Shown here: positions 1 to 34,457 of the stretch, piece by piece | Layout of the letters: each line of letters opens with the position of its first letter | How positions within the stretch are numbered: the first letter of the stretch is position 1 | DNA from: Bacteroidaceae bacterium | GTDB lineage: Bacteria > Bacteroidota > Bacteroidia > Bacteroidales > Bacteroidaceae | Assembly (NCBI GenBank): GCA_024401225.1 | Contig: JAKSLM010000031.1 | Location: 1-34,457 of the forward strand | Direction: 5' to 3' | DNA: 34,457 nucleotides | Position numbers and translations under genes: made by a program | Notes under the pieces: generated by a model | Told to the model about the DNA's origin: nothing | Seen by the model: the letters and a program-made list of their open reading frames with translations, nothing else | Databases searched by the model: none

Positions 1-60
1 TTTGTTATTTATAGTTTCGCTCATGGAAAGGCCCCAGGTGGTCAACTGAGTAGTTGCCAT
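1..60 (-). CDS. possible 5' end of a gene leaving the window (unrecognised)
   Basis: On the minus strand an ATG at 58-60 opens a frame that stays open to the left edge (20 codons, beginning MATTQLTTWGL; a second ATG lies 12 codons in). The product is not recognised and 20 codons is too little to prove coding. Directly upstream lies a pair of near-identical direct repeats (61-114). Repeated motifs next to the first gene are typical of the ends of IS21-type insertion sequences, but these residues do not resemble a transposase I know. Treat as an open edge frame only. Confidence 0.2.
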   Translation of the reverse strand, partial: MATTQLTTWGLSMSETINNK

Positions 61-114
61 TCCCTCATAAAAATGTGGATTCAGTATGGGTGATCCCTCA
101 TAAAAGTGTAGATT
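61..114. repeat. pair of 21-bp direct repeats, 33 bp apart
   Basis: Copies at 61-81 and 94-114 both begin TCCCTCATAAAA and end GATT, with two mismatches in 21 positions. They sit between the leftward frame at 1-60 and the rightward promoter at 150-181. They could be terminal transposase-binding repeats of an insertion sequence or operator sites; the sequence does not decide. Confidence 0.6.
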
Positions 115-149
115 TTTGATGTATATTCCCACTGATTTGTGTAATAATA

Positions 150-181
150 CTTGCGTAATTGACTTATATTTAGTACTTTTG
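150..181 (+). promoter_or_regulatory. Bacteroidetes-type promoter
   Basis: The -7 element TACTTTTG (174-181) matches TAnnTTTG, with TTG at 151-153 twenty bases upstream. The predicted transcript starts near 186, about 30 bases before the ATG at 219, and would cover both following genes. Confidence 0.7.
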
Positions 182-218
182 CAGCACGAAGATATCAATA
201 TTCTATATCTGTAAACTT

Positions 219-332
219 ATGGATCTAAACGAATTCATCTTTTTTGAAGAAAGCGAACGCGAATATGAGGAAGAGCGTCGCAGAGAACAGGAGTACGACA
301 GCGAGGATGCGGATAACGATGACGAGGAGTAG
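219..332 (+). CDS. 37-aa acidic microprotein (hypothetical)
   Basis: The frame starts with MDLNEFIFFEESERE and continues with a nearly all-charged stretch (RRR, EQEYD) ending in DNDDEE. There is no signal peptide or membrane segment. It lies about 40 bases behind a good TAnnTTTG promoter and its TAG stop (330-332) is only two bases before the ATG of the next gene (335), so the two are probably co-transcribed and may be translationally coupled. The acidic, Tyr/Glu/Asp-rich composition resembles the tail of the next protein, which suggests a shared role or origin. No known family is recognised. The promoter and tight spacing are the main reasons to believe it is real. Confidence 0.55.
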   Translation: MDLNEFIFFEESEREYEEERRREQEYDSEDADNDDEE

Positions 333-334
333 GT

Positions 335-889
335 ATGGGAATGTTTTCTGACGATCCTGTGATGGATGCTTCATTGTTTGACTTGTTCTCGTCTGGTGGC
401 GGTGGTTCATCAGGCGGAGGCAATAGCGATGGTGGGGGATGCGGTGGATGCCTCCTCATATTCATCGTTTTGTCGCTGCTTGCTTGGGGCATGAAGTGCT
501 GCAGGGATGTGCAGGATGCAAAAGAACATGAGATTTGGCTACGCAACGAACAGAGGTATAGCGACTCGGTGATGAATGCATGGGATGAATATGAGAGGTT
601 GTATGAATATGAGAGGAGCATCAGACGCGATTCGTTCGACCGCCCAGCAATGAATGAGGATTACCCGTCGGCATCATCATCCCACTCTTCGTCACCTTCT
701 CGTTACCATAAGGGTGGTTACTACTACGATGGATATGAATATGGCGAATACGATTCGGAGGGGTATGATCGTAATGGGTATGACAGGGATGGTTATGACA
801 GAGATGGATATGATGAGGAGGGTTACGATTCGGAAGGCATAGATGATGAGGGGTACGATGAGTACGGCAATTACGCTGACGAGGAGTGA
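335..889 (+). CDS. membrane protein with Gly-rich head and (YDxxG)8 tail, unknown function
   Basis: The 184-aa protein has a Gly/Ser-rich segment (residues 20-38), one hydrophobic helix at about 39-53 with flanking cysteines (C36, C39, C55, C56), a charged Arg/Glu/Tyr stretch that may be helical (60-100), a Ser-rich linker (111-122) and a tail of eight consecutive five-residue repeats (139-178) of pattern Tyr-Asp-x-x-Gly; one copy has Ile for Tyr. The tail is encoded by a 15-bp tandem repeat at about 749-868. There is no cleavable signal peptide; it could be a single-pass protein. It is the second gene of the unit that starts at 219 and is followed by a terminator at 1047. No Pfam family is recognised. 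Asp-rich periodic repeats can bind divalent metal, but that is speculation. Repeat number may vary between strains. Confidence 0.7.
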   Translation: MGMFSDDPVMDASLFDLFSSGGGGSSGGGNSDGGGCGGCLLIFIVLSLLAWGMKCCRDVQDAKEHEIWLRNEQRYSDSVMNAWDEYERLYEYERSIRRDSFDRPAMNEDYPSASSSHSSSPSRYHKGGYYYDGYEYGEYDSEGYDRNGYDRDGYDRDGYDEEGYDSEGIDDEGYDEYGNYADEE

Positions 890-894
890 ATTGG

Positions 895-1019
895 GAATTA
901 TGTTATCGCGAAGCGCTTGGAGCGCAGCGGAAAGAATTAAGAATTATGTTATCGTCCGCAGGACGGTTCTTGGCAAGCCAGGCGCTACGCGATGAGGAGC
1001 GCAGCGGAAAGAATTAAGA
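895..1019. repeat. interspersed direct repeats between gene and terminator
   Basis: A 14-bp unit GAATTATGTTATCG occurs at 895-908 and 941-954, and a 23-bp unit beginning GAGCGCAGCGGAAAG occurs at 920-942 and 997-1019. The core GAATTAAGAATT is shared, as reverse complement, with the 14-bp tandem array at 20206-20268, so both belong to one intergenic repeat family. No coding potential is seen. Confidence 0.7.
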
Positions 1020-1046
1020 TTTAGGGGAAATATAAAATATAAGAAC

Positions 1047-1081
1047 AAAGGCTACCGACCCTTGATGAGTCGGTAGCCTTT
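1047..1081. terminator. bidirectional intrinsic terminator
   Basis: A perfect 13-bp stem (AAAGGCTACCGAC at 1047-1059, complement at 1069-1081) with a 9-base loop lies between convergent genes ending at 889 and 1138. T-rich flanks on either side are modest. Confidence 0.8.
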
Positions 1082-1137
1082 GTGTGTAATGAGACATGTG
1101 CCTTTTGCACAATCGGTGTATTGTCTTTGCCGAGGCT

Positions 1138-2322
1138 TTACTTTGTCTTTTTGAACAAGTTTGGGAGGAATCGGTAGTAGAGGAGATGGCGCCATGTAGA
1201 CCAGTCGTGGCCTCCGTATCCGCCTGCGTAGTATTCGTGCTTGATGCCATGAGCATTGAGGGCATCGACGAGTCCCTTGACACGAACGTTGAACATGCCC
1301 TTTTCCTCTTCTGTGCCCTGGCCAATGAACAGGTAGTCGATCTTGTCGTTTACGTTCTTGGTGTTCATGAAGGTAGGCATGGTCTTTTCAGGATTGTTGT
1401 CGCCTGCACTCAGCACTCCGAAGTTTGCAAACAGGTCGAGGTTTTTCTCCATTCCGCTGAAGATGGTGTGTCGTCCACCCATGGAAAGACCTGAGATGGC
1501 GCGGCCGTGTGGGTTGGCAATGGTGTTGTAATGGCTATCAACGAATGGGACGATGACCTCACGAAGCTCGCGAGCCATGACATCGAAGGTGAGGTCGGCA
1601 TGCTTTGGATGGTTGCGGTGTACGACCTGGTTGTTGATGATGGCGATGATCATTGGGGTTGACTTGCCTTCTGCAAGGAGGTTGTCCATGATGAAGTTCA
1701 CACGTCCGTCGTACATCCAGTTTGAAGGAAGTTCGCCGCTACCTCCCATGAGGTAGAGTACTGGGTACTTCTTCTTAGGATCGAATGTAGGAGGGGTGTA
1801 GACGTACATGTCGCGTTCGCCTCCAGTCACGGAGCTTGTGTAGATGTGGCGTGTGATGGATCCGTGTGGAACAGGCTTGGCATCGTACCATTGTGGCTCG
1901 TCGCCATGGATGATGAGTTCGCTGTATGGAGGCATTGCTGTGAATGCTGCATACGTATTGTTTGGATCGGCCATGCTCACGCCATCGATGACGATGTTGT
2001 ACTGATACATATCCACTGGCAGCGGACCAATCTTAAGTGTCCAGATGCCGTCCTCGCCCTTGGTGAATGGGAGTGGATTCTTCTCGTGCATCACGGTAAG
2101 CATAGCGCCCGACAGCTTCACTTCGTTGGCCTGAGGTGCCTTGATGCGGAAGATGACGGTGTGGTCGTCGTTTACCTGTGGAGAGTTGAGCGATGCGCTG
2201 AAAGGGATGAGTCCTTCTGTGTCCTTCTGTGGATTGTGACTAAGGTTTACGTTCGATTGCTGTGCATTTGCAGCTCCGCACACGCAGAGCGAAATGGCAA
2301 GGATCTGTAGTTTCTTTAGCAT
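1138..2322 (-). CDS. secreted CE1-type carbohydrate esterase (feruloyl/acetyl xylan esterase-like)
   Basis: 394 aa with a signal peptide (residues 1-20, ending CGAANA before QQ). Residues about 35-140 form an early-set/CBM48-like beta-sandwich (HTVIFRIKAPQANEVKL, GIWTLKIGPL) as found in front of Bacteroidetes esterases. Residues 155-390 are an esterase D-type alpha/beta hydrolase: the nucleophile elbow GLSMGG places Ser280, and GGHDWSTWR places His372; the acidic triad member is probably Asp/Glu near 330-340. Family members release ferulic or acetyl groups from arabinoxylan side chains in the periplasm or outside the cell. It is the last gene of a minus-strand run, 44 bases after the alpha/beta hydrolase at 2367, and ends at the shared terminator. 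The exact substrate cannot be read from sequence. Confidence 0.88.
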   Translation of the reverse strand: MLKKLQILAISLCVCGAANAQQSNVNLSHNPQKDTEGLIPFSASLNSPQVNDDHTVIFRIKAPQANEVKLSGAMLTVMHEKNPLPFTKGEDGIWTLKIGPLPVDMYQYNIVIDGVSMADPNNTYAAFTAMPPYSELIIHGDEPQWYDAKPVPHGSITRHIYTSSVTGGERDMYVYTPPTFDPKKKYPVLYLMGGSGELPSNWMYDGRVNFIMDNLLAEGKSTPMIIAIINNQVVHRNHPKHADLTFDVMARELREVIVPFVDSHYNTIANPHGRAISGLSMGGRHTIFSGMEKNLDLFANFGVLSAGDNNPEKTMPTFMNTKNVNDKIDYLFIGQGTEEEKGMFNVRVKGLVDALNAHGIKHEYYAGGYGGHDWSTWRHLLYYRFLPNLFKKTK

Positions 2323-2366
2323 AATAGTTTGGATTTTTGGAAGTATAAGTAATTCTTTAGAGTTGT

Positions 2367-3167
2367 TTATTTAACGTCAAGAAAATCTTTTACATACTGA
2401 TTGGATAAAGTACGCTCCTTTGGGTTGAAGCCATGACCTGCCTTGTCTATTATCTTTATTGTGGCATTCTGGTAGGTCTTAACGGCTCGCTCGGAATAGT
2501 CGAGTGGTACGACCTTGTCGTCAGTACCATGAACTATGAGCACTCTGCCCTTGTAGTTGCCTATTGTCTCAAATGGCTTCATAGGACGGATGTCCATCAT
2601 GAATTTCTTGCCGAGCTTCACGCCCCAGATTTCAGATACTTCTGGTATGTCCTCTACACGTGGATAGCGCTCATTCCAGTTGTCAGGAATGCATAGGGCA
2701 GGGTAGATGAGTATCAGGTTGCTGATCTTCTTCTTCAGTTCGGCTGCTGCAAGAGCGGAAACGAGTCCTCCCTGGCTTTCGCCGATGAGTACGATACGCT
2801 TCTTGTCTATGTTTTTCTGTTTCTGGAAGTACTTCACGATGGTCTTCAGCGCCTCCTTCTCGTCTGTGACGGACATGTTCATGGTGTTGTTGTCGCTCTG
2901 GCTGTTTACAGAACCACATGGGAAGTCAAATGTATAGACCGCATATCCAAGGTCGTTGAGTGTCTTGAAGTAGTCGCGTCCGAAATGATGCGTGCCGTTG
3001 AATCCATGGCTGATGATGGCGATGCCATGTTTCTTAGCGTCGGATGCTGGTTCGCTGATAATGCCGTAGATGCTTTTCTCAGAGGAATAAGGTATACGGA
3101 GTACCTTGTCCTGAGCCCTACCTGCCATGCAGATAAATAAGGAAATGAGTAATAGGATTGTTCTCAT
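2367..3167 (-). CDS. secreted alpha/beta hydrolase (S33/dienelactone hydrolase-like)
   Basis: 266 aa from the ATG at 3165-3167, chosen because it opens directly onto a signal peptide (MRTILLLISLFICMAGRA before Q). A longer in-frame start at 3221 would put 18 hydrophilic residues in front of that signal. The oxyanion HG motif SHGFNG is at 53-58, the nucleophile GESQGG gives Ser131, HGTDDKVVP gives Asp217 and AGHGFN gives His245, so the triad is complete. Such proteins are acyl or peptide esterases; the substrate is unknown. The next gene downstream on the same strand is the CE1 esterase, so a helper role in de-esterifying glycans is plausible but inferred. Confidence 0.8.
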   Translation of the reverse strand: MRTILLLISLFICMAGRAQDKVLRIPYSSEKSIYGIISEPASDAKKHGIAIISHGFNGTHHFGRDYFKTLNDLGYAVYTFDFPCGSVNSQSDNNTMNMSVTDEKEALKTIVKYFQKQKNIDKKRIVLIGESQGGLVSALAAAELKKKISNLILIYPALCIPDNWNERYPRVEDIPEVSEIWGVKLGKKFMMDIRPMKPFETIGNYKGRVLIVHGTDDKVVPLDYSERAVKTYQNATIKIIDKAGHGFNPKERTLSNQYVKDFLDVK

Positions 3168-3274
3168 AGGAGTAATTAGATATTGTCCTCCGACCATAGA
3201 CGGACGATGTGGACTGTTCATGTTGTTTAACGACTCAAATTAGCGTTGTGTTCATCTACTCTATTAATGATTGC

Positions 3275-3420
3275 TTATTCGATGTAGCGCACCTTTTCTT
3301 CGTTGCGAGGCTTTGCATCAGGAGCTTCGTCTGGATAGCCGAGGACAATACAGTAAAGCAATTTGTAACCCTCAGAGAAGTCGAGCTTTGTCATGAAGGG
3401 TGATGCAGACTCTGAGGTGT
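3275..3420 (-). pseudogene. nitroreductase, C-terminal remnant
   Basis: About 48 codons on the minus strand encode ...MTKLDFSEGYKLLYC followed by a GYPDE..AKPRNEEKV-type ending and a TAA stop (3275-3277). This matches the C-terminus of nitroreductase-family flavoproteins (Gly-Tyr-Pro-x-Glu then Lys-Pro-Arg just before the end). The preceding ~125 residues are absent: the remnant begins a few bases after the stop of the SGNH hydrolase (3426), and in this frame the upstream residues are just the out-of-frame reading of that gene. A deletion has fused the two. It is unlikely to be translated as a functional protein. Confidence 0.7.
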
Positions 3421-3425
3421 TGCCA

Positions 3426-4088
3426 TTACTTCTTGATAGCCTTGATAAGCTGATCGCTGATGGCCTGCATGCCCTTGATCGAAGGATGTCCGTTCTGCTT
3501 TTCGATGTCAACGAGTTCGATGAGCTGCACATTATAGTGCTTGCAGATTTCACGGGTTGACTCATTGATCTCCTCCTTGAGCTCGGAATTGAGTATCGAA
3601 TAGATCACGGCCTTAGGGTAGAGGGTATGGAGCTTGTTGAGCAGGCAAGCCAATGCAGGGCGGAAAGCCTTGCAGTCTTCGTCGGTCCAGTCGGCATACT
3701 TGTATTCACCTATTGGAGAGTTTGCCCAGGCATCGTTTGTACCACCAAACAGGAAGATGATGTCAGGATTGCCCAACATGCCTGCACGTGCGTTGAACGA
3801 TGAGGAAGTCACATCTCGGCGTCCGTAGCCTGTGTTGCAGATGGTAGTACCTCCCCACGAGTTATTCTTGTCGAGTTCATAACCCATAGCTTTGATATAG
3901 AGGCTCCACCAAGTCTGTTCCACCTTGGTCACATCATTACGGTCGTTAGGGTAGAAAGGAGCATAACCTTCAGGATTTGCGCCCTGGAATGTTGAATACG
4001 AGTCGCCAAGAACGGATACCTTCTTGACCTGTGCCGAGGCGATGACTGTAAATGCCATCAGCACGAATAATGTGAAAATCTTTTTCAT
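3426..4088 (-). CDS. secreted SGNH/GDSL hydrolase
   Basis: 220 aa from the ATG at 4086-4088, which starts the signal peptide MKKIFTLFVLMAFTVIASA; the in-frame ATG at 4217 lies upstream of the promoter at 4172 and is rejected. Block I GDSYS gives Ser30, the Gly block is around GGTT (79-82), block III GGTNDAW gives Asn118 and block V ends NGHPS with His201. The Asp normally three residues before the His is Gln198 here, so the triad is Ser-His with a missing or displaced acid. The family cleaves acyl esters, often acetyl groups on sugars. It leads a minus-strand run with two further esterase-like genes, though the nitroreductase scar lies directly behind its stop. Confidence 0.82.
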   Translation of the reverse strand: MKKIFTLFVLMAFTVIASAQVKKVSVLGDSYSTFQGANPEGYAPFYPNDRNDVTKVEQTWWSLYIKAMGYELDKNNSWGGTTICNTGYGRRDVTSSSFNARAGMLGNPDIIFLFGGTNDAWANSPIGEYKYADWTDEDCKAFRPALACLLNKLHTLYPKAVIYSILNSELKEEINESTREICKHYNVQLIELVDIEKQNGHPSIKGMQAISDQLIKAIKK

Positions 4089-4171
4089 TTTGTTCAAGTT
4101 AGTTAAGTGATTGTATTTAGAAATAAATTTATATTCTATCATAGATCGACTGACACGTACGAAATCTGTGG

Positions 4172-4179
4172 CAAAGATA
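4172..4179 (-). promoter_or_regulatory. -7 element for the SGNH hydrolase
   Basis: On the minus strand TATCTTTG matches TAnnTTTG exactly. No clear TTG lies at the usual spacing. The transcript would start near 4167 and have a leader of about 80 bases. Confidence 0.55.
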
Positions 4180-4294
4180 CAAATTTTCTTTTTATAATTG
4201 TCATACTCAACAAACATTGTGCATATTTACTAGCCATAGTGGTTAAAACTCTATAAAAATGAAGTGAATTGATGGGTTGCAATGGTGTTTGGAC

Positions 4295-4323
4295 TTGGAT
4301 TTAAAATCTTTTCTGTACCTTTG
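4295..4323 (+). promoter_or_regulatory. promoter for tag
   Basis: TTG at 4295-4297, an 18-base spacer, then TACCTTTG at 4316-4323. Leader about 55 bases to the ATG at 4383. Confidence 0.65.
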
Positions 4324-4382
4324 CAGCATGCTACAAATGGAGTTGCAACGGAAATCACAATGTGACATAAAGATTAAATAAC

Positions 4383-4964
4383 ATGGATGATAAGATTATT
4401 GATGGTAGATGCTTCTGGGCAAACCCGAAAAATCCGCTTTATATCGCCTACCACGATGAAGAGTGGGGCGTGCCTTGCCATGACGAGAGGCTGCTGTTTG
4501 AGATGCTGATACTGGAAGGATTTCAGGCTGGATTGTCGTGGGAGTGTGTGCTGAACAAGCGTGAGGCGTTCCGTGAGGCATTCGATCAGTTTGATGTGCA
4601 GAAGGTGTTAAAGTATGACGAGAGTAAATTTGCAGAACTTGCTGCTAATACGAAGATTATCCGTAATCGGTTGAAGATATGGGCGAGCGTCAGCAATGCC
4701 CGTGCATTCGTTAAGATACAAGAGGAATATGGATCGTTTGACAAGTACATCTGGAGCTTCACCGATGGCAAGGTGATTTACGAGCCATGCGACATCAGAA
4801 CGACGTCACCCCTCTCAGATACTGTCTCAAAGGACCTGAAGAAACGAGGCATGAAGTTTGTTGGCAGTACGGTAATCTACTCTTACCTGCAGGCTATCGG
4901 TGTGATAAATGGACATCTGGAAGGCTGCTGGAAGTTCAGGAACAATGATGTAAAACAAAGGTAG
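4383..4964 (+). CDS. tag: DNA-3-methyladenine glycosylase I
   Basis: 193 aa, close to the usual ~187 aa. It excises 3-methyladenine from alkylated DNA, starting base-excision repair in the cytoplasm. Family marks: RCFWA at 9-13 with the zinc-ligand Cys10, YHDEEWG with His24, the helix-hairpin region LFEMLILEGFQAGLSW holding the base-recognition Glu and Trp, and near the end NGHLEGCW with the second His/Cys zinc pair. All four zinc ligands of the family are present. It is a single-gene unit with its own promoter and has no obvious link to its neighbours. Confidence 0.96.
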   Translation: MDDKIIDGRCFWANPKNPLYIAYHDEEWGVPCHDERLLFEMLILEGFQAGLSWECVLNKREAFREAFDQFDVQKVLKYDESKFAELAANTKIIRNRLKIWASVSNARAFVKIQEEYGSFDKYIWSFTDGKVIYEPCDIRTTSPLSDTVSKDLKKRGMKFVGSTVIYSYLQAIGVINGHLEGCWKFRNNDVKQR

Positions 4965-5020
4965 ATAAGCCCCTTTGACATGATTTTCGGCAGCAAAGCC
5001 CTCACATTGCCAAGAGAGTG

Positions 5021-5098
5021 CTAATACAATTTTGGTTCCTTATACACATCATAGCCAATATATGTTGCTTCTTTTGCACCTTTTGTAATGTCGTTCAT
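5021..5098 (-). CDS. 25-aa microORF with its own promoter (hypothetical)
   Basis: Minus-strand ATG at 5096-5098, TAG at 5021-5023. The product begins MNDITKGAKEATYIGYDVY and ends KEPKLY. Support: a near-consensus promoter at 5134-5163 puts its start about 30 bases upstream of the ATG, and no other minus-strand frame follows. It has no signal peptide or membrane segment, and no family is recognised. It could instead be the surviving N-terminus of a deleted gene, or leader DNA of a small RNA. No terminator is obvious downstream before tag's 3' end. Confidence 0.4.
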   Translation of the reverse strand: MNDITKGAKEATYIGYDVYKEPKLY

Positions 5099-5133
5099 GT
5101 TCTTATCTGTACTTTAGGTAGTGGATTTGGTTG

Positions 5134-5163
5134 CAAAGATAATGATAATTGACGGATTGCAAA
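5134..5163 (-). promoter_or_regulatory. promoter reading leftward to the microORF
   Basis: On the minus strand TTTG (5163-5160), an 18-base spacer and TATCTTTG (5141-5134) match the Bacteroidetes consensus. It is back to back with the MFS promoter at 5191-5222. Confidence 0.6.
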
Positions 5164-5190
5164 AGAGAAATCAAAGAAAATGGTGCGTAC

Positions 5191-5222
5191 TTGTCATTTT
5201 CATGAAAAAAACGTTATCTTTG
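5191..5222 (+). promoter_or_regulatory. promoter of the MFS-SDR-GH97-BASS unit
   Basis: TTG at 5191-5193, a 21-base spacer, then TATCTTTG at 5215-5222. Its position excludes the longer in-frame MFS start at 5180 and supports the ATG at 5258. Confidence 0.65.
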
Positions 5223-5257
5223 CACCATTATTCAAATCTTTTGTAAAAGATAGAAGC

Positions 5258-6430
5258 ATGAAGTTGGAACCAGACAAGGGAATACCCCGCCACATCATCC
5301 TGTTGATGTCAGCCATGGCAGGTCTTACCGTTGCAAACCTATATTATGTCCAGCCACTACTGGAGATGATTCGTACCGACCTCGGCACGACCGATTCCCT
5401 GGCTAATATAATAGCGGTGGTGACACAGGTGGGCTATGCATTAGGATTGCTGCTCATTGTGCCAACCGGCGATCTGTTCTCACGCCGGAAGATTATCGTG
5501 GTGTGCATGACTCTGGCATCGCTTCTGACCTTCACGATAGGACTTTCGAGCAATGTATACACCATCTGGGCAGCATCGCTCGCTATGGGAGCATGTTCGA
5601 TAGTGCCTCAGTTGTTCATCCCCGTAGCAGGACAGTTCTCAAGACCCGAGAACAAGTCGCGAAACATGGGGTTCGTGCTCTCCGGTCTGCTCATTGGCAT
5701 CCTTGCAGCGCGTGTGATAAGCGGCATGATAGGCGAGTGGATGGGATGGAGAATGATGTACTACATCGCTGGATGCATCATGATTGTGTGCCTTGCCCTT
5801 ACACTATGGACGATGCCTCAGATGCAAACGAATTATTCCGGCAACTATGCAGGTCTGATGCGGAGCGTAGGGCGCATCTTCCTCGATCATCCCAAAATAA
5901 GGATTAATGCTCTGCGTGCAGCCTTCGGATTTGGTAGCACCCTGAGTTTTTGGGCTTGCCTGGCGTTCCACCTGGCTGGCGATCCATTCCATGCGGGTAG
6001 CGATGCCGTTGGCTATCTTGGACTCTGCGGCGTGGCAAGTGCGATGGTAGCGAGCGGCATAGGAAAATACATTCCCCGTTATGGTACAAGGCGATTTTGC
6101 ATCGTTGGATCGATATGCCAGATCGTGGCATGGATCGTGGCATACGCTTTCGGCTATACCTATCTGGGACTGATCATCTCCCTCATACTGGTCGATTCGG
6201 GCCTCCAATGCTTGCAGCTCAGCAATCAGAGCGCATGCATCCAGGAGGTGCCGCAAGCCGCCAACAGAGTTAACACTATCTTCATGACAACCTACTTCAT
6301 AGGTGGAAGTATGGGAACGTTCTGTGCTGGCCAGGGATGGCACATAGCTGGATGGACCGGTATATGCGTCATTGGCCTTCTTTTTGCCACCACAAGTTTG
6401 GCCATCACTATCGCAAAGCGCGAAGAATAG
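5258..6430 (+). CDS. MFS transporter, drug/sugar-exporter type (DHA1/AraJ-YnfM-like)
   Basis: 390 aa from the ATG at 5258, the first start after the promoter. The protein is almost entirely hydrophobic helices (12 expected). The N-terminus GIPRHIILLMSAMAGLTVANLYY is typical of this subgroup. MFS motif A appears as GDLFSRRK in the loop between helices 2 and 3. The family exports drugs or metabolites across the inner membrane by proton antiport; the substrate is unknown. First of four same-strand genes with gaps of 26, 20 and 28 bases, hence probably an operon with SDR, GH97 and BASS carrier. Confidence 0.88.
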   Translation: MKLEPDKGIPRHIILLMSAMAGLTVANLYYVQPLLEMIRTDLGTTDSLANIIAVVTQVGYALGLLLIVPTGDLFSRRKIIVVCMTLASLLTFTIGLSSNVYTIWAASLAMGACSIVPQLFIPVAGQFSRPENKSRNMGFVLSGLLIGILAARVISGMIGEWMGWRMMYYIAGCIMIVCLALTLWTMPQMQTNYSGNYAGLMRSVGRIFLDHPKIRINALRAAFGFGSTLSFWACLAFHLAGDPFHAGSDAVGYLGLCGVASAMVASGIGKYIPRYGTRRFCIVGSICQIVAWIVAYAFGYTYLGLIISLILVDSGLQCLQLSNQSACIQEVPQAANRVNTIFMTTYFIGGSMGTFCAGQGWHIAGWTGICVIGLLFATTSLAITIAKREE

Positions 6431-6456
6431 AAATACGTACACTCATTAATGACAAT

Positions 6457-7299
6457 ATGAACAAACTCGTAATACTTATCACAGGAGCAAGTAGCGGCAT
6501 TGGCTACGAGGCTGCCAGAATGCTTGCCGAACAAGGGCACAAGGTGTATGGTGCGGCTCGTCGAACTGAAAGGATGGAATCCCTTCGCCAGTATGGTGTG
6601 ACACCCGTTGCGCTTGATGTCACTTCCGACGACTCGGCCCAGGGGGCAGTCGATCATGTCATGCACGAAGAGGGTAGGATCGATGTCCTGATCAATAATG
6701 CTGGTTACGGCGAACTGGGACCAATGGAGACTACAAGCCTTGAAAATGCACAGCGACAGCTGGATGTCAATGTGCTTGGCTTGGCTCGTATGACTCAGCT
6801 TGTCCTGCCACACATGCGCAGCCAGCAGAGCGGACGCATAGTCAATGTGGCTTCCATAGCGGGGCACATCACGTTCTGCTTTGCAGGTTGGTACAATGCC
6901 AGCAAGTACGCAGTCGAATCGTTGAGCGATGCTACACGCATGGAGGTAAAACGCTACGGCATCGATGTAGCCATCGTTGAACCAGGTGGCGTATATAGCG
7001 ACTGGGGTAGGATAGCCGCTGAGCAGCTCCGCAAAGCATCGGCTGCTACCGTCTACGAGGAGAAGGCAGGACGCATGGCAAGCGTATTCGAGATGATGTA
7101 CGGACGCAATCCCTACAACCTCATGACCTCGGCCGAAAAGGCTGCCAAGCATGTATGTAAGGCTGCTACCTCGCGCCATCCAAGAGCACGCTATGCCTTT
7201 GGAGTCGGTAACGCATCCATGCGAATCCTTCACACCCTGTTGCCAGCACGATGGTTTGATGGCATCATACTCTTCCTGTTCAACCATTTTGGGAAATGA
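6457..7299 (+). CDS. short-chain dehydrogenase/reductase
   Basis: 280 aa from the ATG at 6457; an upstream in-frame start (6337) lies inside the MFS gene and adds no family sequence. Rossmann motif TGASSGIG (9-16), NNAG (80-83), catalytic Ser133, Tyr146 and Lys150 (YNASK) are all present, and AARR after beta-2 (33-36) suggests NADP(H) preference. The C-terminal ~80 residues exceed the ~250-aa core, as in classical 'retinol dehydrogenase-like' SDRs. The substrate is not deducible. Its stop codon overlaps an in-frame ATG of the GH97 frame (ATGA at 7296-7299), which supports coupled expression. Confidence 0.88.
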   Translation: MNKLVILITGASSGIGYEAARMLAEQGHKVYGAARRTERMESLRQYGVTPVALDVTSDDSAQGAVDHVMHEEGRIDVLINNAGYGELGPMETTSLENAQRQLDVNVLGLARMTQLVLPHMRSQQSGRIVNVASIAGHITFCFAGWYNASKYAVESLSDATRMEVKRYGIDVAIVEPGGVYSDWGRIAAEQLRKASAATVYEEKAGRMASVFEMMYGRNPYNLMTSAEKAAKHVCKAATSRHPRARYAFGVGNASMRILHTLLPARWFDGIILFLFNHFGK

Positions 7300-7319
7300 A
7301 ACACGAAACATATATAAAA

Positions 7320-9317
7320 ATGAAAATCTACAATCGAATAGCAGCATTGCTCCTCTGCTCGCTTGTATGCATGGCATCACAAGCCAGGGATTATGTAGTA
7401 ACCTCTCCTGATGGCCATCTAAAGGCCACAGTAAGTGACAACGAACGGATCGAATGGGCAATCACACGCGACGATGTGACCGTACTTGCACCTTCTGCCA
7501 TCAGCATCCGCACCACAACAGGCAGCTGGGGCGTGAAAACACGTGTACAGAAGGCTCGCCAGCGCAGCATCAACGAGACAATAACCACGGTGGCCTACAA
7601 ACGTGCTGTAGTGAATCATCGTTGCAACGAGTTGACGCTCGACTGCAATGGTGAATTCAACCTCATAGTACGTGCTTACGACGATGGTTGTGCCTACCGT
7701 CTCGTCAGCAAGGTTGGCAAGATGCTGACTGTTGTCAGCGAATCGCCCGAATTCTCTTTCACAGGCGATTACAAGGCGTTCATACCTTATGTCAATGATA
7801 ACCGTGGAGGCGAGCGATACTGCTATAGTTTTGAGTCATACTATGATGAGCAGAAGCTATCAGCCATGTATCCCGACTCGATTGCCATCACGCCCCTTGC
7901 CGTCTGCCTGCCAAGTGGCATGAAGGCCGTAGTGATGGAAACCAGCGTGGAGGACTATCCAGGCATGTTCCTATATCGTGGCAATCAGTCACCTGCCAAT
8001 ACGCTGCAGAGTGACTTCGCACCGCTCCCCCTCGAAACGGTTGTTGGCGGTTTCGACCGACTCAATCTCGTTCCTACCAAGCGTGCCGACTACATCGCCC
8101 GCATACAGAAGAAACAGGCGCTGCCTTGGCGACTGGTACTAGTCACTAAGGCCGATACCGAACTGCTCAATACCGATACTCCTTACTGTCTGGCTCCTGC
8201 CTGCCGACTCACCGACACCTCATGGATCACCCCCGGCAAGGTGGCATGGGACTGGTGGAACGACTGGAACATCTCGGGTGTCGATTTCCATGCTGGCATC
8301 AATACCCGTACCTATAAGCACTACATCGACTTTGCGCAGAAGAATGGTCTGGAGTACATCATCGTGGACGAAGGTTGGAGCAGCCAGGAGGACCTGCTGC
8401 AATACAGCAACGACGAACTCAGCATCCCTGAGCTCGTGGCATACGGCAAGGAGCGCAATGTGGGCGTGATACTGTGGAGCTCGTGGCGCAATCTGATCAA
8501 GGATCTTGAGCGCAACATGAGTCATTATGCTGCTGCAGGAGTCAAAGGTTTCAAGATTGATTTCTTCGATCGTGATGACTACGAAGTCATCCACTCTAGC
8601 TACGAGATCGCTGCCGCAGCAGCCAAGCACCATCTGCTGGTGGATTATCATGGTTTGAAACCTAACGGTGTGCAGCGTGCTTATCCTAATGTAGTCAACT
8701 TCGAGGGTGTCAAGGGCTTGGAAAACTGTAAGTGGGAGCCTCGCGATGGCAATGGGCCTGTGCACGACATGCCTCGCTACGACGTTTCCATCCCTTACCT
8801 GCGCATGCTCCCAGGACCACTCGATTATACTCCTGGTGCCATGCTCAATGCTACACGCGATCATTTCTTCGGCAATAATAGTCACCCTATGAGCCAGGGA
8901 ACCCGCGTACACCAGATGGCGATGTACACCATCTTCGAAGCCCCTTTGCAGATGTTGGCTGACAGTCCTACGCACTATGAGCGGAACCAGGAGTGCACCA
9001 CCTTCATAGCTGCCGTGCCTACCACCTTCGACGAGACCATTCCTCTGGCAGGCGAGATGGGCGAATACGTGGCCATTGCTAGACGCAAGGGCAGCACTTG
9101 GTATGTAGCAGCCATGAACAACTGGACGGCTCGCGACCTCACCATCGACCTCTCGAAGTTTCTCACAGCCGAGATGGCCATGGACAGCTTCGCCGATGGC
9201 ATCAATGCCCAGCGTGAGGCTACCGACTACAAGCATGTGAGTCGCAAGGTCACTCCCACCGAGAAGCTTAACATCCATCTTGCTCCTGCCGGGGGGTGGA
9301 CAGCAATCTTCCATTAG
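7320..9317 (+). CDS. glycoside hydrolase family 97 (alpha-galactosidase/alpha-glucosidase), secreted
   Basis: 665 aa from the ATG at 7320, which begins the signal peptide MKIYNRIAALLLCSLVCMASQA; an in-frame ATG at 7296 overlaps the SDR stop and would add eight residues. An N-terminal beta-supersandwich (about 25-270) precedes the TIM barrel, marked by KVAWDWWNDWN, EYIIVDEGWS and GFKIDFFDRDD. Asp414 in the last motif sits where the nucleophile of retaining GH97 alpha-galactosidases is found, and Glu462 in NFEGVKG is a candidate acid/base. The length is close to the ~660-aa retaining enzymes and shorter than SusB (~740), so alpha-galactosidase is somewhat favoured. It would act in the periplasm on oligosaccharides. 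Third gene of the four-gene unit. Confidence 0.92.
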   Translation: MKIYNRIAALLLCSLVCMASQARDYVVTSPDGHLKATVSDNERIEWAITRDDVTVLAPSAISIRTTTGSWGVKTRVQKARQRSINETITTVAYKRAVVNHRCNELTLDCNGEFNLIVRAYDDGCAYRLVSKVGKMLTVVSESPEFSFTGDYKAFIPYVNDNRGGERYCYSFESYYDEQKLSAMYPDSIAITPLAVCLPSGMKAVVMETSVEDYPGMFLYRGNQSPANTLQSDFAPLPLETVVGGFDRLNLVPTKRADYIARIQKKQALPWRLVLVTKADTELLNTDTPYCLAPACRLTDTSWITPGKVAWDWWNDWNISGVDFHAGINTRTYKHYIDFAQKNGLEYIIVDEGWSSQEDLLQYSNDELSIPELVAYGKERNVGVILWSSWRNLIKDLERNMSHYAAAGVKGFKIDFFDRDDYEVIHSSYEIAAAAAKHHLLVDYHGLKPNGVQRAYPNVVNFEGVKGLENCKWEPRDGNGPVHDMPRYDVSIPYLRMLPGPLDYTPGAMLNATRDHFFGNNSHPMSQGTRVHQMAMYTIFEAPLQMLADSPTHYERNQECTTFIAAVPTTFDETIPLAGEMGEYVAIARRKGSTWYVAAMNNWTARDLTIDLSKFLTAEMAMDSFADGINAQREATDYKHVSRKVTPTEKLNIHLAPAGGWTAIFH

Positions 9318-9345
9318 TGAAACACTTGTCGCTTCCTATTAAGTA

Positions 9346-10296
9346 ATGAAACAACTCTATCGTCTCTCATCATTCATCGCAACCAATATCACAGCAGTCG
9401 TGTTGCTGGTAACGGCAATGGCGCTGTTCGTTCCCAGTTCGTTCCTCTGGATCAGCTCCTCAAGCATCACGCCCATGCTGGGTGTTGTAATGTTCGGAAT
9501 GGGATTGACCCTCAAGCCCAGCGACTTCAAGCCCGTTCTGATGCGCCCTAAGGACATCATCATAGGCGAGTTGGCACAGTTCCTTGTCATGCCATTGGTA
9601 GCATGGCTGTTGTGCAAAATGCTGCAGCTACCCACCGACCTTGCCCTTGGAGTCATACTCGTAGGGTGCTGTCCTGGTGGCACGGCAAGCAATGTCATCT
9701 GCTATCTTGCCAAGGGCGACATTGCACTCAGCGTAGCCATGACAGGTGTCTCCACACTCCTTGCACCAGTCGTTACTCCTGCACTCGTATATCTGCTTGC
9801 AGGCAAAGAAGTTGCCGTCGACATGATGGGTATGTTTCTCAGCATAGTAGAGGTGGTTATCGTTCCGATTGTCCTGGGATTGGCAGCAAACAAGTACCTG
9901 AGCCGTTTCACCGAACGAGTTACACCGCTGCTGCCTATGGTCTCCACGCTTGCCATCGCAACCATCATTGGCACCATCGTGTCGCACAACTCTGCCAATA
10001 TCCTGTCATGCAGTCTTTTGGTAGGTGTTGCAGTCATCCTTCACAACATCCTTGGCCTCACTCTTGGCTACGCTGCAAGTAGGTTGTTGGGCTTGCCACA
10101 TGACAAGCGGATAGCCATCTCCATCGAGGTAGGCATGCAGAACTCAGGACTTGCTTCCTCACTTGCTGCCACCCACTTCGCCATGTTCCCTCTCGCAGCA
10201 GTACCAGGCGCCATCTTCTCCACGTGGCATAATTTCTCGGGAAGCATAGCGGCATCCATATTCAAGAAATTATCTCAAAGTGAACACTCCGTATAG
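9346..10296 (+). CDS. BASS-family (bile acid:sodium symporter-like) transporter
   Basis: 316 aa, about nine to ten hydrophobic helices. The family signature is GCCPGGTASNVICYLAKGD at roughly 106-124, in the Na+-binding crossover region, and the early motif MFGMGLTLKPSDF is also typical. Bacterial members import organic anions with sodium (bile acids, pantothenate/pantoate, 2-oxo acids); the substrate here is unknown. Last gene of the unit, starting 28 bases after the GH97 stop. Its last 27 bases overlap, in the opposite direction, the 3' end of the repeat protein at 10270. Confidence 0.9.
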   Translation: MKQLYRLSSFIATNITAVVLLVTAMALFVPSSFLWISSSSITPMLGVVMFGMGLTLKPSDFKPVLMRPKDIIIGELAQFLVMPLVAWLLCKMLQLPTDLALGVILVGCCPGGTASNVICYLAKGDIALSVAMTGVSTLLAPVVTPALVYLLAGKEVAVDMMGMFLSIVEVVIVPIVLGLAANKYLSRFTERVTPLLPMVSTLAIATIIGTIVSHNSANILSCSLLVGVAVILHNILGLTLGYAASRLLGLPHDKRIAISIEVGMQNSGLASSLAATHFAMFPLAAVPGAIFSTWHNFSGSIAASIFKKLSQSEHSV

Positions 10297-10671
10297 GAAC
10301 ACCAATGCAAGTATATTGTTTGGTACACCCTTCGCTCTGCCTATCATCGATCCTGACCTATCATAGATGGTTTCATTGCTGATGCTACCGATGTGTGAAC
10401 CGCTTCTGTCATAGTATCGTCCATCTTTGCCATAGCCCATGTAGCTACCTGAGCGGTCATAGAACTTACCGTCTTTCGTGTAGCCCATGTAGCTGCCGGA
10501 GCGATTGTACCATTTGTCCGACTCTATTTTGCCCTCGTACGAGCCGGAACGATTGTAAAACTTCCCATTGTCATATTTCCCTATTGAAGCCCCTGAACGG
10601 TCATAGATCTGCTGACCGTATGCCATCATAGGGAATAAAAATAATAGCAGCAAATGTTTGATCTTATTCAT
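10270..10671 (-). CDS. secreted protein of six exact 16-residue YDRSG repeats
   Basis: 133 aa: a signal peptide (1-19, MNKIKHLLLLFLFPMMAYG), then six in-register 16-residue repeats at 23-115, each starting Tyr-Asp/Asn-Arg-Ser-Gly with Gly at position 9, for example YDRSGSYMGYGKDGRY. A hydrophobic tail VPNNILALVFLYGVF (116-130) may anchor it or complete the fold. The pattern resembles the small beta-strand 'beta-flower'/WG-like repeat proteins of Bacteroidetes; that assignment is inferred from the aromatic-Asp-x-x-Gly spacing only. The repeat DNA is at about 10327-10605. The C-terminus overlaps the BASS gene tail to tail by 27 bases. Function unknown. Confidence 0.8.
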   Translation of the reverse strand: MNKIKHLLLLFLFPMMAYGQQIYDRSGASIGKYDNGKFYNRSGSYEGKIESDKWYNRSGSYMGYTKDGKFYDRSGSYMGYGKDGRYYDRSGSHIGSISNETIYDRSGSMIGRAKGVPNNILALVFLYGVFTLR

Positions 10672-10753
10672 ATCAATGTTGTTTGGTAAACATGCTGTGT
10701 CCTAAATGGTTAATGAATTATGATGTATAAATCTATTATGTCAGGATTTATAA

Positions 10754-11179
10754 CTATGTAATTATATTCAATGCATCTTCAAGTATCTTCTTGTGGTCAA
10801 AAGCAAGATCGGGGAGATTACGGAGATCCCACCATCGTGCTTGCCTGGCATCATCCTGTCCCTTTACTGGCAGTTCATCCTCCACCATCATCAGGTAGGC
10901 AACTGACAGCGTCCTGCCTCGTGGATCACGATCCACGTCCGAGTAGCACCCGATCTGCTTCGCCTCGTTCAACAGCAGCCCCGTCTCTTCCTCCAGTTCT
11001 CTTAGCGCACATTGCTCCGTTGTCTCATCCATGTTCATGAATCCGCCGGGCATGGCCCAGCAGCCCTTGAAGGGCTCGCCACCCCGCTCTATGAGCAGAA
11101 CCTTGCGTGGCTCCTTTTGCGTTATGACCACAGCGTCAGCAGTGACCGCTGGTCTTGGATATTTATATTCGTAACTCAT
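10754..11179 (-). CDS. Nudix hydrolase
   Basis: 141 aa from the ATG at 11177-11179; the longer frame from 11251 crosses the promoter and is rejected. The Nudix box GX5EX7REUXEEXGU is complete (GFMNMDE, then RELEEETGL), preceded by WAMPGG. The start YEYKYPRPAVTADAVV is typical of ADP-ribose/NUDT or MutT-like members. The enzyme hydrolyses a nucleoside diphosphate linked to another group with Mg2+; the sugar-nucleotide or ADP-ribose substrate is not resolved. Unlike NrtR, no C-terminal winged helix follows. It has its own promoter and lies 82 bases upstream of the repeat-protein gene. Confidence 0.9.
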   Translation of the reverse strand: MSYEYKYPRPAVTADAVVITQKEPRKVLLIERGGEPFKGCWAMPGGFMNMDETTEQCALRELEEETGLLLNEAKQIGCYSDVDRDPRGRTLSVAYLMMVEDELPVKGQDDARQARWWDLRNLPDLAFDHKKILEDALNIIT

Positions 11180-11220
11180 GGTAATGTATATTGTGAATGC
11201 TTCACATAGTAATGTTACTG

Positions 11221-11251
11221 CAAATATATATAAAAAATCTGATAAAAACAA
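11221..11251 (-). promoter_or_regulatory. promoter for the Nudix gene
   Basis: On the minus strand TTG (11251-11249), a 20-base spacer and TATATTTG (11228-11221) match the consensus; leader about 35 bases. Confidence 0.7.
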
Positions 11252-11655
11252 GAAAACAAACGATTTTTACTATAATTGCTCCGAAAAAAGTCTAGAATCA
11301 TATACAATTTCTATAAATAACTTCACGTCAAATTATACGTATACATGTTTTACTTTTCAAGAAATTATTTGAAATTTTATAGAAAAGTTACTATTTATTA
11401 AGTAAATAATAAAGAGATTCATGTTATGGCAAATAGGAAAAAGTCAAAGTTCAAGATTATAAACAAAAGTTATAACCAAAACATAGATATAGAAACTTTT
11501 AGACCACAAAAAATGAAATAATAAACAATTAACAACTCAAGAGGTAATTAATTCCATGTTTAAAGATAATTTGCTAATAGCATAAAAAGTAGAACCCAGT
11601 GATAGGGGGGCTTTTCTCTTTTGTGAGTTGGTGCCAAATTGTATATAATTGTCTG
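11252..11655. other. AT-rich intergenic region without a gene
   Basis: About 400 bases, clearly richer in A/T than the genes around it, between the Nudix promoter and the GH51 terminator. No frame with coding character, no TAnnTTTG element serving a gene, and no long inverted repeat was seen. It separates two minus-strand units. Confidence 0.6.
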
Positions 11656-11692
11656 GAAAAAAGAAGCGGGAAGCAATGGTGCTTCCCGTTTC
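11656..11692 (-). terminator. intrinsic terminator after GH51
   Basis: A 13-bp stem (11663-11675 with 11680-11692, one G-U pair) with a 4-base loop is followed on the minus strand by a U-rich run (11662-11656). It lies five bases after the GH51 stop. Confidence 0.85.
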
Positions 11693-11697
11693 TGGTT

Positions 11698-14241
11698 TTA
11701 TCTGACGATGGTCAGTACTCCTGCTGAGTAAGGTTCGACCCTTAGGTTGTAGGCTTTTCCGGTAGGTGGCAGGGTGAGGTGCTTGAGCGATACGGCATCC
11801 TTCTTCTCCATCGTGTTGCCGATCATGAGGTCGCCTGGGGCGAAGTAGTCGTAGGCGGCATCGGTAGCTGCTGGCCATGTACTGTGGAGGGCGAGGGTGT
11901 AGGCTTTGTCGGTAGGGTTGACGACCTTCACGATGACGTGCTTGCCGTCCTCCGACATGGTGGTGACGACGTTGAGCTCGCCTGTGTCGCCCGTGTAGGA
12001 GAGGAGGTAGCGGGAGAAGTGGTCGTACCAGAGGTCGGCGACCTGATAGTTAGGTGCGACGTAAACGTCCTTGTAGTCGAAATTGATGAAGGCGTTGTTC
12101 CAGTCGGGCGAGTCGGTGCGGCGGATGAAGAGGGCTGCCGCGCCCATTGCCACTACGTCCTTTGTCTCGCACATGTTGAGGAAGCCTCCGGCAAAGAGGC
12201 CGGTGCGCCAATCCTGGCTGTTGAGGTTCCACTCGGAGATGAAGAGCTTGATGTTGGGGTTTGGGCTCTTGGCTATCATGTCGGCATAGCGGTCGTACAT
12301 CTTGCCAAGGTTGATAGGGCCGCTTGCGTAGCCGTTCTGCTGCTCGTAGTGGTGGAGGCTGAGGTAGTCGAAGTAGTGGCCCGAACGGTTGATGAATGCT
12401 TCGTCCTCCTGGAATCCGCCACACGCTATGATCTTGATGGATGGGTCGATGCGTCGCATTGCCTCGGAGTAGCGGCGCACGCATTTCTCATACTTCTCGA
12501 TGCCCATCTCCCACATCTCGTTGTCGATCTCCCAGTACTTGACGTTGTATGGCTCTGGGTGGCCATTGGCTGCACGCTTGGCTCCCCACACGCCTGTGGA
12601 TGGCTCGTTGCAGTAGCGGAGCCAGTTGAGTGCATTCTCCATGATGGCGTCTGCCTCGCTGTCGGGGCGCTCGAATCCTACGCTGACGACGAGTACCGGT
12701 TCGGAGTTGACCTCGCGGCAGAAGCGGAGGAACTCGTCGGTTCCGAAGCAGTTCTGGTCGTAATCCATCCACATCCAGTGATCCCAGCGGCGACGCTGCT
12801 CCTGAGGCCCGATGCCCCAGCGCCAGTCGTACTGTGCCACGTAGCCGCCTCCCGGCCATCGCATACAGGTAGGGTGGAGCTGCTTGACGGTGTTGAAGAT
12901 GTCGGGACGGAAGCCACCGAGGGCCTTGCCCGATGCGGTAGTCATGCTTGCCTCGTCGACCTGGATGGTGCCGCCCTCCACGCAGATGGCGAAGTCGGCA
13001 TCGCCATTGTAGGTGTCGGATGTAAGCTCGAACTCGTATTTCTTCCATTCGCTGCCTGGGGTGCCAAGCACCTGCTGTGCAATGACTTGATTGCCACTAC
13101 GGAGGACCACGGTGAGTGTTCCATTGCCCTTGGCATGGATGTAGCCGAGGTATTTCTCACCTGCCACGATGCGCGCCACAGGGCCCTGGGTGAGGCCTGA
13201 TACGGATTGCGAGGTGATGCGCTGTGAGTAGTTCATATTGACGGCATCGCCCTTCACCATCTGGAACTCGCCATGGCCGAAACTCTTCCACTGTGGGGCG
13301 ACGGCTGGTATCTGCACGTCCTTTGGCAATCCGGCAAAGAGTGTCTGCTTGCCGCCTGCCGATGTGACCTTGATGTTGCGGTAGAGGGCTTCTGTGTAGT
13401 TCACCCAGAAGGTGATGTCGTTCTTGCCCGCAGCATCGAGCTTGTTGTAGGAGAGTATCTGCTTGCCATCGTAGTATACTTTGGCTACACGTCCCCGGCA
13501 GCTGATGCGTACCTTGTGCCAATCCTGGTTCTCGTTGATCTGCTTCTGGTTGGCTATGGTCTTCACGAGAGGCTCGAGGGTCTTGAACTTGCGTGTGCGC
13601 CCGCGCATGTCCACTTCCTTTTCAATCATGGTAGAGATGGAGAAGTTGGGGGCGTTCTCGCCCTTCATCAAGGCTTCGCGTGCCTTGGCCAGTTCTTCGT
13701 TGCGGCGCATTTCTTCGGTTTGTGCCACGGCGAGCGAGCGTACCTCGTAGTATGGATTGTGCATGCGGAAGAAGTAGGGTGTGCCATCGGCCTTGTTCTT
13801 GAACGCAAAGCGTATGTCCATAAGTCCGCCGCTCCACGCTCTGCGAGCCAGACGATAGGAGCGCCAGTTGACGTCGAACGTGATGTCGTAGTCGTCGCCA
13901 TCGATGGCCGTGATGCTGATGGGTTGCTCGTAGCGGGTAGGGGAGTGAAGCACCTGATCGTCGTCGGCAAACCATCCGTCGAAGTATCCGTCACGAGGCG
14001 CGATGCCTGGATAGTGCTCGGGTTCGAACGAGCGCTCGAAGAGCAGCTCCTGCCATACGCCGTTGTTGGCCGAGAAGTATATGTGTTCAAACAGCTGGCC
14101 GTAGAGCATTGGGTCGATCATGCCGCTTGGGCGGCTGCTGTCGATGGTGATGGACTTGCTGAGGGCTGCATCCTGGGCATTGATGGCTGTGGTAGCAAGG
14201 CTGAGGGCTGCTGCCATCGATAGTCGTCGTAAAAGTCTCAT
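11698..14241 (-). CDS. alpha-L-arabinofuranosidase, GH51, with large N-terminal insertion
   Basis: 847 aa, longer than the ~500-aa minimal GH51. Signal peptide 1-22 (ALSLATTAINA before Q). The family start SGMIDPMLYGQLFEHIYFS (39-57) is followed by about 380 inserted residues: a concanavalin-like/laminin-G type sandwich (roughly 110-300) and a carbohydrate-binding-like domain (about 310-435). The barrel resumes at MRWPGGGYVAQYDW (460-473). Glu575 in WEIDNEMW is the acid/base and Glu670 in FISEWN the nucleophile. The C-terminal ~170 residues form the beta-sandwich. It removes arabinose side chains from arabinoxylan or arabinan in the periplasm or outside. No TAnnTTTG element lies in the 56 bases between its start and the kinase terminator, so its promoter is unclear. 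Confidence 0.95.
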   Translation of the reverse strand: MRLLRRLSMAAALSLATTAINAQDAALSKSITIDSSRPSGMIDPMLYGQLFEHIYFSANNGVWQELLFERSFEPEHYPGIAPRDGYFDGWFADDDQVLHSPTRYEQPISITAIDGDDYDITFDVNWRSYRLARRAWSGGLMDIRFAFKNKADGTPYFFRMHNPYYEVRSLAVAQTEEMRRNEELAKAREALMKGENAPNFSISTMIEKEVDMRGRTRKFKTLEPLVKTIANQKQINENQDWHKVRISCRGRVAKVYYDGKQILSYNKLDAAGKNDITFWVNYTEALYRNIKVTSAGGKQTLFAGLPKDVQIPAVAPQWKSFGHGEFQMVKGDAVNMNYSQRITSQSVSGLTQGPVARIVAGEKYLGYIHAKGNGTLTVVLRSGNQVIAQQVLGTPGSEWKKYEFELTSDTYNGDADFAICVEGGTIQVDEASMTTASGKALGGFRPDIFNTVKQLHPTCMRWPGGGYVAQYDWRWGIGPQEQRRRWDHWMWMDYDQNCFGTDEFLRFCREVNSEPVLVVSVGFERPDSEADAIMENALNWLRYCNEPSTGVWGAKRAANGHPEPYNVKYWEIDNEMWEMGIEKYEKCVRRYSEAMRRIDPSIKIIACGGFQEDEAFINRSGHYFDYLSLHHYEQQNGYASGPINLGKMYDRYADMIAKSPNPNIKLFISEWNLNSQDWRTGLFAGGFLNMCETKDVVAMGAAALFIRRTDSPDWNNAFINFDYKDVYVAPNYQVADLWYDHFSRYLLSYTGDTGELNVVTTMSEDGKHVIVKVVNPTDKAYTLALHSTWPAATDAAYDYFAPGDLMIGNTMEKKDAVSLKHLTLPPTGKAYNLRVEPYSAGVLTIVR

Positions 14242-14293
14242 GTTGCAGATTTTGTTTTTGTGTATAGGTTAGTATTCTATCGTTCGTCCTTAT

Positions 14294-14334
14294 AAAAAAG
14301 CAAGTGCTGCTACATGGCGTAGCAGCACTTGCTT
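14294..14334 (-). terminator. strong intrinsic terminator after the histidine kinase
   Basis: A perfect 16-bp stem (14298-14313 with 14319-14334) with a 5-base loop, followed on the minus strand by six U residues. It sits between the kinase stop (14372) and the GH51 start (14241). Confidence 0.9.
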
Positions 14335-14371
14335 GTTATGTGGCTTATTGTCGGGAAAAGTCGGGGGTGGA

Positions 14372-15388
14372 TCAGATCTCGAATACGAAGCGTGCACCTG
14401 TAGTGTAGCTTGTGTCGAGATATACGCGACCCTTGAGGGCATTGGCGATGTTGCGACAGATGGTAAGTCCAAGTCCTGAACCCTGTCGGTAGGTGTCGAT
14501 GCGTGAGTAAGAGTCGAAGATTTCCTCTGCCTTTGATGGGTCGACACCGTTACCAGTGTCCTCCACGATGAATCGGACGCCGTTGGCCATTGACTCCACG
14601 TTGAGGGCGATGGTACCCTGCTTGGTGTGGTGGCAGGCGTTGGTGAGGAGGTTGGAGAGCACCTGCTTGGTGCGGTAGTAGTCGGTGTTGATGGTGAAGT
14701 CCTTGCGCAGAGGGTTGTTGTACACGAGCTGTACGCCCTCAGGCACCTGAAGCTTCACGAGGTCCATAGAGTCCTGGCAGATGTCGTGGAGCGAGCATGC
14801 GGCGATGTTCATCTTGTAGCGTCCCGTCTTGAGTTCGCTGATGTCGAGGATGTCGTCGATGAGCACCGAGAGGAACGAGGTGTTGTTGGTGATGATGCGT
14901 CGGTACTCCTCCTTCTCGGCGTCGTCAAGCAGGGTTGACATGACGGGGTCGGAGAGTATCTGTGCAAATCCGCAGATGGCGTTGAGCGGCGTACGGATCT
15001 CGTGGCTCATGTTCTGGATGAACACGGTCTTGATCTGGCTGGCGCGCTCTGCCTGCTCGAGCGAGATGATGAGCTCCTGATTGTGTATGCGTACCTTTTG
15101 GAGTGACTTCGAGCGGTAGTAGTAGATGATGATGAACACCAGGGCCACGAAAATCACGAATGCCGTGAGGGCGTAGTTCCACTTGCGGTCGGCAAGTATC
15201 TCTTCCTTCTCCATGCGCTCCTGTTCGAGCCATGCAGCGTTTTGAGCGGCCATGGCTGCAAGCGCGGCTGTGTCGTCGATACTGTCGGCCTGGAGCGAGT
15301 CGCTCTGGGCATGAAGGAGTGGTGTGCCTGTGAGCATCAGTACGAGGAGTATCGTTTTGATGATGTATGAATTTCTGAATAGTTTCAT
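14372..15388 (-). CDS. membrane sensor histidine kinase with minimal sensing region
   Basis: 338 aa. Signal-like helix 10-27, a short 43-residue exported segment (29-71) with no recognisable sensor domain, one membrane helix at 72-90, a linker coiled coil (about 93-117), then HisKA with the phospho-acceptor His129 in MSHEIRTPL and a HATPase_c domain with N box LLTNACHH (Asn250), G1 VEDTGNGVD and G2 GSGLGLTI. Catalytic motifs are complete; no receiver domain or DNA-binding domain is fused. The family phosphorylates a partner response regulator, but none is encoded in this window, so it is an orphan. GH51 lies 130 bases downstream beyond a strong terminator. In many Bacteroidetes relatives the exported part has TPR repeats; here they are missing. 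Confidence 0.9.
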   Translation of the reverse strand: MKLFRNSYIIKTILLVLMLTGTPLLHAQSDSLQADSIDDTAALAAMAAQNAAWLEQERMEKEEILADRKWNYALTAFVIFVALVFIIIYYYRSKSLQKVRIHNQELIISLEQAERASQIKTVFIQNMSHEIRTPLNAICGFAQILSDPVMSTLLDDAEKEEYRRIITNNTSFLSVLIDDILDISELKTGRYKMNIAACSLHDICQDSMDLVKLQVPEGVQLVYNNPLRKDFTINTDYYRTKQVLSNLLTNACHHTKQGTIALNVESMANGVRFIVEDTGNGVDPSKAEEIFDSYSRIDTYRQGSGLGLTICRNIANALKGRVYLDTSYTTGARFVFEI

Positions 15389-15641
15389 TTTTGTTTGATA
15401 GTATTTACTATGGTTAATTGATTAGAATGCAAAGATTCTACGCCACAAATTTATGAAAAAAGTATCTAACAAGGTGTCATATTCTCTCATTTATATTAAT
15501 AAAAGTAAAAAATAAGGGCAAAAAGTGTCGTAAAATGGCAAAATCGTTCCGTTTGCGTCGCATCTTTGTCATTCTTGGATGCGAGACGGGGCAAGTGTTT
15601 GTAAATATGTAAGGAGTGTTTGTACGTTTTGGAACTGCCTA
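15389..15641. other. intergenic region upstream of the kinase and pdxS
   Basis: About 250 bases without a gene. On the minus strand AATCTTTG (15437-15430) is one base off the -7 consensus and may serve the kinase. A weak 7-bp inverted repeat lies at 15558-15584. Nothing else was seen. Confidence 0.5.
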
Positions 15642-15672
15642 TTGCAAGTGTCAGCGGAAGTTCGTTACTTTG
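15642..15672 (+). promoter_or_regulatory. probable promoter for pdxS
   Basis: TTG at 15642-15644, a 20-base spacer and TTACTTTG at 15665-15672 (one mismatch to TAnnTTTG). Leader about 55 bases. Confidence 0.5.
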
Positions 15673-15731
15673 CAGCGGAAATCAATTTTCACTTAGATGC
15701 AAAACTTGTATAATCAAATATAAAGAACGAC

Positions 15732-16607
15732 ATGAAAGAAGACAGACAAACCCTGAACCGCAACCTGGCACAGATGCTGAAGGGCGGTGTGATTATGGAC
15801 GTGACAACCCCTGAGCAGGCTCGCATAGCCGAAGCTGCCGGAGCATGTGCAGTAATGGCCCTTGAGCGCATCCCTGCCGACATCCGCGCCGCAGGTGGCG
15901 TGAGCCGCATGAGCGACCCTAAGATGATCAAGGGCATCCAGGAGGCTGTGAGCATACCTGTAATGGCTAAGTGCCGCATTGGCCACTTCGTAGAGGCTCA
16001 GATACTTGAGGCCATCGAGATCGACTACATCGATGAGAGCGAGGTGCTCTCGCCTGCCGACGATGTGTATCACATTGACAAGCGCCAATTTAACGTGCCA
16101 TTCGTGTGCGGTGCAAAGGATCTCGGCGAGGCTTTGCGACGCATCAATGAGGGTGCTACCATGATCCGTACCAAGGGCGAACCTGGTACTGGCGATGTGA
16201 TTCAGGCAGTACGCCACATGCGCATGATGCAGAGCGAGATACGCCGTCTCACATCCATGAGCGAGGATGAACTCTACGAGGCAGCAAAGCAGTTGCGCGT
16301 ACCATTCGACCTCGTGCAGTATGTGCATGAGAATGGCAAGTTGCCAGTGGTCAACTTCGCTGCAGGTGGTGTGGCTACTCCTGCTGATGCTGCCCTCATG
16401 ATGCAGCTTGGAGCAGAGGGTGTGTTCGTAGGCAGTGGTATCTTCAAGAGTGGTGATCCGGTGAAGCGTGCACAAGCTATCGTGAAGGCTGTGACCAACT
16501 ACCAGAACCCTAAGGTCATAGCTGAGCTCAGCGAGGACCTCGGCGAGGCAATGGTGGGCATCAACGAGAGCGAGATCGAGCTGCTCATGGCTGAGAGGGG
16601 GAAGTGA
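15732..16607 (+). CDS. pdxS: pyridoxal 5'-phosphate synthase, lyase subunit PdxS
   Basis: 291 aa, the normal length. With PdxT it makes PLP directly from ribose 5-phosphate, glyceraldehyde 3-phosphate and ammonia in a cytoplasmic 12+12 complex. The barrel start is [17 protein letters not shown]; Lys80 in MAKCRIGHF is the Schiff-base lysine (Lys81 in Bacillus) and Lys148 in [11 protein letters not shown] is the second active-site lysine; Asp23 is also present. pdxT follows 71 bases later on the same strand with a tandem repeat in the gap. Confidence 0.98.
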
Positions 16608-16674
16608 AAGGTTAGAGTTGAGAGGTTAGAGGTTAAAGGTTAGAGTTGAGAGGTTAGAGGTTAAAAGGTTAGAG
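16607..16674. repeat. 28-bp tandem repeat between pdxS and pdxT
   Basis: Two perfect copies (16607-16634 and 16635-16662) built on AGGTTAGAG, then a partial third copy (16664-16674). The array overlaps the last base of the pdxS stop and ends just before the pdxT ATG (16679), filling the whole gap. Confidence 0.85.
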
Positions 16675-16678
16675 GAAA

Positions 16679-17227
16679 ATGAAAATAGCTATTTTAGCAC
16701 TACAGGGAGCATTTGCTGAACATCAGCAGATGCTCCACAAGCTTGGAGTGGAGACATTCCTGGTGCGCAATCTGGCCGACTGGCAGCAGCAGAAGGATGG
16801 GTTGATAATACCGGGAGGAGAGAGTACGGCCATGACTCGCATCATGCACGACCAACGCATGTGGCAACCTCTGCAGGATGCCATCCGTGAGGGCCTTCCC
16901 GTGTTCGGTACATGTGCCGGAATGATAATGCTGGATCGTAATCATCTGGCTACTATGGACATGGAGGTGAAGCGTAATGCCTACGGCCGCCAGCTGGGCA
17001 GTTTCTACACGGAGTCGGCATTTGCCGATATGGTGGATGTAAAGATGCCATTCATCCGTGCCCCTTACATCGAGGAGGTAGGTGAGGGCGTTGAAGTGCT
17101 CTCCGTGCTCGATGGCCATATCATCGCTGCACGACAGGGCCGTCAGCTCGTCACTTCATTCCATCCGGAACTGACCGACGACACCCGTGTGCACGAGTAT
17201 TTCCTGAACATGAAAAGTGGTCATTAA
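16679..17227 (+). CDS. pdxT: pyridoxal 5'-phosphate synthase, glutaminase subunit PdxT
   Basis: 182 aa. A class I glutamine amidotransferase that supplies ammonia to PdxS. The N-terminus [14 protein letters not shown] is the family signature; PGGEST (45-50) forms the oxyanion region; Cys79 in FGTCAGM is the nucleophile; His162 and Glu164 in FHPEL complete the triad. The spacer to pdxS is only repeat DNA, so the two are presumably one transcript. The TAA stop falls inside another short direct repeat (17219-17248). Confidence 0.97.
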
Positions 17228-17248
17228 GGTCATTGGTCATTAAGGTCA
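17219..17248. repeat. 14-bp direct repeat overlapping the pdxT stop
   Basis: GGTCATTAAGGTCA occurs at 17219-17232 and 17235-17248; the first copy contains the pdxT stop codon. This is slippage-type repeat DNA similar in style to the pdxS-pdxT spacer. Confidence 0.6.
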
Positions 17249-17387
17249 AAAGGATTTCATGTACTCAGGTTCAGCAAGTCGATTTTTGCGAAAGTTTGAA
17301 TGAAGGAATTAAACCTTTTGTGCTCTGCATTGTCAATGTTATAAAAATAAATAAGGATCCTAATACATTTTTATAACTAATTCGTAA

Positions 17388-18644
17388 ATGAAAAAACTTA
17401 TTTTCTCAGTCATCGCATTGATGATGACCACAGCAATGAGTGCACAAAACTATCGCAACCTCTTCAAGGAGGCCGGACATTCACAGAAGGAAATCGACAA
17501 GAAGGTAGAGGCAGTGTTCGACTCCCTCTTCTTCGGCAAGGATCGCATCTACTTTGAGGTAGGCGACTCAATGGGTTACGTATCCGACCTCAAGAACCAC
17601 GACGTGCGTACCGAGGGTATGTCGTACGGACTCATGGTTGCCGTTCAGCTCGACAAGAAGGACATCTTCGACCGCATATGGCGCTGGGGCAAGAAATACA
17701 TGCAGATGGAGAACGGCTACTTCGGCTGGAGCATCCAAACTGACGGTTCACGCCGCGCCAACGGCCCTGCATCCGATGGTGAGCTGTACTACATCACTTC
17801 GCTCCTCTTCGCTTCCAACCGCTGGGGCAACGACACAGGCATCAACTACCTCAAGGAGGCACAGTACCTGCTCGACATCATTCAGCCAAAGGAAGTCACA
17901 ATGCCATCATGGGGCGGTCGTCCTGCTCGTACCGTAAAGCAGTCGCTCATCGACCCTACCACCAACCTCATCACCTTCGTGCCAGGTGCCAACTACACCG
18001 ACCCATCCTATCATCTGCCAGTATTCTACGAGATATGGGCAAAGTATGGACAGGACGGACGCAGCGACTACTGGATGGAGTGTGCCAAGGCAAGCCGTGC
18101 CTACATGCACAAGAGCGTTCACCCAGAGACAGGTCTCAACCCTGACTACAACAACTACGACGGTTCGCTCATGAACTCACGCGGCATCATCGGCGACTGC
18201 TTCCGCTACGACTCTTGGCGCGTGCCAATGAACATGACTCTCGACTACACATGGTCGGGCGGCAAGGACGCAGAGTGGCAGAAGTGGTACACTACCACAA
18301 TACAGAGGTTCTTCTACAACCAGGGCATCGACACCTTCGTTGATCAGTTCAACGTGGATGGCACAACACCTGAGCGCATCCTCTCGGCAGGCGGCTACAC
18401 TAAGCTTCGCCATTCGCTCGGCCTCGTATCGACACTCGCTGCTGCCAGCATCGTGTCTGACCATCCAAACCGCATGGACTTCGTAGATCGCGTATGGAAC
18501 TCAAGCCATCAGCCTTACGAGGACGGCTACTACGATGCCTACTACGATGGCCTGCTCCGCCTCTTCTCGTTCATGCACCTCAGCGGAAAATACCGCATCA
18601 TCGAACCGTCAAAGGCAGCAAAGACATCAAAGAAGAAAAAGTGA
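17388..18644 (+). CDS. GH8 reducing-end xylose-releasing exo-oligoxylanase, exported
   Basis: 418 aa with signal peptide MKKLIFSVIALMMTTAMSA. The (alpha/alpha)6 barrel has the Rex-type GH8 marks: RTEGMSYGLMVAVQ with acid Glu76, ANGPASDGELYYI with Asp130, and FRYDSWRVPMN with Asp275 as the likely base (Glu70 and Asp263 in the Bacillus halodurans enzyme, known from the family). It removes xylose from the reducing end of xylo-oligosaccharides, complementing GH51 and GH3 enzymes in the window. The C-terminus is lysine-rich (KAAKTSKKKK). No clear TAnnTTTG element is seen in the 160 bases upstream. A terminator follows at 18682. Confidence 0.92.
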   Translation: MKKLIFSVIALMMTTAMSAQNYRNLFKEAGHSQKEIDKKVEAVFDSLFFGKDRIYFEVGDSMGYVSDLKNHDVRTEGMSYGLMVAVQLDKKDIFDRIWRWGKKYMQMENGYFGWSIQTDGSRRANGPASDGELYYITSLLFASNRWGNDTGINYLKEAQYLLDIIQPKEVTMPSWGGRPARTVKQSLIDPTTNLITFVPGANYTDPSYHLPVFYEIWAKYGQDGRSDYWMECAKASRAYMHKSVHPETGLNPDYNNYDGSLMNSRGIIGDCFRYDSWRVPMNMTLDYTWSGGKDAEWQKWYTTTIQRFFYNQGIDTFVDQFNVDGTTPERILSAGGYTKLRHSLGLVSTLAAASIVSDHPNRMDFVDRVWNSSHQPYEDGYYDAYYDGLLRLFSFMHLSGKYRIIEPSKAAKTSKKKK

Positions 18645-18681
18645 TTCATCACTTTTTATCCCCAAATCTTGCAACTGAACC

Positions 18682-18712
18682 AAACCTTCAGCTTACGGGC
18701 TGGAGGTTTTTG
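18682..18712 (+). terminator. intrinsic terminator after GH8
   Basis: A 10-bp stem (18683-18692 with 18699-18708, one G-U pair), 6-base loop, then a short U run. It lies about 40 bases after the GH8 stop. Confidence 0.75.
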
Positions 18713-18754
18713 GTTTACAATAAATAATAATAACTTTAATGACTTTTTGTTCCT

Positions 18755-19528
18755 ATGAAAAATTATTTTGATCTCACTGGACGAGTAGCTATCGTCACAG
18801 GTTGTTCCACTGGACTTGGAGTTCAGATGGCACGTGCACTTGCAAGCCAGGGTTGTACTATCATTCCTATCGCTCGCCGTCTCGACAAGCTTCAGGAAGT
18901 AGCACAGATGCTCAAGGATGAATTTGGCGTTGAAGCCTACCCAATCAAGTGCGACATCACCGACACCGCAGTAGTCGAGGCTACCGTAAAGGAAGTGATG
19001 GAAAAGTTCGGACGCATCGACGTGCTCATCAACAATGCCGGCACAGGAGCCGTTGCACCAGCCGAGGACATCACCGACGAGCAGTTTGCCAACGAGATGA
19101 ACATCGACCTCTTCGGTTCGTTCAAGGTGGCACGCGCAGTAGCAAAGCAGGCCATGATCCCTGCCAAGTATGGACGCATCATCAACATCGCATCCATGTA
19201 CGGCCTTGTAGGCAACAAGGTTGCTCCAGCATCACCTTATCACGCAGCTAAGGGTGGAGTGGTCAACCTCACTCGTGCACTTGCAGCTGAATGGGGCAAG
19301 CACGGCATAACAGTCAACAGCATCTGCCCAGGTTACTTCATCACTCCGCTCACAGAGTCGACACTCAAGAGCCCATGGTTTACCGAGTATGCTCACGACA
19401 CCATCCCACAGGAGCGCTACGGCAACGAAGGCGAGCTTGACACAGCAGCCCTCTTCCTCGCAAGTCCTGCATCAAGCTATGTGAACGGCATCATGGTGCC
19501 AGTAGATGGTGGTTACACTTGCGTATAA
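18755..19528 (+). CDS. SDR oxidoreductase, gluconate 5-dehydrogenase/KduD-like
   Basis: 257 aa, the classical SDR length. TGCSTGLG (15-22), NNAG (93-96), Ser147, Tyr162 and Lys166 (YHAAKGG) form the cofactor and catalytic sites. The opening FDLTGRVAIVTG and ending NGIMVPVDGGYTC are typical of 2-deoxy-D-gluconate 3-dehydrogenase (KduD) and gluconate 5-dehydrogenase. It probably reduces a keto-sugar acid in the cytoplasm; which one is not determined. It stands alone between two terminators, so it has its own promoter, which I could not place. Cys17 replaces the more usual Ala/Gly in the glycine motif. Confidence 0.88.
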   Translation: MKNYFDLTGRVAIVTGCSTGLGVQMARALASQGCTIIPIARRLDKLQEVAQMLKDEFGVEAYPIKCDITDTAVVEATVKEVMEKFGRIDVLINNAGTGAVAPAEDITDEQFANEMNIDLFGSFKVARAVAKQAMIPAKYGRIINIASMYGLVGNKVAPASPYHAAKGGVVNLTRALAAEWGKHGITVNSICPGYFITPLTESTLKSPWFTEYAHDTIPQERYGNEGELDTAALFLASPASSYVNGIMVPVDGGYTCV

Positions 19529-19557
19529 ACCTAAGTTGAAATAATAAATAAAAAAAT

Positions 19558-19600
19558 TCTCCCACGAAACGCGGATGTTTCGTGGGAGATTTTTCTTTTT
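19558..19600. terminator. bidirectional intrinsic terminator
   Basis: A perfect 12-bp stem (TCTCCCACGAAA at 19558-19569, complement 19578-19589) with an 8-base loop, an A-run before it and a T-run after it, between convergent genes ending at 19528 and 19625. Confidence 0.9.
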
Positions 19601-19624
19601 GTCCTAAACTGGGGGAGAATCGAA

Positions 19625-20017
19625 TTACTGACGAGGGCGACCACCACCGAACTGGCCTCTGTGCTCTCTCTGCTTCTTCAGCATCTCCTCGTAAGCTGTG
19701 AACTGCTCAGGAGTGAGGATTGACTTGATCTTTGCTGTCTGCTCTTCCTGACGCTTCTGCATAGCCTCACGGTTGAATGCACCAGGGCCACCGTTGCCAC
19801 CTGCGTTGCGGATAGAATCCATCTGAGCCATCATCTTCTTTGACTGATCGAGGAGATAAGTGTAGATAGCCTTGTACTGATCGTCGTTGATCTTGCAAGC
19901 TTCCTTGATCTGAGTTGCCTGGCGAGTAGCCATGTCTTCTGGTGTGAACTGTGGCATCTGAGCCATTGCTGCAACTGATGTGAGCATTACGAGTGCTGCG
20001 AGAATGATTTTTTTCAT
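19625..20017 (-). CDS. small secreted Spy/CpxP-like or DUF4890-type protein
   Basis: 130 aa with signal peptide MKKIILAALVMLTSVAAMA. The mature part is helical and charged: a TPEDMATRQATQIKE stretch, an ILTPEQFTAYEEM motif near 100-113 and a Gly/Arg-rich tail (RGQFGGGRPRQ). The LTPEQ motif is shared by Spy-like periplasmic proteins and the Bacteroidetes DUF4890 group; the match is by composition and motif, so function (periplasmic chaperone or metal/stress response) is inferred. A Gly-rich loop (NAGGNGGPGAF) sits mid-protein. Gene upstream on the same strand is the large glycosidase, 254 bases away beyond tandem repeats. Confidence 0.8.
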   Translation of the reverse strand: MKKIILAALVMLTSVAAMAQMPQFTPEDMATRQATQIKEACKINDDQYKAIYTYLLDQSKKMMAQMDSIRNAGGNGGPGAFNREAMQKRQEEQTAKIKSILTPEQFTAYEEMLKKQREHRGQFGGGRPRQ

Positions 20018-20205
20018 AATAGGTAGTTTTTAATTGTATTTATTAGTACTTGAATTGAAATAACGTGATGATATGCAACTGAGGGCTACAAGGTTATAAG
20101 GGGAGCGTAGCAAAGCTGCTTTCTATTGGTATGACTTGCCTATTATTAAATGGTTTAATCAATTTCTCACTTTCTTCACTCTTCACTCATTTTTTTCTAA
20201 ATCAT

Positions 20206-20268
20206 AATTCAAAATTCTTAATTCAAAATTCTTAATTCAAAATTCTTAATTCAAAATTCTTAATTCAA
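20206..20268. repeat. 14-bp tandem repeat, 4.5 copies
   Basis: AATTCAAAATTCTT is repeated at 20206-20219, 20220-20233, 20234-20247 and 20248-20261, plus a half copy to 20268. It ends three bases before the stop codon of the glycosidase (20272). Its reverse complement shares GAATTAAGAATT with the repeats at 895-1019. Confidence 0.95.
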
Positions 20269-20271
20269 CTT

Positions 20272-22368
20272 TCATGGCATCGGCAAAATGCCTTCATAGC
20301 GCACATCCCATTTCCCATCCTTCGGGAATCCTGGCAGAGGTGTGGTGCATCCATCCCATCCGGCACACATGAGGGCCACGGCGGTGAGAAGTCCTCCATT
20401 GCCTGGCAGGTAGCAGCGCAGGCGGCCGTCCTGATAGTTGTGTCCATTAGGCAGGTAGGTGTTGGTGCGCTTTGGCATAAGGAGGGCATCGATGGCAAGC
20501 TCCGGCTCGAGGAGTCGGGTGGCATTCATGCATGTGGTAGGGTAATCCCATCCCCAAGTCTTGTCCCAGTTCCAGTGGTTCATGACCCATTGCAGCGTGG
20601 CACGCATGGTTTCGGTATCTATCTGAGGCGAACGAGGCAGGACGCCTAACGCGGCAAGCACGGCCATGTGGTCGCTGTAGAGGGCGAGGTCGGGCTTGTG
20701 GATTGGCGAGTTGTAGCTTTCAGCTGTCTCGGCAGCAGCATATACCCCATCCTTGGCAGAGAGAGGGGAAAGGCGATCGATTATCTTGTCCCATGAGGCA
20801 TTGCGTGGCTTGCCGGCACGGATGCGCCACTCCTGTGCGAGTTGTAACCCAAAATGCCAGTAGGAGAGTTCGAATGGTGGATTGATGGTTTCGGCAGCTT
20901 TCAAGGTTTCCTGTGCAGGGATGCATCCACGGAGTGTATAGCGATCGTTGGCTGCATCGTAGGTGGCAAAGGATGCCATGAATTGGGCACTTTGCTCCAC
21001 GAGGTCGGCATAGCTGCTGATGATGCTCTCGTCGTGTGTGGCACGGTAGGCGAGTTCGCATAAATATATAAGATGTGGCTGCTGCCAGATGAGAAACGAA
21101 CCGACATTGGATGGAGCTTCCCCAGCCGATGGGTCGGTCATCTTCATCCACCGTATGCCCTCCATGCCCTGGCGCTCAGCTATCTGTCGTGCCATAGGTG
21201 CCGCCTTGTGGTACCACGGTAGGGTGCGTAGCAGGAGCTCGGGATGGCTCCAGAGAGCAAATTGTGCCTGATGCCACCATGTCATCTCGAGGTGAAACTT
21301 GCCAAACCATGAGTTGTAGGTGAGGCCCGTCTCCTGTGGTGGTGTAGTGCCGGCACACTGGATGGCAAGCAGATACTGGGAGAGCACTATGCGGCGTTCG
21401 AGTTCGGCAGCTCGCGGATCGGTACAGCGGCTCATGTCGACCATGCCTCCTGTGAGCCAGTAGCGATGCCAATAGTCCGTGGTAGCGGACAGGGATTGCT
21501 TGGCGCTTGGGATGGGGTGAGTAGGTACGGACGGCGTGAATTCCACTTCAAGGACCCACTTGTCGCTCACAGGATTGATGCTGACTCTATTGCCCCGAAT
21601 GGACGGGCGACTGGCACCTTGCCATGAGAGGCGTATGCAGTAGCTCTGACCGTCGAGTACATGGCGGATGATGATGCAGTTCGATGACGAACTGACCTCT
21701 TCAAGATGGTGCGAGAGGCCCTCCGACCAGTCGCATGCATCGTCGCTATGCTTGCCTGTAGGATAGGGGAAGAGTAGGGACACGGGGTGGCGTGAGGGAT
21801 CGCTGATCTGAGCCACTACAAGATCCCTTTCTGGATGGCACGAGGTGACGACTCGCATCGGGTGTCCATCGCATCGGTATGATGAAGTGATGATTCCGTC
21901 AAATAGTTTAAGTTGCTGATCTATGTCAGTTATATCATCTGCTTCAATGCCATCGAAGGCAATGATGCCGAGGTGGAGACGGTGAGGATTGCAGCGCAGA
22001 TAGTCGCTCGCATCCTTCTCCCTTCCTGTCTTGAACTGGCACGAGTACCACTCCTCATTGCCTCGCCCGAAGTCGAAGCTGCGAAGGGCGTCGCTGGCGG
22101 TGAACCCCTCCGTGTTAGGGAACGAATGCCACCCCCATTGCGCCATGGTGCCGAGTGGCACTCCGTTGCGATACTGTTGGTGGAATGTCTGCAAGCCCGT
22201 CACGTCGCAGGTGAAGGCAAACTCTCCGTTGCCCACTGACAGGGAAGCGAGGGTGTCGATTGAGTTGATGTGAGGATTGTTGCGCTCCAGAAGGGCGCGG
22301 CGGTCGATCTTTGCATGAGCGGCATACACCGACGAAGCAAGAAGTAAGAGTAGTACGAGATGTCTCAT
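20272..22368 (-). CDS. secreted (alpha/alpha)6-type glycoside hydrolase (six-hairpin glycosidase-like)
   Basis: 698 aa from the ATG at 22366-22368, which begins a signal peptide (MRHLVLLLLLASSVYAAHA). An in-frame ATG at 22386 overlaps the -7 element and so cannot be in the transcript. N-terminal beta-sandwich (about 40-285) opening with LASLSVGNGEFAF, as in GH65/GH95-type enzymes, then a helical barrel with NSWFGKFHLEMTWWHQAQF (353-371; Glu361 is a candidate catalytic residue), a Trp-rich stretch NHWNWDKTWGWDYP, and an ending with GNGGLLTAVALMCAGW. The family number and substrate are not certain; clan-like fold assignment is from these motifs. It is divergent from the SGNH esterase at 22500. 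Confidence 0.75.
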   Translation of the reverse strand: MRHLVLLLLLASSVYAAHAKIDRRALLERNNPHINSIDTLASLSVGNGEFAFTCDVTGLQTFHQQYRNGVPLGTMAQWGWHSFPNTEGFTASDALRSFDFGRGNEEWYSCQFKTGREKDASDYLRCNPHRLHLGIIAFDGIEADDITDIDQQLKLFDGIITSSYRCDGHPMRVVTSCHPERDLVVAQISDPSRHPVSLLFPYPTGKHSDDACDWSEGLSHHLEEVSSSSNCIIIRHVLDGQSYCIRLSWQGASRPSIRGNRVSINPVSDKWVLEVEFTPSVPTHPIPSAKQSLSATTDYWHRYWLTGGMVDMSRCTDPRAAELERRIVLSQYLLAIQCAGTTPPQETGLTYNSWFGKFHLEMTWWHQAQFALWSHPELLLRTLPWYHKAAPMARQIAERQGMEGIRWMKMTDPSAGEAPSNVGSFLIWQQPHLIYLCELAYRATHDESIISSYADLVEQSAQFMASFATYDAANDRYTLRGCIPAQETLKAAETINPPFELSYWHFGLQLAQEWRIRAGKPRNASWDKIIDRLSPLSAKDGVYAAAETAESYNSPIHKPDLALYSDHMAVLAALGVLPRSPQIDTETMRATLQWVMNHWNWDKTWGWDYPTTCMNATRLLEPELAIDALLMPKRTNTYLPNGHNYQDGRLRCYLPGNGGLLTAVALMCAGWDGCTTPLPGFPKDGKWDVRYEGILPMP

Positions 22369-22385
22369 TATGATGATTTTGTGCA

Positions 22386-22393
22386 CAAAGATA
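22386..22393 (-). promoter_or_regulatory. -7 element for the six-hairpin glycosidase
   Basis: TATCTTTG on the minus strand, exact match. The predicted start is near 22380, leaving a leader of only about 12 bases to the ATG at 22368. The -33 part is weak. Confidence 0.55.
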
Positions 22394-22458
22394 GATGATT
22401 TTTATCGTGTAATGCATTAATTAGCGAAAAAACTTAGTGAACTGATGACTATTTTTAC

Positions 22459-22466
22459 TATCTTTG
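22459..22466 (+). promoter_or_regulatory. -7 element for the SGNH esterase
   Basis: TATCTTTG, exact match, about 35 bases before the chosen ATG at 22500. It excludes the in-frame ATG at 22464, which overlaps it. The -33 part is weak. Confidence 0.55.
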
Positions 22467-22499
22467 CACGAAATAATGTCTAACTCAACAAAAACTAAC

Positions 22500-23159
22500 A
22501 TGAAAAAGATTACTATTCTATTCCTTTACCTGATGCTCACCTTCACGGCTGCAATCGCCCAGAAGGTCCGCGTGGCTTGCATAGGCAACAGCATCACCTA
22601 TGGCCACGGCATCAAGGATCGCGCCAGGGATACGTATCCGGCTCAGTTGCAAGCGCTTCTTGGCGATGACTACGATGTCCGTAATTTCGGCGTGAGTGGC
22701 ACTACTGCCCAGAAGGAGGGCGACTTCCCTTGGGTAAGCACTAACGAGTATAAGGCAGCATTGGCTTTCCTGCCAGAGATAGCTGTTATCAAACTCGGCA
22801 CCAACGACAGCAAACCTCAGAACTGGACGGGAAATGAGCGCTTTATCCGCGACCTCGAAGCCCTGGCACAGGAGTTTGCTGCACTCGAATCGCATCCACG
22901 CATCATCATCTGTCTGCCAGCCAAGGCGTACGAGGTTAGATGGGACATCCATGACGACATCATAGCAGGCGAAGAGCTTCCTGCCATCAAGAGCATGGCA
23001 AAGCGCAACCATTGGCGTCTTGTCGACCTCTACCGCGCAACGAGTGGCAAGCAGGAGCGATTTCCTGACGGCATTCACCCTGACGAGCAGGGTGCCGGCA
23101 TCATCGCAGCAAAGGTATTGAAGGCTGTAAAGAAAGAGCGTAAGGCTCTGAAAAGGTGA
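22500..23159 (+). CDS. secreted SGNH/GDSL esterase
   Basis: 219 aa from the ATG at 22500, the start of the signal peptide MKKITILFLYLMLTFTAAIA. All four SGNH blocks are present: GNSIT with Ser31, the Gly block VSGTTA (65-70), GTND with Asn102, and DGIHPDEQG with Asp190 and His193. Members are acetyl or other short acyl esterases on polysaccharides or sialic acids. Unlike the SGNH protein at 3426, its Ser-Asp-His set is complete. It ends in a basic tail (KKERKALKR), followed immediately by a terminator. It is divergent from the six-hairpin glycosidase, with about 65 bases between their -7 elements. Confidence 0.9.
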   Translation: MKKITILFLYLMLTFTAAIAQKVRVACIGNSITYGHGIKDRARDTYPAQLQALLGDDYDVRNFGVSGTTAQKEGDFPWVSTNEYKAALAFLPEIAVIKLGTNDSKPQNWTGNERFIRDLEALAQEFAALESHPRIIICLPAKAYEVRWDIHDDIIAGEELPAIKSMAKRNHWRLVDLYRATSGKQERFPDGIHPDEQGAGIIAAKVLKAVKKERKALKR

Positions 23160-23165
23160 AAAAAT

Positions 23166-23206
23166 GCATCACGCCCATAAAATATATGCGGGTTTGTGAT
23201 GTTTTT
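23166..23206 (+). terminator. intrinsic terminator after the SGNH esterase
   Basis: Outer stem CATCAC (23167-23172) with GTGATG (23196-23201), an inner GCCC/GGGT extension with a small bulge, an A/T loop, and then five T residues. Confidence 0.7.
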
Positions 23207-23221
23207 ATGAAATAAAAATAC

Positions 23222-23229
23222 TAAATTTG
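23222..23229 (+). promoter_or_regulatory. -7 element for the fasciclin lipoprotein
   Basis: TAAATTTG matches TAnnTTTG. It is 28 bases before the ATG at 23257 and just after the terminator; the longer in-frame start at 23227 overlaps it and is rejected. Confidence 0.5.
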
Positions 23230-23256
23230 CGCCCAGAATATAAATACTACTACCAT

Positions 23257-25356
23257 ATGAACCTAAACAAATTCAAACTATTTACCTTCTTGCTACTTGC
23301 ATTCTCTGCCCTCCAGGTGGGAATGGTGAGTTGTAATGACGATCCGGGTGTGGAAAACTACTATACCGCAACCCGTGAATATGCGTCCGACTACCTGAAG
23401 CGTCAGGACAAGTTCTCTGACTATGTTCAGATTCTTCAGCGTGCCACTGGTGAGCGTGGCGACCTTCGTCTTGTTGACCTCCTTGGTACATACGGATCGT
23501 ACACCATCTTCGCTCCGACCAACGATGCTGTAAAGAAGTATCTCAACGGACGAGGAATGACATCGATCAATCAGCTTTCGAAGGAGGATTGCGACACCAT
23601 CGCCCTCAACTCCATCATCGAACGTGCATACTTCACTACCGACTACAGCTCGGGTCAGTATCCAAAATCCAACATGCTTGAGCACATCATGAGTGTGAAG
23701 TCGGTTCAGGAATGGGATGACGTCAAGAAGGACTCTGTACTCTCCATGTACATCAACCAGACGGCTCTCATGACTCATGCTGACGACTCGGTGAGCAACG
23801 GTGTGGTTCACACCATGAGCTCGGTCGTAAACACAAGCAACGACCTCCTCGGCACAATAATCGAAAAGGACAGTGCTTGTAGTATTTATTACGATGCACT
23901 TAAGGCTACTGGCATGCTCGACTCGCTTGAGGCATACATCGACGACACATACGGGTTTGCTACAGAGCGCGACCGCATCGACTCATGCACATGGACCAAC
24001 GATGCCCTCTGCGTCTTCACGGCTCAGGAGTACGATAATGTGGCTTACCCAGAGAAGCGTTACTTCAATTTTACCGTATTCATCTGCCCTGACTCAATCC
24101 TCATAGAGAAGTATGGTATCAGAAATGTTGATGACCTCGAAAAGAAGGCAATCGAACTCTATCAGCCAGTATATCCAGAGGATGCAGGAGTGGATTTGAA
24201 GACTGACCGTCGCAACTACCTCAACCGCTTCATCTCTTACCACATGCTCAACCGCTACGGTTCGTACTATTCGCTTTCACCATTCGATGGCGACCGCAAC
24301 CAGTACAACTTCAATCGTCGTAAGTGGGACATGGCCGACTGGTATGAGACAATGATGCCTCATTCTATCGCTAAGTTCTCGTTCCCTTCAGGATCGGCAT
24401 CAGGACTTTACATCAACCGCCGTGGCGTACAGTCACGTTCGGACGAGCGTGGCGTCTTCGTGCGCGGAGCTAAGGTCACCGACCCTAACAAGGTCAAAGT
24501 TGACCAGACAGCCATCAACGGTATCTATCACTACATCGACGACATCATCGCTTACGATCAAAACACTCAGGAAGTGGTACTCAATGAGCGCATGCGTATC
24601 GACTGTTCTACACTCTCGCCTGACTTCATGACTAAGCTCTCGGATGGTGAAACAGCGCGTGGACACTTCACTCGCTCTGGTCATGACAATGGCCGCTACG
24701 GCGATAGCTACCAGGGTGCTTCGGCAGCAACCAACGTCAACACTTGCATCGGTTTCAAGGCTGGCTATGTACGTAACTTCAGCTATACAAACCTTACTCA
24801 TATGCACGTGCGTATGAAGGTACTCGACTTCTGGTCGTACGAAGGTGATGAGGTTACAGTCAAGGGACAGTTCGACCTCACAGTCAAGCTTCCTCCAGTA
24901 CCAAAGGGCACTTACGAGGTCCGTATGTTCACATGTACAGGATTCTCATCACGTGGTATCATGCAGGCTTACATTGACGGCATTCCACAGGGCATCCCAT
25001 TCGATATGCGTCCAAGCGGTACTGAGCTCTTCGGTTACCAAACCGATAGCGACCTTGGCGATGAGGATGCTATCGTAGCCTTCGATAAGTCGATCCACAA
25101 CCTCGGATGGATGCGTGGCCCTAAGGCATACGAGTTCGGTGCCCGTACAAGCTACACATCAGGTACTTCGCTCCGCGACATCCCAACAGCTGTGCGCAAG
25201 GTGCTCGGTACGTTCTACACCGACGGAAAGTCCGACCACTACCTCCGCCTCCAGCAGAAGATGGAATCGGGCGACAACGAGATGAACTTCGACTTCATCG
25301 AGCTCTGCCCAAGCTCCGTTTACAACAACGAGTACTTCGCAGAGGATCCATGGTAA
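23257..25356 (+). CDS. fasciclin (FAS1)-domain outer-membrane lipoprotein
   Basis: 699 aa from the ATG at 23257. Lipoprotein signal: LFTFLLLAFSALQ then VGMVSC with Cys26, followed by NDD, an acidic start like the surface-export signal of Bacteroidetes lipoproteins. A first FAS1 domain spans about 45-195 (LVDLLGTYGSYTIFAPTNDA, then NGVVHTMSSVV). A second, more divergent FAS1-like domain spans about 205-435 (TVFICPDS, then NGIYHYIDDIIAY). The C-terminal ~250 residues look like a beta-rich ligand-binding domain. FAS1 lipoproteins often accompany SusC/SusD glycan-import pairs and may bind glycans or matrix; here no SusC/D gene is adjacent. Probably monocistronic: promoter just upstream, terminator at 25481. 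Confidence 0.88.
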   Translation: MNLNKFKLFTFLLLAFSALQVGMVSCNDDPGVENYYTATREYASDYLKRQDKFSDYVQILQRATGERGDLRLVDLLGTYGSYTIFAPTNDAVKKYLNGRGMTSINQLSKEDCDTIALNSIIERAYFTTDYSSGQYPKSNMLEHIMSVKSVQEWDDVKKDSVLSMYINQTALMTHADDSVSNGVVHTMSSVVNTSNDLLGTIIEKDSACSIYYDALKATGMLDSLEAYIDDTYGFATERDRIDSCTWTNDALCVFTAQEYDNVAYPEKRYFNFTVFICPDSILIEKYGIRNVDDLEKKAIELYQPVYPEDAGVDLKTDRRNYLNRFISYHMLNRYGSYYSLSPFDGDRNQYNFNRRKWDMADWYETMMPHSIAKFSFPSGSASGLYINRRGVQSRSDERGVFVRGAKVTDPNKVKVDQTAINGIYHYIDDIIAYDQNTQEVVLNERMRIDCSTLSPDFMTKLSDGETARGHFTRSGHDNGRYGDSYQGASAATNVNTCIGFKAGYVRNFSYTNLTHMHVRMKVLDFWSYEGDEVTVKGQFDLTVKLPPVPKGTYEVRMFTCTGFSSRGIMQAYIDGIPQGIPFDMRPSGTELFGYQTDSDLGDEDAIVAFDKSIHNLGWMRGPKAYEFGARTSYTSGTSLRDIPTAVRKVLGTFYTDGKSDHYLRLQQKMESGDNEMNFDFIELCPSSVYNNEYFAEDPW

Positions 25357-25377
25357 TGGTTTAGCTTTACAAAAATC

Positions 25378-25448
25378 CTTGGATTACTTTAGAAACGCTT
25401 GGATCATTTTGGAAACCCTTGGATCACCTTAGAAACGCTTAGATCATC
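25378..25448. repeat. 20-bp degenerate tandem repeat, 3.5 copies
   Basis: Units at 25378-25397, 25398-25417 and 25418-25437 have the pattern CTTGGATyAyyTTrGAAACs; a partial fourth runs to 25448. They lie in the 3' untranslated part of the fasciclin gene, before its terminator. Confidence 0.85.
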
Positions 25449-25480
25449 AAGTCCGCAGGGCTTCGTGACTATGATAAAAG

Positions 25481-25517
25481 AAAAAGGAAAGTACCATTTT
25501 GGTGCTTTCCTTTTTTT
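25481..25517. terminator. bidirectional intrinsic terminator
   Basis: A 10-bp stem (25486-25495 with 25501-25510, one G-U pair), a 5-base loop, seven T residues after and an A-run before. It lies between convergent genes ending at 25356 and 25620. Confidence 0.88.
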
Positions 25518-25619
25518 GCATTCATGCAGTCAAGCTTTCTATTTGAATTGCCATGAGTCGAATTGAATGTCGCTGAGCCGGATTAGGTCGCATTCTCGGC
25601 GCGAGTGCTCAGGGAGTGG

Positions 25620-25910
25620 TTACTTGCTGATTTCGGCAGCAAACATCTGATCGAGTTCTTGCTGTGGGAACGGACATGGTTCTTGACGTACCTTGGCGAG
25701 CTGGAACTGATGGCAGGCATTGAGTACCGACTGGGCCTCAAAGCATTTGAAAAGCATGTCCTTCAGTTGGTCAAGACGCTGCACATCGGCATCGGTGAAG
25801 CGACCGTACGTTCCGTAGCTCACATTCCGGTCGGGTGTGATGCCATGATAGTAGTACGACCATACGAGGAAGCGCATGCATACGTCGGGAGTCATTAATA
25901 TCTCTTGCAT
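25620..25910 (-). CDS. 96-aa conserved-looking hypothetical protein
   Basis: 96 aa with no signal peptide or membrane helix: MQEILMTPDVCMRFLVW, an aromatic stretch (SYYYHG, SYGTYGRF), then a predicted helix DADVQRLDQLKDMLFKCF and a Gln/Glu-rich end. Cys residues at 11, 56, 66 and 79 are spread without a metal-site pattern. It starts 42 bases after the GH3 stop on the same strand, so it is probably the last gene of that operon, closed by the terminator at 25481. I do not recognise the family. The sequence has ordinary codon use and amphipathic helices, which support a real gene. Confidence 0.6.
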   Translation of the reverse strand: MQEILMTPDVCMRFLVWSYYYHGITPDRNVSYGTYGRFTDADVQRLDQLKDMLFKCFEAQSVLNACHQFQLAKVRQEPCPFPQQELDQMFAAEISK

Positions 25911-25952
25911 AAGTTCAGTTTGTATCGTTTAATTGTAGTTAAAGTCGAGGCA

Positions 25953-28262
25953 TTACTTGCTTGCATTGAGCGGACGGCTTGGCTTCAAGACGTCGTGGCA
26001 CTTCACGCTCTGAGCCTTTGCCTGCTTGTAATTGGCTGTTGTTTTGATGTCTTCAACGTTGGTTGCGAAACGAACGGAGTAGTTGCCCTGTGCTGTTTCC
26101 CATGCCTGAGTTGTCTCGTTGTAGGATGCGAGATCGTAGGCAGAAACGTGCATGGTGAGGGTTTCGCTCTCGCCTGGCTTCAGGTTCTTTGTCTTGGCAA
26201 ATGCCTTGAGCTCGTTGGCTGGCTTCTCCATACCACCTGAAGGTGCTGACACGTAGAGCTGGATGACTTCCTTGCCGGCAACCTTGCCTGTGTTCTTGAC
26301 AGTGATGCGAGCTTCAAATCCGTCCTTCACAGCCTTAACCGATGCGTTGCTATAGGCAAACTGAGTGTAGCTGAGACCGTAGCCGAATGGGTACGATACA
26401 GGTACGTTGGCTGTGTTGAAGTAGCGGTAACCTACGTTGATGCCTTCCTCGTGGAGAGTGTAGTCGGTGTTGCGCTTCTGTCCGCGGCGGCCACCAGTAT
26501 CCATGCCTACGTGAGGGTAGTTGAGGAGTGCTGGCACATCCATCGCTGCGAGAGGGAATGTCATTGAGAGGCGTCCTGATGGGTTCTCCTTGCCGAGAAG
26601 CACGTCAACTACCGAGTTGCCGCCTTCCTGACCTGGCTGCCATGCCATGAGGATGGCATCAGGCAGATCCTTCCATGAGGCTGTCTCGATGACGCCACCC
26701 ATGTTGAGAACTACGATGACGCGCTTGCCCTGCTGATGGAATGCCTGGCAGACATCCTGAAGCAACTGGCGCTCTGTAGCTGTGATGTTGAAGTCGTCGT
26801 CGATGTAGCGGTCGTCGCCTTCACCTGCCTGACGGCCGAGAGTGATGAGTGCCACATCGGCTTTGGCTGCCTGCTTTGCGATGGCGCGATAGTTGAGGTC
26901 CATCTCAGGAAGTTTCTTTGTGCCCCAGAACCATTCAGATGGATCCTTTTCAGCATCCATACGTGCGCGCATGTACATTTTATAATTTGAATACACGTTC
27001 GAGAGGTCCTCTGTCACCTTCATGCCTGCATTCTTGATGCCCTGCATGAGGTCGACTGTGTATGCCTTGTTTACATCGCCCGATCCTGTACCACCGGCAA
27101 TGAAGTCGTAAGATGTAACGCCGAAGAGGGCGATAGTCATGTCAGCCGAGAGTGGGAGAGCGGTAGTGGAACCGTTGAGGTTGGATGCTGAGCGGAGGTA
27201 GTTGTTCTTCAACAGTACCATACCCTCGGTAGCACTCTGGCGAGTGATGGCAGCATGAGCCTTGAGGTCAGGAGTGTTGTTGAACTTGTACTGACGGAAG
27301 TGTGGAGTCTTCACGATGTACTCAAGTGTGCGGCGTACACAGAGGTCGAGAGCCTCCATGCTGAGCTTGCCTTCCTGCACCTTGCTTACGATGTCCTTCA
27401 CCTGGTTTGGTTCGCCTGGTTCCATCATGTCGTTTCCGGCCATGATCTGCTGAGCTGTGTTGCGCAGACCTGTCCAGTCGGTCATTACCACACCCTTGAA
27501 GCCCCATTCGTCACGAAGGATGGTGGTGAGAAGTTCGCCGTTCTCCTGAGTGTAAGGGCCGTTAAGCTTATTGTACGATGACATTACTGTCCAAGGCTGT
27601 GACTTGCGCACGCAGATCTCAAATCCCTTAAGGTAGACCTCACGGAGCGCACGCTGGCTGATGACCTCATCGACCTCGAGACGGTTGACCTCCTGGCTGT
27701 TGCCGGCAAAGTGCTTGATGCTTGTACCTACGCCCTGGCTCTGAACGCCGTTGACATAAGCTGCTGCAATGTAACCGGTGAGGAATGGATCCTCGCTATA
27801 GTACTCGAAGTTGCGTCCGCAGAGAGGGGAACGATGGAGGTTCATACCTGGAGCGAGCAGAACGTCGCATCCGTATTCAAGAACCTCGTTACCGATGGCT
27901 TCACCCACGCGAGTCACGAGGTCGGTGTTCCAAGTACATGCCAAGGCTGTACCTACTGGGAAACCTGTAGCATAGTAAGTGTGCGAATCGTTAGGACGGG
28001 TAGGGCTGATGCGCACTCCCGCAGGACCGTCGGTAAGAACTGTAGGAGGGATGCCCAGACGATCGATAGCCGACGTAGAGCCTGCAGCTCCGCGTACTAT
28101 CTCTGCATGGGCGCCAATAAGTCCGTTCGAACTGTTGGCTGCGCTGTTGTTGCTGCGTCCTACGAGCAGACGAGCCTTTTCCTCTACGGTCATCGACTTG
28201 ATGACCTCATCGATATTGTCTGACTGAAGTTTCACCTGTGCCATGATTGACGACGTAGCCAT
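25953..28262 (-). CDS. GH3 beta-glycosidase (beta-glucosidase/xylosidase-like), signal peptide disrupted
   Basis: 769 aa from the first in-frame ATG (28260-28262). TIM barrel at about 15-340 with DGPAGVR, KHFAGNSQE and the nucleophile Asp262 in VVMTDWTG; GH3_C domain at about 365-600 (ALITLGRQAGEGDD, then GGVIETASWKDLPDAILMAW); fibronectin-III-like domain at the C-terminus (YPFGYGLSYTQF). It hydrolyses beta-glucosides or beta-xylosides. The start is abnormal: the reading frame upstream encodes NYTAAAALLMATSSIMAQ, a typical signal-peptide core, but no start codon precedes it in frame. The ATG that overlaps the stop of the alcohol dehydrogenase gene (28301-28303) is one base out of frame. One extra A in the AA at 28288-28289 would restore a complete signal. 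As read, the enzyme would stay in the cytoplasm, or this is a sequence error. Confidence 0.9.
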   Translation of the reverse strand: MATSSIMAQVKLQSDNIDEVIKSMTVEEKARLLVGRSNNSAANSSNGLIGAHAEIVRGAAGSTSAIDRLGIPPTVLTDGPAGVRISPTRPNDSHTYYATGFPVGTALACTWNTDLVTRVGEAIGNEVLEYGCDVLLAPGMNLHRSPLCGRNFEYYSEDPFLTGYIAAAYVNGVQSQGVGTSIKHFAGNSQEVNRLEVDEVISQRALREVYLKGFEICVRKSQPWTVMSSYNKLNGPYTQENGELLTTILRDEWGFKGVVMTDWTGLRNTAQQIMAGNDMMEPGEPNQVKDIVSKVQEGKLSMEALDLCVRRTLEYIVKTPHFRQYKFNNTPDLKAHAAITRQSATEGMVLLKNNYLRSASNLNGSTTALPLSADMTIALFGVTSYDFIAGGTGSGDVNKAYTVDLMQGIKNAGMKVTEDLSNVYSNYKMYMRARMDAEKDPSEWFWGTKKLPEMDLNYRAIAKQAAKADVALITLGRQAGEGDDRYIDDDFNITATERQLLQDVCQAFHQQGKRVIVVLNMGGVIETASWKDLPDAILMAWQPGQEGGNSVVDVLLGKENPSGRLSMTFPLAAMDVPALLNYPHVGMDTGGRRGQKRNTDYTLHEEGINVGYRYFNTANVPVSYPFGYGLSYTQFAYSNASVKAVKDGFEARITVKNTGKVAGKEVIQLYVSAPSGGMEKPANELKAFAKTKNLKPGESETLTMHVSAYDLASYNETTQAWETAQGNYSVRFATNVEDIKTTANYKQAKAQSVKCHDVLKPSRPLNASK

Positions 28263-28299
28263 CAGCAATGCTGCTGCGGCTGTATAATTCGTTGTTTGC

Positions 28300-29487
28300 T
28301 CATCTTGCCATCTTGTAAATGTTAATCATATCTGCCATCTTGAGCACCTTAAGTCCGCCGATGGTCTGAGTATCGCCTGTGCTACACTTGTCGGCCATGT
28401 CCTCAATCTCAGCATCGCTGATCTCCTTACCGATAAGGTCATGGATGTTGGTTGGCATTCCGATAGAACGGAAGAATGCTTCCATGGCCTGAATACCTGC
28501 CTCAGCAGCTTCGAGGTCGGTCATGCCTGTAGTGTCGCATCCCATCACGTTGCGAGCGAAACGTGCGAAACGTGGCATGTTCTCCTCGCGAGTGTAGCGT
28601 GCCCAACTGCCCCAAACGGCTGCAAGGCCTGCGCCGTGGCTTACGTCGAACATACCCGAGAGTTCGTGCTCAAGGCAATGAGTAGCCCAGTCGCCTGAAG
28701 TACCGCAACCAGTGAGGTCGTTGTGAGCCAGCGAACCTGCCCACATGATCTGAGCGCGGCTTGCATAGTCGGTTGGATTCTCAAGCACCTTGTGGCCCTC
28801 GCTCATACAAGTGCGAAGCAGAGCCTCTGCAATGGCATCTGTGATCTCCATGTCATCGTCCTTGCTGAAGTAGCGTTCCATGGTGTGCATCATCATGTCG
28901 GTGATACCACATGCTGTCTGCCAAGCAGGGAGAGTATAAGTGAGGACAGGGTTCATGATGGCGAACTTGCAACGGAACTCGTTGACGCAATAGTCCTTCT
29001 TGAGCCATCCGTCCACCTCATCGTTAGTGATGACCGAACCGTCGCTCATCTCCGAACCTGCAGCAGGAATGGTGAGTACGCAACCGATTGGTAGGTACTT
29101 TGTTGCATGAGTCTTGTGGAGATAAAGGTCCCAAACGTCGCCCTCAAAGAAGCGACCTGATGAAATGGCTTTTGAAGAGTCGATGACCGAACCGCCACCT
29201 ACTGCGAGGATGAAGTCTACACCCTCAGCCTTGCACACTTCGATGCCCTGGCGCACGAGCGAAAGACGTGGGTTTGGCTTTACGCCGCCCAGCTTAACGT
29301 ACTCGATGCCCTCTGCCTGGAGGCTCTTCTCAACGGTGTCGAGCAATCCCGACTTGATGGCGCTCTGACCTCCGAAGTGGAGAAGCACCTTTGTGCCTCC
29401 GTATTTCTTTACGAGTTGTCCGACCTGACCCTCTGTGTCACGCCCGAATACCACCTGCGTAGGTGCATAGTAATTGAAGTTTTTCAT
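28300..29487 (-). CDS. iron-dependent alcohol dehydrogenase, YqhD/BDH-like
   Basis: 395 aa. NAD(P)H-linked reduction of aldehydes, cytoplasmic. The dinucleotide site is AVGGGSVIDSSKAI (95-108). The metal ligands Asp197, His201 (ITDMMMHTMERYF), His270 and His284 (CLEHELSGMFDVSHGAGL) match those of E. coli YqhD (194, 198, 267, 281) with a constant shift of three, and the whole length agrees. This subgroup prefers NADPH and acts on short or toxic aldehydes. It lies between an oxidoreductase gene (68 bases upstream) and GH3, whose natural ATG appears to overlap this gene's TGA stop. Confidence 0.95.
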   Translation of the reverse strand: MKNFNYYAPTQVVFGRDTEGQVGQLVKKYGGTKVLLHFGGQSAIKSGLLDTVEKSLQAEGIEYVKLGGVKPNPRLSLVRQGIEVCKAEGVDFILAVGGGSVIDSSKAISSGRFFEGDVWDLYLHKTHATKYLPIGCVLTIPAAGSEMSDGSVITNDEVDGWLKKDYCVNEFRCKFAIMNPVLTYTLPAWQTACGITDMMMHTMERYFSKDDDMEITDAIAEALLRTCMSEGHKVLENPTDYASRAQIMWAGSLAHNDLTGCGTSGDWATHCLEHELSGMFDVSHGAGLAAVWGSWARYTREENMPRFARFARNVMGCDTTGMTDLEAAEAGIQAMEAFFRSIGMPTNIHDLIGKEISDAEIEDMADKCSTGDTQTIGGLKVLKMADMINIYKMAR

Positions 29488-29555
29488 GTCTATTATTCTT
29501 TATTATTTATTACTTTATAATTCTTATTATTTACTTTTACTTCTTACTTAACAAT

Positions 29556-30527
29556 TTAATCCATAGGATACTTCACGCCCCATTCCTTGCGCATGTCGTC
29601 CATCTGCTGCATGATGCTGATGGTCTCTTCGTGAGGCATCATAGGCGATTCGAGCAGTCCTTCGTCCATGCAACGTTTGCACTCCATGACCTGATACTCG
29701 TAGCCAGTCACCATGTCGGCAGGGCGTTCGATACGCTCCACCAGTTCGTAGTTACGATACACCTCAATGAGTTCTGGGCAGTTGATGTTGTCCACGCGGA
29801 TGTAACCCTCAGTACCGCTGATGATGCCCTGGCGATCGTTAAGGCAAAGGGCACCCGACTGCAGATTGGCCATGCGACCATTGGCATAGGTGAGCGACAT
29901 GCTTTCCTGCATATCCATGCCTGTAGGACCGAGGATGCAGTTTGTGACAGTCTTCACGATGTCGGTTCCGAAGTACATTCGGGCAAAATTGAGCGAATAG
30001 ACGCCGAGGTCGAGCAGGGCACCTCCGCATAGTTCAGGACGAACGATGCGTTCCTTGTTCTCCATCATGTAGCAAAGGGTAGCCGTGAGCACGCGTGGCT
30101 CACCGATGATGCCGCTGTCCATGAGTTCCTTGACCTTGTGCGATAGAGGCATGTAGCGAGTCCAAATGGCCTCTGTGATGAATACGCCCTTCTGCTTAGC
30201 AGCTTCAAGCACTTCCTTTGCCTGGCGCACATTGGCTGTGAATGCTTTCTCCACCAATACTGGCTTGCCGGCATTGATAGCGAGCAAAGCATGATCGTAG
30301 TGGTGAGAGTGTGGGGTAGCGATGTACACGAGATCTATGTCAGCATCCTGCACAAGTTCTTCATAGCTACCATAAGCCTTCTGGATTCCATATTGGCTGG
30401 CAAATGCCTGAGCCTTTTCGAGCGAACGTGATGCAATGGCAAGCACCTGATAGTCGCTGAGAGGAGCGAGAGAAATGGCCATCTTGTCAGCAATCCATCC
30501 TGCTCCGATAATTCCTACGTTAAACAT
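29556..30527 (-). CDS. Gfo/Idh/MocA-family oxidoreductase
   Basis: 323 aa. The Rossmann motif VGIIGAGWIA (4-13) binds NAD(P); the conserved EKP motif reads Glu93-Lys94-Ala95 (LVEKAFTAN), with Ala instead of Pro as in dihydrodiol/xylose dehydrogenase-like members. The second domain starts near EPRVLTATLCY and contains GGALLDLGVYSLNF, whose Asp is the usual proton-relay position. Such enzymes oxidise or reduce sugars such as D-xylose or trans-dihydrodiols in the cytoplasm. With alcohol dehydrogenase and GH3 downstream, a role in processing released sugars is plausible but not shown. A 12-copy 8-bp repeat (30549-30644) sits just upstream; no TAnnTTTG element was found there. Confidence 0.92.
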   Translation of the reverse strand: MFNVGIIGAGWIADKMAISLAPLSDYQVLAIASRSLEKAQAFASQYGIQKAYGSYEELVQDADIDLVYIATPHSHHYDHALLAINAGKPVLVEKAFTANVRQAKEVLEAAKQKGVFITEAIWTRYMPLSHKVKELMDSGIIGEPRVLTATLCYMMENKERIVRPELCGGALLDLGVYSLNFARMYFGTDIVKTVTNCILGPTGMDMQESMSLTYANGRMANLQSGALCLNDRQGIISGTEGYIRVDNINCPELIEVYRNYELVERIERPADMVTGYEYQVMECKRCMDEGLLESPMMPHEETISIMQQMDDMRKEWGVKYPMD

Positions 30528-30548
30528 GGTATTTTTGTCGTTATTTTA

Positions 30549-30644
30549 AGTTTATGAGTTCGTAAGTTCTTGAGTTTGTCAGTTTATAAGTTTATGAGTT
30601 TGTAAGTTTATAAGTTTGTAAGTTCGTGAGTTTTCGAGTTTGAT
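30549..30644. repeat. 12-copy degenerate 8-bp tandem repeat
   Basis: Twelve consecutive 8-base units, all starting AGTT (AGTTTATG, AGTTCGTA, AGTTTGTA and variants), consensus AGTTYRTR. They fill almost the whole stretch between 21 bases upstream of the Gfo/Idh start and the fRMsr 3' region. The phase is exact across all twelve units although the last four bases vary. Confidence 0.9.
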
Positions 30645-30740
30645 ATGCCTTTAATACCTTACTTCTTACATATTACAACATTGTTTGTTGTTACGAATTT
30701 ACGATTTTGCGAAAAATTGCATTTTGTAGTGGGAATGGAA

Positions 30741-31217
30741 CTAAAGTACGATAAGTTCGGCAATCTTCTCAAGCCAGATGCGGTCGGTCTCATCGAATGT
30801 GGCAAGTTCGGCACTATCGATGTCGAGCACCCCAGTCACCTCACCCTCAGCATTGTGGAGTGGCACCACTATCTCGCTACGCGAAGCACTCGAACATGCT
30901 ATGTGTCCCGGGAACTGATCGACATCAGGCACTACCTGAGTCTTGTTTTCTGCCCACGCTGTGCCACACACGCCCTTTCCTTTACGTATTCGCGTGCAAG
31001 CCATAGGCCCCTGGAAAGGACCCAAGACCAGCACACCGTCTACTACGCGGTAGAATCCTGTCCACCACCATCCGAAGGTCTCCCAAAGCATGGCACTCAC
31101 ATTGGCCATGTTGGCTACGGCATCAGGTTCGTCCTCCACCACAGCTTTAATCTGAGGAAGAAGCTCCATGTAGCGTTCTTCCTTCGTTCCGTTTGAAATC
31201 TTCAGTTCTTCTGCCAT
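30741..31217 (-). CDS. msrC: free methionine-(R)-sulfoxide reductase (GAF domain)
   Basis: 158 aa forming one GAF domain. It reduces free L-methionine-(R)-sulfoxide in the cytoplasm with thioredoxin. The three functional cysteines Cys74 (MACTRI), Cys84 (KGVCGTAW) and Cys108 (HIACSSASRSEIVVP) match positions 84, 94 and 118 of the E. coli enzyme with a constant shift of ten. Other marks are ETFGWWWTGFYR and GVLDIDS. It lies 61 bases after the threonine aldolase stop on the same strand and may share its transcript. Confidence 0.95.
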   Translation of the reverse strand: MAEELKISNGTKEERYMELLPQIKAVVEDEPDAVANMANVSAMLWETFGWWWTGFYRVVDGVLVLGPFQGPMACTRIRKGKGVCGTAWAENKTQVVPDVDQFPGHIACSSASRSEIVVPLHNAEGEVTGVLDIDSAELATFDETDRIWLEKIAELIVL

Positions 31218-31278
31218 GATATGGTTTTATTCAAGTATTGCTTTTGCTGAAGTTTGTTAAGCAATTGTATTACATCGA

Positions 31279-32304
31279 TTAAATGGCTGCAATCAATACT
31301 TCTACATCCTCTTGCTTTGCTGCCCAGCTTGTCACGAAGCGCACATTGGTATGAGTGGCGCCTCGGCTTCCCCATACCTCGAATGTAGCCTTCTCTGCAA
31401 GGCGATCCATCACATCGTTAGGCAGGGTGAAAAACTGCTGGTTGGTAGGGGAATCAATGAATGGCGTGAAGCCCTTGGCTATGAATCCCTGCTTCAGGAT
31501 CATGGCCATCTCCACAGCGTGGCGAGCAATCTTCAGATAGAGTCCATCGGTAAAGAGAGTTCCAAACTGCACTCCAAGCAGGCGTCCCTTAGCCATGAGT
31601 GCACCATGCTGCTTGATGAGAGGGAAGAAATGCTTCAGCAATCCTGGCTGTGCAACCACACACTCACCAAACATGGCGCCCACCTTTGTTCCGCCAATGT
31701 AGAATATGTCACAAAGCGTTGGCAGTTCTTCGAGAGTGAAATCGGCAGCATCGCTCGAAAGACCGTATCCAAGACGTGCTCCGTCGATGTAGAGCGGAAT
31801 GTCCGCCTCCTTGCATACTGCATGAAGCGTCTGCAGTTCTTCCTTCGAATAGAGAGTACCGTATTCAGTAGGATAACTGATGTACACCATGCCCGGAGCA
31901 ACCATGTGCTCGTATGTCTCGTCGGCATAGAAATCCTTGATGTAAGCTTCTACCTCCTTTGGGGCCAGTTTACCAGCGTGCGAAGGTAGAGTCAGCACCT
32001 TGTGACCGCACGATTCGATCGCTCCCGACTCGTGTACATTGATGTGCGCAGTTTCAGCAGCCAGCACACCCTCATGATGCGAGAGCAGAGCATCAATCAC
32101 AGTCGAATTGGTCTGTGTGCCACCCACCAGGAAGTGTACGTCGAGATTATCGTTTCCGCATGCCTTGCGTATCTTCGCCTTTGCTTCTGTGCAATAGTTA
32201 TCTGTACCATATCCTGGAGTCTGCTCCAGGTTGGTATCGAGCAGACGCTGCATCACCGTAGGATGCGCGCCTTCCATATAGTCTGTGTCAAAATGTATTT
32301 TCAT
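31279..32304 (-). CDS. ltaE: low-specificity L-threonine aldolase
   Basis: 341 aa, PLP-dependent fold type I. It cleaves L-threonine or allo-threonine to glycine and acetaldehyde in the cytoplasm. PLP lysine is Lys207 in FYIGGTKVGAMFGE; LYIDGARLGYG (171-181) holds the PLP-pyridine Asp174 and Arg177; HINVHESGAIE (87-97) holds the ring-stacking His. The start MKIHFDTDYMEGAHP aligns with the family's short N-terminus, so the ATG at 32302-32304 is right. A -7 element lies only five bases upstream (32309-32316), so the mRNA could be leaderless. PLP demand links it loosely to pdxST. Confidence 0.94.
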   Translation of the reverse strand: MKIHFDTDYMEGAHPTVMQRLLDTNLEQTPGYGTDNYCTEAKAKIRKACGNDNLDVHFLVGGTQTNSTVIDALLSHHEGVLAAETAHINVHESGAIESCGHKVLTLPSHAGKLAPKEVEAYIKDFYADETYEHMVAPGMVYISYPTEYGTLYSKEELQTLHAVCKEADIPLYIDGARLGYGLSSDAADFTLEELPTLCDIFYIGGTKVGAMFGECVVAQPGLLKHFFPLIKQHGALMAKGRLLGVQFGTLFTDGLYLKIARHAVEMAMILKQGFIAKGFTPFIDSPTNQQFFTLPNDVMDRLAEKATFEVWGSRGATHTNVRFVTSWAAKQEDVEVLIAAI

Positions 32305-32308
32305 GTTA

Positions 32309-32316
32309 CAAATATA
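32309..32316 (-). promoter_or_regulatory. -7 element abutting the ltaE start
   Basis: TATATTTG on the minus strand, exact match to TAnnTTTG. Its distance to the ATG predicts a transcript that starts at or next to the start codon. No TTG is found at the -33 position, so it may be a chance match in AT-rich DNA. Confidence 0.4.
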
Positions 32317-32554
32317 CTATATTTATTTTATATTTATTAGTTGATGTGAGAATTATTGTGGTCAATCGGTCTTTTTCACCCACTTATAGAACAATTTGTT
32401 TCAAAATCACATCCTCACTTGCCATTCCGTTATTTGCACAATTAAACATAATGCCCATTAAACATCATTTCCGATTCATTTGAAACATAAAGTGCTTTTC
32501 ATAAAAAAACGTAAGATTTCGCGTACATAGTTTCTTCGTACGAATAAAAAATCG
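32317..32554. other. divergent intergenic region ltaE / thioesterase
   Basis: About 240 AT-rich bases with no coding frame, long repeat or hairpin seen; together with the two flanking -7 elements it makes up the ~310-base gap. Confidence 0.5.
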
Positions 32555-32562
32555 TACCTTTG
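32555..32562 (+). promoter_or_regulatory. -7 element for the thioesterase
   Basis: TACCTTTG, exact match to TAnnTTTG, giving a leader of about 45 bases; no clear TTG at -33. Confidence 0.55.
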
Positions 32563-32613
32563 CCCTCAACTTAACAAACCATCGTATTACAATCATACAG
32601 CAATAGAATCATT

Positions 32614-33024
32614 ATGACATACAAGCACAAGGTTCAATATTACGAAACCGACAAACAAGGTGTTACACACCATTCAAACTATATACGCATCATGGAAGAA
32701 ACACGAGTTGATGCCATGGAGCGTATGGGATTTGGGTATGAACGTATGGAGGAAGTTGGCGTCTTCTCGCCTGTGATGAGTGTCACTTGCGACTACAAGC
32801 GTCCTACCACATTCCCAGACATCATCGAAGTTGAGATCTCGGTGGCAGAGCTGAGCAAGTTGAAAACCAAGTTCTCCTATCGCATGACTTGCAATGACAA
32901 GGTCGTCTGCCTTGGCACTTCGCAGCATTGCTTCCTCGATCGCAATGGCCGCCCTGTCGCTATTGAGGACTATTTCCCCGAGTTCTACGAATGGCTATTG
33001 AAACTCTACAACAGCAATAAGTGA
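32614..33024 (+). CDS. acyl-CoA thioesterase, hotdog fold (YbgC/4HBT family)
   Basis: 136 aa, the usual length. The catalytic segment YYETDKQGVTHHSNYIR places Asp13 at the position of the catalytic Asp of YbgC/4-hydroxybenzoyl-CoA thioesterases, with His19/His20 and Asn22 after it. Strand VEISVAELSKLKTKFSYRM and ending TSQHCFLDRNGRPVAI are also typical. It hydrolyses acyl-CoA thioesters in the cytoplasm; the chain length is unknown. It is a single gene with its own -7 element, and it is the last ordinary chromosomal gene before the hairpin region at 33092. Confidence 0.93.
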   Translation: MTYKHKVQYYETDKQGVTHHSNYIRIMEETRVDAMERMGFGYERMEEVGVFSPVMSVTCDYKRPTTFPDIIEVEISVAELSKLKTKFSYRMTCNDKVVCLGTSQHCFLDRNGRPVAIEDYFPEFYEWLLKLYNSNK

Positions 33025-33091
33025 ATCGTTACGTTCTTCGGAATAATCATTTCCGTCAAAAGAAAAGCAACGGTTCACTATAAGAAATGCC

Positions 33092-33157
33092 AAATAAGAT
33101 AGTATATGTTATCGCACAACATATACTATCTTATTTTGTAACATATACTATCCTATT
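33092..33157. repeat. perfect 19-bp inverted repeat plus a third arm copy
   Basis: Left arm 33092-33110, loop ATCGCAC, right arm 33118-33136: a perfect 19-bp palindrome built on AGATAGTATATGTT. The right arm is then repeated at 33140-33157 with one mismatch. There is no T-run directly after it, so a plain terminator is not the obvious reading. Three like sites at 22-26-base steps upstream of a promoter (33184) could be operator sites or recombinase/initiator-binding sites at an element boundary. Confidence 0.85.
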
Positions 33158-33183
33158 ACCTTCTTCGACTAAGAAAACATCGT

Positions 33184-33191
33184 TATCTTTG
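33184..33191 (+). promoter_or_regulatory. -7 element for the VirE-like gene
   Basis: TATCTTTG, exact match. The transcript would have a long (about 230-base) leader that includes the second hairpin at 33301-33356. No clear TTG at -33. Confidence 0.5.
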
Positions 33192-33300
33192 CATTACATG
33201 CGAAAAAATCATTTTCAATATACATTAAATACATGGTATGCATAATCATTTGTATTCCAACAACTACACTATGTATATAAGTATGTACATAGGCATTTTG

Positions 33301-33356
33301 CTATATACACGAAACTACATGCCATTGTTTGGTGCCATGTAGTTTTGTGTATATAG
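33301..33356. repeat. 23-bp inverted repeat in the VirE-like leader
   Basis: Arms 33301-33323 and 33334-33356 (core AAACTACATG and its complement) pair over 23 bases with two mismatches around a 10-base loop. It lies in the predicted leader, 70 bases before the start codon. It is not followed by a T-run. Confidence 0.85.
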
Positions 33357-33426
33357 ATATTTTACAAACTACATCACGATAAAGAACATATACTCCAACT
33401 ACGCTGACGGCATCCCGCTCAGAAAC

Positions 33427-34457
33427 ATGATGTCAAAGCATCAGATTGTGGCATTCAAGTTGCGCGAGTTCCTGAACCGCAGGTACGATATACGTTTCAA
33501 CGAAGTGCAGCAGATGACGGAATTCAGACCTCGCCAGAGCCTGTGCTTCATGTATCGCGAACTCGATCGCCGCGAACTGAACACCATCCACCACGAAGCA
33601 TGCATGGAGGGCATCGAACCTACATTCGGCGAGGTGGACGAACTGATACATTCCACCTTTGTAAAGAAGTACAACCCTATCGACGAATACATGGGCAACT
33701 TGCCTGCATGGGACGGCGTGGACCGCATCGGTGCACTTGCCGACATGGTACCGACCGACAATCCATACTGGAAGCGCCTCTTCACTCAGTGGTTCCTCTC
33801 CATGGTTGCTCACTGGATGAATAGCGACAAGGTGCATGCCAATGCAACGGCACCTATACTCATCGGCGCACAGGGATACAGGAAGAGCACCTTCTGCCGC
33901 CTTATCCTTCCGCCCGAGCTGCAGGGATTCTTCACGGACAGCATCGACTTCACATCCGCCAAGGATGCACAGCGTTGCCTGTCGCGCTTCCTGCTCGTGA
34001 ACATTGATGAGTTCGATCAGTTGAGCGAGAGGCAGTTTGCCTTCGTGAAGCATCTCTTCCAGAAGCCAGAGACCAACATACGAAGGATGTACAGCGAGAC
34101 CATCGGTTCGCAGAGGCGCTATGCAAGCTTCATCGGAACGAGCAACATGCAGGAAGTGCTTCGCGACCCTACCGGCAGCCGCCGCTACATCTGCGTGGAG
34201 GTCACCGCGTCTATCAACACCGAGACGCCAATCAACTACAGCCAGCTCTATGCACAGGCAAGGACTCTCATCCTCAAGGGTACCCGCTACTGGATCGACG
34301 ATGAGGACGAGGCATTGATACGCATATCAAACAAAGACTTCGAAGAGGAGTCGCCTCTGGAGCAACTGCTACTCACATCGTTCATGCGCCCAATCAAGGC
34401 CAGCGAAGGACGTTGGATGAGTCCAACCGAGATACTTCAAGTTCTCATGAAGCAACC
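33427..34457 (+). CDS. VirE/VapE-type (DUF3874-like) P-loop NTPase, 3' end beyond window
   Basis: 343 codons are visible with no stop. The product matches virulence-associated E family proteins of Bacteroidetes mobile elements: RYDIRFNEVQQMTEFRPR, then YNPIDEYMGNLPAWDGVDRI (82-101), Walker A GAQGYRKST (147-155, Lys153), Walker B LLVNIDEF (190-197, Asp194-Glu195) and IGTSNMQEVLRDPTGSRRY (236-254) with the arginine pair. This is a helicase/primase-associated SF3-like ATPase used in replication of integrative elements and phages. Full-length relatives carry an N-terminal VirE_N/primase-like part, which is missing here; in-frame codons before the ATG (33343-33426, including NYADGIPLRN) look family-like but lack a start. 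Start is the first of two tandem ATGs. Confidence 0.85.
   Translation, partial: MMSKHQIVAFKLREFLNRRYDIRFNEVQQMTEFRPRQSLCFMYRELDRRELNTIHHEACMEGIEPTFGEVDELIHSTFVKKYNPIDEYMGNLPAWDGVDRIGALADMVPTDNPYWKRLFTQWFLSMVAHWMNSDKVHANATAPILIGAQGYRKSTFCRLILPPELQGFFTDSIDFTSAKDAQRCLSRFLLVNIDEFDQLSERQFAFVKHLFQKPETNIRRMYSETIGSQRRYASFIGTSNMQEVLRDPTGSRRYICVEVTASINTETPINYSQLYAQARTLILKGTRYWIDDEDEALIRISNKDFEEESPLEQLLLTSFMRPIKASEGRWMSPTEILQVLMKQ

Follow-up and report, generated by a model that had tools for sequence, protein, structure and literature searches.

The part of an earlier study of termination-reinitiation considered here describes strict translational coupling in 13 of 14 tested gene pairs with ATGA or TGATG overlaps, in Haloferax volcanii and E. 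coli, and reports that a Shine-Dalgarno motif is seldom present at such overlaps in Bacteroidetes (PMC6728339). In the stretch of Bacteroidaceae DNA analyzed here (34,457 nucleotides in all, hereafter the window), both motifs described in that part of the study, ATGA and TGATG, occur in series. In contrast to the systems described there, however, the middle unit in the window is an accidental 13-codon ORF, and the arrangement is known from sequence alone. The gene behind these overlaps encodes a protein that shares its domain order and a near full-length alignment with GH3 beta-glucosidases of known structure, the nearest solved relatives being 8idz and 2x40. Its leader-bearing orthologs from Bacteroidales begin with signal-like leaders, whereas the leader in the window is out of frame with the probable start. 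Frameshifted alleles and indel errors are ordinary in draft genomes, and the window gene resembles them in having a single break in an otherwise intact gene. It differs from ordinary frameshifted alleles in having its break close enough to the start for the body still to be translatable from a start further downstream.

The host assembly is a draft of 3,000,086 bases in 105 contigs and is 84% complete. On the minus strand of the window, a Gfo/Idh/MocA-family oxidoreductase gene is followed by an iron-containing alcohol dehydrogenase gene and then by the GH3 gene, with the coordinates given in Table 1. The GH3 protein contains both the N-terminal and the C-terminal domains of its family (PF00933, E 4.8e-37; PF01915, E 1.4e-41; PF14310, E 7.8e-20), and 8idz is its best solved relative with an E value of 4.1e-242. 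By these domains, the protein is a member of glycoside hydrolase family 3, with a predicted hydrolase activity. Many of its closest named relatives come from Prevotella, Bacteroidaceae or Bacteroidales assemblies, several of them of ruminant gut origin; at the level of search results, we noticed no precedent for the window gene in the literature. Two other minus-strand ORFs in the window, one of 96 codons immediately downstream of the GH3 gene (25620-25910) and one of 704 codons (20272-22386), have no Pfam match at E 0.001.

Table 1. Features of the dehydrogenase/GH3 junction and of its flanking genes (window coordinates)
Feature	Position	Strand	Basis
Gfo/Idh/MocA-family oxidoreductase, co-directed, upstream of dehydrogenase	29556..30527	-	Pfam PF01408
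Iron-containing alcohol dehydrogenase; TGA stop overlaps ATG at 28303	28300..29487	-	Pfam PF00465 + PF25137; sequence
ATGA stop/start overlap, probable native GH3 start	28300..28303	-	sequence; same -4 overlap in 10/30 related dehydrogenase loci
13-codon mini-ORF arising from frame break, TGA end at 28264-28262	28262..28303	-	sequence
Interval one base out of step with GH3 frame	28288..28300	-	ATG versus GH3 frame, compared with orthologs
Signal-peptide core, GH3 frame; no in-frame ATG/GTG/TTG precedes first nine codons	28239..28289	-	sequence; aligned to 28 ortholog leaders
TGATG, mini-ORF stop overlapping first in-frame GH3 ATG (28262); TTG at 28268-28266	28260..28264	-	sequence
GH3 beta-glucosidase-type enzyme, no interruption from TTG on	25953..28268	-	Pfam PF00933, PF01915, PF14310

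We read the junction directly on the minus strand. In the GH3 frame, positions 28289-28281 encode NYT, positions 28280-28239 encode AAAALLMATSSIMA and positions 28238-28236 encode Q, and this signal core has no start codon before it, as the initial annotation had claimed. Ahead of the TTG at 28268, this frame has 19 further open codons, back to position 28325. According to the ORF list, that TTG is the first ATG, GTG or TTG of the GH3 ORF, and it is located inside the signal core. The first in-frame ATG follows at 28262 and overlaps the stop of the mini-ORF as TGATG; the position of the TTG within the core and the TGATG overlap are two details absent from the initial annotation. The ATG of the upstream ATGA had been described as running out of frame to an early stop, and we indeed find a TGA after 13 codons. 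Sec-dependent export calls for a start in frame with an n-region, a hydrophobic core and a cleavage site. The core and the AQ site are present at this locus, but no such start is found, because no in-frame ATG, GTG or TTG precedes the core and the TTG at 28268 lies within it. The sequence shifts by one base between the ATGA and the signal core, and the exact base cannot be placed. The addition of one A at 28288-28289, proposed in the initial annotation as the change that joins the two frames, is arithmetically correct; the site itself is not unique, as any position from 28300 to 28288 could hold the break.

We compared the window gene with its orthologs among the fetched GH3 loci. The set comprises 50 rows with at least 54% identity over at least 600 aligned residues, window copies and repeated stretches being excluded, and signal-like leaders were judged by a simple hydrophobicity and charge rule rather than by a trained predictor. 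Two rows have no start, L025 being truncated by a contig end and L182 (genome G163) being broken within the gene. In 45 of the 48 assessable rows, the protein begins at an ATG and has a leader made of an n-region of net positive charge and a hydrophobic core ahead of a conserved AQ. Three rows deviate: L005 has a good leader read from a GTG, and the starts chosen for L093 and L160 have no positive charge. At 62% identity or more, 28 of 29 rows conform, and the 29th, L182, is broken elsewhere in the gene and not assessable for its leader. The initial assignment of a signal peptide to this GH3 gene family is supported, with the reservation that the 28 conforming orthologs have 26 distinct first-30 sequences and so are not all independent. 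The distance from start to Q is 19-22 codons in 26 of these 28 orthologs (20-22 codons in 24 of the 26), and the window ATGA is found at the matching position. The n-region that an ATGA start would imply differs from the MKK usual in the relatives. Five other GH3 genes examined in the host genome all have signal or lipoprotein-like leaders.

A control set drawn from 276,402 bases (146 ORFs of at least 200 residues, 45 of them coding and with at least 12 open codons upstream) was used to assess whether the open stretch ahead of the GH3 gene is unusual in composition. This stretch ranks second of 45 in hydrophobicity. By codon score, the 12 codons ahead of the TTG do not stand out and are not among the best 12 listed of the 45. 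Composition alone weakly supports more than chance, and the argument for a genuine leader is carried by homology.

The dehydrogenase provides a second line of evidence on the start. Such a dehydrogenase is present in 40 of 45 genomes of the genus, the host included, and we inspected 30 loci of the 39 others. A -4 ATGA overlap marks the beginning of the next gene in 10 of the 30. Nine of the 10 products begin with signal-like leaders, and the tenth is a Gfo/Idh-like protein. Among the nine, eight are of one kind, with 384-385 residues, and one (L138) is a GH9 enzyme; Pfam identifies the L137 product, the only one of the eight tested, as an esterase with a CBM48 domain. The arrangement of dehydrogenase, ATGA and secreted carbohydrate enzyme is thus recurrent in the genus. 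The dehydrogenases that share the overlap are 62-65% identical to that of the window in nine cases and 73% identical in one, and the three nearest ones (85% in G033, 83% in G030 and 79% in G061) end in TAA, with no overlapping next gene. The ATGA is a plausible native start as first suggested, though the overlap is absent in the three nearest loci, and we consider that the ATGA at 28303-28300 is probably the start of the GH3 gene. An ATG at such a distance in the wrong frame could also be due to chance. What looked like a change of frame in the G061 dehydrogenase turned out to be a masked stretch and was dropped. Separately, an alcohol dehydrogenase and a secreted esterase-type protein sharing an ATGA form a conserved pair in L135, L136, L137, L140, L141, L143, L146 and L148.

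The window GH3 family was not found directly beside the dehydrogenase in the fetched loci of the 30 related dehydrogenases or in the GH3 loci. The nearest cases in these loci are a homolog of 38% identity located 2.2 kb upstream (L006) and a GH3 remnant (L157). The junction has no base-by-base comparison because no fetched relative pairs the dehydrogenase with this GH3 family, and a search for the junction in viral contigs, a collection unlikely to contain it, gave 0 matches. The missing adjacency would be expected if a rearrangement or a chimeric contig had fused the end of the dehydrogenase to a GH3 gene truncated within its leader. We regard such a fusion as quite improbable, as the leader length measured from the ATGA matches that of the orthologs and relatives show the same overlap with other secreted enzymes.

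We built a profile from the 28 ortholog N-termini and used it to score alternative starts in the window. The in-frame core scores 62.6 bits, two ATGA-started versions score 63.3 and 64.4 bits, and starts at 28268, 28262 and 28244 score 58.1, 56.6 and 53.1 bits, respectively. A leader started at an ACG (28292) scores 62.5 bits, and the upper scores differ too little to choose a break site or to exclude another start. It is thus conceivable, if unlikely, that the GH3 gene natively uses a non-standard start in its own frame, such as this ACG, or that its start codon was lost by substitution, with the ATGA being there by chance. No stop interrupts the GH3 frame as far back as 28325, and the ACG-started leader is nearly equal to the ATGA-started ones in the profile, but such a leader would lack the positive n-region present in the 28 assessable closest orthologs, and the ATGA arrangement is found repeatedly at the downstream end of related dehydrogenases.

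The best explanation, to which we assign a probability of about 0.8, is a native ATGA start followed by an ordinary Sec-type signal peptide, with a simple start-proximal indel rather than a programmed device separating the two. The event is ordinary in kind, whether it is a recent real mutation or a sequence error. The initial annotation had also suggested phase-variable or frameshift-dependent expression. Programmed frameshifting or phase variation governing export would fit the frame relation itself, which is the one point in its favor, but our reading of the junction does not agree with it. No phase-variation tract is present between 28303 and 28262, where the longest run is AAA, and a change in length of the GCA triplet repeat would stay in frame, so that we found no repeat tract of the frame-changing kind that marks a phase-variable gene. 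Programmed -1 frameshifting would use a slippery X-XXY-YYZ heptamer in the zero frame, and reading by eye from 28303 to 28262 revealed none in the ATG frame. The leaders are moreover continuous in the 28 orthologs. Regulation of this kind is highly improbable.

Two accounts of a simple indel differ in whether the organism itself carries it. In one, the population has lost secretion by mutation, and the GH3 enzyme would be cytoplasmic and made by reinitiation at the TGATG (28262) or at the TTG (28268). In the other, the break is a consensus or assembly error, and the organism would have an intact leader and export the enzyme. Over 276,402 bases, an ab initio frame-jump model made 14 calls, of which 11 lie outside the window and 3 within it (6427, 7285 and 28304). 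The calls at 6427 and 7285 are normal gene overlaps. Outside the window, 8 of the 11 calls resemble ordinary gene junctions, an ATG being present at the upstream stop or close to it. Since ordinary junctions of this kind are marked too, the model's call at 28304 carries little weight. Three outside calls have no such ATG; we read L198:14454 as probably two separate proteins, and L188:3865 and L200:3465 involve short fragments. We found no clear internal frame break in the 241,945 bases sampled outside the window, 3 of the 11 model calls there being not fully resolved. When one-base losses were simulated inside genes, the model detected 55 of 60, a test that addresses breaks beyond the first codons of a gene. 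From this sample, indels do not seem to be frequent in the assembly, and a low indel density bounds errors and real breaks alike.

These controls bear on both accounts. An error would be in keeping with the draft state of the genome (105 contigs, 84% complete) and with a GH3 gene that is otherwise open and of full length; against it stand the sample with no clear internal break, the recovery of 55 of 60 simulated losses and a break site that is not a long homopolymer. Real frameshifted genes are common in bacteria. Short-read consensus indels are rare outside homopolymers, which counts here if the host genome was read by such a method. Because of these two generalities, we lean slightly toward a real mutation. 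The scarcity of indels elsewhere in the sample fits a real loss of secretion, as do the disrupted copies of this GH3 family in G030, G003 and G163, which are themselves draft genomes. The TGATG overlap, a known coupling motif in the part of the termination-reinitiation study considered here (PMC6728339), would provide a restart site. Of 295 columns that do not vary among the 28 orthologs, the window gene differs at 13, which is the highest share jointly with L004 (13 of 308); the other 27 differ at 0-8. This count is confounded, as the window gene and L004 are isolated branches and many others have near-identical sisters, and it does not demonstrate relaxed selection. Relaxed selection was not used as an argument either way, since branch isolation explains the count equally well. 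A real loss of secretion further rests on one sequence of the species. On balance, we put a recent real mutation in the sequenced population at roughly even odds, somewhat likelier than a consensus error, which we regard as a tenable but lesser possibility.

If the sequence is correct, ribosomes would finish the dehydrogenase, restart at the ATGA and translate a 13-codon peptide, after which a further restart may follow, either at the TGATG that overlaps the stop of this mini-ORF (28262) or at the TTG (28268). Both overlaps are of the coupling type (28303-28300 and 28264-28260), and coupling itself is predicted. The product would be a GH3 enzyme with no working signal, and we infer a cytoplasmic location because neither the n-region nor most of the core would be part of a protein started at 28262 or 28268. 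It is a long shot that the lineage has fixed this relay of ATGA, 13-codon mini-ORF and TGATG, such that a GH3 beta-glucosidase once exported would now be cytoplasmic and act on imported oligosaccharides. If the break is real, this locus illustrates cleanly how a single indel close to the start could switch the compartment of an enzyme, its body remaining translatable via overlapping stop and start codons. If it is an error, it cautions that signal-peptide prediction in draft genomes hinges on single bases near the start. Neither outcome alters general understanding.

The window GH3 family seems to be decaying in places. Remnants of this family with a large inner part missing are found in two genomes of the genus. 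The remnant at L157 (G030:C19, 11391-12064) covers query residues 99-278 and then 714-768, with a changed frame, and lies near a contig end; the one at L163 (G003:C89, 5797-6267) covers residues 194-286 and then 696-767. The ortholog at L182 (G163:C61, 1064-3218), in which a break within the gene puts residues 2-100 and residues 140-767 into different frames, is a nearby example of a frameshifted allele or of an indel error.
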